Shown: positions 1 through 64,000 of the stretch, piece after piece | How the letters are laid out: every line of letters begins with the position of its first letter | Position numbering within the stretch: position 1 is the first letter of the stretch | Assembly (NCBI RefSeq): GCF_900176005.1 | Contig: NZ_LT838272.1 | Location: 2,313,587 to 2,377,586 of the forward strand | From: Thermanaeromonas toyohensis ToBE | GTDB lineage: Bacteria > Bacillota > DSM-521 > Neomoorellales > Neomoorellaceae | Reading direction: 5' to 3' | DNA length: 64,000 nt | Notes under the pieces: generated by a model | What the model was told of the DNA's origin: nothing | The model's database searches: none | Seen by the model: the letters and a program-made list of their open reading frames with translations, nothing else | Position numbers and translations under genes: made by a program

Positions 1-559
1 AATTAGATCTGCCCGGGATAGCTCCATAAGCCTCGGCTAGTGCTAAAGCCAGAGGCAGCATGATAGCTGCCCGCGCTGTAGTGGAAGGGACAACGAAAGT
101 AATTATGAAGTTGGCAATAATCATCACCAAAAGGGCCATCTTGGCTGTTTTACCAAATTTCGTTATCATGAACAATGCCAGCCTTTTGGCTAATCCCGTT
201 TTCTCCATACCTGAGGTAATAATAAAGGCTGCTACCATAAGCCATATCACATCATAGCCGAAAACACCCAGGATAGAGTTTTCATCCCATGCTCCTGTAA
301 TCGCCAGCAAAACAATAGCCACCAGGGCTGTTACATATACCGGGATGGCTTCAGAAACCCAAAGTATCAGGGCCAAAAAGAATACTGCGGCGGCGACCTT
401 GCCCTGCATCGTTACACCCATCGGCGTGGGCATAGTGTAAAATAAGGTAAAAACTATAATGGCGAGAGGCAGGCCTAAATAGGTGAGCCATTTTTCAAAA
501 GGGCTCTTATTTCTTTGTGTCAATAAGTTCTTGGGGCCAATTCTTTCACTACTTGTCAT
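1..559 (-). CDS. DASS (SLC13-type) anion:Na+ symporter, N-terminal part
   Basis: The gene reads from an ATG at 559 off the left edge, so only about 186 N-terminal residues are visible. Translation gives a hydrophilic N-terminus, then membrane segments with VSEAIPVYVTALVAIVLLA, DVIWLMVAAFIITSGMEKTG and VPSTTARAAIMLPLALAL. The last resembles the S-[N/T]-T substrate and sodium binding motif of divalent-anion symporters, which carry dicarboxylates, citrate or sulfate across the cytoplasmic membrane. A strong ribosome site (AAAGGAGGTA, 580-571) sets the start. It diverges from the LysR gene, a common pairing of regulator and target. The family is fairly clear; the substrate cannot be told. Confidence 0.82.
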   Translation of the reverse strand, partial: MTSSERIGPKNLLTQRNKSPFEKWLTYLGLPLAIIVFTLFYTMPTPMGVTMQGKVAAAVFFLALILWVSEAIPVYVTALVAIVLLAITGAWDENSILGVFGYDVIWLMVAAFIITSGMEKTGLAKRLALFMITKFGKTAKMALLVMIIANFIITFVVPSTTARAAIMLPLALALAEAYGAIPGRSN

Positions 560-686
560 ACCTTTAGCCTTACCTCCTTTATGTTTCTACTTGATCGCAG
601 CCTCGTTTTCTTCTAAAGCTACGTCAAGTCCTTTCAAGTAAAAGTTTATTAGAAGGAATTTAGACGTACAATACCGAATTATTTAT

Positions 687-716
687 CCAATCGATAAGGT
701 TAACCTTATCGATTGG
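687..716. promoter_or_regulatory. 30-bp perfect palindrome, probable LysR operator
   Basis: The half-site CCAATCGATAAGG is followed by TTAA and then its exact reverse complement, so all 30 bp are self-complementary. It lies between the divergent transporter and LysR genes, and its right end abuts the LysR ribosome site (715-723). It contains T-N11-A spacings as expected of LysR boxes. Binding of the LysR dimer here could control both genes, or the RNA hairpin could mask the LysR ribosome site. The sequence is certain; the role is inferred. Confidence 0.7.
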
Positions 717-730
717 AAGGGGGCAGGGCC

Positions 731-1633
731 ATGACATTAAGGCAGCTCCGTACTTTCTGCTGTGTAGTAGAAGAGGGGGCTTTTCGCAGGGCTGCGGAAC
801 GCTTGTTCATGACCCAACCAGCCGTAAGCCAACAGATAAACACCCTTGAACGATATTATGGAATTAAGTTATTCGTACGTAGGGGTAGAAAACTTTCCCT
901 TACCCCGGAAGGTCGCTTCTTGTATGAGCTAGCAAAGCAGATTTTATCTACAATTGATGAAATTCCAGCAAGATTTGAGGAGATCCGCAGCGCCGGTATA
1001 AATACGATATCTATAGGGGCTTCCAGTTTGACAGGAACTTATATACTCCCCACCGCCGTAAACAAATACAGGCGATTGTACCCAGGTGACAAAATCTCCC
1101 TTGAAATCGGCTATGCTCAGGATATAATTCAAAAACTTCGTGAGCGCCAACTTGATTTTGGTTTTTTGGGGAAGAACCCAAGCTGGTCAGAAGACGGAGA
1201 ACTAGAGTTTCTGCCGGTGGGAAAAGATAAATTAGTATTCGTCGTTTGGCCCGGGCATAAGTGGGCGGATAGAGATATGGTTATGCCGGGTGAATTGCAG
1301 GAGGAGACTTTTATTCATTCCAAGCAAGGTTCTGGTATGCGCGCGTTGGTTGAGGCTTATCTTCAAAAAGAGGGGGTAGCAAAGCCCAACTCAATAGTGG
1401 AAATGGGTAATATTGAAGCTATTAAAAAAGGGGTAGCAAACCGGCTAGGCGTAACAATTGTGAGTTATTTTGGTGTACGCGAGGAAATCCTAAGGAATGA
1501 ATTAATAGCAGTACCTCTTTTGCGGTTAGATAAAGTGTCAAGAGATTTTGTTTTAGTACATCATAGAGATCGCAAGCTAAATAGTTCTGAGATTAAGTTT
1601 TATGAAATATTGAGGGAGGTTATAGCAAAATAG
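731..1633 (+). CDS. LysR-family transcriptional regulator
   Basis: A 300-residue LysR regulator. The winged helix-turn-helix occupies about residues 1-62 (MTLRQLRTFCCVVEEGAF, then FMTQPAVSQQINTLE), and a periplasmic-binding-protein-like effector domain follows from about 88 (SIGASSLTGTYILPTAVNKY), the layout of the CysL/CbbR-like branch. I chose the ATG at 731 because GGAAGGGGG sits just upstream; a TTG at 713 lies inside the palindrome and has no ribosome site. It is divergent from the anion transporter gene and probably controls it in response to a small anion or metabolite. The effector is unknown. Confidence 0.88.
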   Translation: MTLRQLRTFCCVVEEGAFRRAAERLFMTQPAVSQQINTLERYYGIKLFVRRGRKLSLTPEGRFLYELAKQILSTIDEIPARFEEIRSAGINTISIGASSLTGTYILPTAVNKYRRLYPGDKISLEIGYAQDIIQKLRERQLDFGFLGKNPSWSEDGELEFLPVGKDKLVFVVWPGHKWADRDMVMPGELQEETFIHSKQGSGMRALVEAYLQKEGVAKPNSIVEMGNIEAIKKGVANRLGVTIVSYFGVREEILRNELIAVPLLRLDKVSRDFVLVHHRDRKLNSSEIKFYEILREVIAK

Positions 1634-1642
1634 TTTTTTGTT

Positions 1643-1906
1643 TTACCCCAATGCCCAGTTCCCCTCGTTGGCCACTAGACACCTGGCATAAGCAAGACAG
1701 GCCCTGATGTCGTCCAGCTCCAGTTCAGGGTATTCCTCCAGGATCTCCTGGACCGTAGCCCCTTGCTCCAGTAGGCCTAATATGTTCTCCACTTTTATCC
1801 GCATTCCCCGAATGATGGGTTTCCCCTGGAAAATACCGGGGTTTACAGTAATACGTTGCAGCAGCTCCTTTGTCGTTTCTATTTCTGCACCTTCCCTGAA
1901 TGGCAA
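1643..1906 (-). CDS. DUF433 antitoxin-like protein
   Basis: An 87-residue protein whose core matches DUF433: RITVNPGIFQGKPIIRGMRI, then VENILGLLEQGATVQEILEE and DIRACLAYA. DUF433 proteins are usually antitoxins beside a PIN-like (DUF5615) toxin that they are thought to restrain. No such partner is present: upstream is only a CopG-like fragment, and downstream the LysR gene converges 10 bp away. The start is TTG at 1906; AGGAGG lies about 17 nt upstream, rather far, so the start is uncertain. Probably an orphan antitoxin or remnant of a toxin-antitoxin pair. Confidence 0.75.
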   Translation of the reverse strand: MPFREGAEIETTKELLQRITVNPGIFQGKPIIRGMRIKVENILGLLEQGATVQEILEEYPELELDDIRACLAYARCLVANEGNWALG

Positions 1907-1952
1907 GCTTGGTGTCTTTTACCTCCTATAACCCAGCCTCTCTTTTTATAGC

Positions 1953-2066
1953 TTACCGTAGCACCATCCGGATGTAGGTGGTGTAACCTAGCCCCTTCTT
2001 CCTGGCGGCTCTTTTAATGGCGGCCACGTCTTCTTTGGGTAAGCGTACCGATACGTGGACGAGCAA
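1953..2066 (-). pseudogene. CopG/BrnA-like ribbon-helix-helix fragment
   Basis: A 37-codon frame from TTG reads VSVRLPKEDVAAIKRAARKK then GLGYTTYIRMVLR, the signature of ribbon-helix-helix antitoxins (CopG or BrnA). These are normally 70-100 residues; here a stop lies about 12 codons upstream of the TTG and no clear ribosome site is seen, so the N-terminal part is missing. It is 46 nt upstream of the DUF433 gene on the same strand. I read it as the decayed end of an antitoxin gene. Confidence 0.5.
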
Positions 2067-2111
2067 TCTGGTGCATGAATACCTGGAGAGAAAAAATATT
2101 ATTAAAGCCTT

Positions 2112-2134
2112 AAGCCCCGCTAAAGGGCTTTTTT
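2112..2134 (+). terminator. Orphan rho-independent terminator
   Basis: AAGCCC, a 7-nt loop, GGGCTT and a run of T form a small plus-strand terminator. No intact plus-strand gene lies just upstream (the LysR gene ends 480 bp earlier), so it probably marks the end of a lost gene. From 2135 to 2306 I see no gene. Confidence 0.5.
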
Positions 2135-2306
2135 AGCCCCCTTGTGAAAATTAAATCGTACTTTAATTAGATCCTCTCTACACCCTCTCTACACCATCCC
2201 CACTTCATCGCCGCTTTTTGGGCATATGTAAGATAAAGTAATATTAAACTAAAATATCGAAACACAACAAAGTAAATTCCTCAAAAAGACCTCGCTCTTT
2301 TTAGCG

Positions 2307-2708
2307 TTACGATTCACCAAGGTACGAACTGCCTTCAAATCCTGCTTTAATATCCAGCTCCCCCTCGCTATTCTGCAGCACTTGTTTAAGGATTATTTGT
2401 CCGATCCCATCCCAGCACTTGTAAGCCAGGACCTCTAAAGCCGCCCTCCTAGAGCAAGCGTTTCCCTTCCTAAGTACTTTCACCATTTCCGTTATTACCG
2501 CCTCAGTATTACACAACAACAAAGCACTTATTAGGGCTTCCCTGACCAGAGGTTCCTCCTCCGTCTCAAGAGCTTTAGCGAGAACAGCCGTTGCTTCGCC
2601 CGTTCCTACGCAGGCGAGCCTGCTGATGGCGTCTAACTTGCCTTTAGCGTCAAGAGAATTCTCTAGCATCTCAATAAGCTGTGCAATATCGTTGTTTATA
2701 TCTCCCAT
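2307..2708 (-). CDS. HEAT-repeat protein at end of chemosensory operon
   Basis: A 133-residue soluble helical protein with HEAT-like repeats (KLDAISRLACVGTGEATAVL; EPLVREALISALLLCNTEAV; CSRRAALEVLAYKCWDGIGQ). Such repeats form a curved protein-binding surface. It is the last gene of the chemosensory operon, 143 bp after cheY, so it may bind an output protein of that pathway, but nothing in the sequence proves it. The ribosome site before the ATG is weak. A weak AT-rich hairpin followed by T residues near 2284-2303 may end the operon. Confidence 0.65.
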   Translation of the reverse strand: MGDINNDIAQLIEMLENSLDAKGKLDAISRLACVGTGEATAVLAKALETEEEPLVREALISALLLCNTEAVITEMVKVLRKGNACSRRAALEVLAYKCWDGIGQIILKQVLQNSEGELDIKAGFEGSSYLGES

Positions 2709-2851
2709 CCCGCTTTACCCTCAACTTCCGATCTCAGAATGTTCTTTATCGTATAACGTAGTTTTCCCCTGCCCTAGCTCTACCGCAAGATTTCCGATTT
2801 CAAAATGTCATTTCGCGTGTGAGTTCGCCAGGTTCTCTCTTCTTAAGGAGG

Positions 2852-3217
2852 TTACACGCCCAATTTTTTCAACACTGCTAACAATTGTTCCGGACTAAAG
2901 GGCTTCACAATCCAACCACTAGCGCCAACTTTCCGCCCTTCTTCCTTTTTTTCCATAGAACTTTCAGTTGTTAACATAAGTATGGGTACAAACTTGAAGC
3001 CGGGCAACTTCCTTACACTCTGTATAAAAGTAACGCCGTCCATATTCGGCATATTGAGATCTGTAATGATGGCCTTAACTTTTAGGCCCTCCTTCAATTT
3101 ATTTAGAGCTTCAGCTCCGTCACACGCTTCGTGGACGACATGCCCCGCTTGTTTTAGAGCTGTTTTTACAGCTAACCGCATAGTGGCAGAATCGTCTACA
3201 ATTAGTACCTCTGCCAT
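2852..3217 (-). CDS. cheY: CheY-like single-domain response regulator
   Basis: A 121-residue receiver domain with the full active site: acidic pair DD at 8-9, phosphoacceptor Asp53 (ITDLNMPNMDG), Thr in MLTTES and the Lys of VKPFSPEQ. It has no output domain, so phosphorylation by the CheA of this operon would alter its binding to a motor, pilus or other target. AAAGGAGGGG sets the ATG. It follows the receptor-like gene by 30 bp. The family is certain; the target is unknown. Confidence 0.93.
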   Translation of the reverse strand: MAEVLIVDDSATMRLAVKTALKQAGHVVHEACDGAEALNKLKEGLKVKAIITDLNMPNMDGVTFIQSVRKLPGFKFVPILMLTTESSMEKKEEGRKVGASGWIVKPFSPEQLLAVLKKLGV

Positions 3218-3247
3218 TATTAAGCCCCTCCTTTAGCAGCCAATATC

Positions 3248-4402
3248 TTAGAAGAGCTCCACGTTATCTCCAAGGCTTTCTTCATACTTCATTCCCAAGG
3301 CGGCGTAATGATTTTGTCGCTCTATGTGGGTGGTATATTTCTCCACCATGCCTACTATTGTTTTCTCTAATTTGCCTCTACTGAGAACATCGAACGCTCC
3401 CAAATCCACACGCAGTATATCCCCCAACTCCCGCAGCACCTCGAGGATATGTTGCAAACGTTGCCTAGCTATATCCTGAAACTGTCCGGCAACTATAGTA
3501 CTGTCAATATCCTGGAAGAAACCCTCAATTTCAGAAAGCAAGTTAGAAATAAGGCCTTCTACTTCATGTGCCGCACTGTTAATATCTTGGCTGGCCTTCT
3601 TTATGGTGTTATCTATCTGTTGTTTCTCACCTTCAATTTCGTCTAAGTAATCTTGTAGCTCTAAAGATACCTCTTTGACAGAACCCGCAATGTCCTCCGC
3701 AATGCGCTTCACCCTCAAAGTAGCCTCATACGCCATATCCGCCAGCCGCCTCACTTCACGCGCAACGACTTCAAAACCTCTGCCGTGCTGTCCAGCATGA
3801 GCTGCCAGAATAGAGGCGTTTAGGGCCAAAATCTTGGTCTTGTAAGCTATGCTGCTTACTTCTTCGACAAAACCGTAAAGTTCTTTCTCGGCCTTTTCTG
3901 CTATACTCCGGCAATTATCTCGGCTGATAGTCAGCCTATTAACTACTTGCTGTAATGCGGTTTCAGCTTCATGGGAAAAAGACACTAATTCTCTTATGGT
4001 TCGCCCTACTATTCCTCCGTTATCCTCAGAGGCGGAACTGTAAATCTTTCGCCCTAACTCTTGGGCGTTGGTAAGGCTTTTGAAAACCCGTTCCTGCAGC
4101 TTATCTATGCTGTGTAGTATCGATGAGAACACCTTTTCGCTCTCCGATACTAGACTTCCAATTTGCAGTTCAATTATCTCTAGAAGCTGGGATAACCCCG
4201 GTGCTTCTGAATTCTGCGGGCTGGTTTCAGTTTCCGGGTGACTCGCCGGTTCCCTGGGCTGGACCGGGCCGGCTGGAGCCTCCTCTGAGACCGCTGTTTG
4301 TCCCTGTGAAAATCCTGCCTCGGGAGAACGGCTTAGGATACGGCCCAAGACCCATCCTAAAGGAATTCCGCATAGAAAAAAACCCAATTCGTGCCACGCC
4401 AA
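3248..4402 (-). CDS. Membrane-anchored MCP-like signalling protein
   Basis: A 384-residue protein with an N-terminal membrane segment (about 5-23), a Pro/Glu-rich linker to about 70, then a long helical domain. The centre, KTKILALNASILAAHAGQHG followed by RGFEVVAREVRRLADMA, is a variant of the chemoreceptor signalling tip (usually [16 protein letters not shown]). There is no sensor domain outside the membrane. The C-terminal GQFQDIARQRLQHILEVL resembles the conserved end found in MCP-like proteins of alternative chemosensory systems. TTG start at 4402 with GGGGTG upstream. It probably docks CheA/CheW at the membrane or senses an internal cue. Confidence 0.75.
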   Translation of the reverse strand: MAWHELGFFLCGIPLGWVLGRILSRSPEAGFSQGQTAVSEEAPAGPVQPREPASHPETETSPQNSEAPGLSQLLEIIELQIGSLVSESEKVFSSILHSIDKLQERVFKSLTNAQELGRKIYSSASEDNGGIVGRTIRELVSFSHEAETALQQVVNRLTISRDNCRSIAEKAEKELYGFVEEVSSIAYKTKILALNASILAAHAGQHGRGFEVVAREVRRLADMAYEATLRVKRIAEDIAGSVKEVSLELQDYLDEIEGEKQQIDNTIKKASQDINSAAHEVEGLISNLLSEIEGFFQDIDSTIVAGQFQDIARQRLQHILEVLRELGDILRVDLGAFDVLSRGKLEKTIVGMVEKYTTHIERQNHYAALGMKYEESLGDNVELF

Positions 4403-4422
4403 TTTTCTACACCCCGTACGCT

Positions 4423-4677
4423 TTAACTATTTGTAGAAAAAAGCGCAAATCTGGGATCTCCTTGTGTCGGTGGCATTATAAAGTTTATATCCTGTTTTAA
4501 GCGGACCAGCATTAATAACACCTGTATACCGGCCAAATCAATCTCTTTAAGGCCGCTTAAGTTTACAGTTTTAATTTTATGCAGATTTTCCAATACTAGG
4601 TTCCAAGCATTCCTAGCATCTTCAATAGTCAAACTTTCGTCTATTACGAGATATCCATCCCTTAGTTCAATGTTCAT
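4423..4677 (-). CDS. STAS-domain protein without the phosphorylatable serine
   Basis: An 84-residue STAS domain (fold of anti-sigma-factor antagonists such as SpoIIAA). At the usual phosphorylation loop (D-S-S-G in SpoIIAA) it reads EIDLAGIQVLLML, so the serine is replaced and kinase control through it is unlikely. STAS proteins with D-x-A-G at this place often sit beside CheA in chemosensory clusters. The gene overlaps the 3' end of cheA by 11 bp and has a good ribosome site, so the two are translationally linked. A structural or adaptor role is inferred. Confidence 0.8.
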   Translation of the reverse strand: MNIELRDGYLVIDESLTIEDARNAWNLVLENLHKIKTVNLSGLKEIDLAGIQVLLMLVRLKQDINFIMPPTQGDPRFALFSTNS

Positions 4678-7192
4678 AAGTATTCACCTCTCTAAGGCTG
4701 CGAGTGTTAAGTATCATAAGCACTCTGCCGTTGCCCCTTACCGCTGCCCCCAGGTAAAGGTTTAAACCAGCCAGCTCTCCGGTCAACTTTCTTACTACTA
4801 AGTCTTCTGTGGCCGAAATGCGGTCCGCCAAAAGACATACTCCCCCTCTTAACACGATAGCCTTTCTATCTTGGGGTCGATTTCTTGCACCCGCAACACC
4901 GAGTATCGACGCCAAATCCTGAATAATTAAGGTGCGGCCGCCCACCTTAGCGATTTTTCCCTGAGCAGAGAAACGGAGAACTTCGGTAGCCTCTACTATC
5001 CGTTCAAGGTCACCTACCGGGATGCCGATTTCTTCTCCCGACACTTCCACCACCAATACCTGGGTAGTTAAGAGATTAAGAGGCAATACTACCCTTACGG
5101 TTGTTCCTTTATCAGGGACGCTGTGCAGGTTAACATATCCACCAAGCTCCATTAAAGTATGCTGCACTGCGTCCATACCAACCCCGCGGCCCGATATTTC
5201 TGTTACGCTGTCCGCAGTACTGAAGCCGGGCATAAATATTAACTTCATGGCTTCCTGATCGCTCATTTTTTCGGCCTCCTCAAGGGAGACAAGACCTTTC
5301 TGTATAGCTTTGTATTTTACCTTGCCCACGTCAATTCCGCGGCCATCGTCTATCACATCTATAAACACCGCCGAAGCCTCTCGGGAAGCCTTTACGGTTA
5401 AACGTCCTGTACTTTCCTTTCCCTTTCTCCTCCGCTCCTCGGGCGTCTCTAATCCATGATCTAGGGCGTTGCGTATCAGGTGAAGGAGAGGTTCGTAAAG
5501 CCTCTCTACCGTTTCCCGGTCAACTTCGGTGTCCTCCCCTTGAAAAGTAAGCTCCACTTCTTTACCAAGCTTTATGGCTATATCCCGTACATAACGGGGG
5601 AACCTGGAAAAAAGCTGCCGTAATGGCGTCATTCTCAAACTGATTATAGTTTCCTGGAGTTCTCTAACCACAGCCGTCAAAGCCTGCTCTTGCTCCTTTA
5701 ACGCATAAAGGAGCTCGCGATCCCGTACCATTTTTTGGAGCCTTCTAATCCAGTATTCCAGTCCATTCTTCTGCAAAATAAGTTCTGAAGCTAAATCCAT
5801 AAGGCGGTCAATTTTGTGCTTATCTACGCGAATACTTTCGCCCTTTAAATTAAGTGACGAAGAAATAATGGTTGGAGCCTTGCCTGGACTAGTTGAAGCT
5901 GCGCAAGGTTCCTTAGATATGGCCCCGCTACCATATAGGTTAGATGGAAGCACACCTGTCTGTTCAATTTCGCTTGCTTCTCCCTGCAAATACTCCCATA
6001 TATCCCGGGCGGCTTCCCGGGGAGCCATAAGTTCAGACATAGTCTTGTGGTCTGCACTCGCATACTCCAGTAGTAAAGCTTTGAGGTCTTCCAGAAGCTG
6101 GTTTATACCCTCTTTATCCACAAAAATCTGTCTAAACAAAGCCAGGAGGAGGACCGCCTCACAGAAAAGCGATTTGCTCATACATGGAAATCTATATATC
6201 TTTAAGGCCAGTGATATAAAGGTGTCAATCCGCTGTTTTAACCCCTCATCCGGTATCTTCCAGGGGGCTCCCTCAACAAAAGCTTTTAGTCTTTGCCTCT
6301 CTTCACTTGAGGGTAGTCGGGTTTCCACTAGGTCTGGGGAAAAAAGCTCAAAGATTGAGTCAATGTATCCCAGGTTTATCTCAGCATCATCGGCCAGAAA
6401 TTCCAGTTCGAACAAAAGTGTTTCTATTCTATTAGGGGTTTGAAAGGCCAATATAAGAGGCAGATAACATTTTTCGGGATCAAACTCGTAAACAGAGGGT
6501 AACCTATCGCCCAGAACTGTAAGTGATATTACTCTTCCTCCTAGAGTTTCAATCCCTTGAAGAGCTAGCCTTAAAGGATCAAGACCTCTTTCAAAAATGC
6601 CAGTCCCACAGTTTATACCTAATACGTATATTCGCTGCTGCCCTTTTCCTCTACCCTGTTCTTTTACCCCCAATCTACCATTTTCCAACATATTCTTCAG
6701 TACAGCAAAGCGAAAGGACAGGGGCAAAAGGTATAAGCCCTCAAAGCTGTTTATTCTTTCACTTCGAGCTTCGTCTGGCTGGTTTCCCGCCGACAGGGCT
6801 CTTCCTGGAACGTTTGCCCTAACTTCCTCCAATAATCCCGTCCAGTGATCAAGCGGAGGTTCACAGCCATTTTTCGCCAAGTTTATAGCTACTTCTTTCA
6901 GGGCATCTGCACCTTTGAAAAAGAGTGTAATTAGGTCACGTGTTACATCGACCTCATTTTTTCTTAATGTTTCAAGAAGGTTTTCAAACTCGTGAGCTAT
7001 GTTTTGAAAGGTCACTGTGCCCGCTATGCCAGAAGACCCTTTTAAAGTATGGAAAGCCCGGAAGAGCTCGTGGATAAGCTCTGTATCTCGGGGGCGTTTC
7101 TCCAACTCTAAGAGCTTCTGCTCTATCGCGTCAAGGAGTTCCTGTGCTTCTTCCAGAAAGGAGGCAAGCAGCGTCCTATCTATCTGCTCCAC
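4667..7192 (-). CDS. cheA: CheA hybrid-length chemosensory histidine kinase
   Basis: An 841-residue CheA. The P1 phosphotransfer domain (about 1-105) carries His48 in FHTLKGSSG. Around 155-270 is a P2-like domain with GIFERGLDPLRLALQGIETL, a pattern seen in alternative CheA proteins, then a helical stretch with no clear match. Dimerisation helices follow from about 440 (VDKHKIDRLMDLASELILQK), then the ATPase with LIRNALDHGLE, DDGRGID and GRGVGMDAV, and a C-terminal CheW-like P5 domain. It takes phosphate from ATP and passes it to CheY and CheB. GTG start behind GGAGGTGG. It is longer than motility CheA proteins because of the central insertion. Confidence 0.95.
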   Translation of the reverse strand: MEQIDRTLLASFLEEAQELLDAIEQKLLELEKRPRDTELIHELFRAFHTLKGSSGIAGTVTFQNIAHEFENLLETLRKNEVDVTRDLITLFFKGADALKEVAINLAKNGCEPPLDHWTGLLEEVRANVPGRALSAGNQPDEARSERINSFEGLYLLPLSFRFAVLKNMLENGRLGVKEQGRGKGQQRIYVLGINCGTGIFERGLDPLRLALQGIETLGGRVISLTVLGDRLPSVYEFDPEKCYLPLILAFQTPNRIETLLFELEFLADDAEINLGYIDSIFELFSPDLVETRLPSSEERQRLKAFVEGAPWKIPDEGLKQRIDTFISLALKIYRFPCMSKSLFCEAVLLLALFRQIFVDKEGINQLLEDLKALLLEYASADHKTMSELMAPREAARDIWEYLQGEASEIEQTGVLPSNLYGSGAISKEPCAASTSPGKAPTIISSSLNLKGESIRVDKHKIDRLMDLASELILQKNGLEYWIRRLQKMVRDRELLYALKEQEQALTAVVRELQETIISLRMTPLRQLFSRFPRYVRDIAIKLGKEVELTFQGEDTEVDRETVERLYEPLLHLIRNALDHGLETPEERRRKGKESTGRLTVKASREASAVFIDVIDDGRGIDVGKVKYKAIQKGLVSLEEAEKMSDQEAMKLIFMPGFSTADSVTEISGRGVGMDAVQHTLMELGGYVNLHSVPDKGTTVRVVLPLNLLTTQVLVVEVSGEEIGIPVGDLERIVEATEVLRFSAQGKIAKVGGRTLIIQDLASILGVAGARNRPQDRKAIVLRGGVCLLADRISATEDLVVRKLTGELAGLNLYLGAAVRGNGRVLMILNTRSLREVNTYEH

Positions 7193-7213
7193 CAGCCAGT
7201 TCCACCTCCCGCT

Positions 7214-8035
7214 CTATTTCCGATAAACGAGGTGCCCACCTATGCGCTCCGGCCTGAAAACTGTAAAGCACTTGCCCACAAAATCTGCGTGACCGAAGAA
7301 AATATATCCTCCTGGCACAAGGGCTCTATATAAGTTATTTAACACTCTTTCCCTGCTTACATCGTCAAAGTATATAAGCACATTGCGGCAAAATACGACC
7401 TCGAAAGGAGCAAGATTTCCTGGTATGCCAGTCAAAAGGTTGGCCCAGGCAAAGGTAATCTTTTGTTTCAAAAAGGGCTTAACTTTATAAAACTCTCCGT
7501 CCGGCAAAAGGTAACGGCTCAAGTATTCCTTAGGTATTAAACGGATCGACCGGGTATCATACGTGCCCTCTTTGGCCTTTTCTAGCGCTAAAGTGTCAAT
7601 GTCTATCCCCACTACCCTCCAGTCGAAGTCTTCCCCCTCGAGCATTTCGTTCAAGATTATCCCCAGGGTATACGCTTCTTCTCCGGTTGCACAGCCTGCT
7701 GAAAGCACCTTAATCGTTTTGCCTAAACCGATAGAGCCTTCCTGTAACATCCTTGGTAGTACCTTCTCAGCGAAAAGCTTAAGCTGTTCGTACTCGCGGA
7801 AGAAGTACGTTTCTTTTACTGTCAAGGCGTTAATAAACTTTTGTCTTTCAAGGGCATCAAACTGTAAAATACGTAAATACCTTTCTACCTCCTCAATTTC
7901 CAGAGCTTCCATGCGCTCTCTTATCCTGCGTTCTAGGTAATACTTCTTATTCAAATCGTAACGGAGTCCTGTGGTGCGGTATACTAGGTCTGTAACTTTC
8001 CTAAAGCTTTTATTGTCAAGGATAATAGTTTTCAC
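7214..8035 (-). CDS. cheR: CheR chemoreceptor glutamate methyltransferase
   Basis: A 273-residue CheR. The N-terminal helical domain (about 1-75) is followed by the SAM-binding fold: VLSAGCATGEEAYTLGIILN binds S-adenosylmethionine and VFCRNVLIYFD is typical of the family. It adds methyl groups to receptor glutamates, setting adaptation against CheB. GTG start; the gene overlaps cheB by 4 bp, so the two are translationally coupled. No TPR extension is present. Confidence 0.95.
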   Translation of the reverse strand: MKTIILDNKSFRKVTDLVYRTTGLRYDLNKKYYLERRIRERMEALEIEEVERYLRILQFDALERQKFINALTVKETYFFREYEQLKLFAEKVLPRMLQEGSIGLGKTIKVLSAGCATGEEAYTLGIILNEMLEGEDFDWRVVGIDIDTLALEKAKEGTYDTRSIRLIPKEYLSRYLLPDGEFYKVKPFLKQKITFAWANLLTGIPGNLAPFEVVFCRNVLIYFDDVSRERVLNNLYRALVPGGYIFFGHADFVGKCFTVFRPERIGGHLVYRK

Positions 8036-9105
8036 CCCTCGTTTACCGCTTTAACTATCTCTCGTGCCACACGGTAGGAGGGAGTCACTATTGAGGCACC
8101 GCCCCTGACTATAGCTTCCCTGGGCATGCCCCATACGACTGCAGTCTCTTCAGCCTCAGCTATAGTGATACCTCCTGCGTCTTTTATCTTAACCATGGCG
8201 TTAGCACCATCGTCTCCCATGCCGGTGAGCAGTACGCCTACCAGCCGTTGCCCGCCCAGGACTTTTAAGGCGCTCTCCATAGCCACTTCCACGGAGGGTT
8301 TGTACAGCGCATCCCGAGGTTCATCGGTTAGTCTCACTCTTACTTCGTTCTTACCTAACCTGCGTTCTATTTTGAGATGGCTGTGCCCGGGTGCTACGAG
8401 TATCTTACCCGGAGTAACAGTTTCCCCATCCTGGGCTTCCGAAACTTCAAGCCGGCAGATGTTACCTAGCCTTTCGGCGAAGCCTCTGGTAAACCCTGCC
8501 GGCATATGCTGGACTACTATGATAGGGGCAGGAAGGTCGGCAGGGAGTTCGGGCAATATTTCCGTCAACGTTTTGGGGCCACCAGTAGATACTCCTATAA
8601 TTACTAGTTTCTTAAAAGGAGCTGAGACACCCGAGGGGGCGGGCTTAAAATTTGGTCCCGCCTCCCTCCTTTTTATAACTCTCGTGGCAGCTTTCATATT
8701 GGACTTCGCTGCCGCCTTAACCTTTCGCCTGATCTCATCAGCTATCTTTCTTAAGTCAGTAGAAACTATACCGCTGGGTTTTGCTATTACCTCCACTGCT
8801 CCTAGCGCCAGTGCCTCATAAGTCAATAGTTCGCCTTTTTGGGTCAAAGAAGAGATGACTACTACCGGGACAGGATTTTCATTCATTATGTACTGGAGGG
8901 CCGTCAAGCCATCTAGTTTGGGCATCTCCACGTCCATAGTGACGACATCGGGTCGTAGAGCTAGGACAAGTTTTACCGCTTCTTCTCCATCCCGGGCTGT
9001 TCCTACTACTTCTATCTCAGGATCCCGGGCTAGAATCTCCTTCAAATATTTCCTTACAAAGGCCGAATCATCTGCTATCAATACTCTGATCCGATTCCCT
9101 ACCAC
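8032..9105 (-). CDS. cheB: CheB receptor methylesterase/response regulator
   Basis: A 357-residue two-domain CheB. The receiver (about 5-125) has VLIADDSAFVRKYL and phosphoacceptor Asp in VVTMDVEMPKLDG. After a basic linker the esterase domain (about 165-355) holds the catalytic Ser in IGVSTGGPKTL, His in VVQHMPAGFT and Asp in LTGMGDDGANAM. Phosphorylation by CheA activates removal of methyl groups from receptors. GTG start. It stands between the triple-CheW gene (7 bp upstream) and cheR (4-bp overlap). Confidence 0.96.
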   Translation of the reverse strand: MVGNRIRVLIADDSAFVRKYLKEILARDPEIEVVGTARDGEEAVKLVLALRPDVVTMDVEMPKLDGLTALQYIMNENPVPVVVISSLTQKGELLTYEALALGAVEVIAKPSGIVSTDLRKIADEIRRKVKAAAKSNMKAATRVIKRREAGPNFKPAPSGVSAPFKKLVIIGVSTGGPKTLTEILPELPADLPAPIIVVQHMPAGFTRGFAERLGNICRLEVSEAQDGETVTPGKILVAPGHSHLKIERRLGKNEVRVRLTDEPRDALYKPSVEVAMESALKVLGGQRLVGVLLTGMGDDGANAMVKIKDAGGITIAEAEETAVVWGMPREAIVRGGASIVTPSYRVAREIVKAVNEG

Positions 9106-9112
9106 AATTTAT

Positions 9113-10630
9113 TTATTGAGCCCCCTCTCTTACTTCTGTTGTTTGCGTTTCCGTAGCTTCACCGTTCATGCTCTGCAAAACCCGCACTTCAAAACGGCTC
9201 AAGAGTTTATGTAGATCAAGTACTAAAGCTACCGCTCCTTCTTGTCCCAGCTTGGCTATGCCGACCAGATACTCATGGTCCAGTCCCACTGAAGTTAAGG
9301 CGCCAGTAGACTCAATGTCGGCAAGCTGTATTCTCTTTACTTCTTTGACTGCATCAACAATAAAGCCGGTTAGGCTGTTTCCGATGTCTACCACAATAAT
9401 CCTGTTCTGGTCTCCCCTGGCAAAACTACCCATTTCCAAGCGCTTGCGAAGGTCTATCACCGGAATAATCTTGCCCCTAATGTTTATTACCCCTTCTACA
9501 AAGGAAGGAGCCTGGGGTACGCGCGTTATTTCCGGCACATTAAGAATCTCGCGCACAGAGGTTATCTCGGTGATAAAGTCCTGCTCGCCAAGCCTAAAGA
9601 GGATATACTGACCCTCACTGTTTTTGTCTGCCAAGGTTTCTTCCCTGACCTCACGATCCGCGTGGCCTATCCCGGACTTCATTACTTCCAGTCCCATGAG
9701 GCAAGTAGGGTCCAGAATGTAGGTAAGGCGTTTTTTCTTACCTGTGTCTATTTTACAGATCCCCTTAACCTTTAGCCTTGCATCAACTTGAAGGTACTCC
9801 GGCATCTCTTCAATGGTATTTGCGTCAATACTTAGCACCTCAGAGACACTGTCTACCACAATCCCCAGAAGCCCCCGTTCACCATGTAAGACAATAACCC
9901 TGCTCCTGCTGCGGTCGGCTTCTTCCTCCTTTAACCCCATAAGTCTTGCCAAGTTTATCACCGGAAGCAATTGGTCCCTCAACACCATGATCCCCTCGGC
10001 GTATTGAGGGAAGGTAGGGACGCTGCTTAACACTTCAGGGTAGGCCACTATTTCCTGGACATAGGCAATGTCCAGGCCGTATTCTTCCTCCCCAACGCCA
10101 AAGGTAACAAACTGCCGCTCTACTGCGCCAGTTGCATGTTCGGACCGCTCTCCGTATTTTTTGTCCCCGTATTCTTGCAACCTGATTTCCTCTTTTCCTA
10201 CATGGAAACTTAGGCCCTGGCCGAGAAGTTTGTGGGGGTCAAGGAGTATAATAACGCCGTTAGAAGAGCGCAGGAGCCCGGAGAAATATACTTGATTGGG
10301 GAGGTCCTGGGGGAGGGCTTCGATCTCCTCAGTGTCTACAGTAACTACCCCTGTTACCGCGTCAACCACATAACCAACCCGATAGTCACCCAGGGTTATT
10401 ATTAAGACCCTGGTGTCTTCGTCATGTTCTTTATCAGGCAGGCCGAACTTCTTCCTACCGCTGACTACTGAGATAATAAGCCCGCGGAGATTGGCCAGAC
10501 CCTCAACGTAATGGGGGGCCTGTGGAACCCTGGTTATGTGCGGAAGTCGTATGGTTTCCTGCACCGCTTGTACAGGTACCCCGTATTGTTCCCCAGCGAG
10601 GCGAAACAGTACATACTGGGCTGAAGGCAT
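9113..10630 (-). CDS. Triple-domain CheW scaffold protein
   Basis: A 505-residue protein made of three CheW domains in a row: about 1-145 (YVLFRLAGEQYGVPVQAVQE), 168-315 (FVTFGVGEEEYGLDIAYVQE) and 340-480 (YILFRLGEQDFITEITSVRE), each with a following GLANLRG-, GIMVLRD- or GVINIRG-type motif. Normal CheW is about 150 residues and joins receptors to CheA; a triple form could cross-link several receptors or kinases in one array. The linkers are charged. It sits directly between mcp and cheB. Confidence 0.92.
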   Translation of the reverse strand: MPSAQYVLFRLAGEQYGVPVQAVQETIRLPHITRVPQAPHYVEGLANLRGLIISVVSGRKKFGLPDKEHDEDTRVLIITLGDYRVGYVVDAVTGVVTVDTEEIEALPQDLPNQVYFSGLLRSSNGVIILLDPHKLLGQGLSFHVGKEEIRLQEYGDKKYGERSEHATGAVERQFVTFGVGEEEYGLDIAYVQEIVAYPEVLSSVPTFPQYAEGIMVLRDQLLPVINLARLMGLKEEEADRSRSRVIVLHGERGLLGIVVDSVSEVLSIDANTIEEMPEYLQVDARLKVKGICKIDTGKKKRLTYILDPTCLMGLEVMKSGIGHADREVREETLADKNSEGQYILFRLGEQDFITEITSVREILNVPEITRVPQAPSFVEGVINIRGKIIPVIDLRKRLEMGSFARGDQNRIIVVDIGNSLTGFIVDAVKEVKRIQLADIESTGALTSVGLDHEYLVGIAKLGQEGAVALVLDLHKLLSRFEVRVLQSMNGEATETQTTEVREGAQ

Positions 10631-10660
10631 AAGTTTTCACCCTTTCCCGGCCACGGTTCC

Positions 10661-12586
10661 TTACAAGTTCTGAAGCTCGTTGGCCATGGCGGCAATCTCC
10701 TCAATTGCCCGCGTAAGTTCTTCCATGCCCTGGGCCTGCTGGCGAGCAGCACTGGCCGCCTGTTCGCAGGCGGAAGCAGCTTCCTGGGCGGCGCCAGCAA
10801 TATTCTCTACCGCCTTCTTGGCCTCCTCGGCTGCTTTTGCAGCCTGTGCGGCATTATCGTCAATCTCCTTGGCACCCTGGACTATTGTCGCTATGTCTTG
10901 AGCCATTTTCTCAAGTTGCCCGACAACGGTCTTCGCATCTTCTACTTCGCGCTCGGCTTCGGATACTACAGTTTCTACTTCCCTCATGACGAGGGCGATA
11001 CGGTCCTGGATGGAGCGTACCAGGTCTTTTATCTGGTCCGCATTGCGTGCGCTCTCCTGCGCTAAATTACGAATATCCGAGGCTACCACTGCAAAGCCTT
11101 TCCCGAATTCCCCGGAACGAGCTGCTTCCACAGCGCCGGTTACTGCCAGCATGTTTGTCTGAATACCAACAGTGACTATGCTGTCCACTATCTTGTCTAT
11201 TTTCCTGGCTTCCTGTTCCAGGTCCCTCATAGCGGCTGCATTTTCCTGAGCTGTCTTCAAGGCTTGGTTTATACCATATATCAGACTCTCTACAAGTTCG
11301 CGGTTTTGCTTTAACAGTTCTTGCATAGCTTCTACCTGGCTAAGGCTTTTAACGGCAGCCTGTCTTATCCCTTCCATCTGCCGCGAAACCTGTATGGCCA
11401 CTGCGAGCGATTTCTCGGCAGCCTGTGACTGTATTTGGGCCCCCTTGCTTATCTGCTCAATGGCGGTCATAATCTGTCTAGCTGCTGTATTAGCTTCTTC
11501 CAGTGCAGCAGAGATCTCCTCAGCGGACGCCGCTACGCTTTCCGAAGCTTTAGAGGCGTCCTGAGCGCTTTTGACTGCATCCGCCTGGGCTAAAAGGTCA
11601 TTGACTGCGGCACCGATATCGCCCAGAGCCTTAACCTGTTGTTCTATGGAAGTGAGGGCTTCGGCTACTGCACTGCTCTGTTCTTCGGCCGCTTGGGCTA
11701 TTTGGGAGGCTCCATTTTGAAACTCCTGGGTGGCCCGGGTTACTTCTTGGGAAAGGGTTAATACTGTCTCCGAACCTTCACGCACAGTAACCATATCCTG
11801 TGCTATCTTATCTAGCCCTGCCGATACCTCACGACCTTTATCGGCCTCTCCCCTAGCTACTTCTGCCGCCTTATTTATTGCGGCGGCTATCTCTTTTACC
11901 CGCGACTGGATGCCACTCACTACCCCGCGAATGTCCTCCGCGGCTTTCTCAGAGGTTTCGGCCAGAGTGCGTACTTCATCCGCTACTACTGCAAATCCCT
12001 TGCCGTAGTCGCCGGCCCGGGCAGCTTCAATGGCGGCATTCAGGGCCAGAAGGTTAGTCTGGTCTGCTATCCTAACTACCGTACGGACAATGCTTCCAAT
12101 TTCCTCAGCTTGTTTCTCCAACTCCACCACTGACCGGGCGGACTCTTCATTCCGTGCTGCCGCGGCTATAACTCCGTCCACTAATTTTTGTATGCTTTGC
12201 GAAGTCTCGCCAGACAGTGCCTGCAAAGCAATTACTTTGTTCAATGATTCTTGAGCCCGGGTTACGCTTACCTGTGCATTCCGGTTGATTTGCTCGATAC
12301 CCGTCAGGGACTCCTGGGTGGCACTAGAAGCTTCTTCCGCGCCTTTACCTATCTGTTCCATAGCAGCTTGAAGCTCGTTAATTGCTGAAGAAGCCTCCTC
12401 TACTCCTGCCGAGAGCTGCTCTGTGGCGCTTGCGATCCTTTCGGCCAGCTGCTGTCTCTTGGCAATGAGCCTTGCCTGGCGCCGTTGGGCCTCCAGCTTT
12501 TTGGCTGTCTCATTGAGTCGCTTGTTTTCCGCCTCTTTCGCGCTGGCCTCCTGTGAAACTTCCGGCAACGCAAGTTTTTTCTCCAT
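10661..12586 (-). CDS. Soluble chemoreceptor with two tandem signalling tips
   Basis: A 641-residue, Ala/Glu/Gln-rich, almost wholly coiled-coil protein without membrane segments or a recognisable sensor domain. It has two chemoreceptor hairpin tips: near 175-210 ([20 protein letters not shown]) and near 475-510 ([20 protein letters not shown]), 300 residues apart. Ordinary receptors have one. The first tip is canonical; the second departs at LNAAIE (VTGAVE). This suggests a cytoplasmic receptor that can nucleate two CheA/CheW contacts, matching the triple-CheW partner encoded next. GGGGGA precedes the ATG. It is the first clear gene after the riboswitch. Confidence 0.92.
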
Positions 12587-12628
12587 GAATAGTTCCCCCT
12601 ATCAGATAAGTTTTTAGATGTTAAGCAG

Positions 12629-13000
12629 TTACTGCTGCAGTGCCCACACCCTTTGAATTTTATGTGGCCCCTGCAGCCTTCGGTTTCTAGCCCACTTGGA
12701 TAAAGTACTCAGACCACCGGATGAATACAGCCAAGGAAAATCTGATGCCAACCTTACCCTTTCCCCGTTCTGCTCAAAATCGACCGATATTGAGGCACAC
12801 AAACGCCTACCGCAGATTCTGGAAAAACCGCGGATTGTATTGATCCACCCGTTACCTATGTGAAGATCGGTTAATTTCAGGAGCCGGTCGAGGGTAACTG
12901 AAGTAGGACAGCAAAGGCAAAAGGCAGGAAGAAATCCAACAAGCGGGCAAAGGAAGAAATCGTTTATATAAAAGGTGGGAAAAATAGGACGTGAGCACAA
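12629..13000 (-). CDS. Unrecognised reading frame between riboswitch and mcp
   Basis: An open frame of up to 123 codons ends 42 bp before mcp. The last 85 residues look protein-like (RLLKLTDLHIGNGWINTIRG; ISVDFEQNGERVRLASDFPW; SKWARNRRLQGPHKIQRVWA), but the first 40, rich in Phe, Cys and Leu, do not, and no good start or ribosome site is visible. I recognise no family. It could be a real small protein starting within the frame, a remnant, or leader RNA of the chemosensory operon. Confidence 0.3.
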   Translation of the reverse strand: MCSRPIFPTFYINDFFLCPLVGFLPAFCLCCPTSVTLDRLLKLTDLHIGNGWINTIRGFSRICGRRLCASISVDFEQNGERVRLASDFPWLYSSGGLSTLSKWARNRRLQGPHKIQRVWALQQ

Positions 13001-13073
13001 GGCAGGAATTATTGGAAGCTAATATCCTATAACTTCCATAAATGCCTTTAACTAATAAATATGGTACATATAT

Positions 13074-13087
13074 CCCCCCCCCCCCCC
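13074..13087. repeat. C14 homopolymer tract
   Basis: Fourteen consecutive C on the plus strand (G14 in the chemosensory leader RNA), about 90 nt downstream of the riboswitch terminator. Such tracts slip during replication and are error-prone in sequencing. On the minus strand it falls inside a 97-codon frame with no recognisable product. Confidence 0.9.
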
Positions 13088-13171
13088 AGAGGATATTCAT
13101 GGTATTAATACCTCTATATTCCATTGTTTCCGGTCCCCATATCATTTAATCACTACACCCCCTGTAAACAC

Positions 13172-13201
13172 AAAAAAAGGTGACCTGGCTACCCGGTCAC
13201 C
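13172..13201 (-). terminator. Intrinsic terminator of the c-di-GMP riboswitch
   Basis: On the minus strand GGTGACC pairs with GGTCACC around an inner GGGTAGCC segment and is followed at once by seven T. It begins 8 nt after the aptamer's closing stem, the usual place for an expression platform. The aptamer state would decide whether transcription passes into the chemosensory operon leader. Confidence 0.85.
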
Positions 13202-13209
13202 TCAATACC

Positions 13210-13306
13210 CCCTCACGGCAGCCTGGCAGCCATAATCCTTTACCTGGATCTTAGGCCCATGGCTTTGCGCCCCGCCCTTTCGAGCTGTTTGCCTTTATCG
13301 TGAAGG
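13210..13306 (-). promoter_or_regulatory. Cyclic-di-GMP-I (GEMM-I) riboswitch aptamer
   Basis: The minus strand shows the GEMM-I consensus in order: GGCAAAC (13293-13287), a GAAA tetraloop, GGGGCGCAAAGCC, GGGCCTAA, then ATGGCTGCC and GGCTGCCG. The closing stem P1 is CCTTCACG (13306-13299) with CGTGAGGG (13217-13210), eight pairs with one G-U. A terminator follows. The aptamer binds the second messenger cyclic di-GMP. The next well-supported gene downstream is mcp of the chemosensory operon, about 590 nt away. I found no convincing promoter upstream. Confidence 0.9.
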
Positions 13307-13590
13307 CACAAAACGCCTTACTCGTTTTCAACCGTATTATGCGTAGAACTTCCTCTGAGACCTAAAATTGGAAATACTCCTAATCTAATTTTGAACGCCT
13401 TCCTCCGCTGTTGCAACTTCGATTATCTAGGATATTTCACGCCTGTAAGGAGATTTTCGCATATTTCAGCTCCTGTTTTGCGCATCCTTAACCTGGTGCA
13501 TTTTGTCGTTTTATGTCATTATTCTGCTATATGTACCTACGGTATATAAACGGACAAACAGCATGCAGCCCTAGTTGACCCAGGACCGGA

Positions 13591-13812
13591 TTATTCTGGC
13601 CGCTCCCTGCGGAGCCGCTCCAGCATGTCCGCGTTCTCACCACTTCTAGCACCCAGGCAGAGCACCTTCAGGACCGTCCAGCCAGGTGGATCCGACCAAA
13701 GTTTCCACCAATGCCTCTTTTCCTGGAGAGCTCTTGCTCTAGCAGGCCTTAAGCTGTCAAATGGATCTTCTGTACCATCTCCACATCATCTTCGCTCCAT
13801 TTCCGCTTTTTG
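13591..13812 (-). pseudogene. Decayed gene remnant, family unknown
   Basis: Two overlapping minus-strand frames look like pieces of one broken gene: an upstream KKRKWSEDDVEMVQKI that soon stops, and a downstream frame ending in RHWWKLWSDPPGWTVLKVLC then LGARSGENADMLERLRRERP. A single shift near the overlap would join them. There is no ribosome site or proper start. The upstream piece resembles DNA near 2177-2220. I do not recognise the family. Confidence 0.3.
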
Positions 13813-13820
13813 AACTCCCC

Positions 13821-13849
13821 TTGACACGGGCTAGAAGGGAAACTATAAT
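13821..13849 (+). promoter_or_regulatory. Consensus sigma-A promoter of the padR operon
   Basis: TTGACA (13821-13826), exactly 17 bp, then TATAAT (13844-13849): a perfect housekeeping promoter 48 bp before the padR start. The palindrome at 13862-13880 covers the region just after the start site, so a repressor there would block it. From 13307 to 13590 I see nothing certain. Confidence 0.85.
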
Positions 13850-13861
13850 GCAAATAGAATA

Positions 13862-13880
13862 TATATGCACCATGCATATA
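13862..13880. promoter_or_regulatory. Palindromic operator, probable PadR binding site
   Basis: TATATGC and GCATATA flank a 5-bp centre. The site lies about 13 bp past the -10 box and ends at the padR ribosome site (AAGGAG), where a repressor would block both transcription and translation start. PadR proteins commonly bind ATG-x-CAT-type inverted repeats in their own promoters, so autorepression is the likely function. Confidence 0.65.
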
Positions 13881-13896
13881 AGGAGTAAAGGTATAT

Positions 13897-14262
13897 ATGT
13901 GTCAATGTCATGAGCACGGTTCTCGCTTTCCCCTTATTCAGCCTTGCCTACTTTTACTTCTATATGAAAAACCAACCCATGGATATGAGCTCATAGAAAA
14001 GTTAATGGAATTAGGATTCGACCAATGTCTAGATGCTACCACTGTCTACCGTAATCTGCGCCGTATGGAGGAAGAAGGACTGGTTACTTCCCAATGGAAT
14101 ACACAAGGGCCTGGCCCGGCCAGGCGCCTATATCAACTAACTCCTGAAGGCGAAGATCTGCTTCATTCTTGGGCTTCCGCCATTCGCCGAAAGAAAGAAA
14201 CCCTAGAAAAGTTCCTGAATAAGTACAACCAGCATTTCCCGCCGAAAGGAGGTGAAGTTTAA
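13897..14262 (+). CDS. PadR-family transcriptional repressor
   Basis: A 121-residue PadR regulator: winged helix with LLLLYEKPTHGYELIEKLME and TVYRNLRRMEEEGLVTSQWN, then YQLTPEGEDLL and a C-terminal dimerisation helix. The N-terminus is MCQCHEHG, a Cys/His cluster not usual in PadR and possibly metal binding. It is the first gene of an operon with a Cys-rich small protein and two half-permeases, behind its own operator. It likely represses this transport operon until a ligand, perhaps a metal or metalloid, appears. Confidence 0.88.
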   Translation: MCQCHEHGSRFPLIQPCLLLLLYEKPTHGYELIEKLMELGFDQCLDATTVYRNLRRMEEEGLVTSQWNTQGPGPARRLYQLTPEGEDLLHSWASAIRRKKETLEKFLNKYNQHFPPKGGEV

Positions 14263-14264
14263 AA

Positions 14265-14447
14265 ATGTGCTGTCATCCTAAAGAAAGCCGCCATCCTTCC
14301 AACTACTGCTGTTGTCGCCCTTTTCACTTTCATAGGCGCTATTACACCAAAGAAGAGGAAATAGCTCTCTTGGAAAAATACCTGGAGGATCTTAAGGCCG
14401 AACAAAGGGCTGTGGAAGAACAGATTAAGAAAATGAAGGAACAATAA
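14265..14447 (+). CDS. Cys/His-rich small protein with C-terminal coiled coil
   Basis: A 60-residue protein starting 2 bp after padR. The first 27 residues are full of Cys, His and aromatic residues (MCCHPKESRHPSNYCCC, then RPFHFHRRYY); the rest is a charged helix (EEEIALLEKYLEDLKAEQRA) typical of DUF5320-like small proteins. The overlap with the PadR N-terminus in composition suggests metal handling. AAAGGAGG lies within the end of padR. Confidence 0.65.
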   Translation: MCCHPKESRHPSNYCCCRPFHFHRRYYTKEEEIALLEKYLEDLKAEQRAVEEQIKKMKEQ

Positions 14448-14541
14448 AGACTCGGGAAAACAAAATTTCTTTAGAGGCGCCGGTCGACACCATGACTATG
14501 GCTGGCGCATCATTCTTTTCTGGAGGGACCTTTTACAAGTT

Positions 14542-15024
14542 ATGTTTACCATTTTTACTTACATCCTAGCTTTTACCGCCTTAGTCTATTCCTTTGCTAA
14601 AGACAAACAAAAAACAATTATAGCCTTGCACAAAGCTTTAAGAGCATTTCTGGGCCTACTTCCGGACTTCGCTGCCATCCTCGCTTTAGTGGGGGTTCTA
14701 CTAACCTTTATTTCCCCCCAGTTTGTGGTCAGGTTTGTGGGTGCGCAGACAGGCTTTTTAGGGATGCTTCTAAGTTCTTGGGTGGGCTCTATCACCCTTA
14801 TTCCAGGTTTTATAGCCTTTCCTCTGGTAAAATCACTGCTGGATCGCGGAGCCGGCATTATGCAGATGGCTGTTTTTGTCTCCACTTTAATGATGGTGGG
14901 ATTTGTAACTGCACCGCTGGAAATAAGATTTTTGGGTAAAAAAGAAACCATTCTCCGCAACGTTTTAAGCTATTTTTACTCCTTCATCGTAGCCTTGATC
15001 ATCGGTTGGGTGGTGGGATCGTGA
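14542..15024 (+). CDS. Half-permease (ArsP/YraQ-like), first subunit
   Basis: A 160-residue hydrophobic protein with about four or five membrane segments. The motif LIPGFIAFPLVKSLLDRGAG followed by FVSTLMMVG matches the repeated core of the predicted-permease family that includes ArsP and YraQ. Those are about 300-350 residues with two similar halves; here each half seems to be a separate gene, this one and the next. GGAGGG lies about 14 nt before the ATG. Export of a metalloid or metal-organic species is inferred. Confidence 0.65.
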   Translation: MFTIFTYILAFTALVYSFAKDKQKTIIALHKALRAFLGLLPDFAAILALVGVLLTFISPQFVVRFVGAQTGFLGMLLSSWVGSITLIPGFIAFPLVKSLLDRGAGIMQMAVFVSTLMMVGFVTAPLEIRFLGKKETILRNVLSYFYSFIVALIIGWVVGS

Positions 15025-15560
15025 AAAAATTCCTATGGGCTTATCGCTTCTTCTTGCTTATCCTCCTTTTTGACTTAGCCGTTTTATATTTTAACTATGA
15101 AACAGGAAAAACCATCCTTGCTTATACTTATGCCAATTTTAAAGAGATGCTAGGAATAATACCTCCCATTTTTATCCTTCTGGGGCTGCTGGATACTTGG
15201 GTACCTAGGGAAACAGTAATGCGCTACATGGGTGAAAAGGCGGGCTGGTCAGGTCCCGCTTTAAGTATATTTCTTGGCGCTGCTGCCGCCGGTCCCCTGT
15301 ACGGAGCCTTTCCGGTGGCTGAGGTTATGGCCAAAAAAGGAGTTAAATATTACAATATAATCGTTTTTTTATGTTCCTGGGCAACCTTAAAAATACCCAT
15401 GTTTTTATTTGAAATGTCCGCTTTAGGTATAAAGTTTGCCTTAACCCGCTGGCTGGTCAACTTGCCCGCTATACTGCTTATAGCAGCTATCGTAGATCGC
15501 AGCCTTACCTCGGCTGAAAAAGAAGCTTTTTATCAAAAATACAACAGTTACCCCTCTTAA
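15021..15560 (+). CDS. Half-permease (ArsP/YraQ-like), second subunit
   Basis: A 179-residue membrane protein with about five segments. The motif GPLYGAFPVAEVMAKKGVKY then NIIVFLCSWATLKIPM corresponds to the second copy of the core seen in the preceding protein, and fits DUF318/ArsP_1-type permeases. I chose the GTG at 15021, whose GTGA overlaps the upstream stop by 4 bp (translational coupling), over a TTG at 15006. Together the two proteins probably make one channel. From 15561 to 15830 I see no gene or clear promoter. Confidence 0.68.
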   Translation: MKKFLWAYRFFLLILLFDLAVLYFNYETGKTILAYTYANFKEMLGIIPPIFILLGLLDTWVPRETVMRYMGEKAGWSGPALSIFLGAAAAGPLYGAFPVAEVMAKKGVKYYNIIVFLCSWATLKIPMFLFEMSALGIKFALTRWLVNLPAILLIAAIVDRSLTSAEKEAFYQKYNSYPS

Positions 15561-15830
15561 AGCCTAACCTTACTGGCAAAGGCCAGGCAGGTGGGCTTAC
15601 CCCAAGAAGACTCCAACATTTCCCGGGTACCTGGATCGTTTACATTTTCATACAATAGGCCGTCTTAAAAAAGAGCCTAGCAATGGATGGTAGGAAATTT
15701 ATTGACAATTTTTGCGGCCTCTGAACTATACGCCGCACCTGGTTCCGTGTGCAAAGGACTAAGATGCCCTATAACTCGGAGCCTATATCACGCATAAAAT
15801 GGGATGAAAAGGAACCTAGGGGGATCCAGG

Positions 15831-16868
15831 TTGAAGGTAGTTAGAGGAAATCGATTGGCCAATCAAGTCTACAACGGCGACTTCCATCTGGCTCTAAAAA
15901 TGCAGCCGGATTTCCCTGATGGATGGCTTAAAGTAGGCGGCGATAAAACTACTATCTGGGAATGGACAGGTTTTCCGCCTGGCCCCCGGGCGTTGGCTAT
16001 CCGCCATCCTGGTGGACCCCCAGCAGGAATCGTGCAAACCGCAGAGGTGGCCATTCAAGCAGGGGAGTTTCAGCGCTGGCAAGTGCGCCTTACTCTGCAA
16101 GCCGAACCCCCGGGGGTGGCCTGTTACCTCCTGGTATACTTCACCATGGTTTCCGGCTATCCTACTGGCCAGCTTAAGTTTTCCATAAAACCAGGAGCTA
16201 CCCCTGAAACGTTAAGCCTGGTGTTTGCTACCCCCGCAGGTACGGGCGCCATGCGCCTGGAAATAGGGGCAGTAGATGCTGGTATCCTGGTAATCCATAG
16301 GGTGGAGGCCTTCCGCCTCTATCCACCCCGAATTTTAAGCCTTGATGAAAAGGGCCGCGTCATAGTGCGACATGTAGAAACGATAGGAGAAATCCTAAAA
16401 CCGGTCCGGGTCGCCTCTCCCATCCCGGTAAACGTTCAGGCCACGGTTACCGCCGATATCCGGAACCTCACCCCTGCCCGGGACGGGGTACGGGTATACG
16501 GAAGCAGTCCGGCCCCCTTATCCACTACAGCCGAGGGGCTGGCCAGAATCCAGGTAGCTGCACGCGCTTTCCAAGAAACAGTTGAAAACGTTACTGCGGG
16601 CCCTATCCCCTCCGCCAGCGCCGCCCAAGATGTCTCAAGCTTGCGCCTGTACTCTTTTGCCGTCTTTAACTCGGGCACCGGGTCGGCCCTGGTGCAAATC
16701 CAAGTCAGCCCCGAAGGAAGCCTCTGGGCTGCTGACATGCCAGAGCAGGAGGTCCCGGCAGGGCAACTAGTGGTCCTCGCCCCGCGCTTCTTCCTCCGCT
16801 ACACCCGGCTGGCCTACCGGGCAGCTTCCCCCACGCCGCTAACCATCTGGTTTCAGGCGCAAAGCTAA
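15831..16868 (+). CDS. DUF6385-type surface protein
   Basis: A 345-residue protein, Pro/Ala/Gly rich, with no signal peptide or membrane segment. The first 175 residues resemble a carbohydrate-binding-like beta sandwich (NQVYNGDFHLALKMQPDFPD; GWLKVGGDKTTIWEW). The last 75 (FAVFNSGTGSALVQIQVSPE, then FFLRYTRLAYRA) match the end of the repeat protein at 26309-27079, the DUF6385 domain. I chose the TTG at 15831 (AGGGGGATC upstream) over an ATG at 15804 with no ribosome site. It converges on a glycosyltransferase gene, the stops overlapping by 3-4 bp. Spore-surface location is inferred. Confidence 0.65.
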   Translation: MKVVRGNRLANQVYNGDFHLALKMQPDFPDGWLKVGGDKTTIWEWTGFPPGPRALAIRHPGGPPAGIVQTAEVAIQAGEFQRWQVRLTLQAEPPGVACYLLVYFTMVSGYPTGQLKFSIKPGATPETLSLVFATPAGTGAMRLEIGAVDAGILVIHRVEAFRLYPPRILSLDEKGRVIVRHVETIGEILKPVRVASPIPVNVQATVTADIRNLTPARDGVRVYGSSPAPLSTTAEGLARIQVAARAFQETVENVTAGPIPSASAAQDVSSLRLYSFAVFNSGTGSALVQIQVSPEGSLWAADMPEQEVPAGQLVVLAPRFFLRYTRLAYRAASPTPLTIWFQAQS

Positions 16869-17740
16869 TTGGAGAAGAAAAGAAGTTCTCCTATTAATTG
16901 TTCTGCTAAAGTCTTAAAATGGGGGTTATCCCGGTAGATCTCGCTTAACTCCAGCAATCCTTTCACCCCATACTGGTAGACCAGTCCCCGTAAGTTGGCA
17001 GCCATGGCCTCTTCCTTGCCGGCCAAAGTAGGCCTCTGGGCCAAGGTAGCATGGTAAACCCTCACCTTAAGGTAGCACTTAGGTTTCCAGTTATATTTAA
17101 GGCCCATGTAATATCTGTACCCCAAAAGCAGGCTGTCATCCTCATACCCCTGTTTCCCTTTAAGAAAGCGCAGATCATATCCACCCACAGCCAGGAGCAT
17201 TTCCGCCCTGTGCAGGACGGGATGGACAAACCCTTCTAATACTACCTCCCGGGTGAGGGTGGTGAGTAAATTATGCATATGCTCTATGTCGTGGGTGGGG
17301 ATTTTAGGGACTACAGGCTTCCCTTTGCCTTCGGGATGGAGTTCTCCCCGGGAAGTTAGGATGCCTGGGCAAACCATAGGCTCCTCTGGATAGAGATTGA
17401 AAAAATCGATTAATCCTTCCACCCACCCTGGAGGGAAAATCATATCTACATGTATCTCAGATATATACCTGACACCGGGATACCTGCTCCAAATATAGTT
17501 GAAACAGGCCATCCTGCCCGCGGCAATACCGATATTGATCCCCTGACCCAGAAGGTGGACCTGGAGGTTATACCTTTTCAAATAGTCCTTGAGTTCACCA
17601 TTGGACAGGACACCTTGATTGTATAATATCACTAGGGCCCCGGGGGAGCTCTGCTCCAGACTCCGTAAACATAGATCGGCTAAAAACAGATCTTTTTTTC
17701 CGGTGATTAAGAAAGGTAAAGTATGAGCTACAGTTTCCAA
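16865..17740 (-). CDS. GT2-like glycosyltransferase
   Basis: A 291-residue soluble glycosyltransferase of GT-A type. LFLADLCLRSLEQSSPGALV resembles the nucleotide-sugar binding start, EIHVDMIFPPGW holds the acidic metal-binding motif and GYEDDSLLLGYRYYMG the catalytic acidic cluster. It transfers a sugar to an unknown acceptor, probably one of the flanking DUF6385 proteins. TTG start behind AGGGGGTG. It is the last of five glycosyltransferase genes in a row; the 203 bp upstream hold nothing clear. Confidence 0.75.
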   Translation of the reverse strand: METVAHTLPFLITGKKDLFLADLCLRSLEQSSPGALVILYNQGVLSNGELKDYLKRYNLQVHLLGQGINIGIAAGRMACFNYIWSRYPGVRYISEIHVDMIFPPGWVEGLIDFFNLYPEEPMVCPGILTSRGELHPEGKGKPVVPKIPTHDIEHMHNLLTTLTREVVLEGFVHPVLHRAEMLLAVGGYDLRFLKGKQGYEDDSLLLGYRYYMGLKYNWKPKCYLKVRVYHATLAQRPTLAGKEEAMAANLRGLVYQYGVKGLLELSEIYRDNPHFKTLAEQLIGELLFFSN

Positions 17741-17943
17741 GATGGGGCACCCCCTCTGTCGAAAAGCAAAGGCTTAAGGTGCTCAAACTCCCTAGCCTTT
17801 CACCGACCCGTAGCTGTGAGGCTCTCCGTAAAGTTGCTACACTACCTTGCTCTAGGCTGTTCTGCTGCCAGAAGTTCTGTTAGCTTTCTGCCCTGCCAGT
17901 CCAACTTATAGCTGTGTTCCTCCTTTGAGGCTGCTATCACTAT

Positions 17944-20229
17944 TTAACCTGAGAGTGGCTTCCGCATGACCGAAACCAGTAGATACCCCGGGAACAGTTT
18001 TTTCTCCTCTCCCGGCAAATCTTCATATAAAGTTCTTAAGAGATCCTTGAAGGGCCGGCTTCCTGGGATAAAATCCAGAAAATCCAGGGCCACGGGGAAG
18101 CCAGTAGAATACTCGTGTACAAGCTTAAGATCAGCCTCATGGCAGATAACGGCCAAAGAATCCACAGGATGCTCCGGGCCGTAAGGCCAGATACCGCTTT
18201 TCTCCGCAGCGTACTTCCCCAACCGGTAGGGTAAACACCGGGCGTAGGGATTGAAAGTTATAATGAGGCCTCCAGGCTTAGTAACCCGTTTCATTTCTTC
18301 TACCGCTTTAAGCTGATCAGGTACAGACAAGTGTTCCAGCACCCCTGCGTTCCACGTGATGTCCACTACTTCATCCGGAAGGGGTAGCTGCCGGATATCG
18401 GCTAGGACGAACTCCGCCTCCTGGCCGTGCTTTTCAAAAGCTCTTCGGGCATGTTGGAGGGCCGTAGGTGAGTAATCGACTAAAATAACTTGGGCTCCCT
18501 CGCTGGCCAGGCGCAAAGAAATACGTCCAGTGCCAGAGCCGGCTTCTAAGATCCTCTTACCAGCCAGACAGCCGCACTCCCGGAGGAGAGCCTGGTATAT
18601 GGTCTCCGATAGGGGATCCCAAGATTCCTGTACCCCGGACGCCCAGATCCTTTCCCAGCGGGCTTTAGAATCCTCCGCCTCCTCTGGCTCCTCTACCCAA
18701 GGCTTTAAGTTAGGCCGGGGATCTAAGATAGAAAGGTATTGTTCCTTTATACCGTACTTACCTTCTGGATCTAACGCCATATAACGTTGGAACTTGGCCT
18801 GCCGATCGGCAGGGTTCATCCATCCCAGGTGTTTAACCCGCAAAGGGCTGGTGGCTCCTTTAAGCTCCGAAATGTTGACTGGGAAGCGCCCACAGTGCAA
18901 GGGGGTCTCTTTCCATACATAGGGGAAGTCTGGGATATAACGTACCATAAAGGGCCGATAGGTAAGATGAGCTCGCCAGTAGCTATCCTCCCGGTAATGC
19001 TTCTCATCCCACATATCATACAGCCGGAAATAATAAACTTCTATTTCCGGATCCGCGGCTAGTCTGGGCAGCTCATAAACCGCCTTGTCTTCAAAGATCT
19101 CGTCGGCATCCAAGATTAGTATCCAGTCCGGCTGGGTGCTGACGGCCAACTCCCAGAGTTGTTTCCGCAAGGCCACTTCATTGTGGAAGCCGGGCTGCGG
19201 GTTGGAAACTATGGTTAAAGGTAGGCCTTCCAGCACCTTTTTGCACACTTCTACGGTATCGTCGGTACTGGCGTCATCTAATATGACAGCGTTATGGATG
19301 TACTGGGCTGCCTGGCGGAGGACTCTTTCCAGGTATCTCCCTGCTTCATTGCGCACCAGCATGGCCAGGGTAATGCGGCTCCCCCTGGTGCTGTAGTTGG
19401 TGATTGGGCCATGTTGCTTTTCTTTATAGGCTTGCACACCGGCCAAATCGGATTCCCGATAGATATGATAGGCCGGGTAATGGGTGTCGGCGTAAAGCTC
19501 AAACCCCAAGGCGGCAGCCCGAATACAGAAATGGCGGTCTTCGCCCGGGAAGCTTAAGTTATATATTTCGCTAAAGGACACACCCTGCAGCAAGGCCCGG
19601 CGGCTGATAAGGGTACAGGCGCCCAGCCCGCCCACCCGGTAAACTCCTGGGGTACGGAGCATACGCAAAAAATCTTCCTGGCGCCTCTTTCGCTCCCCGG
19701 GACTCAAGATCTCTCCCCTCTGCATGGGATACAGCCGGTAAGCATCGCCTGCCCATACCTGGGGCAAAGGCTCTAGTTCTTTCCGCCACCTGGTCCAGAA
19801 TACCTCGGAAACTATGTCCTTACCTAAGCTAACAAGGTGGGTAAGGGTTTTGGGATGGAGCACCAGATCGGAATCCACCAGAAACAGGTAATCGTAGCCT
19901 TCCTCCCGGGCCATTTCCAGGAAACGGTTCTTGTACCCGGCTACCTTCCAGATCAGATCTTCCCGCCAGTAATGGGTGTTCTCATCACAGTAGTAGGGAC
20001 CCTTCCCTTCACCTCGTAATATCCGGACGTTATCCTTCCCCCGGGCGAATTCCTGCAGCAACAGGCTTTCCTCGTCGTTGTCATCGATAAAGACATAGGC
20101 TACCTCTAACCCCGTGGTCTCCAGCTCCTTAAGGGAGCCCAGGAATTCTTTTAGGATACATGGTTTCTGCCGCACAGGGCTAGCTATTAAGACCCGAAGT
20201 AACTTGTGGTCCTTCTTTTCCGCTAGCAT
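17944..20229 (-). CDS. Double glycosyltransferase fused to a SAM methyltransferase
   Basis: A 761-residue three-domain protein. Residues about 10-280 are a GT-A transferase with LFLVDSDLVLHPKT and PGEDRHFCIRA. About 288-520 is a second GT2 domain: ITLAMLVRNEAGRYLERVLR and WILILDADEIFED. About 555-750 is a class I methyltransferase with ILEAGSGTGRISLRLASEGA. It may add two sugars and methylate one, as seen in capping of surface glycans. It shares this plan with the next gene. Confidence 0.8.
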   Translation of the reverse strand: MLAEKKDHKLLRVLIASPVRQKPCILKEFLGSLKELETTGLEVAYVFIDDNDEESLLLQEFARGKDNVRILRGEGKGPYYCDENTHYWREDLIWKVAGYKNRFLEMAREEGYDYLFLVDSDLVLHPKTLTHLVSLGKDIVSEVFWTRWRKELEPLPQVWAGDAYRLYPMQRGEILSPGERKRRQEDFLRMLRTPGVYRVGGLGACTLISRRALLQGVSFSEIYNLSFPGEDRHFCIRAAALGFELYADTHYPAYHIYRESDLAGVQAYKEKQHGPITNYSTRGSRITLAMLVRNEAGRYLERVLRQAAQYIHNAVILDDASTDDTVEVCKKVLEGLPLTIVSNPQPGFHNEVALRKQLWELAVSTQPDWILILDADEIFEDKAVYELPRLAADPEIEVYYFRLYDMWDEKHYREDSYWRAHLTYRPFMVRYIPDFPYVWKETPLHCGRFPVNISELKGATSPLRVKHLGWMNPADRQAKFQRYMALDPEGKYGIKEQYLSILDPRPNLKPWVEEPEEAEDSKARWERIWASGVQESWDPLSETIYQALLRECGCLAGKRILEAGSGTGRISLRLASEGAQVILVDYSPTALQHARRAFEKHGQEAEFVLADIRQLPLPDEVVDITWNAGVLEHLSVPDQLKAVEEMKRVTKPGGLIITFNPYARCLPYRLGKYAAEKSGIWPYGPEHPVDSLAVICHEADLKLVHEYSTGFPVALDFLDFIPGSRPFKDLLRTLYEDLPGEEKKLFPGYLLVSVMRKPLSG

Positions 20230-20326
20230 CCTTCTCTTCCACCTTTCCTTTTTTCCCCCTGCTACTTTTGAAAGATATGCTAGAACAGGATGTTAGCGCC
20301 GATAACTTGGGGAAGAAGCTTTTAGG

Positions 20327-21664
20327 CTATTTTATGCACCGGTGGTCCTTTTGGCCCTGTTTGGGTAAGCAAAGCCTCGCCTTTATCAAGTACTCTTTAG
20401 TCTTCAGTTCCTTAAGCTCACCTAAGCTAAACTTTTTCCAGGCGATAATATTTGAAAACTCTGGCATGGTTGGATCCGGCAGACAACAGATCTCTTCCGG
20501 GATGAAGTGTAAAGAAGCGAGGAGTTCCTGGGTATCCCGTAAGGCAAAAAATCTCAAGTGGGTTCGATCTAAGATACCGGAATCGCTATACAGCCAGCGT
20601 CCCTCATTTATCAAGAGCCCAAGCACCGACCAGTTCCTTACATTAGGTACACTCAAAAGAAGGTAACCGTCCGGTCGGAGGAACCGCTTTAGATATAGTA
20701 AGGTGTCCCAAGGGTTAAACAAATGCTCCAGCACCCCCAAAAGGATAAGGCAGTCAAAGTAGCCTACAGGGAAGTCGAAGGTCGCCTTCTCCACATCAGC
20801 CACGATTACATAATCCAGCCGCCGCATGGCAGCCGCAGCCGCCATGCGGTTGGCTTCTACCCCCACGACCTCCCTGGTAGGATCCTCCCTTTTAAGGAGG
20901 TGACCTAAAATTCCCTGACCACAACCTATCTCCAAGATCCTTTTGGCGCCAGGAGGTACCAGTTTAGCTACCTCCGGCGGGACAAACTGGTGGTATTTAA
21001 TGGGCTTTATGAAAAGTCCAGGGGCGATCTCTTCCCGGTTTCTTGGGGTCCACTGAGCTAGACAAATCCCTGCTTCTTGAGATTTAGAAGGATCAAGGTA
21101 CTTAAAGCTCTTTAAGCACAAATCCATTTTACGCCCCTTCCCTCCCAAAAGGTCTAAAGGTACAGGCTGGCCAGGGGCGGGAAATAGCTCCCACCGTGCT
21201 AAGGTAGGAAGGTAAAACAACCGTGGTTCCCAGGCATCGCCAAAGGCGCTGTCCTCACAGCGATAAAGTTCGGGATCTGCCCAGAAATAAAGGAGGCGGA
21301 GGTAAAAAAAGGTATAAATAGGATCGCGAGGATCCAGCCGGGATATCTCCTGATGGATGGTATCTGCCGCCCCTTCCTCCAGCACTTCGCAGCTTTCCAA
21401 AAGGAGGAGCCAATCCGCCTCCCTTTCCCTGGCCCATCGAACAGCCAGATCAGTTGCCTTCTCCTCTCCCCCTTCGGATATACCTTGAAGAAGCTGGTAG
21501 TTCACCCCAGGGAAGGAAGGGGAGACTTGGGGATCCCAGCCGGTAGAAGTTCTGTCTAAAACCAGAATATCCGGCGTTACCCGAACGACCTCCCGCAGGC
21601 AAGGAGCTAGCCATCGTCCATGATCTCGTACAAGGATTGCGCAGGCGATCTTGTAATCAGGCAA
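20327..21664 (-). CDS. GT2-like domain fused to SAM methyltransferase
   Basis: A 445-residue protein. The first 170 residues look like a degenerate GT2 domain: IACAILVRDHGRWLAPCLRE is kept, but the expected DxD is replaced by WLLLLESCEVLEE, so catalysis may be lost. From about 235 a class I methyltransferase follows (RILEIGCGQGILGHLL; LLGVLEHLFNPWDTL; DRTHLRFFALRD). It probably methylates a sugar made by the neighbouring enzymes. It starts 18 bp after the stop of the next upstream gene. Confidence 0.75.
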   Translation of the reverse strand: MPDYKIACAILVRDHGRWLAPCLREVVRVTPDILVLDRTSTGWDPQVSPSFPGVNYQLLQGISEGGEEKATDLAVRWAREREADWLLLLESCEVLEEGAADTIHQEISRLDPRDPIYTFFYLRLLYFWADPELYRCEDSAFGDAWEPRLFYLPTLARWELFPAPGQPVPLDLLGGKGRKMDLCLKSFKYLDPSKSQEAGICLAQWTPRNREEIAPGLFIKPIKYHQFVPPEVAKLVPPGAKRILEIGCGQGILGHLLKREDPTREVVGVEANRMAAAAAMRRLDYVIVADVEKATFDFPVGYFDCLILLGVLEHLFNPWDTLLYLKRFLRPDGYLLLSVPNVRNWSVLGLLINEGRWLYSDSGILDRTHLRFFALRDTQELLASLHFIPEEICCLPDPTMPEFSNIIAWKKFSLGELKELKTKEYLIKARLCLPKQGQKDHRCIK

Positions 21665-21682
21665 ATCTACTTGGCCTCCTTT

Positions 21683-24133
21683 TTATTGGATACCAATATT
21701 GAACATCTCCCCCTGGGCCACTCCTTCTAGCAACGCAGAGATTTTATCCCAAACTGTCTTTAAGGCCGGAGAAAAACCGCCGCTTTTAAGACCCTGGATA
21801 CAACACTGGCCGGCCAATCCTAGCTGGAGGCCAGCGAGCTTAAGGAATAGGGATTTTAGAGGAGACTGCTCGAGGAACTCTTTGGCTTTCTGAAGAAAGA
21901 TTTGACCTAGGTCTGGCCTATCCAGACGATAAAAGACTTCAGCTAAGAGCAGGCTTTCTCGGAAGCAAGAAGGTAAAGAAAGGCTATACAACCTGAACAG
22001 GCAACTTACCGTATCATACCTTTGTACCAGCAGGCGGCAAAAAGGCAACAGCAGCGTGGAAAGGCCTTGTCTTTTCTTTAGGAAAGCCTCTAATAACTCC
22101 TCGGCTTCCTCTAGCCATCCCATTTTTTCTAGCCCTTCAGCCAGGGCAGCGGCCGTACGGAAACTGCCGATCCCATAGGGAAAGGTATAGCGATACCAAG
22201 GGGGATCTCCCATTTGCAGGGCCTTCTCCCAGGCTTGCCTAGCTCCTGGCCAGTTACCAAGATGAAATTCTAGCATCCCTTCTAAGTACCACAGACTAGT
22301 AAAGTCGGGGAAAGCTTCTTGCCCCTGCCGAACTATCTTGAGCCCCTGCTGGAATTCCTTAAGCTCTAGGCAGCAAACAGCCATCTTAAAATAGAGATCA
22401 GCAAGGATACCGCTCCCCTTTAACGCAGTAAAAGCTTTATAAAACTCTTCCAAAGCACCCCGGAAATCACTTTGCTGGAATAGTTCTACTCCCAGGGCAT
22501 AGCGAGCATAACCATCACCAGGTTGGAAGTTAAGCCAGGAAGTAAGAAGAGCAGTGTTCCTATAACTTTTCTTTTGTAGCCCAGCCCTTTTAAGGTAACC
22601 CCAGTGGTCGATATGGATCTCTACCGGGGCTAGGCTACTAGGTCCACTGTAGCTAATTATGGACTGGCTTATTTCTTCATGTAGGGTTCCCGAAAAGTTA
22701 AACTCCGGTTTGTTTCTAAACAGCCTACAGATGGCATCTACCACGAAGTCCTCTGGATCCCCCCATCCGAAATAATTGACCACTTTAAGATAAAAGCCCT
22801 GTAGCTCCCCGGCAGTAGCTATTAACTGGCGTAGGCGTTTATGCTCTTCAGTACGCAAGGTCTCGTCCGCATCCAGGACCAAAATCCACTCATACCTGGC
22901 TAACCTCAAAGCGAAATTGCGGGCTAGAGCAAAATCGTTCATCCAGGGAAAGGTATAAACTTGAGCGCCATAGCTCTGAGCGATCTCCCGGGTCCTGTCC
23001 TCTGAACCTGTATCCACTACCACAATCTCATCTACTACCTGGGCTGCGCTATCTAAGCACCTGGCTAAATTTCTTTCTTCGTCCCGCACGATCATACACA
23101 AGCTTATCCCTGGTAAAAGGTGGTGGCATAGCCTTTCCCGCTCTAGAAGGGCTAAAGCTTCCCGAACTCCGACTTCGGCTTTAAAGGTTCCCACCCCTTT
23201 CTCGGAAACGTATTGATAAGGAGCCTCTCCCAAGGCCAAGCAAGCCCGGTACAACTCTAAGGCTTCCGTAAAGCGCCCCAGGGAGTAAAAGAGAGTAGCT
23301 TTAAGGAAAACCAGGTCCGTATAATCTGGGTATAGCTTGAGGTAGCGATCTATGGTCTCCAATGCTTCCTGGTATTGGTTTAAAAGCATCAAGGTTTGGA
23401 TCTTTTTCTTGCCCAGGAGGGGTGCGAAGCTTAACGCTGGCGAAGTTAACCTTTCAGCCTCATTAAAGTATCTTAAGGCCTGAGGGAACTCTCCACTTCG
23501 TAAGTATTCGGTGGCTAGATTAAAAAGGAGAAAACCGGTCTTGGGCCCCCGCTCATATTCTGCCTTAAGGATAGCTAGATTGCGTTTAGTTTTTTCTTTC
23601 TGGGCCACCATTTTGCCCTGGTAACCGAAATGTTTAATCTTTATATCTAGGACACCGAATTTAGCCTGGGGATTCTGCTCCAGGATGGAATCTATAATCT
23701 GCTCATGAATGGCTCCTTTAAACCGGTGGCGGGGATGGTTCCGGAATAGCCGTAAAGAGGGCTGTTTTATACAGTTGCCCTGGTCATCGAAGTTCAAAAT
23801 ATGGAGGAAAAATCCATCCATATCTGTATGGGCTAGGTAAGCCAAGCAGGATAGGTTCTCATGCAAAACTTCCTCGTCGGCATCCAAAAAGAGTATCCAT
23901 TCACCCCGAGCGCGCTCCAAGCCCGCATTACGCGCCAGGCTAAAATCATCCCGCCAAGGTTCCTCCAAAACTAAAGCGCCATATTCTTTAGCGATTTCCC
24001 TAGTCCGGTCCTGGGAGCCGGTATCCACAATAATTATCTCGTCCACCCAGTCCTTGATGCTTTCTAGACATTTGGGAAGGTTAGCTTCTTCATCCTTGAC
24101 GATCATACATAGGCTGATGGTGGCTTTCTTCAA
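21683..24133 (-). CDS. Tandem GT2 glycosyltransferase with TPR repeats
   Basis: An 816-residue protein built of two copies of one module. Copy 1: GT2 about 1-230 (ISLCMIVKDEEANLPKCLES; ILFLDADEEV), then TPR helices to about 330. Copy 2: GT2 about 345-560 (ISLCMIVRDEERNLARCLDS; ILVLDADETL), then TPR helices to the end. The metal-binding DAD is present in both. TPR repeats probably hold the protein acceptor, as in O-GlcNAc-type systems. Its start overlaps the upstream gene by 44 bp. Confidence 0.82.
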   Translation of the reverse strand: MKKATISLCMIVKDEEANLPKCLESIKDWVDEIIIVDTGSQDRTREIAKEYGALVLEEPWRDDFSLARNAGLERARGEWILFLDADEEVLHENLSCLAYLAHTDMDGFFLHILNFDDQGNCIKQPSLRLFRNHPRHRFKGAIHEQIIDSILEQNPQAKFGVLDIKIKHFGYQGKMVAQKEKTKRNLAILKAEYERGPKTGFLLFNLATEYLRSGEFPQALRYFNEAERLTSPALSFAPLLGKKKIQTLMLLNQYQEALETIDRYLKLYPDYTDLVFLKATLFYSLGRFTEALELYRACLALGEAPYQYVSEKGVGTFKAEVGVREALALLERERLCHHLLPGISLCMIVRDEERNLARCLDSAAQVVDEIVVVDTGSEDRTREIAQSYGAQVYTFPWMNDFALARNFALRLARYEWILVLDADETLRTEEHKRLRQLIATAGELQGFYLKVVNYFGWGDPEDFVVDAICRLFRNKPEFNFSGTLHEEISQSIISYSGPSSLAPVEIHIDHWGYLKRAGLQKKSYRNTALLTSWLNFQPGDGYARYALGVELFQQSDFRGALEEFYKAFTALKGSGILADLYFKMAVCCLELKEFQQGLKIVRQGQEAFPDFTSLWYLEGMLEFHLGNWPGARQAWEKALQMGDPPWYRYTFPYGIGSFRTAAALAEGLEKMGWLEEAEELLEAFLKKRQGLSTLLLPFCRLLVQRYDTVSCLFRLYSLSLPSCFRESLLLAEVFYRLDRPDLGQIFLQKAKEFLEQSPLKSLFLKLAGLQLGLAGQCCIQGLKSGGFSPALKTVWDKISALLEGVAQGEMFNIGIQ

Positions 24134-26216
24134 CCGGAACCCCCCTTCTGGCTCTAAGTTGAAGTTGGCAATCCTTAACCCGGGTTAGGATATCTTTTAC
24201 CTCGGGGCTATCGGGGAAATGGGCAAGAGTTTCCTTAAGAGTTTGGCAGGTTTGCTTAAGGAGTACTTCTACTAGCTCTTCATAATACTCCTTTTTCTCC
24301 GGGTTTAAACGAATGGCCTGGTGTAAAAGTTGCTCGGCTTCCCACAGCGCCTGGCGCTGGGCACAGATAAACCCTAACATATAAAAGAGATCATCCCGGG
24401 ATAGGCCGGCCTCCAGGGCTCGTAAAAGCTCGTCGGCCGCCTCTAAGTAAAACTTATGGTTAAAAAGAGCCCGGCCCAAGAGGTAACATAACTCGGCCTC
24501 CTGTTCGGTACCCCCTTCCGTCGAAGTTTCCTTCGGCGCTGAGCTCGCTTCCGTACTTGCTTCCTTAAAAGAGGTTTCAGCTCTAGTCTGGGGCAGGATC
24601 AGGGTCGCAGCCATCCTGGCGAGATCCCAGTTGTTCACCTGTACCAGCTTGACTATCAGGCCCTCTAGGGTGACAACATCCAATTCATCAGCCGGTTCTT
24701 CACCCCACATTATTTTCCTGTTAAGAACTTCCAAAATGGAATAAAGCTTATCATCCCGGCCCCGAAGTTTGGTGATCCAGGGCAAGGAATTCTTTCGGGG
24801 CCTGGTGGACCAATTGCAAATGCAAATGTATAAGAGGGCGTCAAGGTAATAAGGGCTTTCCGGTCCGATCTCTACGCACTGGTATTTCGCCTCCTCCCAT
24901 CGGTTTAGTTGCATCAAAGCTTTGGCCTTAAGTAGGCGGATCTCATCTGTCTTGGTACCCGTGCGGAGAAGATATTCGTTGAGATAGAGCAAGCATCCAT
25001 AGTAATCTCCACTGGAATAAAGAAGGTCCACTACCTGGAGCAATTGTGGGAAGCTTGTTATTTTAATGTGGTCCTGGATATAGGCCCTCACTTGTAACGG
25101 CTCGTGTAACACCCTTTTCAAAACCCTGCCCAGGCTGGAAAGGAGCCCTGGGAGCTCGGGCTGGAGGTGAAAAGCTTTTTGATAGTAATTAATAGCTAAT
25201 TCATAGTAGCCACATTTTTCCATTAATTCTCCTAACTTATATAGGGCGAGGTAGCTTCCTACACCTATACTAGTAACGTACCGGGCAGGAGCCTCCCCTA
25301 ACTCTAGACAACGTAGGAATGCATCTTGGGACTGGGTATAGCGTTCCAACTGTTCCAGAGCCTGGCCCCGAAGGTAATGGAGATCAGTATAATCTGGAAA
25401 ATAACTTAGCCCTCTCTCTGCTACTTCCAGGGCGCGTAAGGGTTGGTTATCTTTTAATAATGCTATAGCATAATTACGGAAAAAGGTTGGGGCATATCCA
25501 GCCCTTATATCTATCTTCTGCTCTACATTTTCCCATTCCCGCAGCGCACCAGCTAAATCGCCAGCCTCATATAGGGCCACGCCCAGATTGTAACGTAGAT
25601 AGCTATCTTGGGGAGCTTTTTCCATTTGCTTTTGTAAAATATCCAGGTTACGGGAGACTTTATTTCGTGAGCCTACCACCTCCTGTTTGTAACCATGGTG
25701 GTAAATGTAAAGGCCAGAATCCCAGAGCTGGGCAGAGGGATTAGTGGCCAATATAGATGGTACTATCTGCTCATGTAGAGCACCCTGGAACCTGTACCCA
25801 GGTCGGTTGCGAAAAAGCCGCAAGCTAAGGTGGCGTAACCCTTGATCCCCGGTTTCGCCTGCCGTAGGGCTTATGATACGGAAATAGTATCCCTCCACTT
25901 TAGGATCTTTAAGTAGCTGCAAGAAGGCTTCCTTATCCACCTCTACCAACTCTTCATCGGCATCTAGATACAAAATCCAGTCTCCAGTGGCCTGCTCAAG
26001 GGATAAGTTTCTAGCCGCGCTAAAGTCCTGACCCCATTCGAAGGTTATTACTTTCGCACCGTATTGCCTGGCTATATCTATAGTGCGATCAGTGGAACCT
26101 GTATCCACCACGATTATCTCATCCACCACATTCCTTGCGCTGCTCAGACACTTTTCCAAGTAAGCCTCTTCATTTTTTACGATCATACACAAGCTTACAG
26201 TGGGCTCCTTTTTCAA
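24090..26216 (-). CDS. GT2 glycosyltransferase with long TPR domain
   Basis: A 708-residue protein: GT2 domain about 1-230 (VSLCMIVKNEEAYLEKCLSS; ILYLDADEELVEVD), then TPR-like helices over most of the rest. A Ser/Thr/Glu-rich low-complexity stretch near 555-580 breaks the TPR region. It shares the module of the 816-residue neighbour, so the two arose by duplication. TTG start with AAGGAG upstream. It follows the repeat protein gene by 92 bp and probably glycosylates it. Confidence 0.82.
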   Translation of the reverse strand: MKKEPTVSLCMIVKNEEAYLEKCLSSARNVVDEIIVVDTGSTDRTIDIARQYGAKVITFEWGQDFSAARNLSLEQATGDWILYLDADEELVEVDKEAFLQLLKDPKVEGYYFRIISPTAGETGDQGLRHLSLRLFRNRPGYRFQGALHEQIVPSILATNPSAQLWDSGLYIYHHGYKQEVVGSRNKVSRNLDILQKQMEKAPQDSYLRYNLGVALYEAGDLAGALREWENVEQKIDIRAGYAPTFFRNYAIALLKDNQPLRALEVAERGLSYFPDYTDLHYLRGQALEQLERYTQSQDAFLRCLELGEAPARYVTSIGVGSYLALYKLGELMEKCGYYELAINYYQKAFHLQPELPGLLSSLGRVLKRVLHEPLQVRAYIQDHIKITSFPQLLQVVDLLYSSGDYYGCLLYLNEYLLRTGTKTDEIRLLKAKALMQLNRWEEAKYQCVEIGPESPYYLDALLYICICNWSTRPRKNSLPWITKLRGRDDKLYSILEVLNRKIMWGEEPADELDVVTLEGLIVKLVQVNNWDLARMAATLILPQTRAETSFKEASTEASSAPKETSTEGGTEQEAELCYLLGRALFNHKFYLEAADELLRALEAGLSRDDLFYMLGFICAQRQALWEAEQLLHQAIRLNPEKKEYYEELVEVLLKQTCQTLKETLAHFPDSPEVKDILTRVKDCQLQLRARRGVPVEESHHQPMYDRQG

Positions 26217-26308
26217 ACTTGGTCACTCCTTAATTCATGGGCGGGCTGCTGGCCCAAGAAAGTGCCAACAGCCCCAGATCAATAGATTATTAGCTATATT
26301 AAATAGAT

Positions 26309-27079
26309 TTAGCTCGCCTGCTTCTGGAAGAAGACATCCAGAGTAGTAGGTTGGCCAGCGGTAGTAGATTTATAAGCTAAGCGGGTGTAGCGCAAAAAGG
26401 TTTTGGCTACAAAGGTATCGGTAGCACCGCTAGCAATGGTACGGGCTGCTACATCTGTAAAGAAAGTGATCTGGTCCGGGCTCACATCTAACCTGACATC
26501 GGCTGAGTTAGGCCCTTTATTGTATACATAAAAGGTATACATAGTTTGGGTGGAAGTATCTACATAGCTTAAGCCGGTAAAGGTGTCTCCGGTAATTACA
26601 TTAAGGAAATTCGTTTCGCTAAAGGTGGGTGTGGTATTAACATTCCCGCTGACAGTTACAGAGTCCGAAATGCTCCTTATTTCTAACCTGCCTGCGGCAT
26701 CAGTGCGGATGGCCTGATTAGTAGTACCGTCGAAGCCGTAAATGGCGATGGAGTCTGTGGCCTGGCTTAAGGCCCGGATATCTAAATCGGTAGCCGCCAC
26801 AGTTACTATATCTGAGATGCCCCGGATCTGCAAGTTGCCAGCAGCATCTGTACGGATGGGTCGATTGGTTGTACCATCAAAGCCGTAAATAGCTATAGAA
26901 TCGGTGGCATTGGTTAGGTCGCGGATGTCGAGGTCAGTAGCCGTTATGGTGATGGTATCCGAAATCCCCCGAATCTGCAGGTTACCGTCGGCATCGGTAC
27001 GTATGGGTACGTCCTGGGAACCGAAGATTCTTGTACGTAAAGTTGCGGGATCGTAGTTGAATACTACATTGTTGGGCAC
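26309..27079 (-). CDS. Repeat-bearing DUF6385 surface protein
   Basis: A 256-residue protein, rich in Thr, Asp, Ile and Ser and almost free of Cys. After about 25 residues come two 49-residue repeats and a partial third (IRTDAAGNLQIRGISD, then TDSIAIYGFDGTTN), predicted beta strands. The C-terminal 100 residues (YTFYVYNKGPNSADVRLDVS, then TFLRYTRLAYKS) match the end of the protein at 15831-16868. No signal peptide. GTG start with GGGAGTGAG. It leads the glycosyltransferase genes, so its many Thr and Ser are likely sugar acceptors. Spore-coat or exosporium location is inferred. Confidence 0.72.
   Translation of the reverse strand: MPNNVVFNYDPATLRTRIFGSQDVPIRTDADGNLQIRGISDTITITATDLDIRDLTNATDSIAIYGFDGTTNRPIRTDAAGNLQIRGISDIVTVAATDLDIRALSQATDSIAIYGFDGTTNQAIRTDAAGRLEIRSISDSVTVSGNVNTTPTFSETNFLNVITGDTFTGLSYVDTSTQTMYTFYVYNKGPNSADVRLDVSPDQITFFTDVAARTIASGATDTFVAKTFLRYTRLAYKSTTAGQPTTLDVFFQKQAS
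26711..27004 (-). repeat. Two tandem 147-bp coding repeats
   Basis: Two 147-bp units (27004-26858 and 26857-26711) encode 49-residue repeats that agree at most positions, and a third, partial and diverged unit follows for about 23 codons. Unit number could vary between strains by recombination. Confidence 0.85.
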
Positions 27080-27208
27080 GGTGTCTCACTCCCTTTTTAT
27101 GGTTTAAGCTTTCACCTCCTAGTCCCTTAAGAATTGTTCGCATGTATGTAAAATTATCATTTAGCTCTATCCCATATATATGACATCAAGGAAAAAGTTG
27201 TTAACGGA

Positions 27209-27976
27209 TTATCTAGATCCCAAAAGCTCCCGCAGGCGAGCCAGGGCCTGGCGCTCTATACGCGAGATCTGTACCTGGGAGAGGCCTAGCCTTTCCGCTA
27301 CCTCAGTCTGGGTTTTGTCCTGGAAAAAGCGCATAACTATTACCTTCCGGTGTTTTTCCGGCAGTTTGAGCAGTACCTCCTTTAGAGCTATCTTGTCCAG
27401 CCAGACGGGCTCCTGCTCGTTCTCATCTTGGAGCTGATCTAAGACGTAGATGGGATCTCCATCATCCTGATAGATGGTCTCATGGATAGAGCCCGGTGAT
27501 TGGATGGCTTCCAAGGCAGCCACGATTTCCTCCCGGGAAAGATCTAGAGCTTGGGCGATTTCATTTATGCCAGGTTCCCGCCCCAGTTTTTTGGCTAACT
27601 CTTCCCGGGTACGATTGACCTTGAAAGCCGTCTCCTTTAGAGAGCGGCTTACCTTTACCGAATTATCATCCCGGAGGAAACGTTTTATTTCCCCCAAGAT
27701 CATGGGTACCGCGTAGGTAGAGAATTTAACTTGGTAGCTTAAATCGAACTTATCGATGGCTTTAATTAACCCTATGGTACCAATCTGGAAGAGATCTTCT
27801 AGTTCGTAGCCCCGGTTTTCAAAACGCTGGACTATGTTAAACACAAGCTTTAAATTACAGTTGATCAAGCGCTCCCTGGCCTCTTGGTCCCCCTCCTTGG
27901 CGCGGCGTAAAAGCTCTAATGTCTCTTCCTCTGATAACAGAGGAAACCGGGGCAGGTTCATCTCTGATAAGCGCAA
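27209..27976 (-). CDS. sigF: Sporulation sigma factor F
   Basis: A 255-residue sigma-70-family factor of the forespore type. Region 2 has NLKLVFNIVQRFENRGYELE, DLFQIGTIGLIKAIDKFD and FSTYAVPMILGEIKRFLRDD; region 4 has EVAERLGLSQVQISRIERQA. It lies last in a spoIIAA-spoIIAB-sigF operon, which separates sigma-F from its paralogue sigma-G. It directs the first forespore genes after septation and is held inactive by SpoIIAB. Confidence 0.96.
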   Translation of the reverse strand: MRLSEMNLPRFPLLSEEETLELLRRAKEGDQEARERLINCNLKLVFNIVQRFENRGYELEDLFQIGTIGLIKAIDKFDLSYQVKFSTYAVPMILGEIKRFLRDDNSVKVSRSLKETAFKVNRTREELAKKLGREPGINEIAQALDLSREEIVAALEAIQSPGSIHETIYQDDGDPIYVLDQLQDENEQEPVWLDKIALKEVLLKLPEKHRKVIVMRFFQDKTQTEVAERLGLSQVQISRIERQALARLRELLGSR

Positions 27977-27995
27977 TTTTCCCGCCCCCTACCCC

Positions 27996-28448
27996 TTAGG
28001 CGGTAGTAACCGACGGGTTCAACTTTTTCCTCATGACTACCCGGGTGCCCCGTCCCTCTTCTGAAGTAACTTCTAGCTCGTCCATGAAAGATTGCATAAA
28101 GGCAAAGCCCAGACCCATCCTTTCGGGATCGGTAGAATAGGCTGGTTGCATAGCCTGGGCAATATCCGGTATCCCTTTACCATCATCCTCTACAATGATC
28201 TCTAATCCATCCTGTAGCCGGTTAACAGTTACACGTACCCATCCTCGCGGTTCCCCACCGTAACCGTGGATGATGGCGTTAGCTACTGCTTCCGAAACGG
28301 CTACTTTTATTTCTTCCATCTCGTTTAAAGTTATATCAGCCTGGGCGGCAAGGGCTGCTACAGCCACCCGGGCCAGGCCCACGTTTTCCGGCAGGCTTAA
28401 AAATTCTAAGCGCATGGTATTTAATACTTCTCCATTCCCTCGAGTCAT
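27996..28448 (-). CDS. spoIIAB: SpoIIAB anti-sigma-F factor and kinase
   Basis: A 150-residue GHKL-fold serine kinase. The N-box reads EAVANAIIHGYGG, the G1 box VEDDGKGIPD, and MGLGFAFMQSFMDELEV follows. It binds sigma-F and phosphorylates SpoIIAA. I kept the ATG at 28448, which has GGGAGGGATGGAAG upstream; an ATG at 28415 with GGAGAAG would give MRLEFLSLP, closer to the known protein's start, and is possible. Standard middle gene of the spoIIA operon. Confidence 0.95.
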   Translation of the reverse strand: MTRGNGEVLNTMRLEFLSLPENVGLARVAVAALAAQADITLNEMEEIKVAVSEAVANAIIHGYGGEPRGWVRVTVNRLQDGLEIIVEDDGKGIPDIAQAMQPAYSTDPERMGLGFAFMQSFMDELEVTSEEGRGTRVVMRKKLNPSVTTA

Positions 28449-28514
28449 ACTTCCATCCCTCCCCCTACTATTCTAGATTTGCCTATACTCCTTTCTGGAT
28501 TAATGGGTATCGTG

Positions 28515-28862
28515 TTACCCCCTCCCGCCCTTTTGGAGATATTCCTCCGGTTCTTCTCCTACTATATCTATGATTTTACTTAAGCCTGAAAGATCCAAAA
28601 GGCGACGCACCTGAGGCTGAGGTCGGCATATCACCACCTTACCCCCTTTTTGGCTTAGACGCCGATAGCGCCCTAGGATCACCCCCAGGCCCGAGCTATC
28701 CATAAAGGAAACTCCCTCCAGATCCAGGTAAAGTAGGTGGGCTCTGGCATGATCCAGGCTAGCCTCTAGTTCCTGCCGTAGCCTCTCTGCTGTGCTTAGG
28801 TCCACCTCACCTTTAATCCTAGCTATAAGGACTGGGCCCTCTTGGCTAAAAAATACCTGCAA
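28515..28862 (-). CDS. spoIIAA: SpoIIAA anti-anti-sigma factor
   Basis: A 115-residue STAS protein with the full phosphorylation loop SFMDSSGLGVILGRY. Dephosphorylated SpoIIAA frees sigma-F from SpoIIAB. I chose the TTG at 28862: an ATG at 28916 lies inside the sigma-H-like promoter, upstream of its predicted transcript start, so cannot be used from that promoter. The G7 run just before the TTG serves as ribosome site and also pairs in a hairpin. The upstream gene is dacF, as in Bacillus. Confidence 0.93.
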   Translation of the reverse strand: MQVFFSQEGPVLIARIKGEVDLSTAERLRQELEASLDHARAHLLYLDLEGVSFMDSSGLGVILGRYRRLSQKGGKVVICRPQPQVRRLLDLSGLSKIIDIVGEEPEEYLQKGGRG

Positions 28863-28867
28863 AATAA

Positions 28868-28895
28868 AAACCCCCCCGAATAGATTTACGGGGAG
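28868..28895 (-). promoter_or_regulatory. 5'-leader hairpin that covers the spoIIAA ribosome site
   Basis: On the minus strand CTCCCCG and CGGGG(GG) pair around about 10 nt, and the 3' arm is the G-run used as ribosome site; TTTTTATTTT follows. Read from dacF it may act as a terminator; read from the spoIIA promoter it may limit translation. The hairpin is seen; either role is inferred. Confidence 0.5.
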
Positions 28896-28898
28896 GTA

Positions 28899-28928
28899 TT
28901 TTTCGCCATAAGCCATCTTTTTTCCTGC
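28899..28928 (-). promoter_or_regulatory. Sigma-H-like promoter of spoIIAA-spoIIAB-sigF
   Basis: GCAGGAAAA (28928-28920), 12 bp, then GGCGAAAAA (28907-28899), fitting RNAGGAWWW-N12-RNNGAAWWW. Transcription would start near 28892. The -10 region includes TGGCGAA, one base from the Spo0A box TGTCGAA. In Bacillus this operon is driven by sigma-H with Spo0A~P. The same layout precedes spo0A here. Confidence 0.65.
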
Positions 28929-28942
28929 AAAAATATGGTAAA

Positions 28943-30220
28943 TTAGGGGTGAAAAGTGAACACTGCTCGTATAACCCGCTGGATCTCTTGTTTTAAGGTA
29001 GCCCGGGATACAGCCTGGCTAGCTAAAAGATCTACACGGTTTATTTCCTGGCCATCTTCCAAGACTACTACCTCACCCAGTTTCTGCCCTTCCTTTACCG
29101 GCGCCCTTATAAACCCCGGCAGTTCCAACCGGGTAGTGATGCGATCTTCTTGCTTGCCTACCCTGGGTACTACTGCTCCTACTTTGCTAGAAGCCACGAC
29201 CGGGATCCTTTCTATGCGTCCCTTATCTACACCTATTTCAGCCACCGTTTCTCCAGGGTTGTAAATTTTATGCCATTTCCACTGGCGAAAGGCCCAGTTA
29301 TACAACTTCATGGATTCCGTAAAGTGACCACGGGGCGTCTCCACACCCATGACTACAGCAATAAGTCTTAATCCTTCCCTTTCCACCGTAGAAACCAAGT
29401 TAAGGCCGGCTGCCTCAGTATATCCTGTTTTAAAACCGTCGGTCCCCGGGTACCAGTATAACATTTTGTTGGTAGTATCTAAGATGGTTAACGGATCCTG
29501 GCGGAAGGTGTAACGCTTTATAGAGGTCCATTCTAATATCTTAGGGTATTTTAAGGCGTACCGGGCAATCAAAGCCATATCATAAGGAGTTGTATAATGG
29601 TTAGGATCGTGGAGGCCGTGGCAATTGGTAAAGTGGGTATTTTTAAGACCCAACTCTTTAGCCTTCTTATTCATTAACTCTACAAAGGCTTCCTCCGAGC
29701 CAGCAATATGCTCAGCTACCGCTACACTAGCATCGTTGGCTGAAGCTACTGCGATAGCTATGAGGAGTTTCTCCAAAGGGAAGACTTCGCCCTCGGCCAG
29801 GAACACCTCCGCACCTCCAAAACTTTCGGCCCTCTCACTAGTCCGTACAGGGTCATCCAGGCTGACCTGGCCACTAGCTACAGCGTCCATGGCCACCACC
29901 ATGGTCATAAGCTTGGTCATACTGGCAGGATAGCCCTTAAAATGGGCGTTTTGTTCCCATAAGACCTTACCCGTCTGGGGGTCCATAAGAATAGCACCCT
30001 TGGCATTAAGCTTTAGGGTGGGAGCTCCCTGGGGTGTTACAGCAGCCGGAGAGGAGGTATCTACTTTAGAGGTATCAAGGGAGCTTTCCGCAGACGAGGA
30101 CGCAGAGCTCGTAGGTGAGTTTACCCTACCAGCCTCCGTCTCACCTACTGCTTGCCAGGATAATGCTCCCAGGCTAAAGAAAAAAGTTAACGCCAGGGCA
30201 AAAGCCACCAACCTCCGCAA
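28943..30220 (-). CDS. dacF: D-alanyl-D-alanine carboxypeptidase DacF
   Basis: A 425-residue low-molecular-weight penicillin-binding protein (peptidase S11). An N-terminal signal peptide (MRRLVAFALALTFFFSLGAL) and Ser/Thr-rich linker precede the catalytic domain: S-M-T-K at 100-103, ASANDASVAVAEH with S-x-N, and DGFKTGYTEAAG with K-T-G. It trims peptidoglycan peptides, in sporulation shaping cortex cross-linking. The dacF-spoIIA gene order is conserved in spore formers. A C-terminal amphipathic domain follows the enzyme. Confidence 0.94.
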   Translation of the reverse strand: MRRLVAFALALTFFFSLGALSWQAVGETEAGRVNSPTSSASSSAESSLDTSKVDTSSPAAVTPQGAPTLKLNAKGAILMDPQTGKVLWEQNAHFKGYPASMTKLMTMVVAMDAVASGQVSLDDPVRTSERAESFGGAEVFLAEGEVFPLEKLLIAIAVASANDASVAVAEHIAGSEEAFVELMNKKAKELGLKNTHFTNCHGLHDPNHYTTPYDMALIARYALKYPKILEWTSIKRYTFRQDPLTILDTTNKMLYWYPGTDGFKTGYTEAAGLNLVSTVEREGLRLIAVVMGVETPRGHFTESMKLYNWAFRQWKWHKIYNPGETVAEIGVDKGRIERIPVVASSKVGAVVPRVGKQEDRITTRLELPGFIRAPVKEGQKLGEVVVLEDGQEINRVDLLASQAVSRATLKQEIQRVIRAVFTFHP

Positions 30221-30254
30221 CTCTTCTCCCCCCTATTTCTCTAAAAATACATAT

Positions 30255-31142
30255 TCAAGACCGGGGGTGGGTATGATTGTAAACTTCTCTAATTTTTTTC
30301 TGAGTCAAGTGGGTATATATTTGGGTGGTACTTATATCAGCATGGCCTAACAGTTCTTGGACCGCGCGTAGGTCAGCACCGTTTTCCAGGAGGTGGGTGG
30401 CAAAGGAGTGGCGTAAGGTATGTGGAGTAATATTAGAGGAAAGACCCGCTGCCTTGGCATAGGCTTTGATGATTTTCCAGCAGCCCTGGCGGGAAAGCCT
30501 TTTGCCCTGATGGTTTAAAAATAAAGCCTTCTCGCGCTTATCTTTAAGGAGCCTACCTCGGCCGTGCTGGAGATAATTCTGCAAATGAAAACAGGCGATG
30601 GAACCTATGGGGATAACCCTTTCCCGGGACCCCTTACCCATACAACGCACGTATTTTTCTTTTAGGTTTACTTGGTCTACATTTAGGGCTACCAGCTCTG
30701 AAACCCGGAGCCCACTAGCGTAGAGGAGCTCTAACATGGCCTTATCCCGGAGGCCGGAGGGAGTTTTAGGCTGGGGCTGACAGAGAAGAAGTTCTACTTC
30801 TTGTACGCTTAAAACTTGAGGTAGCCTTTTAACCTGGCGAGGGGATTCTAGGGTGGCGGTAGGATCAGCCCCCAAGATACCTTCCCGAAGTAAAAACTGG
30901 TAAAAAGATCGGATGGCGGCCAGGTGCTGGCTGACAGTGGCCGGGGAACGCCCTTGTTTTTTTAGATGCATTAAATAAGCTACAATGAGACCGCGATTGG
31001 AATCCTTAAGGGAAGTTACCCCAGCTTTAGATAGGTAATTAAGGAATTGCTCCAAGTCGCTATGGTAAGAGGCTAATGTATTTTCGGCCAGCCCCCGCTC
31101 TATAGCCAAGTAATACAAGAAATCGTCCAAAAGTTCCCGCAC
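30255..31142 (-). CDS. xerD: Tyrosine recombinase XerD
   Basis: A 295-residue tyrosine recombinase. The N-terminal SAM-like core-binding domain (about 1-90) is followed by the catalytic domain with Arg in LLYASGLRVSELVAL, HTLRHSFATHLLENGADLRA, ELLGHADISTTQIYTHL with nucleophile Tyr. It resolves chromosome dimers at dif with XerC. Size and place next to dacF/spoIIM agree with xerD of Bacillus relatives. No phage genes are nearby, so it is not a phage integrase. Confidence 0.92.
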   Translation of the reverse strand: MRELLDDFLYYLAIERGLAENTLASYHSDLEQFLNYLSKAGVTSLKDSNRGLIVAYLMHLKKQGRSPATVSQHLAAIRSFYQFLLREGILGADPTATLESPRQVKRLPQVLSVQEVELLLCQPQPKTPSGLRDKAMLELLYASGLRVSELVALNVDQVNLKEKYVRCMGKGSRERVIPIGSIACFHLQNYLQHGRGRLLKDKREKALFLNHQGKRLSRQGCWKIIKAYAKAAGLSSNITPHTLRHSFATHLLENGADLRAVQELLGHADISTTQIYTHLTQKKIREVYNHTHPRS

Positions 31143-31210
31143 AACCCTTCACCGTTCCCTATAGTTTACCATTTTATTTCCACATCTCCTGGTAAACTCC
31201 TCCATCACTA

Positions 31211-31235
31211 CGCAAAAAAATAACCCCGCTCACGG
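31211..31235 (-). terminator. Likely terminator after the small membrane protein gene
   Basis: TCCCG, TGAG, CGGGG and then TTATTTTTTT on the minus strand, just after the stop at 31248. The stem is short (4-5 pairs), so termination may be partial, with xerD 70 bp further on. Confidence 0.5.
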
Positions 31236-31247
31236 GAAATTGGAGTT

Positions 31248-31496
31248 TTAAGGGGTCTGGCGGGGCTGTTGACCTTGATAATATTCTTTAAGCTTAACTA
31301 ATAAGCCTTCCCAAAAACTAGATCTCTCCTGGCCCTGACTAGTAAATACCTTCTCTTTAGTACTTACAGGCGGGAGGTTATCCCGCGCAGCTTGTCGGGA
31401 AAAAATCTCGCCTAAAAAAATTACAGAGATAACTAGTAATCCTGCTAATACCCATACGAGTTTGCGCCGCCAGTTAGTGATAGTTACTACTAGCAC
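31248..31496 (-). CDS. Small single-span membrane protein, unknown function
   Basis: An 82-residue protein with one membrane helix (about 12-30, KLVWVLAGLLVISVIFLGEI) and a polar, Gln-rich tail. Position between spoIIM and xerD matches that of small unknown proteins such as YqzK in Bacillus, but I cannot confirm homology. It starts 15 bp after spoIIM and is probably in the same transcript. Confidence 0.6.
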   Translation of the reverse strand: MLVVTITNWRRKLVWVLAGLLVISVIFLGEIFSRQAARDNLPPVSTKEKVFTSQGQERSSFWEGLLVKLKEYYQGQQPRQTP

Positions 31497-31511
31497 TCCC
31501 CTTCCCCCTCC

Positions 31512-32141
31512 CTAAAGATTTAAGACAACCCTTATTACCGGAGGTATTAAGTAGGCTTCCACGAGCCCACCAAGGGTGGACATTATAGCCAGAGCAACCA
31601 TGGCTAAAGAGTACGCAATTAATTGCCGGGCAAAACTACTACCAGAGGCGCGTCCTTTCCAAAGACCCAGGGAAAAGGATAAAGATAAAATCCCAGACCA
31701 AAATAAGGCGGGCAACCGCAAAAGATTGGGGGGCAAGACAGATACTAGGGCGAGGATCACACCTGCTAACGCTTTTTCCTGGACCAAAAAGGCTACCGTA
31801 AAACCTAATATAAACCCCTTGCTAAAGATAGTCACTAGCACAAAGGGTGCTCCTATAACCGTCAAACCTAAAAAATAAAGGAAGCCAATCTCTTTTAGGC
31901 CCTGCCAGGTCGCTTGGTACAGGAGGGAACCCGGTGCAGGAATGGCCGTGGCAATTTGGCTAAGCAGGTTATCCACATAGGCTATAAGCTTAAGCTCTTG
32001 CCCCTGGCCCATGACCAAAACTGCACCGGCACCCACCACAGTACCGACCAGGAGGCTTAGGCCCACTAGCATATACATACCAAAATTTTCCTCCAGGTGC
32101 CTGACCAGGGCCTCCTCCACTATTCTGGTCCTCCTTAACAA
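31512..32141 (-). CDS. spoIIM: Stage II sporulation protein M
   Basis: A 209-residue polytopic protein with about five membrane segments (YMLVGLSLLVGTVVGAGAVL; GFILGFTVAFLVQEKALAGV; YSLAMVALAIMSTLGGLVEA). SpoIIM joins SpoIID and SpoIIP in the complex that degrades septal peptidoglycan so the mother cell can engulf the forespore. The neighbourhood (nudF, xerD, dacF) fits. Length is normal. Confidence 0.92.
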   Translation of the reverse strand: MLRRTRIVEEALVRHLEENFGMYMLVGLSLLVGTVVGAGAVLVMGQGQELKLIAYVDNLLSQIATAIPAPGSLLYQATWQGLKEIGFLYFLGLTVIGAPFVLVTIFSKGFILGFTVAFLVQEKALAGVILALVSVLPPNLLRLPALFWSGILSLSFSLGLWKGRASGSSFARQLIAYSLAMVALAIMSTLGGLVEAYLIPPVIRVVLNL

Positions 32142-32166
32142 GGTTTTTCCCCTATAATGGATATGC

Positions 32167-32703
32167 TTAGCTGGTAAATTTATACCTGACCACCAGCAAA
32201 CCTAAGATGGTTTTAGCATCCGCGATCTCACCCTTGCGGACCTTCTCCAAGGCCTCCTCCAAGGGAAGGGCTACTATCTGTAAAAATTCGTCCTGGTCAG
32301 GGGCAGCCTCCCTCGGAGATAGTTCTGTGGCTAAAAAAAGATGCATAATTTCATTAGAAAATCCAGGCGTGGTATAAAACGTAAGAAGGGGTTCCCACCG
32401 CTTTGCCTCTATCCCTGCCTCTTCCTTAAGCTCCCGTCGTGCACAATCCAAGGGGTCCTCCCCTTCTTCCAGCTTACCAGCAGGTATTTCTAGGGTTATT
32501 TGACCTATGGGATAACGGTACTGCCTTACAAGATAAACACGGCCATCCCCCTCCAAGGCAACTACACCAATAGCACCAGAATGTTCCACTACCTCCCGGC
32601 TGGCTTGTTGTCCATTCGGTAGTTCTACAATATCGCGCCGCAAGTTTAAAATTTTGCCGCTATAGATCCGCTCGGATTTAAGACATTTTTCTTCTAGTAG
32701 CAA
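32167..32703 (-). CDS. nudF: ADP-ribose pyrophosphatase (Nudix)
   Basis: A 178-residue Nudix hydrolase with a complete Nudix box starting at GKLEEGEDPLDCARRELKEE and ending AGI, whose Glu residues bind magnesium. The N-terminal FAEEKC-type strand region (KSERIYSGKILNLRRDIVEL) fits the ADP-ribose pyrophosphatase subgroup. It splits ADP-ribose into AMP and ribose 5-phosphate. It sits between spo0A and spoIIM, as in related clostridia. Confidence 0.92.
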   Translation of the reverse strand: MLLEEKCLKSERIYSGKILNLRRDIVELPNGQQASREVVEHSGAIGVVALEGDGRVYLVRQYRYPIGQITLEIPAGKLEEGEDPLDCARRELKEEAGIEAKRWEPLLTFYTTPGFSNEIMHLFLATELSPREAAPDQDEFLQIVALPLEEALEKVRKGEIADAKTILGLLVVRYKFTS

Positions 32704-32741
32704 GCCAAATCTTACCCCTTTCTGTTTTTCCTTCTTATCCC

Positions 32742-33503
32742 TTAGTTTATTTTAGCTCCGATGCGGAGTTTATCGGCTACCATGGCTATAAACTCTGAAT
32801 TAGTAGGTTTCCCTCTTTCCATGTTGATGGTGTATCCGAAAAACTTGGTCATCATCTCCACATTACCCCGGTCCCAGGCGAGCTCAATAGCATGTCGGAT
32901 AGCCCTTTCCACCCGGCTAGGGGTGGTCATATATTTACGCGCTATCATGGGATAAAGCTCCTTAGTTACTGCACCTAATAGGTTCATATCCTCTATGACT
33001 AGGAGGATGGCCTCCCGGAGATACTGATATCCCTTGATATGGGCCGGAATACCCATTTGATGGAGAATCTTAGTAACTTCCACGTCCATATTACGATTGC
33101 GCACCACCGGAGAGGAGGTGGAAAAGGACTGGCCGTTAGCTAGCTGACGCAAGCGATTACCTAAAACCTCCAAATCAAAGGGTTTGAGTATGTAATAATC
33201 AGCACCCAACTCTAAAGTCCGTATAGTCATGGCTTCTTGCCCCAAAGTAGTAAGAACTACAATCTTGGGACGGTGTTCCCATTCAGCTAAACGTTCAAGC
33301 ACCCCAATGCCGTCGAGATGGGGCATAATAATATCCAACACTACGATGTCCGGCTCGTGTTCCCGGATAAGCTGCAGTGTCTCATGTCCATTGTGGGCTA
33401 TGCCCGTCAAAATCAAATCCGGCTGTTCATTAAAAAATTCCTCCAGTACCTCACAAAATTCACGATTATCGTCTGCAATTAAAACTTTTATAGGCTGGCC
33501 CAT
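32742..33503 (-). CDS. spo0A: Spo0A master regulator of sporulation (internal start)
   Basis: From the ATG at 33503 the frame encodes a normal-sized 253-residue Spo0A. Receiver: [18 protein letters not shown], phosphoacceptor Asp in [13 protein letters not shown], Lys in YILKPFDL. Effector domain: [40 protein letters not shown] and [20 protein letters not shown], the Spo0A recognition helices. Phosphorylated Spo0A binds TGTCGAA boxes and starts sporulation. A G-rich site (GGCGGGGTG) precedes the ATG, and a sigma-H-like promoter lies 46-75 bp upstream. Expression as the tail of SpoIVB instead is possible but less likely. Confidence 0.9.
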
Positions 33504-34970
33504 TAAATGCACCCCGCCTTCTAGCATTTTCCTGTTAACCGGGCAATAGATTTCGACGTGAGATAGGGATAATCCTTCCAATCGCAATAAAACCAAAAAC
33601 TTTTGCTTCTCCGGCAAAAAACGCGTAAAAGTATAAGCCAGGCTACCAGGAAGCTTTACCAAAAATATCCTGATAGCCTGGCGAGAAGAAATTTCTTCCC
33701 AAAGCCCAGCTTCTTTAACCATCCATTCGGCCAGTACTCCATAGCCTCTAGCTGGATCATTTACAAAAACATGGGTTATAGCTCCTACCAACCGGCCATC
33801 TTGGATAATGGGGCTCCCGCTCATTCCCTGGATGATCCCGCCTGTCAAGGTTAATAACCGGGGATCTGTTATGCGAATAATTAAGCCTTTACCATGGGGG
33901 TATTGCTGGGGTAACACCTTCTCAATATAAGCCTTAAACCTTTCTACTTGTTCTCCCGAGATTACAGTTAATATTTCTGCTTCTCCAGGATGAACCTGCG
34001 AAACTAGGGCTACAGGGATGGGCTCAGGATATGGCCCCGGAGCAGGCCTTCCCTCTAATATACCAAAGATACCGAATTCAGTATTTTTTTGTATTATACC
34101 GCTAAATTCTCCCTTGTCCAGAAATACCCCCACCTTTTCCCCTGGGTACCCCCGGCGACCTTGGTGAATACCCTGGACCAAAGCAGCCACTATACGCCCT
34201 CCAGTGATACTTATCTCCCTCTGGCTTCCTTCCGGAACCACTTTATGACCTAGGGCCCCGTAGATGCCCCGTACCGGATCGTAAAAGGTTAAAGTACCTA
34301 CCCCTGCTGTGCTATCCCGGACATAAAGCCCAAGGCGATAACGTCTCGTCTTGGGGCAGTATTCAGGTTTTACTTTAGCCGTAAAGGTATGCTGTCCCCG
34401 GCGTACTAAGAGTTCAGCTTCACGGCCGGCTCTCCCAGCAGCATCTATTAACTGAGCTAAAGCTTCTTCGCTAGTGACTTCTTGCCCATCCACAGCTAAA
34501 ATGGTATCGCCCACCGCCAAGCCGGCTAGTCGTCCCGGGTATTTTGTCTTTCCAGGAGCCGTTTCCACCCCAGCTTCTCCCACTACCACTACACCTTGGG
34601 TACGCAGAAGGATACCGATAGAGTGACCCCCAGGGATTACAGATACTGGCTTTATTACTTGAACTTTAATGTTTTTCAAAGGAATAAGACCAAAAAGCTT
34701 TAATTCTAGGTGTAAATCTCCAGCAGCCCAAGTCTTAATTTTTCCGTTTGCGCAAAAGATGCGGTCAACATCTTGGCCGTCATATAGGAACCAGCTTAAG
34801 CCTTTCTCTAAGAAAGAAGGTAATTCCCAATTAAGGTTAATATTTTCTCCTAATGCAACCTGTTGTTCTTCCGGTAGAGCGAAAAAACCACGCACCGGTG
34901 GGGAAAGATATCCTAAGAATAGAATAAAGGCTAATATTACACCTAAAAGTTGGCGTTTTAGGTTTTTCAA
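32742..34970 (-). CDS. spoIVB: SpoIVB-Spo0A uninterrupted reading frame
   Basis: A single 742-codon frame. Residues 1-30 are a signal/anchor helix, about 105-200 a PDZ domain ([20 protein letters not shown]), and about 205-428 the SpoIVB serine protease with catalytic Ser in [20 protein letters not shown] and His in [10 protein letters not shown]. SpoIVB normally ends near there (about 426 residues), and spo0A is a separate gene. Here no stop occurs: about 60 unusual residues lead into a complete Spo0A from residue 490. A terminator-like hairpin, a sigma-H-like promoter and a ribosome site lie in the join, so two separate products are likely despite the open frame. Confidence 0.85.
33549..33578 (-). 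promoter_or_regulatory. Sigma-H-like promoter of spo0A, inside the fused frame
   Basis: GAAGGATTA (33578-33570), 12 bp, then GTCGAAATC (33557-33549), matching RNAGGAWWW-N12-RNNGAAWWW. The start would be near 33541, giving a leader of about 38 nt to the spo0A ATG. CGTCGAA in the -10 is one base from a Spo0A box, allowing autocontrol. In Bacillus the sporulation promoter of spo0A is also sigma-H dependent. Confidence 0.68.
33638..33681 (-). terminator. Hairpin at the spoIVB end, inside the fused frame
   Basis: CCAGGCTATCAGGA (33681-33668) and TCCTGGTAGCCTGG (33651-33638) form a 14-pair stem with one G-U and a 16-nt loop on the minus strand. T-rich but interrupted sequence follows (CTTATACTTTT, later TTTTTT). 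It begins just past the expected end of SpoIVB, where a terminator would stand if spoIVB had its stop codon. Confidence 0.55.
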
Positions 34971-35102
34971 GACCTCACCTCGCTTTTTTCTTTTTTAGTG
35001 GTCTAAAAATAAAATGCCCCGCTTAGCCGCTTTTATGCTGTAAAAAACGGGCTACTAGCGAGGCTTAGCTTACCAGAGGGTGAAATAACGGGATATTTTG
35101 TT

Positions 35103-36791
35103 TTAATTTCGTTTAATTGCTTTAGCTTGGTCTAAAAGTTCTGCTGCATGTTTTAGGGCTGTTGGGCTAGCTTCTCCCGACAACAAACGGGCAAGCTCTA
35201 GCAGTCTCTCCTCTCCCGTTAGCTCTTTTACTAGAGTATAAGTGCGGTTACCTTGAACCACTTTGTTCACGTTAAAATGATGATCAGCAAGGCTGGCCAA
35301 TTGGGCAGAATGGGTGACACACAGGACCTGACGTTTTCTGCCGATATGTGCTAGGCGAAGGGCTACGCTCCGAGCAGCTTGACCACCCACACCAGCATCG
35401 ATTTCATCAAAGATCAGGGTGGGAATCTCATCTACACCAGCTAAAATGCTTTTTAGAGCCAACATTACCCTAGCCATTTCGCCTCCTGAAGCTATTTGGG
35501 CTAAGGGATACGTTCCCTCCCCAGGATTAGGTTGGAAATAAAATTCAATTTCATCTTTACCTACAGGTCCTGGGTCTTCCCGGCAGCGTAAGGCAATAGT
35601 CACCTTTGCCGCTGGCATGGCTAGCTCCCGTAAGACCACTTGAATTTCCTTTTCTAATTCCTTTGCTGCTTTAAGACGTAAATGGTGGAGTTTAGCAGCT
35701 TTTTCTTCATAAACGGAAAGTAAATTTTCACTTTCTTTTTCTAAGCGGGAAGCTAACTCCTCGCTTTGCTCTAAACGGGCCAGGGTGGCGGCTGCTTCTT
35801 CGCGGAAACGTAAGATGTCTTCCAAGGTACGGCCGTATTTTCTATGCAAGCGCCGCAAAGTTTCTAGCCTATCTTCTATTTCCTGCAATCGCTTAGGATC
35901 GAACTCAAGGGCCTCCCTATAAGAGCGCAGGGCCTTAGCTACCTCTTCCACTTGTAAGCTGGCCTCTTCTAACATGGTCACCCATTTCTTTAATCCGGGA
36001 TCTAAGTTAGCCATGGAGATAAGAATTTCCCCCGCTTGGGCTAGAAGATCATAAGCCGAGGCTTGTCTCACCCCTCCTCCGAAGAGATGGGTATAAACCA
36101 TCTCTGCGCCCCTGGCCAGCTCTTCCGCGGAAGTTAGTATCTTAAGCTCTTGCTTAAGTTCTTCTTCTTCACCCAGCTTGGGAGCCGCTCGATCTATTTC
36201 CTCTATCTGGAACCGTAATAAGTCTTTCTGCCTTTCCCGCTCACTAGGATCACCATACAATTCTTCTAGCTCATGCTTAACTGCCCGCCAACGGCTATAT
36301 ATCTCTGTTATTTCCTTACGCAAAGTTGTAAGGCCTGCAAAACTGTCTAATAGCTGTAGCTGGTAGGTAGGACGCAGGAGGGATTGGTAAGCGTGCTGGC
36401 CGTGGATGTCTACTAGATGCTGGCCTATTTTTTGATACATAGACAAGGTAACCGGGCGACCATTGATCCGGCAAGAATGGCGGCCGCTCCGGCTCAATTC
36501 CCGCGTTAAAAGAAGGCTTCCATCTTCTTCCGGTTTAAAACCTAGCTCTTTTAAGATTCCTTCTACGCCTTTTAAATCCTGGCAATAAAAAAGCCCACTA
36601 ACACATCCCCGCTCGGCTCCCTCGCGTAGGTATTCCCCAGATGCCCGAGCTCCTACTAGCAAACCTATGGCATCTATGATTATAGATTTCCCTGCCCCTG
36701 TTTCTCCAGTAACTACGTTTAGCCCAGGCCCTAAATTTAGCTTCAGTTTTTCAATTAAAGCAAAATTTTCTATTTGAAGTTCGGCAAGCAT
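35103..36791 (-). CDS. recN: DNA repair protein RecN
   Basis: A 562-residue SMC-like ATPase: Walker A in GETGAGKSIIIDAI, long coiled coil (about 150-370), and C-terminal Walker B LIFDEIDAGVGGQ with signature ASGGEMARVMLA. RecN gathers DNA ends in double-strand break repair. The argR-recN-spoIVB-spo0A order is typical of Firmicutes. The 132 bp to spoIVB hold no clear terminator. Confidence 0.96.
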   Translation of the reverse strand: MLAELQIENFALIEKLKLNLGPGLNVVTGETGAGKSIIIDAIGLLVGARASGEYLREGAERGCVSGLFYCQDLKGVEGILKELGFKPEEDGSLLLTRELSRSGRHSCRINGRPVTLSMYQKIGQHLVDIHGQHAYQSLLRPTYQLQLLDSFAGLTTLRKEITEIYSRWRAVKHELEELYGDPSERERQKDLLRFQIEEIDRAAPKLGEEEELKQELKILTSAEELARGAEMVYTHLFGGGVRQASAYDLLAQAGEILISMANLDPGLKKWVTMLEEASLQVEEVAKALRSYREALEFDPKRLQEIEDRLETLRRLHRKYGRTLEDILRFREEAAATLARLEQSEELASRLEKESENLLSVYEEKAAKLHHLRLKAAKELEKEIQVVLRELAMPAAKVTIALRCREDPGPVGKDEIEFYFQPNPGEGTYPLAQIASGGEMARVMLALKSILAGVDEIPTLIFDEIDAGVGGQAARSVALRLAHIGRKRQVLCVTHSAQLASLADHHFNVNKVVQGNRTYTLVKELTGEERLLELARLLSGEASPTALKHAAELLDQAKAIKRN

Positions 36792-36797
36792 ACTCCT

Positions 36798-37262
36798 TTA
36801 CCTCCTGTGGTGCAGGAGAGCGTGGAAACGTTCTAAGATTCCTGGTACGGCTTCCTTAGGTCTTACAATAACCAAGATGGTATCATCTCCCGCTACAGTC
36901 CCTATAATCTCTGGCCACTCCACCTGGTCAATACAGGAGGCTACAGCATGGGCAGTACCTGGAAGGGTTCGAATAACGACTAGATTCTCACTAAAGTCTA
37001 CTTTAAGAACTGAGTCTTGGAAAAGCCTTTCTAAACGGAGGTAAGGATTGGAACGCCTATCTTCTGGGGGAAGGGCATAGCGGTACCTGTTCTCACCAAA
37101 AGGAACTTTTATAAGTCCTAGCTCTTTGATGTCCCGCGATACAGTAGCCTGGGTAACCTTTAAACCCCTTTTCTTAAGTTCTTGGGTTAACTGCCACTGG
37201 GTAGCCACAGGTTTTTCAGTAATGATGCCCAGGATAAGCCGCTGGCGAGCAGCCTTATCCAT
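36798..37262 (-). CDS. argR: Arginine repressor ArgR
   Basis: A 154-residue ArgR/AhrC: N-terminal winged helix (QRLILGIITEKPVATQWQLT; ATVSRDIKELGLIKVP) and C-terminal hexamerisation and arginine-binding domain (GTAHAVASCIDQVEWPEIIG; TVAGDDTILVIVR). With arginine it represses arginine synthesis genes. It is 6 bp from recN and 2 bp after nadK, so all three are co-transcribed. Confidence 0.96.
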   Translation of the reverse strand: MDKAARQRLILGIITEKPVATQWQLTQELKKRGLKVTQATVSRDIKELGLIKVPFGENRYRYALPPEDRRSNPYLRLERLFQDSVLKVDFSENLVVIRTLPGTAHAVASCIDQVEWPEIIGTVAGDDTILVIVRPKEAVPGILERFHALLHHRR

Positions 37263-37264
37263 CC

Positions 37265-38113
37265 TTACCCCCCTTCCCTAAACTTCTCCCGGAGAAGACT
37301 ATAGAAGGACCGGTCCCGGAGCCTTATTAACCGCGCCGGAAAGGAAGCTCGGGTGGTTACTATTTCATCTTTGTGGATTAAATTTATTCCCTGCTGGCCA
37401 TCCACGGTAAGCATCACTTCGGCGCTAGCAGTATAAACCCTCACCCGGATCTCTTGTTCTGCTGGTACCACCAGCGGCCGGGCATAAAGGGTATGGGGGC
37501 ATATGGGGGTTAGGATCATTACCTGTAGTTGGGGCGAAACTAAAGGACCTCCCGCAGATAGGGAGTAAGCCGTGGACCCGGTTGGGGAGGAAATGATGAG
37601 ACCATCCGCGCGGTAGGTATCGAGGTAATAGGGACCTATGTAAACTTCCAACCTTAGCATACGGGAGAAAGCTCCTTTAGTAATGACCACATCATTTAAA
37701 GCCCAAAATTGTTTTTGAGATCCCTGGCGTTCTAAATAACTTGCTAGCATCATGCGCTCTTCGATGCGGAAACGTCCTAAAAGGAGCTGTTCTACGGCTG
37801 GAAAGAGTTCCTTCACTTCAATTTCAGTAAGGAAACCTAAATGGCCTAAGTTTACTCCTAAAATAGGGGTACCCCAGGGAGCCATGATGCGTGCAGCTCG
37901 AAGAAGGGTCCCATCACCTCCCAAGGATAACACACAATTAGCGGTGGCCAGGGTTTCGGGTTCAGCCCCCCACCAGGGGCAACCTAATTTTACAGCATTG
38001 CTCTTTAGGATTAGGGGCTCAACCCCTCGCTGTTCCAGCCACCTAGCTAGTTCTAACGTTACCTCACCCACTCCTAATTTATCCAAGTTAGCAATAAACC
38101 CTATTTTCTGCAA
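37265..38113 (-). CDS. nadK: NAD kinase
   Basis: A 282-residue ATP-NAD kinase with LSLGGDGTLLRAARI, NLGHLGFLTEIEVKE, DGLIISSPTGSTAYSLSAGG and the C-terminal VDGQ. It makes NADP from NAD and ATP (or polyphosphate). TTG start with GAGGGACGGGG just before. It stands between tlyA and argR, a common order. Confidence 0.95.
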   Translation of the reverse strand: MQKIGFIANLDKLGVGEVTLELARWLEQRGVEPLILKSNAVKLGCPWWGAEPETLATANCVLSLGGDGTLLRAARIMAPWGTPILGVNLGHLGFLTEIEVKELFPAVEQLLLGRFRIEERMMLASYLERQGSQKQFWALNDVVITKGAFSRMLRLEVYIGPYYLDTYRADGLIISSPTGSTAYSLSAGGPLVSPQLQVMILTPICPHTLYARPLVVPAEQEIRVRVYTASAEVMLTVDGQQGINLIHKDEIVTTRASFPARLIRLRDRSFYSLLREKFREGG

Positions 38114-38179
38114 CCCCGTCCCTCATTTCCAGGAAACATAACCTAAATTATTCTTAAGTTCAATTATACCATAAGATAT

Positions 38180-38992
38180 CTAATGCACTTGGGCATGGGC
38201 CTTATCCACAACTAGGGGGATTAGACTTTTAAGCTCTTCTTCTCCAAGACCTGGGGCATCTAAGATAAGCCAAAGGAAAAACTCCCGGTTCCCTTCCGGT
38301 CCTAGGAGGGGAGAAAAGGTAAGACCCCGGACACCAAAACCCTGGGAGCGGGCACCGAAAGCTACTTCTCGTAATACTTGGCGGTGAACCTCGGGGTCCC
38401 GTACCACCCCCCGTTTACCTACCTTTTCCGGTCCAGCTTCAAATTGGGGTTTAACTAAGGCTAAAACCTGGCCTTCAGGTTTTAAACAGCGCGCTACGGC
38501 ATCCCATACTTTATTAAGCGATATAAAAGATAGATCTAAGGTCGCCAGGTCCACTCGTTCGCCCAAAATCTCCGGTGTTAAGTATCTTAAGTTTATACGT
38601 TCATGGACCACCACCCGGGGATCTTGCCGGAGCCTCCAGTCTAATTGACCATAACCCACATCTACAGCATGAACCCTTATAGCTCCATGTTTCAAAAGGC
38701 AATCCGTAAACCCTCCGGTGGAAGCCCCTGCATCCAAAGCCACCTTGCCTTTAGGGTCCACCGGGAAAACTTCCAAGGCATGTTGTAATTTTAGCCCACC
38801 CCGGCTTACATAAGGGCAGGGAGAGCCTATTACTTTTAATTGAGCATTAACTGGTATCATGGTCCCTGGCTTGGTCACCTTCTGCCCCTCTACTAGGACC
38901 TCGCCAGCCATGATGGCTACTCGCGCCCTTTCCCGGCTAGGAAACAACCCCCTTTCTACTAGCAGCAAATCCAACCTCTTCTTAGGACTCAC
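38180..38992 (-). CDS. tlyA: TlyA-family rRNA 2'-O-methyltransferase
   Basis: A 270-residue protein: S4 RNA-binding domain (about 5-65, RLDLLLVERGLFPSRERARV) and an FtsJ-like methyltransferase (ALDAGASTGGFTDCLLKHGA; VDLATLDLSFISL). TlyA proteins methylate rRNA ribose and were once called hemolysin A. GTG start. It follows dxs by 27 bp, in an order seen in many Firmicutes. Confidence 0.93.
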   Translation of the reverse strand: MSPKKRLDLLLVERGLFPSRERARVAIMAGEVLVEGQKVTKPGTMIPVNAQLKVIGSPCPYVSRGGLKLQHALEVFPVDPKGKVALDAGASTGGFTDCLLKHGAIRVHAVDVGYGQLDWRLRQDPRVVVHERINLRYLTPEILGERVDLATLDLSFISLNKVWDAVARCLKPEGQVLALVKPQFEAGPEKVGKRGVVRDPEVHRQVLREVAFGARSQGFGVRGLTFSPLLGPEGNREFFLWLILDAPGLGEEELKSLIPLVVDKAHAQVH

Positions 38993-39019
38993 CTAAATCT
39001 TCCTCCTAAGGCTTACCCT

Positions 39020-40894
39020 TTAATTCAAAAATAAAGTCTCCACAGCTTGAGCAATGGCCGGGGCGGTAAGGCCTAGTTTCTCCCTCAACATATCAGGTTT
39101 CCCGTGCTCCACAAAAATATCCCTGCTGATACCTAAGGTTTTAACTTTTACACCCGTACATCCAGCCTCAGCCAAGGCCTCCAAAACTGCGCTTCCAAAC
39201 CCTCCAGCCACCACATGTTCCTCTAAAGTCACAAGGTGTCCCGTTTTTTGGGCCCATTCCACGATCAGGTCTTTATCTAAAGGTTTAATGAAACGAGCAT
39301 TGATAACAGCTACTTCGAGCCCCTGGGTGGCCAGCCTTTCAGCCGCTTCCAAGGCCGCATACACTAAGGGGCCAATGGCTACAATGACCGCTTGCCGACC
39401 ATCCCGCAAAATTTCTCCTTTGCCTACAGGTAATGGACGTGCTGGATCTTCCAGGGGCACTCCCACCCCCGGACCTCGCGGATAACGCAAGGCCACAGGT
39501 CCCTCAATTTGAAGAGCGGTTACCAACATATCTTTAAGCTCTTGCTCATCCTTAGGCGCCATAAGGACCATCCCCGGAATACACCGCAAAAGGGCTATAT
39601 CAAATATGCCCTGGTGCGTCTCCCCATCTTCTCCTACCAGTCCTGCCCGGTCCAGCACTAGGGTAACCGGAAGATGCATCAGGGCCACATCATGGATCAC
39701 TTGGTCCACGGCTCGCTGGAGGAAAGTTGAGTAAATCGCTACCACAGGACGGAAACCCATGGTGGCCAGGCCGGCTGCCAGGGTCACCGCATGCTGCTCT
39801 GCAATACCTACATCGAAAAAGCGTGCTGGGAACCGCCGGGCAAAGGGCATGAGGCCTGTCCCTTCCGGCATAGCCGCTGTAATAGCCACTATCCGTTCAT
39901 CTTTCTCTGCTTGGCGGACAAGTTCGGCACCGAACACAGAAGTAAAGGTAGCCGGTCCAGAAGAAGGTAACACCTTCCCAGTATGGGGATCAAAAGGGCC
40001 TACTCCATGGAATACCTCCGGCCGGGCTTCCGCTGGAGGATAACCTTTACCCTTTTGGGTTACGACATGCACTAGGACCGGCCCCGGGGTCCGGCGAGCC
40101 TGCTTAAGCACTTCTTTAAGCTGGGATAGATTGTGACCATCGATGGGTCCTAAATAGGTAAACCCTAGCTCCTCAAAAAGCATACCTGGGATAACTAAAT
40201 ATTTAAGGCTATCCTTTAAACGCTCTATCAATTTTAAAAAATGCGGTCCTACCCGGGGCAGGCGTCTCAAGATAAACTCTAGTTCCTCTTTACTCCGGAA
40301 ATAGCGAGGATCTGTGCGCAACCGGGAAAGATAAGCAGCAAGCCCCCCTACCGGACCCGAAATTGACATTTCGTTATCGTTTAATACCACAATCAAATGG
40401 GTTTTGAGGTGACCAGCATGGTTCAAAGCCTCAAAGGCCATACCGCCAGTCAAGGCTCCATCGCCAATAACCGCCACGACCTCAAAATCTTCTCCTCTTA
40501 AATCCCGGGCCAGAGCTATCCCTAGGGCAGCAGATATGGAGGTGCTGCTATGCCCAGTATTAAAAACATCATGGGGGCTCTCTGACCTTTTAGGAAAACC
40601 GCTTAAGCCCCCGAACTGGCGCAAAGTAGCAAATCGATCCCTTCGCCCGGTAAGGATCTTATGGACATAACATTGATGCCCTACGTCCCAAATTATTTTA
40701 TCCCTAGGTGAGTGGAATACAGTGTGTAAGGCCAGGGTAAGTTCCACCACCCCCAGATTAGGGGCCAGATGGCCACCTGTTCTAGCCACCACGGATATTA
40801 ATTCTTCCCGTATTTCTTGGGCCAAGATTTCTAACTGCTTAAGGCTTAAGGATTTTAGATCTTCCGGCGAGTTGATCTTGTTTAGGAGCCTCAT
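39020..40894 (-). CDS. dxs: 1-deoxy-D-xylulose-5-phosphate synthase
   Basis: A 624-residue thiamine-diphosphate enzyme with [20 protein letters not shown] (cofactor site), the transketolase domain [20 protein letters not shown] and the C-terminal domain. It joins pyruvate and glyceraldehyde 3-phosphate to make DXP, the first step of the MEP isoprenoid path. Its ATG overlaps the oapA stop by 4 bp. ispA lies just beyond OLE RNA, so this is an isoprenoid gene cluster. Confidence 0.97.
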
Positions 40895-41487
40895 GAACTC
40901 CTACCTTTCCGTCTTGTATTGTTTATAGGTATTAGAGATCTCCCTGTTAACCTCTCTAGAAAGTATAGAATACGGCCTACCCAGAAAACTATTTCATTAG
41001 CCTCCCGCAAGGCAAAGCTTTTACCTAAAGCCTTGCCCCCCACGGTTAAGCCAGAAATAGTCGCCGTCATGGCCGTACTTATCCATATATCCTGGGCAGA
41101 TCCTCCTACCAAGCGGAAAAGGATGCTCGCTCCTATAGCTCCGCTTAAGGTAGCGCATACATCGCCCACTACGTCATTGGCGAAGCTAGCTACCCGATCG
41201 GCGTTACGAAGGAGCCATAAAGCTTCTCTCGCACCCTCTACCTTTCTAGCAGCGCGAGCATGCAAAGGTGGTTCTAGGGCTGCCGCTACCGCTATACCTA
41301 GAATATCAAAGGCTATACCTATAAGAATAATTACTACTAGTAGAATAAAAGAGACCAGGAAGGAAGCTAAACGTCCAATGAAAGTCTGGGATAAGTAACC
41401 TAAGCTTAAGGCCAAAAAAAAAGTACCAATACCTGTAGTTAGTGCATTTCGCCACGGTTTTCGGTTTCGGTTTTTAGTACTACCCAA
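40891..41487 (-). CDS. oapA: OLE-associated membrane protein OapA
   Basis: A 198-residue membrane protein with about four membrane segments ([40 protein letters not shown]) and a DUF21-like stretch [20 protein letters not shown]. OapA binds OLE RNA at the membrane and is encoded directly after it; here it follows a structured non-coding segment and precedes dxs, the described order. The tails are strongly basic ([19 protein letters not shown]), fitting RNA contact. TTG start with AAGGGGAG. Identified by context and character rather than by alignment. Confidence 0.82.
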
Positions 41488-41519
41488 ATAGCAGGACTCC
41501 CCTTAATTTACAAGGACTA

Positions 41520-42126
41520 TTCTCCCTTACCGCTACAGTGGGTGGCGACCTGCCAGGTAAACGTTGTGGCTTAGGTCCAGCAGGTTTTCCCGGCAACCTA
41601 CCGCCCGTCGCCGCAAGCGGCGGTTCCCCTTTAAAGGTTGCCCTGTAACGTCGCCGTATACAGAGCTGGATCACCACTTAGCACACACTTTAATCCCTGG
41701 CAGGCCTTACCAGCAAAGCGGTAAACAGCCTAGGAGTTTTCCTCCACAGCACCCACCCTTCCCTAGCCTCTTTTGCAGTTGTGGTTTCAACAGCCAGTTT
41801 CCACCACAACCACTCAAGGCAGGCTACGCTGCAGCCAGCACCCTTTGTACCGACTGCAGGTTTATACCCCAAGCCATAGTACTCATCCCTAGTGTAGACT
41901 TTCCCACGCACTTGGGTCTCCGCGGAAGGAGGGTCAACGCCTACATGCCTTTGTAGATCGCCCCCCTTCCTTAACTCCCAGCACCAGCCCCCGACTGGGC
42001 GTCGGCAGCCAGCACCAGGAACTTCATCGCTGTGCCCTTGACGGATTTTTAGGCCCGTCTTCAGGAAGGGCAGCACTGACTAGGATACTGCGCCACCCAC
42101 TAAACTGGTAGGCCTAAGCCCTGGTA
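41520..42126 (-). ncRNA. ole: OLE RNA (ornate large extremophilic RNA)
   Basis: This GC-rich segment between ispA and oapA has no good gene but many RNA stems. GTGGGTGGCG (42100-42091) pairs exactly with CGCCACCCAC (41547-41538), closing a 563-nt domain. Inside are GTTGTGG/CCACAAC (41820-41814 with 41784-41778) and a CGCCG-CGGCG tetraloop hairpin (41622-41609). From the predicted start to the 3' side of the closing stem is about 600 nt, the known size of OLE RNA, which forms a membrane ribonucleoprotein with OapA and serves stress and alcohol tolerance. The 3' end is not fixed. Confidence 0.85.
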
Positions 42127-42132
42127 GCATGT

Positions 42133-42162
42133 ATTATAAGGTATAAAAGAACCCCCCAGCAA
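42133..42162 (-). promoter_or_regulatory. Sigma-A promoter of OLE RNA
   Basis: TTGCTG (42162-42157), 18 bp, then a perfect TATAAT (42138-42133), placing the start near 42126, just before the closing stem. From 42163 to 42348 only a small GCTTGC/GCAAGC hairpin is seen, no gene. Confidence 0.75.
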
Positions 42163-42348
42163 GGTGAATGAATAAGAACTATCGCTAGCCACAGCTCGCC
42201 ATGAGGGTTAGAGGAAAAGAAATCTTATAAGACTTTATGTACTTTACTATAGCTTGCTTTTGCAAGCCCTTACTTTACTTTAGACCCCATCACACCTTAA
42301 AAGCCATCTAAGTGCAGACAAAGTAAACCTCGGCTGCGGAAGGTCCCC

Positions 42349-43236
42349 CTAACCCTTACGCTCCACTATATAACGGGCTATGGCCTTTAAGGGCCATGCA
42401 GCTTCCCCTAGCTCTGCTGCTATAATGGCCGCCCGGGTGGCGAGTTCCTGGGCTCTTTGCCTCGATTCTTCTATACCGAAGCAGGCTGGATAAGTGAGCT
42501 TTTGTTTTTTGCTGTCGCTCCCCGCTACCTTCCCGGTATAATAGAATTCCCCTTCTATATCTAGCAAATCATCTACAATTTGAAAAGCAAGCCCGATATC
42601 TTCACCGTAACGGGTTAACTTATCCAGCTGCTCCGTGGTCGCTCCCCCTAGGAGGCCGCCGATGCGGACGCAAGCCCGGATAAGGCTACCCGTCTTATGG
42701 CGGTGAATATATTCCACAAGCTGAGCTTCTGGTGGCTGGCCTTCGGAGAGAAGATCCACTACCTGACCCCCGACTAGTCCCTGGCTACCTGCAGCTTGAG
42801 CTAGCTCACGGACAGCAGCCAGGGTGGCTTCTGGGCTGCTCCCAACTTCCACCTGAGCTGCCAGGACACCGAAAGCCGCGGTAAGCAAGGCATCCCCGGC
42901 CAGGATAGCTATGGCTTCCCCATAAACTTTATGACAAGTCAAGCGCCCCCGCCGGTAATCATCATTATCCATGGCAGGGAGGTCATCATGGATAAGGGAA
43001 TAAGTATGAAGGAGCTCTACTGCGCAAGCCGCAGGCAAAAGCCTTTGGGGAGGGCATCCTACTGCTTCCCCTGCCGCTAAAACCAATATAGGGCGGAGCC
43101 TTTTCCCCCCGGCAAAAAGGCTATAGCGCATGGCTTCATGTATGAGGGGGGGGAAAGATCTGGCTGGGGGAAGAACGTGCTCTAGCGCCTCTTCCACGAG
43201 CTTGCGACGGTTAGCAAGATAATCTGCCAAGTCCAT
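42349..43236 (-). CDS. ispA: Farnesyl/geranylgeranyl diphosphate synthase
   Basis: A 295-residue trans-prenyl chain synthase with both Asp-rich motifs: LIHDDLPAMDNDD and FQIVDDLLDIEGE, and GGKRLRP for substrate binding. It condenses isopentenyl diphosphate units to farnesyl diphosphate. I chose the ATG at 43236, behind GGAGGTATAGGGCC and 5 bp after the xseB stop; an upstream start at 43284 would overlap xseB and add an unlikely Trp/Arg-rich tail. Confidence 0.95.
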   Translation of the reverse strand: MDLADYLANRRKLVEEALEHVLPPARSFPPLIHEAMRYSLFAGGKRLRPILVLAAGEAVGCPPQRLLPAACAVELLHTYSLIHDDLPAMDNDDYRRGRLTCHKVYGEAIAILAGDALLTAAFGVLAAQVEVGSSPEATLAAVRELAQAAGSQGLVGGQVVDLLSEGQPPEAQLVEYIHRHKTGSLIRACVRIGGLLGGATTEQLDKLTRYGEDIGLAFQIVDDLLDIEGEFYYTGKVAGSDSKKQKLTYPACFGIEESRQRAQELATRAAIIAAELGEAAWPLKAIARYIVERKG

Positions 43237-43240
43237 GGCC

Positions 43241-43486
43241 CTATACCTCCGGCAGTTCCAATTCCCGGATAACCAGTTCTCCATCCTCCTGGGCCATCAA
43301 GATCTGGAGCTTATGTTCAAACTTATTAAGCTGCTCCCGGCAAAAACGAACTAGCCGTATACCCTCCTGGTAATAGTCCAGGGCCTCTTCTAATTTAAGA
43401 TTTCCACCCTCCAGGGCTTGGACAACAGCCTCTAACTTACCTAAGGCCTCTTCAAAGGTTAATTTCCTTTCTCTTTCTCCTGCCAA
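43241..43486 (-). CDS. xseB: Exodeoxyribonuclease VII small subunit
   Basis: An 81-residue helical protein with [40 protein letters not shown] and C-x-x-x-L, as in XseB. It binds XseA to make exonuclease VII, which degrades single-stranded DNA from both ends. It overlaps the end of xseA by 28 bp. Confidence 0.94.
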   Translation of the reverse strand: MAGERERKLTFEEALGKLEAVVQALEGGNLKLEEALDYYQEGIRLVRFCREQLNKFEHKLQILMAQEDGELVIRELELPEV

Positions 43487-44703
43487 CTCCGTTCCCCCTC
43501 TACTTTATCTACCAAGCATTGGAGGGCGCCCGCCCGTAAAATAACCTCCACTCTATCCCCTGGGTTTACCTCGTTGCTGCAGCGTACTACGCGGCCGTCT
43601 GGGTAGGTTCGGCAGACCGCATATCCCCGCCGTAAAACAGTCAAAGGGCTAGCTGCCTCCAACCGGGTGATTAAAAGCTCAAGTTTTTTAGCCCTCTCTT
43701 GCCATAACAGGGACCACGCAGCTTCTAGCCGCTGCTCCAAAACATCCAGATACTGCTGCCGAGAATATATTTCTTGTTCGGGCCGAGCAAGCCCCCGGCT
43801 TTGTACCAGCCGCTCTAGCCTCTCCTTCATAAACTGTAATCTATAAAGAACACTACGGTCCAGCCGTTCTTTAAGTTTCAATACCTCTCGTTCTAGTTCA
43901 GCCCGTACAGGGACAGCCATTTCAGCTGCTGCAGAAGGAGTAGGGGCACGGCGGTCAGCTACCAGATCGGCTATAGTGTAATCCGTCTCATGGCCTACAG
44001 CAGTTATAACTGGTATCCGCGAGGCATAAATGGCCCGGGCCACTTCCTCGGTGTTGAAGGCCGAAAGCTCTTCCGTTGACCCTCCCCCGCGACCCACAAT
44101 TATTACATCTACCTTTCCCCAGCGGTTTAAGTTTTCTATAGCAGCCACTATTTCCTCTACAGCTGTCTCTCCCTGTACAGAAGCAGGGGCCAGGACGATA
44201 CCCATACCCGGGTACCTTCGCCGGACAACGGTAAAGACATCTCGCCAAGCCGCACCATCTAAGGAAGTAACCAAGCCTATTCTCTGGGGAAGCTTAGGAA
44301 GAGGTCGTTTGCGTGTGGGATCAAAGAGGCCTTCCTTTTCTAGCCGCTTCTTTAACTCCTGCAGGGCCGCCTCTATCAGACCCATTCCCGCCGGGTAAAG
44401 ATCCTGTACATAAAGCTGGTACAGGCCATCCCGCTCGTATACGCTAATATACCCTCGAGCGATAACCTGTTTTCCGTTCTCCGGCCTAAACCCAAGGTTG
44501 CGGCAGCGGCCCTGGAACATAACGCAGCGCAGGGCCGCTACCTTATCCTTTAGGCTAAAATACAGGTGTCCGGAGGAATGCCACTTTAGATTAGATATTT
44601 CACCCTTCACCCAAAGGTTACTAAGGCGGATATCCTTATCCAATAAGGCCTTAATGTAAAAGGTGACCTCACTTATAGTTAGGATGCGCTGCCGGTTTAA
44701 CAC
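43459..44703 (-). CDS. xseA: Exodeoxyribonuclease VII large subunit
   Basis: A 414-residue XseA: N-terminal OB fold ([40 protein letters not shown]), catalytic domain with [17 protein letters not shown] and [20 protein letters not shown], then a long coiled coil. GTG start overlapping the folD stop. Order folD-xseA-xseB-ispA is widely conserved. Confidence 0.95.
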
Positions 44704-45542
44704 GCCCGCCGGGCAGCCTCCACCGTGTTCTTAAGGAGCATAGCAATGGTCATGGGACCTACCCCACCAGGGACCGGGGTGATCCAGGAAGCTTTTGAGC
44801 TTACACTCTCAAAGTGCACATCACCCACCAGCCTCCCGTCCGGCAGGCGGTTAATACCTACGTCTATAACTACTGCACCTTCTTTAACCATATCGCCAGT
44901 TATAAGTTCGGGTTTCCCCACAGCCGCTACTAATATATCCGCTTGACGACATTCAGCCGCAAGATCAGCCGTACGGGAATGGCAAATGGTCACCGTGGCA
45001 TGGCGAGCTAAAAGCATCATAGCCATAGGCTTGCCCACAATATTACTGCGCCCTACCACTACCGCTTTTTTCCCCTTAGGATCTATACCAGCCCGTTCCA
45101 ATAAGACCATGCACCCGTGGGGTGTACAGGGATAGAAACATTTGTCCCCTATCACCAGATTACCTACATTAGAAGGGCTAAAGCCGTCCACATCTTTATC
45201 TAAAGCTATACTATCGATCACCTTTTTCTCGTCAATATGGTCGGGCAGAGGTAGCTGGACCAGGATTCCGTGGATACGGGGATCATGGTTAAGCTGATCA
45301 ATAAGCTGTAGGACCTCTTCCTGGGTAGTACTGGCAGCCAACCTATGCACCTCGGAATATATTCCTACTTCTTCACAGGCTCGATGTTTATTGCGCACGT
45401 AAACCTGGGAGGCGGGGTCATCTCCCACCAGGATAACCGCCAGCCCAGGGGTGATACCGCGCGCTTTCAATTCCTCTACTTCCCTTTTAACTTCTTCCCG
45501 TACTTCGGCCGCAATTTTTTTACCATCTAATATATTAGCCAT
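44697..45542 (-). CDS. folD: Methylene-THF dehydrogenase/cyclohydrolase FolD
   Basis: A 281-residue bifunctional enzyme with [14 protein letters not shown] (catalytic Lys), [25 protein letters not shown] and [15 protein letters not shown]. It converts methenyl- and methylene-tetrahydrofolate, a step of the methyl branch of the Wood-Ljungdahl pathway in acetogens. I chose the ATG at 45542 (GGGGAGTAGGAGCA upstream); a start at 45632 would lie inside nfnB. It overlaps nfnB by 8 bp. Confidence 0.95.
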
Positions 45543-46944
45543 TGCTCCTACTCCCCTTTCCTCGAAGATAAGCATCGATGGCCCGGGCAGCCTTTTTACC
45601 AGCACCCATGGCCAGGATAACCGTAGCTGCACCAGTTACAATATCCCCGCCAGCGAAGACACCCGGCCGGGAGGTGGCCCCTGTTTCCTCATCAGCAGCG
45701 ATAGTCCCTTTCTTGGTGAGCTCTAAGCCAGGGGTGGTACGGAGCACGAGGGGATTAGGTCCCTGGCCGATGGCTATGACTACAGTATCTACTTCCATAT
45801 AGTATTCTGAACCAGGGATAGGTACGGGTCGACGCCGACCGCTAGCATCCGGTTCGCCCAGTTCATACCGGATGCAAGTCATGCCCTTAACCCATCCGGC
45901 CTCATCACCGTGGATCTCTACCGGGCTGGTTAAAAAGTGAAATTCTACACCTTCTTCCTCAGCATTTTCCACTTCTTCTTTACGAGCGGGCATTTCTTCT
46001 GCTGAACGCCGGTAAACGATCATAGATTTTTTAGCTCCTAACCGCAGGGCTGTACGGGCAGCATCCATGGCCACATTGCCTGCCCCGATCACAGCTACCC
46101 GTTCACCCACTTTAATGGGGGTAAGATACTCGGGAAAAAGGTAAGCTTTCATTAAATTGGTGCGGGTGAGGAACTCATTGGCCGAATATACTCCCAGGAA
46201 ATTTTCCCCCGGTATACCCATAAAGTGAGGAAGCCCAGCACCGGTACCGATAAATACAGCATCATAACCGTTCTCCAAAAGTTCGTCCACCGTTACCATT
46301 TTCCCTACTACAGAGTTAGTCCGTATCTCTACACCTAAGCGCCGGATATAGCCCACTTCGGCCTGCACGATCCTTTTAGGCAGGCGGAATTCGGGTATGC
46401 CGTACATCAGGACACCGCCTGGAACATGAAGGGCTTCAAAAATGGTAACTTTATGCCCCATACGGGCTAGATCCGCAGCCGCCGTAAGACCAGCCGGGCC
46501 TGAACCGATGACTGCCACTTTAAACCCAGTAGGAGGTGGTAAAGTGGGCACCTCACTGCCTCCCTGGCTCAGTTGATAGTCGGCAGCGAAGCGCTCTAGC
46601 CTTCCAATAGCCACCGGCTCCCCTTTTTTGGACAAAGTGCAATACTTCTCGCATTGGTTCTCCTGGGGACAGACCCGGCCGCAGATGGCGGGGAGATTGT
46701 TTTTTTCTTTAATCTTTTTAATAGCCCCTTCAAAATCTCCTTGCTTGATAAAATTAATAAAGCTCGGGATATCTATCTCCACTGGGCAACCCTGACGGCA
46801 GGGGGCTTTCTTGCATTGCAGGCACCTTTCCGCTTCAAGCCTTGCCTGTTCTTCCGTGTAGCCCAAGGCCACTTCTTGGAAATTACGGATACGTTCTTTT
46901 GCCGGCTGGCAAGGCATGGGAGTTTTCTTAGGGGTTACTGGCAT
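45535..46944 (-). CDS. nfnB: NfnB, large subunit of the bifurcating transhydrogenase
   Basis: A 469-residue member of the glutamate synthase small-chain family. The N-terminal Cys clusters ([35 protein letters not shown]) bind two [4Fe-4S]; then FAD motif [20 protein letters not shown] and NADP motif [20 protein letters not shown]. Beside an NfnA it is better read as NfnB, which couples NADPH, NADH and reduced ferredoxin, than as glutamate synthase: no large chain is present. I chose the ATG at 46944 with GGGGGAG. Confidence 0.9.
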
Positions 46945-47780
46945 CGACAACTCCCCCCTTCGCCCGTATGATAAGCCAAGGCCCGGGCCTCTTCCTCACG
47001 GTACATATTTAGCCTCCGCAAAGCTAGCTCCCAATCCACAAGATGGGCATCGAACTCTGGGCCATCTACACAAGCAAATTTAGTTTCCCCGCCTACACTT
47101 ACCCGGCAGGCACCGCACATACCCGTACCATCGACCATGATAGGATTCATACTTACAATGGTGGGTACCCCGAACGGCCTAGTTGTCTCTGCCACAGCCC
47201 GCATCATTACCACCGGGCCGATCCCCCAAACCCTGTCTACTCGCCCGTCGCGGCGTAAGACTTCAGCCAAAAGGTCGGTAACGAATCCTTTATGGCCGTA
47301 GGTTCCATCATCTGTAGCCACTAAGAGCTCGTCGGAAATAGCTCGCATCTCTTCTTCTAAGATAAGGAGTTCCCGCGTACGGGCTCCTATAATAGATATC
47401 ACCTCATTACCAGCTTCCTTTAAAGCCCTAGCTATGGGGTAAACGGGAGCCACTCCCACTCCTCCGCCTACGCATACCACCCGCCCATATTTTTCAATTT
47501 CGGAAGGCTGCCCTAAAGGGCCCACAAAGTCAGCGAGGTAATCCCCTTCCTTTAACTCACCTAGTTTGCGGGTGGTGTACCCCACTTCCTGAAAAATCAT
47601 GGTAATAGTGCCCTGTTCCCGATTAAAATCAGCAATGGTAAGAGGGATACGCTCCCCTGGCTCATCTATACGCAAAATGACAAACTGCCCAGCTGCTGCT
47701 TTAGCAGCAACCATGGGAGCCTCCACTTCTAGTAGCTTAATATTCTTAGCCAATTCTTTTTTCTTGACTATGCGATACAC
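46935..47780 (-). CDS. nfnA: NfnA, small subunit of the bifurcating transhydrogenase
   Basis: A 281-residue ferredoxin-NADP reductase-like protein: FAD domain (GERIPLTIADFNREQGTITM), NAD domain (VVCVGGGVGVAPVYPIARAL) and a C-terminal [2Fe-2S] cluster with MVDGTGMCGACRVSVGGETK then FACVDGPEFD. With NfnB it bifurcates electrons between NADH, NADPH and ferredoxin in acetogens. GTG start behind GGGGAGGTG; overlaps nfnB by 10 bp. It is the first gene of the run to sigF on this strand. Confidence 0.9.
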   Translation of the reverse strand: MYRIVKKKELAKNIKLLEVEAPMVAAKAAAGQFVILRIDEPGERIPLTIADFNREQGTITMIFQEVGYTTRKLGELKEGDYLADFVGPLGQPSEIEKYGRVVCVGGGVGVAPVYPIARALKEAGNEVISIIGARTRELLILEEEMRAISDELLVATDDGTYGHKGFVTDLLAEVLRRDGRVDRVWGIGPVVMMRAVAETTRPFGVPTIVSMNPIMVDGTGMCGACRVSVGGETKFACVDGPEFDAHLVDWELALRRLNMYREEEARALAYHTGEGGSCRCQ

Positions 47781-47930
47781 TTAACTTAATGCACCTCCCC
47801 TTCTCCCTTTAATGTTCTCTAACAGGACGCATGTCCGTTTAATATTTCGGCTTAAAAAACCATATTCCTGCTTAAGACCAACAAGAAAAAACACCAGAAA
47901 TCCACCACCCGAGCATTTAGGAAGCCTAGC

Positions 47931-47987
47931 GGGCCATTCTGGCCCTTGACCCGCCTATAAATTAGGGTTTAATATCTTTAAAGATAT
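47931..47987. promoter_or_regulatory. Promoter region of the MFS gene with two palindromes
   Basis: GGGCCA-TTC-TGGCCC (47931-47945) abuts a -35 TTGACC (47946-47951); 18 bp on is TAATAT (47970-47975). A perfect 16-bp palindrome, ATATCTTTAAAGATAT (47972-47987), covers the -10 and start region, 13 bp before the ATG. The promoter fit is moderate. The palindromes could be repressor sites. Confidence 0.5.
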
Positions 47988-47999
47988 GGAGGTACCTGC

Positions 48000-49190
48000 A
48001 TGAACCAAAACAAGCGTTTTCTCTATCTTTTAAGCCTCGGACATTTCCTTACCGATCTTAACCAAGGGCTGTTGCCTATTTTTTTATCCATCTATAAGGA
48101 ACAATTTAGCCTTTCGTATACTGCCGCCAGCCTGGTAGCGCTTATTTCTAACTTAAGCTCTTCAGTTATCCAACCTCTTTTCGGATTCTGGTCTGATCGT
48201 CGCGGAAGCCGCTGGATGCTTCCTGCTGGATGTTTTCTAGCCACCTTAGGTATGGCCCTAGCTGGCTGGGCCCCCAATTATTTAACCCTCATTTTGGCTG
48301 TATTCTTAAGCGGCCTAGGAGTTGCAAGTTACCATCCGGAAGCTTCCAAAACAGCCCATTATCTAAGCGAGGAGCAACAAGCTAGCTCGATGGCTATCTT
48401 CTCAGTAGGTGGAAACTTAGGTTTCGGCCTTGGACCCTTGGTGGCTGCTTTTCTCCTCGCCCATGGAGGGACTAGGTCTTCACCCTTTCTACTCTTCCCA
48501 GCAGGTCTCCTCTCGGTATACCTATGGTATTCCTTGCCGCTCCTGGGGCGGATACTAGCCAATGTGTCTTCGTCTTCCCCAAAACCATCACCAAGATATA
48601 AAGAAGAAGGAAATCAGGTCCTTCGCGCTGGGAATACCAAAGCCTTACTACTTCTTTTGGCTATAGTAATACTCCGTTCCTGGCTCCATGCTGGTATGAC
48701 CTTTTATATCCCTTTCTATTTTATTAATTACCTAGGTGGAGATCCTACATTTTCAAGTAGTCTCCTCGGGATATTCTTGGTAGCCGGTGCCCTAGGAACC
48801 CTGGTTGGAGGGCATTTGGCTGACCGTTGGGGAGCGCGTCGCCTTATTCTTCTTTCCATGGCACTCATGATACCGTTGGCACTTTCCTTACCCCATGTTC
48901 GCCCACCCTGGCTTTACCTTCTGGTAGGTGTCTCTGGATTTATCTTGATTTCTAGTTTCGCCCCTTCCATTGTCTTAGCCCAGAATCTCCTACCTGGGCA
49001 CGTGGGTATCGCCTCCGGGTTAATGATTGGGTTTGCTGTAGGCACAGGAGGGCTAGGGTTAACTATATTAGGAGGGATAGCCGATACAATAGGAGTCCCG
49101 CAAACCCTTTCCCTAATGAGCCTGTTACCCATTCTGGCCCTGGGGTTAGGCCTCTTTCTCCCCGATGTGCGCCGGGCTCTATCGGTTTAA
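48000..49190 (+). CDS. fsr: MFS exporter of the fosmidomycin-resistance type
   Basis: A 396-residue transporter with about 12 membrane segments. LGHFLTDLNQGLLPIFLSIY, the loop FWSDRRGSRWMLPAG and GLGVASYHPEASKTAHYL (the YHPEA motif) are characteristic of Fsr-like proteins, which export fosmidomycin or similar small molecules. It is the only plus-strand gene between 16.9 and 64 kb and lies in an isoprenoid and folate neighbourhood; fosmidomycin blocks the enzyme after Dxs. Substrate not proven. Ribosome site ATGGAGGTAC. Confidence 0.82.
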   Translation: MNQNKRFLYLLSLGHFLTDLNQGLLPIFLSIYKEQFSLSYTAASLVALISNLSSSVIQPLFGFWSDRRGSRWMLPAGCFLATLGMALAGWAPNYLTLILAVFLSGLGVASYHPEASKTAHYLSEEQQASSMAIFSVGGNLGFGLGPLVAAFLLAHGGTRSSPFLLFPAGLLSVYLWYSLPLLGRILANVSSSSPKPSPRYKEEGNQVLRAGNTKALLLLLAIVILRSWLHAGMTFYIPFYFINYLGGDPTFSSSLLGIFLVAGALGTLVGGHLADRWGARRLILLSMALMIPLALSLPHVRPPWLYLLVGVSGFILISSFAPSIVLAQNLLPGHVGIASGLMIGFAVGTGGLGLTILGGIADTIGVPQTLSLMSLLPILALGLGLFLPDVRRALSV

Positions 49191-49200
49191 CCTCATCACT

Positions 49201-50154
49201 TTAAGATACCCCTTCTAGTCCTAAGAGGGCTACTCCTATGGCATTGTCTGTACTATGCTGGGGTTCAGCAAAATATAGCTTCCCGCCTACGGCTCGGTGT
49301 TCTAGCCGATGGCGCAAGCGTTCACGCAAGAAAAGATTAGCTGCCACCCCGCCCACGAGAAGTATTTCCCGGTATCCGGTTTCTTCCATCAAGGGCCGTA
49401 AAACCTTCTCTAGGGTATTAGCAATACACCTTTCTACTGCTCGGGCTACGGCAGCAGGCGGAGCACCTTGCTGGATAAGGCGTTCAGCGTGGGAGGCTGG
49501 CCCGGAAAAGCTGAAATTATAGCCGCGTACGGCGGAAGGGAGGGTTACCTCTTCTGCGTCTGATCCTGCTTCCCGGGCCAGCTGTTCCAGGTGTGGCCCA
49601 GCGGGAAAAGGTAAGCCCAGAAGAACGCCGATACGATCAATTAATTGCCCGGCGTTAAGGTCTGTACTGCCGCCCACTTTCTTTAGTTTAAGGCTCCCTT
49701 TTTCATGCTCCACTAGCAATATTTCTGAAGTTCCCCCGGAAAGATGAACAGCTATAAAGGGCTTCCTGGGAACAAACCCCGCTGACCATAGGCCGGCCCG
49801 CAGGTGACCCTCTTGATGGGTGGTGGACCAAAAAGGTACTCTCAAGGCAGCAGAGAGAATACGGCCTTGGTGAGCGGAAACAGTAAAAACAGGCATATAA
49901 GAACCGGGAACCGGTCTTGGCTTAATGGAAGCTGCCACGGCCCGGAGTTCCCGGGGAGAAACCAATTCAAAGGCGCGAAGTAGGAGCTCGGGAAGGTTTC
50001 CTATATGCTGAAAAACCGCCATAGATTGCTGCAGCCCGTATTCTCCCTCAGGTACCCGCAGCAACCGGCGGTCCTCAAAAAGAAGCTTTCCTTGAGTATC
50101 TACTATGGCTATGGCCGTAGTATAACAGCTAGTATCGATCCCCAGGACAGCCAC
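49201..50154 (-). CDS. TsaD/Kae1-like ASKHA protein (paralogue)
   Basis: A 317-residue protein of the TsaD family: GIDTSCYTTAIAIV, metal-binding STTHQEGHLRAG (two His) and C-terminal QHSTDNAIGVALL with the Asp. TsaD makes the t6A base of tRNA with TsaB and TsaE. This one is shorter and diverged (SCYTTA in place of SCDETA), so I take it as the paralogue often annotated O-sialoglycoprotein endopeptidase near nusB in clostridia, function uncertain. It converges on fsr. Confidence 0.75.
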   Translation of the reverse strand: MAVLGIDTSCYTTAIAIVDTQGKLLFEDRRLLRVPEGEYGLQQSMAVFQHIGNLPELLLRAFELVSPRELRAVAASIKPRPVPGSYMPVFTVSAHQGRILSAALRVPFWSTTHQEGHLRAGLWSAGFVPRKPFIAVHLSGGTSEILLVEHEKGSLKLKKVGGSTDLNAGQLIDRIGVLLGLPFPAGPHLEQLAREAGSDAEEVTLPSAVRGYNFSFSGPASHAERLIQQGAPPAAVARAVERCIANTLEKVLRPLMEETGYREILLVGGVAANLFLRERLRHRLEHRAVGGKLYFAEPQHSTDNAIGVALLGLEGVS

Positions 50155-50224
50155 CTTTAAACCTTACCCTACCTTCCCCGAAATCGCCTTCTATAACATC
50201 CTAATTGCCTGGTTATCTCTCTTT

Positions 50225-50647
50225 TTATGTACTTACCTTACCTTCCTCGAAATCCCGCCGTATAGTATCTAAAATCCCGTTTATAAAAGCGGAAGCCTCT
50301 TCGGTACTAAAGATCTTGGCCAATTCCACAGCCTCGTTTATGGCCACCGTAGAGGGGATTTCCTCTCGTAAAAACAGGAGTTCATAAAGACCTAGGCGTA
50401 AAATGTTACGGTCCACCACTGGCATACGCTCTACCGGCCAACCTATAGCGTACTTATCCAACAGCTCATCTAACTTCTCCCGCTTTTCCCCCACCCCTCG
50501 GACTAACTGGCGGGCAAAGGAGGCCTCCTCTGGATCTAAGCTTTTCCCTTCCAGTACCTGCTCTAAGGCAGCCTCACCCGGTATACGCCCGATATCGGCG
50601 GCAAACAAAGCTTGCAATGCTCTACGCCTAGCCTTTCTCCGGCTCAA
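50225..50647 (-). CDS. nusB: Transcription antitermination factor NusB
   Basis: A 140-residue all-helical NusB with RRKARRRALQALFAADIGRI and NEAVELAKIFSTEEASAFIN then GILDTIRRD. With NusE it binds boxA RNA and prevents early termination in rRNA operons. It follows the asp23-amaP-DUF2273 genes, a layout common in Firmicutes, and is 20 bp from them. Confidence 0.95.
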   Translation of the reverse strand: MSRRKARRRALQALFAADIGRIPGEAALEQVLEGKSLDPEEASFARQLVRGVGEKREKLDELLDKYAIGWPVERMPVVDRNILRLGLYELLFLREEIPSTVAINEAVELAKIFSTEEASAFINGILDTIRRDFEEGKVST

Positions 50648-50667
50648 AACTTAAGCTTCGCCCCTTT

Positions 50668-50889
50668 CTACCAGCGCCTGCGGGAGATATGTTTCCACCA
50701 TTCTGACCAACCCTGGCCGCTATCCAGGTGACGACCTATAAAGTAACCTATGAGCATACAAAAAGCAATAAAGAGCGTCTTCCCCAACCCCAGGGCAGCT
50801 ACAGCCAGCCCAAAGAGCAATCCTAACGCAAGGCCACATATCTTACCCTTATGCTCACGCCATATTTTAAGTAATTCGTCTTTATCCAA
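50668..50889 (-). CDS. DUF2273 small membrane protein
   Basis: A 73-residue protein with two membrane helices: ICGLALGLLFGLAVAALGLG and KTLFIAFCMLIGYFIGRHLD, the DUF2273 pattern. It is regularly encoded with AmaP and Asp23. I chose the TTG at 50889 (LDKDELLKIWREH, GGGGTGAAGCAGGG upstream); a GTG at 50913 overlapping amaP is the alternative. Probably part of a cell-envelope stress complex. Confidence 0.85.
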   Translation of the reverse strand: MDKDELLKIWREHKGKICGLALGLLFGLAVAALGLGKTLFIAFCMLIGYFIGRHLDSGQGWSEWWKHISRRRW

Positions 50890-50902
50890 CCCTGCTTCAC
50901 CC

Positions 50903-51445
50903 CTAGTCCACACGCCTTAAGGTCTCATAAGCGATACCATTGATCAAGACCCGCACCTCTAAAATATCAAGACCTGCTGTACCAGTTACATACCGGCGCA
51001 CGTTTTCCTGGAGCTCTTGGGCTAGGGTGGGTAAATTTTGGTCCGGGCTTGCGGTTACCTCTAGGGATAGGGCTACTCCCTCTGGTAAAAGTTTAAGCTT
51101 AGGCCTAATCTCCCGGAGGCCTTTAACCTGGCGAGCGCCCCGTATAACTAGCTGTTCTAAAGCGGTAGAAGTGATGGTAACTTCTCCTCCCTCTCCTCGA
51201 TAAATACTCACCTGTTCCACTTTGCTACGAGGTACCCTTAGGCTAACCCAGAAAAACCGCCAAGATACTAAAAACAGAACTGCTGCTATTATAGCTCCTA
51301 CTACCCGATAGTCGGTTCTGGTGAGGGTGTACTCGTAAAGATCGAGAAGGAGGGTCCACCCAGCACTGGTAAGAAGGAAACTCAAACTTAAAGCAGCTAT
51401 TAATAATGAATAAAGGGCGAGGACCGCCCGTTCAAAAAAAGCCAC
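50903..51445 (-). CDS. amaP: Alkaline-shock membrane anchor AmaP
   Basis: A 180-residue protein with two N-terminal membrane helices (VLALYSLLIAALSLSFLLTS; VVGAIIAAVLFLVSWRFFWV) and a cytoplasmic alpha/beta domain (TSTALEQLVIRGARQVKGLR). AmaP anchors Asp23 at the membrane. It lies between asp23 (17 bp upstream) and the DUF2273 gene. Confidence 0.88.
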   Translation of the reverse strand: MAFFERAVLALYSLLIAALSLSFLLTSAGWTLLLDLYEYTLTRTDYRVVGAIIAAVLFLVSWRFFWVSLRVPRSKVEQVSIYRGEGGEVTITSTALEQLVIRGARQVKGLREIRPKLKLLPEGVALSLEVTASPDQNLPTLAQELQENVRRYVTGTAGLDILEVRVLINGIAYETLRRVD

Positions 51446-51462
51446 TTACCAACCCGCCTCCC

Positions 51463-51873
51463 CTAGCGTACCCGGCTCATTTCTTCTTCAGGTGCCTTCT
51501 CTTGGGGGAAAGCTACTCCCTGTACGTGAACATTTACTTCTACCACCCTAAGGCCGGTCATGCTTTCAATAGATCTCTTCACGCGCTCCTGGATTTTGAT
51601 GGCTACATCCGGTATCCGCACTCCGTAGTCTACAATAACAAAGAGATCTACTGCTGCTTCCTTTTCTCCTACTTCCACCTTTACTCCTTTAGAAAGGTTT
51701 TTCCTCCCCAGCATTTCAGCAATACCGCCAGCAATACCGCCGCTCATACCAGCTACGCCTTCTACCTCTGTAGCAGCAAGACCAGCTATGATGGCTACCA
51801 CTTCATCAGCGATCCTAATGGAGCCCAATTCAGTAGATACCTCAGGGGGGGATACGGTTTTAGTGGGTTCCAC
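51463..51873 (-). CDS. Asp23/Gls24 family envelope stress protein
   Basis: A 136-residue Asp23 protein: GSIRIADEVVAIIAGLAATE, VEGVAGMSGGI, KVEVGEKEAAVDLFVIVDYG and MTGLRVVEVNVHVQGV. Family members form membrane-linked filaments through AmaP and answer envelope stress. It follows accC by 75 bp in a lipid-synthesis and envelope operon. Confidence 0.93.
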   Translation of the reverse strand: MEPTKTVSPPEVSTELGSIRIADEVVAIIAGLAATEVEGVAGMSGGIAGGIAEMLGRKNLSKGVKVEVGEKEAAVDLFVIVDYGVRIPDVAIKIQERVKRSIESMTGLRVVEVNVHVQGVAFPQEKAPEEEMSRVR

Positions 51874-51948
51874 TGGATAAGCACCTGCCTTTCCCAGATT
51901 TCTCCTCCATTATACCAGACCTACCCCGTTCTTACAACGTTTTAAAAT

Positions 51949-53292
51949 CTAATCCGCCAAGCGGCGTTGGATAAAGTTAGTATATACTTCTCCCCGGCGG
52001 AAAAAGGCATTGTCCAGGATTTTAAGGTGGAAGGGGATGGTGGTGGGTATACCCTCGATGACCATCTCTTGCAAGGCACTCCGCATCCTGGCTATAGCCT
52101 CTTCCCGGGTAGGGGCCCAAGCGATAACTTTGGCCACCAGGGAATCGTAGTAAGGAGGTATCTCATACCCTGGATAGAGGGCACTGTCCACCCGGATGCC
52201 GAAACCTCCCGGTGCATGGTATTTTTCTACGCGGCCTGGTGAGGGCCGGAAATTCTGGGCCGGATCTTCAGCATTGATCCTGCACTCTAAGGCGTGACCC
52301 CGTATCTCAATGTCCTCTTGCCGGTAAGGGAGTTTCTCCCCCGCCGCAATAAGGAGCTGGGCTTTGACGAGGTCTATTCCTGTAACCGCCTCTGTAACCG
52401 GATGTTCTACTTGAATGCGGGTGTTCATCTCAATAAAGTAATACCGTCCGTGTTTATCTAATAAAAACTCTACTGTTCCTGCGCCATAGTATCCCACAGC
52501 TGCTGCAGCCTTTACGGCAACGGCCCCCATCTCTTGGCGCAGCTCCGGTGTTAAAGCAGTAGAAGGAGCTTCTTCTAACACTTTTTGGTGCCGGCGTTGG
52601 ATGGAACAATCCCTTTCTCCCAAGTGGATAAGATGGCCATGGGTATCTCCTAAAACTTGAAACTCAATATGTCGCGGTTCTTCTATATACTTTTCTAGAT
52701 AAATATGGCCATTACCGAAAGCTGCCTCGGCTTCCTGCTGGGCTACTTGAACCGCTCGCCGCAATTCAGCAGGATTCTGAGCCACCCGCATCCCGCGGCC
52801 CCCGCCTCCTGCTGCTGCCTTAACAATTACTGGATATCCAATTTCTTCAGCCAAGGCTAGAGCCCGCTCTACTTCCGTAACTACACCTTCCGAGCCTGGC
52901 ACCACAGGTACACCAGCTGCTTTCATGGTCGCCCGGGCTTGGGCTTTATCCCCCATTAGCTGGATAGCCCGGGCTGGGGGGCCTATAAAGGTTAACCCAG
53001 AGGTAGAGCACATCTCAGCAAAATAGGCATTCTCGGCTAAAAAACCATAACCGGGATGGATAGCCTCTACTCCCGTCACCTGGGCTGCAGCAATAATACT
53101 AGGGATATTTAAGTAACTCCGTGTAGCTGGTGGAGGACCTATACAGATGGCCTCATCAGCCAGTTTAACGTGTAAAGAGTTACGATCCGCCTCCGAATAA
53201 ACTGCCACAGTCCTGATACCTAGTTCACGGCAAGCGCGTATAATGCGGACAGCTATCTCTCCACGGTTGGCGATAAGTACCTTCTTAAACAC
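51949..53292 (-). CDS. accC: Biotin carboxylase AccC
   Basis: A 447-residue ATP-grasp enzyme: [20 protein letters not shown], the Gly-rich [33 protein letters not shown] and [16 protein letters not shown]. It carboxylates biotin on a carrier using ATP and bicarbonate. The carrier is most likely the fused domain of the gene 8 bp upstream, so one AccC could serve both acetyl-CoA and pyruvate/oxaloacetate carboxylation. Confidence 0.96.
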
Positions 53293-53300
53293 GAGCTTCC

Positions 53301-55160
53301 CTACTCCTTTTCCAGGCGGAAAAGAACCTGGCCATATTCTACTGGCTGACCGTTTTCCACCAGGATTTCTACTACTCGCCCATGTATGTCAGCGGTGATC
53401 TCATTCATCAACTTCATGGCTTCAATAATACATAGAGTCTGTCCAGGCTTAACTCGGCTACCGATTTCTACAAAGGGCGGGGCATCTGGAGCCGGCGCCC
53501 GGTAAAAGGTCCCTACCAGAGGGGCTTTTACCTCTACTATCTCAGTAGCCGGAGAAGGCTCTTCCTTAACCGGAGGAGGAACTAGCTGTTCATAAGCCTG
53601 TACAGGTCCAGAGGCAGGCGAAGGTACTGCACTAGTACTACCTCGTCTAATGCTGACTTTGACGCCTTCACTTTCTAGGTTAAGTTCCGTCACCCCTGTC
53701 TCTTCCAGAGCTTTTATAAGCTCTACAATATCTTTCAGATTCACTTCCCCTTTCACCTCCCCACCTTCTACTTCCTTTCTTACACCGGCTTTCACTTCTT
53801 TCTTTTCTTCCCTGCGTCCAGGGTTTAATCTGCCAGCCCTTCTATCCTCTAGGAACTTCCGGGCCACTTGGGGAAATAGAGCGTAAGAAATTATATCTTC
53901 TTCACTTTCAGCCAGATCCCCTATCTCCTGCCTAGCCTCTTCCAACCTAGGTGAGAGGTAGTCGGCTGGCCGACCGGTTATAGGTTCTTCATCACCGATT
54001 ATCTTTCGCTTTATCTCCTCATCTAAGGGAGCTGGGGGCCGGCCATAAAATCCCCGTACGTAATTTTTAACCTCTTCTGGTACCACTTTATACCTCTCAC
54101 CTAATAATACATTAAGCACAGCTTGGGTTCCTACAATCTGGCTGGTAGGGGTGACCAGAGGTGGATAACCCAGCTCAGCCCTTACCCGCGGTATTTCCTT
54201 TAAAACCTCATTTATGCGGTGGGCAGCTTTTTGTTCCTTAAGCTGGTTCACAAGATTAGAAATCATGCCCCCAGGAACCTGATGTTGGAAGACCGCCATA
54301 TCAGTAATACGAGTGACTCCGCGTTCATAACCTAACTTCCGCCGCAGTTCATCGAAGTACTCAGCTATTTCAAAAAGCAGTTCTAAATCGAGCCCAGTAT
54401 CGTAAGGCGTACCAGCTAAGGCCCGCACCACCGTTTCTACCGGGGGCTGTGAAGCTCCAAAGGCCAAGGGGCAGGAAGCTGTATCTACTACGTCCACGCC
54501 GGCCCGGACCGCCTCTAGGTAGCTCCCCAAGGCCAGGCCACCGATATAATGGCTGTGCAACTGTACAGGTACCTTTAAATTTTCCTTAAAAAGCTTTACC
54601 AACTCATAGGCCACAGGGGGAGCAAGCAGCCCAGCCATATCCTTTATACAGATAGAATCTACTCCCATCTCCTCGAGATTCTGGGCTACATCCAGGAAGT
54701 GTTCTATGGTATGCACAGGGCTTATAGTATATACTACGGCCCCCTGGACATGGGCCCCTTCTTTTTTGGCCACTTTTATAGGAAATTCCATATTGCGTAG
54801 ATCGTTTAAAGCATCGAAGATACGGATAATATCGATACCATTGGAAACCGCCCGGCCTATAAAGGCAGCTACCACGTCATCCGGGTAATGTTGATACCCT
54901 ACTAAAGACTGGCCCCGCAAAAGCATCTGGAGGGGAGTACGCTTAACATATTTTTTTATAGTACGCAGGCGCTCCCAAGGATCCTCATCTAAATAGCGCA
55001 AACAAACATCGAAGGTAGCACCGCCCCATACCTCTAAGGAATGGTAACCCACACTATCTAGCTTCTCCAATATAGGGATCATATCCTTAGTGGCCATACG
55101 CGTGGCCCATAGACTCTGATGGCCGTCGCGCAGAGTAGTATCCGTTATTCTAACACCCAA
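53301..55160 (-). CDS. Pyruvate/oxaloacetate carboxyltransferase fused to AccB
   Basis: A 619-residue fusion. Residues 1-300 are the carboxyltransferase TIM barrel ([13 protein letters not shown] with metal Asp; CIKDMAG with Lys173; LHSHYIGG with metal His), and 310-460 the conserved PYC_OADA domain. From about 473 a whole AccB-like protein follows: [20 protein letters not shown], a Pro-rich linker, [20 protein letters not shown] with the AccB-type thumb, and biotinyl Lys583 in EAMKLMN. Normal OadA/PycB ends with a simple biotinyl domain, so this looks like fusion with the accB that usually precedes accC. Transferring carboxyl to or from pyruvate is its likely reaction. Confidence 0.88.
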
Positions 55161-55241
55161 GGAAAGTAAACCTCCTTAAATACTTCGTATCCTTTACCAG
55201 ATGGGAAGCTTGTTGCCTCTGGTTCTTTCGCACCTTGCCCT

Positions 55242-55271
55242 ATTATATAGGAGGTTTATTACATGGTGCAA
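55242..55271 (-). promoter_or_regulatory. Sigma-A promoter of the carboxyltransferase-accC operon
   Basis: TTGCAC (55271-55266), 18 bp, then TATAAT (55247-55242) on the minus strand. Start near 55235, leader about 75 nt. It separates this operon from spoIIIA upstream. Confidence 0.7.
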
Positions 55272-55352
55272 TATATAGAAACCAAGTATACATTATATTT
55301 GCGGTTTAATCGCTCGCTTTTAAGCCCAAGCAGGTACCTAAAACAAATGTGA

Positions 55353-55370
55353 GCGGGCTTAAAAGCCCGC
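55353..55370. terminator. Hairpin after spoIIIAH
   Basis: GCGGGC-TTAAAA-GCCCGC, lying 59-76 bp past the spoIIIAH stop. No proper T-run follows on the minus strand, so termination may be weak or need Rho; it may also be an RNA-stabilising end. The rest of 55161-55428 holds only the promoter above. Confidence 0.5.
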
Positions 55371-55428
55371 TTTATCACTGTCCAGTTATAATTACCCTGT
55401 AGCCTAAAGTAAGGCTGTAGCGAAACTC

Positions 55429-56016
55429 TTACTTCTGAGGGATAATGCTTATCTGTTCGCGGGGGCGCCCAGTAGAACGGGAGACTAGATCTCCGATCTT
55501 GTTGGCATCTTCCTCGGTAATCTTTTCCGCCATCACTACTACGTTTACAGCCTGGGGTTGGATAAATACTGCTGCCTCTTTATATCCCTTGGCTACAATA
55601 AGTTTTTCTAGCTGAAGTTCCAAATCCATCTGCCTGGTTAGATCCATTAAGCGCTTCTGGGCTTCCTGCTTACTATCGCTTGTTGCGTTAGGATTGTCTA
55701 TAATTTGCTTCAACATATCTATCTGCTGGCTACGCCGCCGATCCCTTTCTAATCGGTACTCTACAAAAAAGGCTGTGCCACCTTGCCCGGCCTTGTCTGC
55801 TGCGCTTTTTAAAATATCCTCAGCCTTTATATCTGTCTTGGAACCCTGGGAGGTAGGGGCTGTTATTTTGCTAACTTGGCGTGCCGGGCCTTCCGCTGGT
55901 GTGTCTCCTGTGGAGCTTTTAATATCCTGCCGGTCTCCTTGGATAAGATAAGCCAGGACTCCAAAGGTCAACACCAGAGCGAGCAATACTCTCATTTTAT
56001 CGTTAATTTTTATCAT
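55429..56016 (-). CDS. spoIIIAH: Stage III sporulation protein AH
   Basis: A 195-residue protein with one N-terminal membrane helix (MRVLLALVLTFGVLAYLIQG), a helical linker (QQIDMLKQIIDNPNATSDSK) and a C-terminal ring-forming YscJ/FliF-like domain (KGYKEAAVFIQPQAVNVVVM). It spans from mother cell to forespore by binding SpoIIQ. I chose the ATG at 56016 (AAGGGGTGGAG upstream) over GTG at 56025 within that site. Confidence 0.93.
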   Translation of the reverse strand: MIKINDKMRVLLALVLTFGVLAYLIQGDRQDIKSSTGDTPAEGPARQVSKITAPTSQGSKTDIKAEDILKSAADKAGQGGTAFFVEYRLERDRRRSQQIDMLKQIIDNPNATSDSKQEAQKRLMDLTRQMDLELQLEKLIVAKGYKEAAVFIQPQAVNVVVMAEKITEEDANKIGDLVSRSTGRPREQISIIPQK

Positions 56017-56065
56017 AGTCTCCACCCCTTTTAAAGCTTTTTAGCCCTCACAAAACCTAAAGCCT

Positions 56066-56665
56066 TCACTTGCGCATAGGTAAAACCTGAACTTGGTGGG
56101 GAGCAAGCCCCCACAAAGTTTGCACCGCTTCGGTAAGCCGGGAACGTACCAAAGGATCATTACCCCCTTCTGCCACCACTATTACACCCTGGATTTGAGG
56201 CTTAGATTCCCTCACCACTACTGGTTCTTCCCCCTGGATGGCACTGGTACGAGCCAGTACTAGCTGGCCGTCTTCATTTGTTTCCGTGGTTACCCTGGTC
56301 GCTCCTCCTTTATCTTTTTCTTCTGTACTACGTTTGGTCGCTCTAGTATTGGTAGCGTATTGCTTAAGGGGTGTAGAAGACAAAGAGACGCTAACCTTAA
56401 CCTTCCCAGCACCTTCCACTTGCTCTAGAATCGCCTGGAGCTCTACTTCCAAAGCCCGGGCAAAGGTAAAAAGCTCGCTTTCCCGGTTCTGTCCCTCCAA
56501 CACTTGATTGGAAGCATGTGGTACCTGGTTCCTGGACTTGGGCTCCAGCATGTGGCCCAGGCTTAAAAAAACACTACCCAACACCAGCAATCCAATAGCT
56601 ACCCACAGGTACCAGGGTGGCTTGCCCGGCAGACGCCATCCTTTAAGCCGCTCATCTAGGGCCAC
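56066..56665 (-). CDS. spoIIIAG: Stage III sporulation protein AG
   Basis: A 199-residue protein: membrane helix about 18-38 (WYLWVAIGLLVLGSVFLSLG), then a ring-building domain with LEVELQAILEQVEGAGKVKV and VIVVAEGGNDPLVRSRLTEA. SpoIIIAG forms the large ring of the feeding-tube channel. GTG start with AAGAAGGGGGGTG. Standard length. Confidence 0.93.
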   Translation of the reverse strand: MALDERLKGWRLPGKPPWYLWVAIGLLVLGSVFLSLGHMLEPKSRNQVPHASNQVLEGQNRESELFTFARALEVELQAILEQVEGAGKVKVSVSLSSTPLKQYATNTRATKRSTEEKDKGGATRVTTETNEDGQLVLARTSAIQGEEPVVVRESKPQIQGVIVVAEGGNDPLVRSRLTEAVQTLWGLAPHQVQVLPMRK

Positions 56666-56690
56666 TGCTTCACCCCCCTTCTTGCCTGTT

Positions 56691-57227
56691 TTACTCTTTG
56701 GGCAGTTTATAAATATCCACTGCCCCAGGTTCTACCCCATAAAAGTAAGCTAAGGTCTGCCTTATCCTGGTTTCCACCTCTTCCGGACGGGTTTCCCTAC
56801 CTAAAACTGCGGTCACATGTACCCGCCGGATTTTCGTATTACGCGGGTTCCCTGGCTCCATCTCTACCTGGACCTGTGTATCTTCTACTCCTGGTATCAG
56901 GGCTAGTAGCGCCCGCATCTGACTAGAAAGCCTCTTCCGGAAAATTTCCAGGGCAGTCTCCTCTTCGATCCTGGTAAGGGCCCCTTGAGACACCTTAAAA
57001 CCCTCCTCCCGGGTATCGGGCCGCAGGTCCCAGGAGATAACTTCCAGGGTTTTACCCCGACTGAAGCTCGCTGCTAAAGGCGAAAGGATAGCCACGATTA
57101 CAAATAAACCCAGGACTAAACGAACATATTTACTTAAAGCCTGTTGGGGAAGCAACATTTCCATAAGGCCGGCTAAAAGGGCGATGAGGGCTACCTGGTG
57201 AACTATTTCTCCTATTACTTCCAGCAA
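56691..57227 (-). CDS. spoIIIAF: Stage III sporulation protein AF
   Basis: A 178-residue protein with two membrane helices (VALIALLAGLMEMLLPQQAL; YVRLVLGLFVIVAILSPLAA) and a soluble C-terminal domain (LLALIPGVEDTQVQVEMEPG). I chose the TTG at 57227, nine nt after AGGAGG and 17 bp past the spoIIIAE stop; a longer frame to 57332 would read the end of spoIIIAE. Part of the channel complex. Confidence 0.88.
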   Translation of the reverse strand: MLEVIGEIVHQVALIALLAGLMEMLLPQQALSKYVRLVLGLFVIVAILSPLAASFSRGKTLEVISWDLRPDTREEGFKVSQGALTRIEEETALEIFRKRLSSQMRALLALIPGVEDTQVQVEMEPGNPRNTKIRRVHVTAVLGRETRPEEVETRIRQTLAYFYGVEPGAVDIYKLPKE

Positions 57228-57244
57228 GATCTTAACCCTCCTCC

Positions 57245-58468
57245 TTACCCCCTCAGGGCCACCAGTAAATTGCCTAAAAGTACAATCACACCTATAGTTA
57301 GGTAAAACATTAGGGTCACACCGATCAAGCATGCGAAAAGAAGGAGCAAAGCCCCGCCCATTCCTTCCAAAGCATCGGAAAGCTGGTGTTCACCAAAGGG
57401 CTGTACCAGTGCAGCTGCTACCCGATAAACGAGGGCTAAGGAAACGATCTTTAAAAGAGGGAAGGCCACAAGGAAAAATATTATCACCACTCCCGTAACA
57501 CCTACCGCAGTCTTTAGTAGAAGTGTAGTACCAGCTACAGTAGTCACGGCATCGGAGAGGATTTTTCCCACTACAGGTACGAAGGAGGCTGTAGCGAATT
57601 CAGCCGCCCTTAGGCTTAATCCATCGGCTACAGAACCCCCAATCCCATAGACTGAAAGAACCCCTGTGAAAAGAGTAAGCATAAGTCCTAAAAGGGCAAG
57701 GGAGAACTGGCGCAAAAGTCCAGCCAACCGGCTTATCTGGAAGCGGTCGGAAATATGGCTGACCACGCCTAAAATGGCTCCTAAATAAATTAACGGGAAT
57801 ATGGTACCCCGGGTAACAGTACCAGCGATAGTCAGGCTATAAGTGAGTACAGGTTGAAGTAAGGTGGAAGTAGTTAAACCTCCAGTAGCGGCTAGCAGCG
57901 TAACCAGCATAGGTAGTAAAGATTGGAAGAAGCTCACCATACGGTCGATGGCTTGGCTGGCCGCCTGTAGGGCTAGGGTAAAGGGCGTCAAAGCCAATCC
58001 AACCAAGGCCAAAAATACTACCCCATGGGCCACTTTAGCCGCTGTGCCCTCACTTAAAGATGCTTGCAAGTTTTGAAGCACAGCTCCTGCCACGGCTAAA
58101 ATCACCAACTGGCTTAAAAGTTTTGTCCCTGCCCATAACTCCCGTAAGAAATACCTGGCTAACCCTCTAGCTACTTCTTCTGGCTTAACTGGTAACTCCC
58201 CTCGCCGGAGCCTCTCCCATATGTCCCGCCAGCCTAAAGGAGGAAGATACATTCCCACTTCCCGTTCTAGCTCTCGGAGATACCGATCCAGCCCCTCGAG
58301 GTTTAACTCACGGATCTGGTTTTCCAGGTGCTTGTCCAAAAGGGAAGCGACCTCATTCTCCTCTTTAAGTACGGGGAGAATTTCCCTTGCCTCCAGGGGA
58401 AAAGGTAAAAGAAGAAGGAGGAGGTTTAATATTAAAAAAACGTTAATGAAAAGGGCTCTATTTTTCAC
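57245..58468 (-). CDS. spoIIIAE: Stage III sporulation protein AE
   Basis: A 407-residue polytopic protein: signal peptide MKNRALFINVFLILNLLLLL, a soluble part (REILPVLKEENEVASLLDKH; LRELEREVGMYLPPLGWRDI) and about seven membrane segments with LPMLVTLLAATGGLTTSTLL and GSVADGLSLRAAEFA. It is the largest membrane piece of the channel. GTG start. Confidence 0.94.
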   Translation of the reverse strand: MKNRALFINVFLILNLLLLLLPFPLEAREILPVLKEENEVASLLDKHLENQIRELNLEGLDRYLRELEREVGMYLPPLGWRDIWERLRRGELPVKPEEVARGLARYFLRELWAGTKLLSQLVILAVAGAVLQNLQASLSEGTAAKVAHGVVFLALVGLALTPFTLALQAASQAIDRMVSFFQSLLPMLVTLLAATGGLTTSTLLQPVLTYSLTIAGTVTRGTIFPLIYLGAILGVVSHISDRFQISRLAGLLRQFSLALLGLMLTLFTGVLSVYGIGGSVADGLSLRAAEFATASFVPVVGKILSDAVTTVAGTTLLLKTAVGVTGVVIIFFLVAFPLLKIVSLALVYRVAAALVQPFGEHQLSDALEGMGGALLLLFACLIGVTLMFYLTIGVIVLLGNLLVALRG

Positions 58469-58488
58469 TCCGCCACCTTCTTTTAGTA

Positions 58489-58878
58489 TTAAGGCAATAA
58501 TTTTACAATACTTTCTAGGATAGCTACGATAATGGGAATAGCTAGGACCATGATTAAAACCTTAGTGGCCAGCTCCACTTTGCTGGCTATAGCATTTTCC
58601 CCAGCATCCCGGCATACTTGGGCTCCAAATTCACCAACATAAGCAATACCTATTATTTTTAAGACAGTGGTAAGGTAAAACCGGTTAATACCAGCTCGGT
58701 CGGAAAGGTTAGAAAGGACTTGTACCACCGCGCCAATACGATCTACCAAAAGAAGGAAAATCAAAGCGCCTGTCACCAAACTAATGAGCAGGGCCATCTC
58801 TTTAGCTTGAGCTTGCCGCACCACCACAATTATAAGGGTAGTCATTAGAGCAAGACCTACAACCTGGAAAATCTCCAT
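58489..58878 (-). CDS. spoIIIAD: Stage III sporulation protein AD
   Basis: A 129-residue protein with about four membrane helices (VGLALMTTLIIVVVRQAQAK; MALLISLVTGALIFLLLVDR) and IIGIAYVGEFGAQVCRDAGE, the SpoIIIAC/AD signature. Membrane component of the channel. Confidence 0.94.
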   Translation of the reverse strand: MEIFQVVGLALMTTLIIVVVRQAQAKEMALLISLVTGALIFLLLVDRIGAVVQVLSNLSDRAGINRFYLTTVLKIIGIAYVGEFGAQVCRDAGENAIASKVELATKVLIMVLAIPIIVAILESIVKLLP

Positions 58879-58893
58879 AGGGGTTCTCCTTCT

Positions 58894-59100
58894 CTAATAC
58901 AGTTGGAACACTGCCCTTACGGCATTAAAGAGCTCCATAATAACTGGGATGATCCATAGCAGGGCGATGGCCAAACCGGCCAAAACAGTCATATAAGCAT
59001 ACTCGTCCCTACCAGCCTGTTTAAGGAAGGTATAAAATATGGTGATCATAATAGCCAGGGCTGCCAGGCGAAAAATCAAGCTCACATCTACTCCTAACAT
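58894..59100 (-). CDS. spoIIIAC: Stage III sporulation protein AC
   Basis: A 68-residue two-helix membrane protein (LIFRLAALAIMITIFYTFLK; YAYMTVLAGLAIALLWIIPV) of the same family as SpoIIIAD. Starts 16 bp after spoIIIAB. Confidence 0.94.
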   Translation of the reverse strand: MLGVDVSLIFRLAALAIMITIFYTFLKQAGRDEYAYMTVLAGLAIALLWIIPVIMELFNAVRAVFQLY

Positions 59101-59116
59101 CCTCTGTCCTCTCCCT

Positions 59117-59635
59117 TCAATACATAAGCAAGACCAAGGTTATACCTAAAAGAAACCCTAGAGTCCGCCACATCTTCCCCTGGCGCTGGGCAGCCTCTTC
59201 AGCCAGCACGAGCTGGCGTTTCAAATGTTCCCGGGCTAGCTCCAGGTTTTTTACTTGATCTTCCCGGCCGGAGGCCCCCAGCCCCTGGCCCAAAGTCTTA
59301 AGTATATCGAGATCTTCTAAATGAAGAGCGCTTTGCTCTTTAAGTTTTTCCAACCCTTCTCCCCAGGCCTCTACTGCAGGCAGGCCTGGTTCCTCCCTTA
59401 AAAGAGCGGCAGCCTCCAGAAATAAGAGCCCTGCTACTCCCCCCAACTGTTCCCCTGTCCTCGCTAGGGCTTGGGGTAACGGAGTAGAAGCATACACAAT
59501 TTCTGTCTCGAGTAACTTTAAACCGCTGATCAAGGCCTTAAGCTGAACAGGACGGGCCTGGTAAAGATGTGAAAGAATTAAACCGAAAAAACCGCAACTT
59601 AAAACCACTAAACCTGCACCTGTCAATTTTAACAA
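59117..59635 (-). CDS. spoIIIAB: Stage III sporulation protein AB
   Basis: A 172-residue protein with membrane helices at both ends (AGLVVLSCGFFGLILSHLYQ; MWRTLGFLLGITLVLLMY) and helical repeats between, resembling GspF-type platform proteins (LISGLKLLETEIVYASTPLP). It works with the SpoIIIAA ATPase. Confidence 0.93.
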   Translation of the reverse strand: MLKLTGAGLVVLSCGFFGLILSHLYQARPVQLKALISGLKLLETEIVYASTPLPQALARTGEQLGGVAGLLFLEAAALLREEPGLPAVEAWGEGLEKLKEQSALHLEDLDILKTLGQGLGASGREDQVKNLELAREHLKRQLVLAEEAAQRQGKMWRTLGFLLGITLVLLMY

Positions 59636-59659
59636 AGCCTTTAGCCTCCCCAGGGAAAT

Positions 59660-60649
59660 CTAGCTTAAGAGCTTCCGGGGCCCAGCCAAAAGAACCCTAC
59701 CTTCCCCACCTTCCATAACTGCCTCCACAGTACCTGGGCCTAGCCTCCGGCTCAAAAGGATAAGCCGCTGCCATACTCCTTGCCTAAGTAGAGGCTCCCA
59801 CCCCGGCCGGCTTTTTAGTTCTCCTGGTGTCGAAGCATGTACACTAGCCAGTAAGGTAACCCCGCTATAGAGGGCTTCTTGGAGAGCCTCTAGCTCTTTA
59901 AGCTTACCCACTTCATCCGTAGCCACTACTTCCGGACCCATAGCCCTTACTAGCATAAGAAGGCCTTCTCCCTTAGGGCAACGATCCAGCACGTCAGTAC
60001 GGGGGCCCACATCTAACTGGGGAATACCTTGATAACAGCCAGCGATCTCAGAGCGCTCGTCCACTACACCCACATTCAAACCTCGGACTCCTAGTTCTGG
60101 AATTCCAAGACTGAAGGAGCGTATAAGGTCTCTTAGTAAAGTGGTTTTCCCGCACCGGGGTGGAGAAAGAACCAGTATATGATAGGGTCGACCTGCGGGA
60201 TCGACTAAGTATGGTAAAAGAGGCCGGGCACAGCCGGGAAGACTCCGGGCCAGACGGATATTTAAGCTGCTAATGTTCTTTAAAGTACGTATACTACCCC
60301 TTTCTACTATAGTTTCCCCGGCAAGACCTACCCGGTGGCCTCCCTTTACAGTTATGTAACCTGCGCGGAGTTCCTCTTCTAAAGCATAAAGGGAATTTTG
60401 GGTTAGAGCTTGTACCGTATGCTGAATATCCTTTTCCTCCACCCGATAAGTATCTTCGAGCTGAGCGGTCAAATGGCCTTCGACGGTAATCCAGGATTCT
60501 CCTTCAGCCCACTGGAGGTGTAGGGGTTGGTGGCAGCGTAGGCGAATTTCTTCTAAGCCTTCTTTAATTTTTACAGGAAGTTTAGCTATTATTTCTCTTA
60601 AAGCTGGGGGAAGAAGGCGCATAATTTCTTCCACCTGCTCTAACCCCAT
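59660..60649 (-). CDS. spoIIIAA: Stage III sporulation protein AA (ATPase)
   Basis: A 329-residue secretion-type ATPase powering the mother-cell-to-forespore channel. AGYITVKGGHRVGLAGETIV and VVDERSEIAGC are family motifs, and VVATDEVGKLKELEALQEAL is Walker B-like. The Walker A reads LVLSPPRCGKTTLLRDLI: GKT is kept, but the first Gly of G-x4-GK is Ser. First gene of the complete eight-gene spoIIIA operon. Two G-rich ribosome-site candidates precede the ATG. A sigma-E promoter is expected, but I could not make a sound call. Confidence 0.95.
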   Translation of the reverse strand: MGLEQVEEIMRLLPPALREIIAKLPVKIKEGLEEIRLRCHQPLHLQWAEGESWITVEGHLTAQLEDTYRVEEKDIQHTVQALTQNSLYALEEELRAGYITVKGGHRVGLAGETIVERGSIRTLKNISSLNIRLARSLPGCARPLLPYLVDPAGRPYHILVLSPPRCGKTTLLRDLIRSFSLGIPELGVRGLNVGVVDERSEIAGCYQGIPQLDVGPRTDVLDRCPKGEGLLMLVRAMGPEVVATDEVGKLKELEALQEALYSGVTLLASVHASTPGELKSRPGWEPLLRQGVWQRLILLSRRLGPGTVEAVMEGGEGRVLLAGPRKLLS

Positions 60650-60703
60650 GGTAAACTTCCCCTCCCTGCAATAATGCTTATTACCTCCTTGCCAATTTTA
60701 TGC

Positions 60704-60733
60704 AAAAAAATAACCCGGCCTTAAAAGGCCGGG
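60704..60733 (-). terminator. Rho-independent terminator before spoIIIA
   Basis: CCCGGCC-TTTTAA-GGCCGGG on the minus strand, then TTATTTTTTT. It ends the upstream zinc-ribbon gene's transcript and isolates spoIIIA. Stem perfect, seven pairs. Confidence 0.9.
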
Positions 60734-60768
60734 AAACCTTATACCGCCCAAACAATACCACTCTAGCC

Positions 60769-61281
60769 TTAAATATCTTCTGTATCTTTTTCTATCTCCT
60801 GATTTGTTTTCTCCTGGCTAGGAGGAACTAAGCTACTCTCTCCCTCTTCATTAACAAAAACTACAGTGTTACAATTAGGACAGGTAACTTCCACTACATC
60901 TTCATCATCTAGGATATCAGCGTCAAAGCAGACGATCTCGTGGCACTTAGGGCATTCGACTTCTATATAGTCACCCTCTTCTTCGTATTCTTCTTCATCT
61001 TCGAGATCCTCTTCCTCGTCTTCTAGATCTTCATCTTCTTCCTCATCTTCATCCTCACCGGTAGAGTAAACCTCATCTTCTAGATCGTAGAGATCTTCAT
61101 CAATATCTTCGAGATACTCCTCTAGCTCTTCATATTCCTCGTAAAGATCGTGGATGGCTTCCGCCATATCATCTAATATGGAAACTATTTCTTTGAGTAT
61201 CTTCCCCTCTTTATCCTCTTCTAGTTGAAGCCCTTCCATCAAACCTTGGAGGTAAGCCACTCGCTGGCGTAAGTCTCGCAC
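60769..61281 (-). CDS. Acidic zinc-ribbon protein (CD1247-type)
   Basis: A 170-residue protein. The first 55 residues form helices (LRQRVAYLQGLMEGLQLEED; KEIVSILDDMAEAIHDLYEE) typical of the CD1247 N-terminal domain. Then comes a very acidic stretch to about 105, nearly all Glu and Asp. About 108-145 is a zinc ribbon with CPKC and CPNC. Commonly next to spoIIIA and efp in clostridia; function unknown. Confidence 0.8.
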   Translation of the reverse strand: MRDLRQRVAYLQGLMEGLQLEEDKEGKILKEIVSILDDMAEAIHDLYEEYEELEEYLEDIDEDLYDLEDEVYSTGEDEDEEEDEDLEDEEEDLEDEEEYEEEGDYIEVECPKCHEIVCFDADILDDEDVVEVTCPNCNTVVFVNEEGESSLVPPSQEKTNQEIEKDTEDI

Positions 61282-61347
61282 AGTAAAGCACCCCTTCTTA
61301 AAGCTTTTGTTGATTTTAGCACGTGTTCTCCATTAATTTACCTTTCC

Positions 61348-61905
61348 CTATACTCTTTCAATGTATGCTCCTGTTCGGGTATCGATGCGGATTACATCAC
61401 CTACTTCCACAAAGAGAGGAACCTGCACCACAGCCCCTGTCTCTACTACCGCTGTTTTGGAACCCCCTGCCGCCGTATCGCCCTTAATTCCAGGCTCTGT
61501 CTCGATGACTTTAAGCTCCACAAAATTAGGAAGCTCAATCCCAATAGTTTCTCCTTGGTAAAAAAGCATATCAATAATCATATTATCCGTTAAATACTTG
61601 GTGGCCTCGTCTAATTTTTCCCGCGGTAGGGCAAATTGCTCGAAGGTTTCCGAATCCATGAAGTAATAGGTATCACCATCATTATAAAGATATTGCATCT
61701 TACGCCTATCTATGTGAGCCCGATTGACCTTTTCGCCCGCCCGGAAAGTCCGCTCGATAACAGCTCCTGTACGACGGTTCTTAAGCTTAGTCCGTACAAA
61801 GGCCGCGCCCTTACCAGGTTTTACATGCATAAATTCTAAAACAGTATATACCTCACCATCTACCTCTATGGTAAGACCTGTACGGAAGTCATTAGTAGAA
61901 ATCAA
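61348..61905 (-). CDS. efp: Translation elongation factor P
   Basis: A 185-residue EF-P with three beta domains. The tip loop [17 protein letters not shown] holds the conserved Lys; [20 protein letters not shown] and the C-terminal [17 protein letters not shown] fit. It relieves ribosomes stalled on polyproline. TTG start at 61905. It lies 58 bp after pepQ in the usual aroQ-pepQ-efp order. Confidence 0.96.
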
Positions 61906-61963
61906 GCCTTTCTCGCCCCCTATCCCTCATAGTTTTATCTTAGCCAAAAAGATGTAAGCTTCT

Positions 61964-63058
61964 CTAGAGCTCTAGAAATTCTCTACTCGCTTTAGAGAGC
62001 AACCGACAACCTCCTTCCTCTACTAAAGCCATATCTTCTATACGTATACCCCCCCATCCGGGGATGTAGACACCAGGCTCCACAGTAACTACCGCTTGAG
62101 GAGGAAGAGGGGCTTCCTCGCGCCAGCTTAAGGTAGGGCTTTCATGGACGCTCAAACCCACCCCATGGCCCAGGCCATGATTGAAGTAACTCCCTAGACC
62201 CTCTTCTTCTATATAACTTCTAGCTAAAGCATCCACTTCCCGGCCGGAAATCCCGGACTTAAGGGCCTCCAAAGCTTTTTCCTGGGCAGTTAAAACCGTT
62301 CTATAAATCTTGTGCTGTTCGTCCGTGGCCGGGGCTATGACCACCGTACGGGTAAGGTCTGAGCAATAACCCTGATAAACTGCTCCAAAATCTAAAACTA
62401 CCAGATCGCCAGGTTTAAGCTTTCGATCCCCAGCTTTACCATGGGGCCAGGCTGATCGAGGGCCAGAAGCCACAATTATGGGGAAGGCTGCTGCAGTTGC
62501 CCCTTTCTTGCGCATAAAATATTCTAACTCCAGGGCTATATCCTTCTCGCGAATGCCAGGTTTAAGGTATTCTTGGATATGTTTCCACGCCGCCTCGGCT
62601 ACTTCTATTGCTTGCTGGATATTTTTTACCTCTTCGGGCTCTTTTATAGCCCTTAACCTCTCCACCACTTTGGAAGCTGGTTTAAGGATGGGCTTTCGCG
62701 GCCAATTCTCTATGGCTTCCTCCAGGCGGCGGTACGCGGCAAAGGTGAGATCTTCTTCCTCAAAATAGAGATCCTCTAGCCCCGCCTGGGCAACTACCTC
62801 CCCTAATTTTTTAAGGGGTTCCTTGCCCAGGTCTACCACTTCAAACCCTGGGGCTTCTTCGCGAGCCTGCTCTATAAACCGGCCATCAGTTAAAAGCCAG
62901 TTTTCTTGGGGTGTTAAGAGGAGATATCCGCTTTCACCTGTAAAACCGCTTAAGTAAAGGCGGTTAGTTGGATTGCTTACCAGGAAGCCAAGGCTATCTT
63001 GCTTATAGCAGCCCATCTCCTCTAAAGAAGCCCACAAGCGCTCAAGACGTTTTAGCAT
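61964..63058 (-). CDS. pepQ: Xaa-Pro peptidase (M24 family)
   Basis: A 364-residue metallopeptidase. An N-terminal creatinase-like domain (about 1-130) leads to the pita-bread domain with ligands in VVLDFGAVYQGYCSDLTRT (two Asp), HGLGHGVGLSVHESPTL (His) and VTVEPGVYIPGWGGIRIEDM (two Glu). It removes residues next to proline from peptides. Aminopeptidase versus prolidase cannot be told. Starts 6 bp after aroQ. Confidence 0.92.
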   Translation of the reverse strand: MLKRLERLWASLEEMGCYKQDSLGFLVSNPTNRLYLSGFTGESGYLLLTPQENWLLTDGRFIEQAREEAPGFEVVDLGKEPLKKLGEVVAQAGLEDLYFEEEDLTFAAYRRLEEAIENWPRKPILKPASKVVERLRAIKEPEEVKNIQQAIEVAEAAWKHIQEYLKPGIREKDIALELEYFMRKKGATAAAFPIIVASGPRSAWPHGKAGDRKLKPGDLVVLDFGAVYQGYCSDLTRTVVIAPATDEQHKIYRTVLTAQEKALEALKSGISGREVDALARSYIEEEGLGSYFNHGLGHGVGLSVHESPTLSWREEAPLPPQAVVTVEPGVYIPGWGGIRIEDMALVEEGGCRLLSKASREFLEL

Positions 63059-63064
63059 AAGTTT

Positions 63065-63508
63065 TTACCTTTCCTTCCCCCGGGCAAGCTCCAAGGCAGC
63101 CAGGAATCCTAATCGGTAGCTTAAAGGGCCAAACCCGCTGATCTGCCCCTTGACTACCGGTGCAGTCACCGTATACCGCCTAAATTCTTCCCGGCTATAT
63201 ATGTTAGAAAGATGCACCTCCACTACAGGATAATCCACCGCTGCCACAGCATCACGCAGCGCGTAGCTATAATGGCCTAGGGCACCCGGATTGAGGACAG
63301 CCGCATCGACCTTGCCGCAGGCCTGGTGCAACCGGTCAATAATAGCGCCCTCATGATTGGACTGGAAAAATTCCACCTCCGCTCCAGCCTGAAGGGCCAA
63401 CTCCTTAAGCTCCCTATTTATTTCCTCCAGGGTAACCCGGCCATAAACGTCTGGCTCCCGGCGACCTAAAAGATTAAGGTTGGGTCCATGGATCACCAAA
63501 ATCTTCAT
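63065..63508 (-). CDS. aroQ: Type II 3-dehydroquinate dehydratase
   Basis: A 147-residue AroQ: HGPNLNLLGRREPDVYG (with the catalytic Tyr and Arg loop), FQSNHEGAIIDRLHQA, NPGALGHYSYALRDA and EVHLSNIYSREEFR. It forms 3-dehydroshikimate in aromatic amino acid synthesis. Length is normal. Confidence 0.96.
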   Translation of the reverse strand: MKILVIHGPNLNLLGRREPDVYGRVTLEEINRELKELALQAGAEVEFFQSNHEGAIIDRLHQACGKVDAAVLNPGALGHYSYALRDAVAAVDYPVVEVHLSNIYSREEFRRYTVTAPVVKGQISGFGPLSYRLGFLAALELARGKER

Positions 63509-63606
63509 GGCCGCATTGTATCATACTCCTTAAAATTTGACTAGGGGGACAAGCCAATACCACGAGGGAACAATATGTCTCGCCATCCGTGATAAACCCG
63601 CTAGTT

Positions 63607-64000
63607 CTACGTACCGCTGATGGTCATACTGCTTATGCGCACTGTAGGGGCACCGGTGGCCCCGAAGAAGGTTAAATCATTACCCACGGCCTCGATGGAG
63701 TTAAGGAGGTTTATAAGATTTCCAGCTATGGCCACGCCCCGGACCGGGGCCTTAAACTCACCTTGCTCGATCCACATCCCCATCACGCCTACAGAGAAAT
63801 CCCCTGATATAGGATTGGCCGTATGCATCCCTAGGACATCCGTCACGTAAAGACCGCGAGATACCTCCCTTATAAGCTCTTCTGGGGAACTTTCGCCTGC
63901 TACAAGGTAGAAGTTAGTAGTACCTACTTCAGGTGTAGCCTTGAAAGAGCCACGGGCCCCGTTTCCTGTGGAGCGTACCCCTTCCTTAGTCGCTGTGTAG
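63607..64000 (-). CDS. TldD/PmbA-family metalloprotease, C-terminal part
   Basis: The frame enters from the right edge and ends at 63607; about 130 residues are visible. RSTGNGARGSFKATPEVGTT, NFYLVAGESSPEELIREVSR, GLYVTDVLGMHTANPISGDF and GVAIAGNLINLLNSIEAVGN are typical of the end of TldD/PmbA (TldE) proteins, which together degrade unfolded peptides. The Cys or His that separates TldD from TldE lies outside the window; GDFSVGVMGMWIEQG is closer to PmbA/TldE. Confidence 0.82.
   Translation of the reverse strand, partial: YTATKEGVRSTGNGARGSFKATPEVGTTNFYLVAGESSPEELIREVSRGLYVTDVLGMHTANPISGDFSVGVMGMWIEQGEFKAPVRGVAIAGNLINLLNSIEAVGNDLTFFGATGAPTVRISSMTISGT

Follow-up and report, generated by a model that had tools for sequence, protein, structure and literature searches.

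Two candidate gates, a c-di-GMP riboswitch and a poly-G leader ORF, upstream of a chemosensory operon in Thermanaeromonas toyohensis

In Clostridioides difficile, the flgB leader carries a c-di-GMP riboswitch followed by an invertible flagellar switch, and Rho cuts the transcript that is made in the OFF phase (PMC7446863). The same organism has phase-variable c-di-GMP phosphodiesterases, PdcB and PdcC, which are controlled by site-specific inversion upstream of their genes (PMC9286219). In the Bacillus cereus group the c-di-GMP-I riboswitch Bc1 lies upstream of mcpE and is reported to turn reporters on (PMC11218506), and in Campylobacter and Neisseria the simple-sequence-repeat phase-variable genes contain long G/C homopolymers, changes in the length of which switch expression (PMC6321876, PMC5953494).

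Here we analyse a leader and operon of Thermanaeromonas toyohensis ToBE that resemble each of these systems in part. They lie in a stretch of 64,000 nucleotides (contig NZ_LT838272.1, positions 2,313,587 to 2,377,586), referred to below as the window, and all positions given for the locus are those of the window; the same stretch holds an OLE RNA at 41526-42112 on the minus strand (full-length match, 497 bits). As in the flgB leader, transcription of a long motility-operon leader would first cross a c-di-GMP riboswitch and then a phase-variable element. In C. difficile, however, RecV inverts that element and the operon is flagellar, whereas here the candidate is slippage of a poly-G tract in a small ORF and the operon is chemosensory. 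The flgB leader is the nearest known logic to that of our locus, in which both the phase variation and the action of Rho are putative. Bc1 likewise combines a c-di-GMP-I riboswitch and a terminator, with a long expression platform, in a chemoreceptor leader, although it precedes an MCP gene and is reported to be ON, whereas our riboswitch precedes a nine-gene array operon and is predicted to be OFF. The homopolymers of Campylobacter and Neisseria serve mostly surface determinants of host-associated bacteria, unlike the c-di-GMP and chemosensory genes of this Moorella-type lineage, and the stochastic control of c-di-GMP breakdown seen with PdcB and PdcC would be exerted here by poly-G in or before HD-GYP genes rather than by inversion. 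A literature search found no paper joining Moorella, c-di-GMP and riboswitch. On balance, we favour a reading with two gates in series, in which attenuation by c-di-GMP would be followed by slipped-strand variation of a leader ORF.

The aptamer, of the c-di-GMP-I (GEMM-I) class, occupies 13303-13214 on the minus strand and matches RF01051 over its full length (model positions 1-87 of 87) with 79.6 bits and an E value of 5e-14, against a gathering score of 35 bits. After a spacing of 10 nt, an intrinsic terminator on the same strand (13203-13171) forms the expression platform, with a hairpin (GAGGTGACC-GGGTAGCC-AGGTCACCTT) of −16.9 kcal/mol followed by a T-run. The upstream neighbour is a small regulator-like gene that starts at 13897 and is divergent from the leader; the leader thus begins in a divergent intergenic region and needs its own promoter. 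On the plus strand, a perfect TTGACA-17-TATAAT promoter-like site is found at 13821-13849, before the divergent regulator gene.

Downstream, nine genes follow one another closely on the minus strand (12586 to 2307): neighbours are at most 30 nt apart or overlap by no more than that, except for 143 nt before the HEAT gene. The first encodes MCP1 (10661..12586), a soluble receptor of 641 aa with two MCP signalling domains (PF00015 in two stretches, 2.7e-58), and is followed by a triple CheW of 505 aa (9113..10630; PF01584 in three stretches, 4.8e-106), CheB (8032..9105), CheR (7214..8035), CheA with Hpt, dimerisation, HATPase and CheW domains (4667..7192), a STAS-like protein (4423..4677), a second receptor, MCP2 (3248..4402; PF00015, 1.7e-20), a CheY-like response regulator (2852..3217) and a HEAT-repeat protein (2307..2708; PF13646, 8.5e-07). 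CheB, CheR, CheA and CheY were assigned by Pfam, and the set for a CheA-based array (receptor, CheW, CheA with Hpt, CheB, CheR and CheY) is complete. The original prediction, of a GEMM-I aptamer and terminator before a same-strand operon of nine genes, is borne out by the full-length Rfam match, the T-run hairpin and the tight spacing; its domain calls, including the double MCP, the triple CheW and the HEAT protein, were recovered with Pfam, apart from STAS, which scores just under the cut-off (PF13466, 27.0 against 29.2 bits). The description of the array as unusual is not supported: the order MCP-CheW3-CheB-(HEAT)-CheR-CheY/CheA is common to Proteobacteria, Desulfobacterota, Chloroflexi, Fibrobacteres and Actinobacteria, and since MCP1-CheW3-CheB recurs in so many phyla the array is of a widespread type. 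An Rfam scan of five non-Firmicutes array loci (L076, L077, L078, L082 and L084) found no riboswitch 5' of the operon and, on this sample, the riboswitch appears to be an addition made in Firmicutes.

Eight c-di-GMP-I aptamers are present in the genome (3.33 Mb, one contig). Three precede chemosensory genes, namely this operon, a paralogous MCP1-CheW3-CheB-HEAT-CheR-CheY-CheA operon and an MCP-CheW-CheA operon (by eye); three others precede a flagellar basal-body operon, a type IV pilus gene and an HD-GYP gene (by eye), and the remaining two a FapA gene (Pfam) and one sensor-like gene (by eye). In the paralogous operon, 0.38 Mb away, the aptamer lies about 135 nt before the start of an MCP that is 54% identical to MCP1. 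This operon adjoins a FapA gene, stressosome-like STAS, kinase and PP2C genes and a GGDEF-like gene (L059/L060, G000 C1:1930500-1954000), and the region holds three c-di-GMP-I aptamers within about 7.5 kb.

The arrangement of aptamer and receptor recurs at seven further Firmicutes loci, the paralogue and L061, L063, L065, L066, L074 and L075, as expected if c-di-GMP controls the whole array operon, which had been proposed from this locus. Aptamer and terminator are found 5' of MCP1 homologues in the relatives G010, G008 and G012, the last with two such operons. Two Firmicutes at greater distance share the arrangement. In Thermosediminibacter litoriperuensis the aptamer is upstream of an MCP1 that is 88% identical, and an IS110-like transposase gene, partly masked, lies between the riboswitch terminator and mcp1 (L074:8453-9601). 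In PH28_bin88, with an MCP1 of 64% identity, the order is aptamer, small gene, HD-GYP, mcp. Two relatives, G003 and G014, are without the aptamer and have an HD-GYP gene directly 5' of mcp1 (by Pfam in G003, by sequence reading only in G014). Because eight loci carry the riboswitch and two have a phosphodiesterase in its place, a functional tie of the operon to c-di-GMP is hard to dismiss on comparative grounds, and we regard it as very probable that the riboswitch acts on the operon. Two observations were made beside this series. A shortened second c-di-GMP-I-like half-aptamer is visible by eye just 5' of mcp1 in L075 (about 9800-9865), and two exact TGTCGAA (Spo0A-box-like) sites each are found 5' of the aptamers in L059 and L075, where about 0.03 and 0.015 are expected; control of the window leader by Spo0A was set aside, as the window has no exact TGTCGAA box.

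The 0.6-kb gap between terminator and mcp1, with a doubtful frame, had been named as the weak point of the locus, and a lost gene in it was suggested as the former target of the riboswitch. The gap is real, and the frame holds a feature that the suggestion had not mentioned, a run of 14 G (G14, 13087-13074, minus strand) inside a small leader ORF on the same strand (12852..13145) of 97 aa, or of 90 aa if read from the ATG at 13124. Adding or losing a single G would end the 90-aa frame after 25 or 24 codons, respectively, which makes the run a candidate slipped-strand contingency tract. Positions 12884..13086 (minus strand) align at 66% identity with the leader of a riboswitch operon in the relative G006, and 13308-13172 align with the same leader at 82%. 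That leader precedes a different operon, with a HATPase protein followed by STAS-, PP2C-, STAS- and FapA-like genes; the N-terminal half of the HATPase protein is PilZ-like by eye, without a Pfam match there. Since two operons share a homologous leader, the gap is better read as leader DNA with a poly-G small ORF than as an obvious coding remnant. The lost gene has weak support at most and was rejected on this alignment and because the 97-aa frame, one of two overlapping frames (the other of 123 aa), gave no Pfam match; what support it has comes from some relatives, where HD-GYP genes stand between leader and receptor. A mobile element was also rejected, as the gap sequence, riboswitch matches aside, is unrepeated elsewhere in the genome.

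Only four runs of at least 10 G occur in the genome, and each lies at a c-di-GMP locus. One is in this leader and another in a small ORF that precedes the gene of a membrane HD-GYP protein (L144). The other two sit at the 3' ends of PocR-GAF-GAF-HD-GYP genes (L146:4611-4622 and L147:5910-5921), whose reading frame, if continued, encodes a hydrophobic tail, GGGGTL(I/M)ALLGEILFLLRR. The genome has 17 HD_5 matches, and HD-GYP genes and riboswitch leaders together make up, by a rough estimate, 1-2% of it. By our own count, 23 of the 27 internal tracts of at least 12 in the family fall either at the 3' end of an HD-GYP gene or in a small ORF that precedes an HD-GYP, HATPase/STAS or MCP1 operon; the scan of the class took in 22 genomes, the count leaves out tracts at contig ends, and among the 23 is one small ORF whose HD-GYP gene seems lost. 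Relatives have the design of small ORF and poly-G before riboswitch/HD-GYP/HATPase or MCP1 operons too, and in most of them the ORF is upstream of the riboswitch rather than downstream. Poly-G as a feature of the whole order was rejected, because the tracts of another family (G019, G020) are mostly in unrelated genes or in poor sequence, with the exception of one tract (G019 C26) that sits in the same riboswitch/HD-GYP/HATPase leader. The fourteen runs of at least 12 in G019 (L153-L166) lie mostly in unrelated genes, such as corrinoid methyltransferase-like and ABC transporter genes, and some may be assembly artefacts.

Tract length and frame vary between species: orthologous leaders of the HATPase/STAS operon have 14, 11, 19, 18, 16, 13 and 14 G, with an inconstant remainder modulo 3, and this difference of 11-19 G is between species only. 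The small ORFs retain a start codon with an upstream Shine-Dalgarno-like sequence, and one of their three phases is open for at least 50 codons while another ends within 35. At the 3' ends of seven HD-GYP orthologues, reading after the tract is in three different frames, a variation between relatives that would switch the hydrophobic tail. We consider a regulatory effect of the poly-G ORF plausible, though at somewhat less than even chances. The main rival is a plain OFF riboswitch, in which the 0.6-kb stretch and its tract would be no more than a long leader that plays no part in regulation. The riboswitches of the paralogue and of L063, and the leader in G008, are without a tract, and the second gate is therefore inessential to the design; codon periodicity after the tract was also absent in the best-sampled set (six orthologues; 27/25/24 variable columns), and coding constraint there was rejected on this result. 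Against a passive leader speak the rarity of long poly-G runs and their concentration at c-di-GMP loci in the family, and the conserved start and Shine-Dalgarno-like sequence of the small ORFs; we consider it rather unlikely.

Rho-loading sites are C-rich and G-poor, and the leader has such a stretch at 12979-12880 on the minus strand (34 C, 14 G), the richest 100 nt, which is a candidate Rho-loading region and would be under translation of the small ORF only in the sequenced phase. The 150 nt 3' of most tracts are C-rich and G-poor, with a median skew of 0.39 against a background standard deviation of 0.19; in the window the enrichment is moderate, and the excess of C over G in the 150 nt that directly follow the tract ranks at the 84th percentile. 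The genome encodes rho (648 bits). Terminator-like sites in the gap (13170-12590) are in no excess over the shuffle expectation.

The polarity of the riboswitch is predicted from the complementarity of the terminator loop, GGTAGCC (13193-13187), to the 3' strand of aptamer P1, GGCTGCC (13223-13217), which suggests an OFF switch at high c-di-GMP. In the window, the competing duplex of P1 strand and loop has −22.5 kcal/mol against −16.9 kcal/mol for the hairpin, and across the loci the duplexes range from about −16 to −22 kcal/mol and the terminators with which they compete from −13 to −21 kcal/mol. Locus by locus, the duplexes hardly beat shuffled platforms (p 0.05-0.42; borderline in the window, p=0.054), L074 excepted (p<0.002). 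The pair is GGTTGCC/GGTAACC in L061, L063, L065 and L066 and CTGCCGGG/CCCGGCAG in L074, so that the pairing covaries with compensatory changes across three lineages, and these are a better argument for the antiterminator than the statistics of single duplexes. The weakness of those statistics would leave room for an ON switch, by which c-di-GMP would raise expression of the array, as Bc1 activated downstream reporters in B. subtilis (PMC11218506); but in the window P1 forms no part of the terminator, and its 3' strand is complementary to the terminator loop, a pairing that shows compensatory changes from lineage to lineage, which makes an ON switch improbable. Least probable is a riboswitch whose control is confined to the leader ORF or to a lost gene, with mcp1 transcribed from a separate promoter within the gap. 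Although the gap is 0.6 kb long with a single weak 9/12 promoter-like site (13168-13141) and PH28_bin88 has HD-GYP genes between riboswitch and mcp1, promoter-like sites in 13170-12590 are in no excess over the shuffle expectation, the aptamer is just 135-175 nt or so from the MCP start in the paralogue and in G012a, and the linkage is conserved at eight loci.

In the two-gate reading that we favour, bound c-di-GMP would steady the aptamer so that the terminator forms and transcription stops, whereas at low c-di-GMP the P1 3' strand would pair with the terminator loop as an antiterminator and the chemosensory operon would be transcribed. Slippage at G14 would then shift the frame of the small leader ORF. 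Ribosomes would translate as far as 12852 in the present phase; in either of the alternative phases they would halt before 12979-12880, a stretch that may then load Rho and end transcription before mcp1. The net result would be a decision on building this array that is both signal-driven and stochastic.

The gap, formerly the weak point of the locus, is its most novel part. If the reading is correct, a graded second-messenger input through the riboswitch and a heritable coin toss through the poly-G length together decide on a second sensory array, an AND-gate design arrived at independently of the DNA inversion of C. difficile and in environmental anaerobes, not a pathogen. The coin toss would also be placed on the enzymes that degrade c-di-GMP. 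More tentatively still, Moorella-type Firmicutes may use poly-G tracts specifically to add a level of chance to c-di-GMP signalling. Small leader ORFs that vary in phase would then work in series with c-di-GMP riboswitches as gates to chemosensory, HATPase/STAS and HD-GYP operons; the tracts found at HD-GYP 3' ends would switch the hydrophobic tail of the phosphodiesterase.

Follow-up and report, generated by a model that had tools for sequence, protein, structure and literature searches.

A full-length OLE RNA match with a shortened P9 arm between ispA and oapA in Thermanaeromonas toyohensis

The analysed 64,000-nucleotide stretch of the Thermanaeromonas toyohensis ToBE genome (hereafter the window, the numbering of which is used throughout) carries, on the minus strand at positions 41526-42112, what is almost certainly a functional full-length OLE RNA gene, as judged from its sequence features. 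OLE is a well-studied large structured bacterial RNA that resides in a membrane complex, and the family comprises thousands of members. The locus is a standard OLE gene in a standard gene cluster, of a kind that is already known; it is a further clear member of the family, and the useful by-products of the analysis are comparative. The sequence evidence covers the family membership, the terminal stem P1, the conserved promoter, the tandem oapA gene and the genes for OapB, OapC and bS21. Function beyond family membership is carried over by analogy from Halalkalibacterium halodurans.

Results

The cmscan analysis of the window assigned positions 41526-42112 (minus strand) to the Rfam family RF01071 with a score of 497.2 bits (E = 7.3e-143; the gathering cut-off is 50 bits), and the match spanned model positions 1-616 without truncation. 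A sequence-only reading of this DNA had proposed OLE RNA here and named the Rfam model search as its check; the hit was obtained on the expected minus strand and at full length, and the identification is further upheld by synteny, the DxxxD motif of OapA, and the OapB, OapC and bS21 genes located elsewhere in the genome. The whole genome contains a single OLE copy. The core of the RNA, closed by stem P1, occupies positions 41538-42100 (minus strand). The fold of these 563 nt on the minus strand was well below that of shuffled sequences (z -7.9), with the terminal stem included in the minimum free energy structure, and the earlier description of about 560 nt of structured DNA was thus borne out. 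The outer boundary given there, 41520, holds only approximately, as it lies 18 nt past the 3' arm of P1 (41538) and no terminator marks the 3' end. OLE was found in 19 of the 22 genomes of the order and in 284 of 398 sampled genomes of the phylum; the closest named relative by OapA is a Thermanaeromonas MAG (83% identity).

The gene order around the RNA is ispA - ole - oapA - dxs, within an isoprenoid/DNA-repair cluster. The upstream neighbour ispA (42349-43284, minus strand) encodes farnesyl diphosphate synthase (NCBIfam NF045485). Downstream, oapA (40891-41487, minus strand) encodes a membrane protein of 198 amino acids with a TTG start and the DxxxD motif at residues 105 and 109 (CNNM, 30.6 bits), and is followed by dxs (39020-40894, minus strand; NCBIfam TIGR00204). 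The proposed placement between ispA and oapA was therefore confirmed by family matches for both neighbours. According to the translations, xseB, xseA and folD lie further upstream of ispA, while a tlyA-type methyltransferase gene, nadK, argR and recN follow dxs. A phage origin of the region was considered and rejected, since the phage collection gave no match.

The protein partners described for OLE were sought in the window's own genome. The CNNM match of OapA is weak, which is general for OapA proteins. Of 54 aligned OapA frames, 53 retain its DxxxD motif (D105/D109 in the window), and the one without it is frame-shifted. The search of the 3.33-Mb genome gave no CNNM protein other than OapA, and none of the MpfA type. 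The gene for OapC is located between rpoC and rpsL as an intact 83-aa ORF with YbxF as its best match. OapB is encoded between map and infA; it was not detected by the Pfam KOW model and was found by its position and by phmmer, its best match among solved structures being OLE-associated protein B (E = 1.4e-5). A bS21 gene is also present. This partner set is in line with PMC11332333, in which OLE correlates with OapA, OapB and OapC and anticorrelates with MpfA.

The terminal stem is formed by the 5' arm GTGGGTGGCG (42100 to 42091) and the 3' arm CGCCACCCAC (41547 to 41538), both on the minus strand, which match in 10 of 10 pairs. A ten-pair match somewhere in about 860 nt is only mildly unlikely on its own, so a comparative pairing test was needed; moreover, the stem had to be tested independently because the RF01071 consensus structure line leaves both RNA ends unpaired and does not draw it. 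OLE loci were gathered from the genomes of the order, the phylum sample and the neighbours of OapA genes. In 85 loci (75 unique sequences) anchors outside the stem, not pairing, fixed the position of the arms: CAGTATNCTAGTC on the 5' side and TTTAYC plus 14 nt on the 3' side. In the register seen in the window, 91.1% of cells were paired, in comparison to 33.3-61.5% when the arms were slid by 1-4 nt. Positions 2-12 were paired in 57-100% of the 75 unique sequences. Positions 2, 3 and 6-12 exceeded all 500 shuffles, a control that is not strict for P1 as the sequences are related, although the slid registers retain this relatedness and concur. All four pair types (G-C, A-U, U-A and C-G) occurred at positions 8-11, and position 1 was mostly G-U and gave no signal. 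The perfect ten-pair stem noticed in the sequence-only reading is thus exact in the window and supported by covariation across the 85 loci. It is most likely the published P1, which the text of PMC12265935 lists in domain 2 of OLE. Unlike the RF01071 structure line, which lacks P1, the present OLE RNA contains the stem, and this covarying terminal stem could be added to the Rfam line.

The TATAAT promoter claimed from the sequence is present on the minus strand at 42133-42138. Among 18 OLE loci of the order, 16 have the same hexamer upstream of the RNA, as a rule behind a TTGC[C/T]G motif at a distance of 17-18 nt. In the window the -35-like element is TTGCTG (42157-42162, minus strand; spacer of 18 nt), and most relatives are alike in this respect. 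A consensus promoter scan did not report the OLE promoter, because TTGCTG matches the consensus at only three of six positions. No intrinsic terminator was found in the gap of about 50 nt between the RNA and oapA; co-transcription with oapA followed by trimming is therefore likely, by analogy with the H. halodurans OLE. About 200 nt between ispA and the OLE promoter (42139-42348, minus strand) are non-coding, and a small terminator-like hairpin lies in this interval on the plus strand (42252-42267).

The P9 arm (41767-41820, minus strand), delimited by the cmscan alignment and by anchors, is 43 nt below the model length in that alignment. From anchor to anchor it measures 54 nt, in comparison to 93-102 nt (usually about 97 nt) in most OLE RNAs, and it lacks the palindromic apical loop. 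In cryo-EM structures, the tip of P9 forms a symmetric kissing loop that serves as dimer bridge B3 (PMC12286853 and PMC12265935). We scored GGCC, GATC, AGCT or GCGC near the centre of the arm as the P9 palindrome. Outside the window's family it was present in 70 of 77 OLE RNAs, inside it in 2 of 16 (Fisher p = 8e-10, without correction for common ancestry; shuffled arms carried a palindrome in 25% of cases). Short P9 arms outside the family were limited to four loci (45-60 nt). Arms of 54 nt occurred in the window and in one other genus, which stand apart in the tree of the remaining RNA (several forks of which are poorly supported); their positions suggest that the two lineages shortened P9 separately. 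In several relatives within the window's family (among loci L002-L019), P9 is branched and its tip is not palindromic, a conserved CTTCGCCGAAG or TTTCGCCGAAA replacing the GGCC palindrome.

The loop sequences of the other two dimer bridges are unchanged in the window's OLE. The A-rich P4 loop CTAAAAATC (42044-42052, minus strand; bridge B1 in PMC12286853) is conserved in nearly all loci compared. Bridge B2 is made up of the P5 apical loop GCCCAG (41995-42000, minus strand) and the P6 apical loop AAAGGCATG (41944-41952, minus strand), as described in PMC12286853 and PMC12265935. Across the loci, GCCCAG in P5 was mostly accompanied by AATGGC or AAAGGC in P6, and a P5 loop GCCCCG by AAGGGCATG in P6 (L023, L033, L034, L049, L068, L075, L091 and L092); this co-change resembles covariation between the two sides of the intermolecular bridge B2. 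P6 also contains CCTCCTT (41926-41932, minus strand), a candidate for the anti-Shine-Dalgarno mimic bound by bS21 that has been described in the H. halodurans OLE (PMC12054373); pattern searches for the 3' end of the genome's own 16S rRNA, made with this mimic in view, gave no match.

Discussion

The window's OLE shares with the full-length class (PMC11332333) the whole model, the neighbours ispA, oapA, dxs and recN, the protein partners and its own promoter; it differs in the length of P9 (about 97 nt there versus 54 nt here) and in the absence of the palindromic apical loop. In variant 1 OLE of the TANB77 clade, P7, P8 and P9 are short and the OapB site is often lost, and this variant is commonest in reduced genomes mostly without OapB and OapC (PMC11332333). 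The shorter P9 is common to variant 1 and to the RNA studied here. However, the model alignment shows no loss in P12-P13, which holds the OapB site, the genome encodes both OapB and OapC, and at 3.3 Mb it is not reduced. With only P9 clearly short, the RNA was not placed in variant 1. The main text of the OLE literature consulted, to the extent available, makes no mention of an OLE RNA that has the full partner set and lacks the P9 loop.

Three other readings of the region were weighed against a functional OLE RNA. It is scarcely credible that the region is protein-coding and the RNA structure incidental. ORFs of 128, 65 and 130 aa do overlap the RNA, and the same-genus relative has uninterrupted 128- and 65-aa frames. 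None of the three has a Pfam or NCBIfam match, however; in other genera the 128- and 65-aa frames are broken in most cases, and stop codons disrupt the 130-aa frame already within the genus. The full-length OLE match and the covarying stem also argue against this reading. The ORFs were consequently rejected as genes, which bears out the description of the interval as gene-free. It also appears very unlikely that the structure serves only as an oapA mRNA leader (a cis-regulator or riboswitch-like element) from which no separate RNA is made. The short distance to oapA and the lack of a detectable intrinsic terminator would fit such a leader, but the H. halodurans OLE is a separate, abundant and presumably processed RNA of about 630 nt, which has its own promoter while sitting in a large operon, and which forms a complex with OapA, OapB and OapC (PMC9723947).

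The reduction of P9 to 54 nt and the missing palindromic loop could be taken as signs of a decaying or partly inactive copy. We consider this highly improbable: all the other conserved parts score as in the family at large (497 bits), neither P1 nor the promoter has been lost, the genes for OapA, OapB, OapC and bS21 are intact, and the relatives that share the P9 change still have OLE.

A functional OLE RNA remains the preferred reading, and its mode of action can be outlined by analogy with H. halodurans and clostridial OLE. The RNA would be transcribed from its own promoter as well as through read-through within the isoprenoid/DNA-repair operon, and would be trimmed near P1, ahead of oapA. 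It would dimerize via the P4 and P5/P6 loops and be kept at the membrane by a dimer of OapA; OapC would presumably bind at the kink turn next to P5, whereas OapB would occupy P12.2/P13 and bS21 would contact P6. The RNA would help the cell to withstand stresses, including divalent-metal imbalance. With no other CNNM protein found in the genome, the complex of OLE and OapA may substitute for the absent MpfA exporter.

The P9 arm is the point at which the window's RNA departs from the cryo-EM structures that underlie the dimer model, and this counts against the outlined explanation. The B1 (P4) and B2 (P5/P6) loops are the same as in the OLE dimers of Clostridium acetobutylicum (PMC12286853) and C. 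botulinum (covered in PMC12265935), but the B3 kissing loop of P9, as described in these sources, cannot form here. Because P9 is shortened, the dimer is expected to form without the P9 kissing-loop bridge. Whether the OLE RNAs of the window's bacterial family do dimerize without this bridge while keeping all partners and the other bridges, so that the P9 arch would be dispensable, is in our view an evenly balanced question. If true, the family would represent a natural deletion experiment on a proposed OLE dimer contact, and its full-partner RNAs without the P9 kissing loop would offer a direct test of the importance of that contact.

Two further features of the window were recorded away from the OLE locus. 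A c-di-GMP-I riboswitch (RF01051, 79.6 bits) is located at 13214-13303 on the minus strand. It lies upstream of a chemotaxis-receptor-like gene on the same strand (10661-12586), about 600 nt apart, and a CheW-like triple-domain gene (9113-10630) follows downstream, also on that strand. At 32742-34970 (minus strand), a single ORF of 742 aa appears to combine a PDZ peptidase of the SpoIVB type with a response regulator of the Spo0A type. As these two proteins usually come from separate adjoining genes, the ORF would represent a natural gene fusion, a frameshift or the loss of a stop codon.
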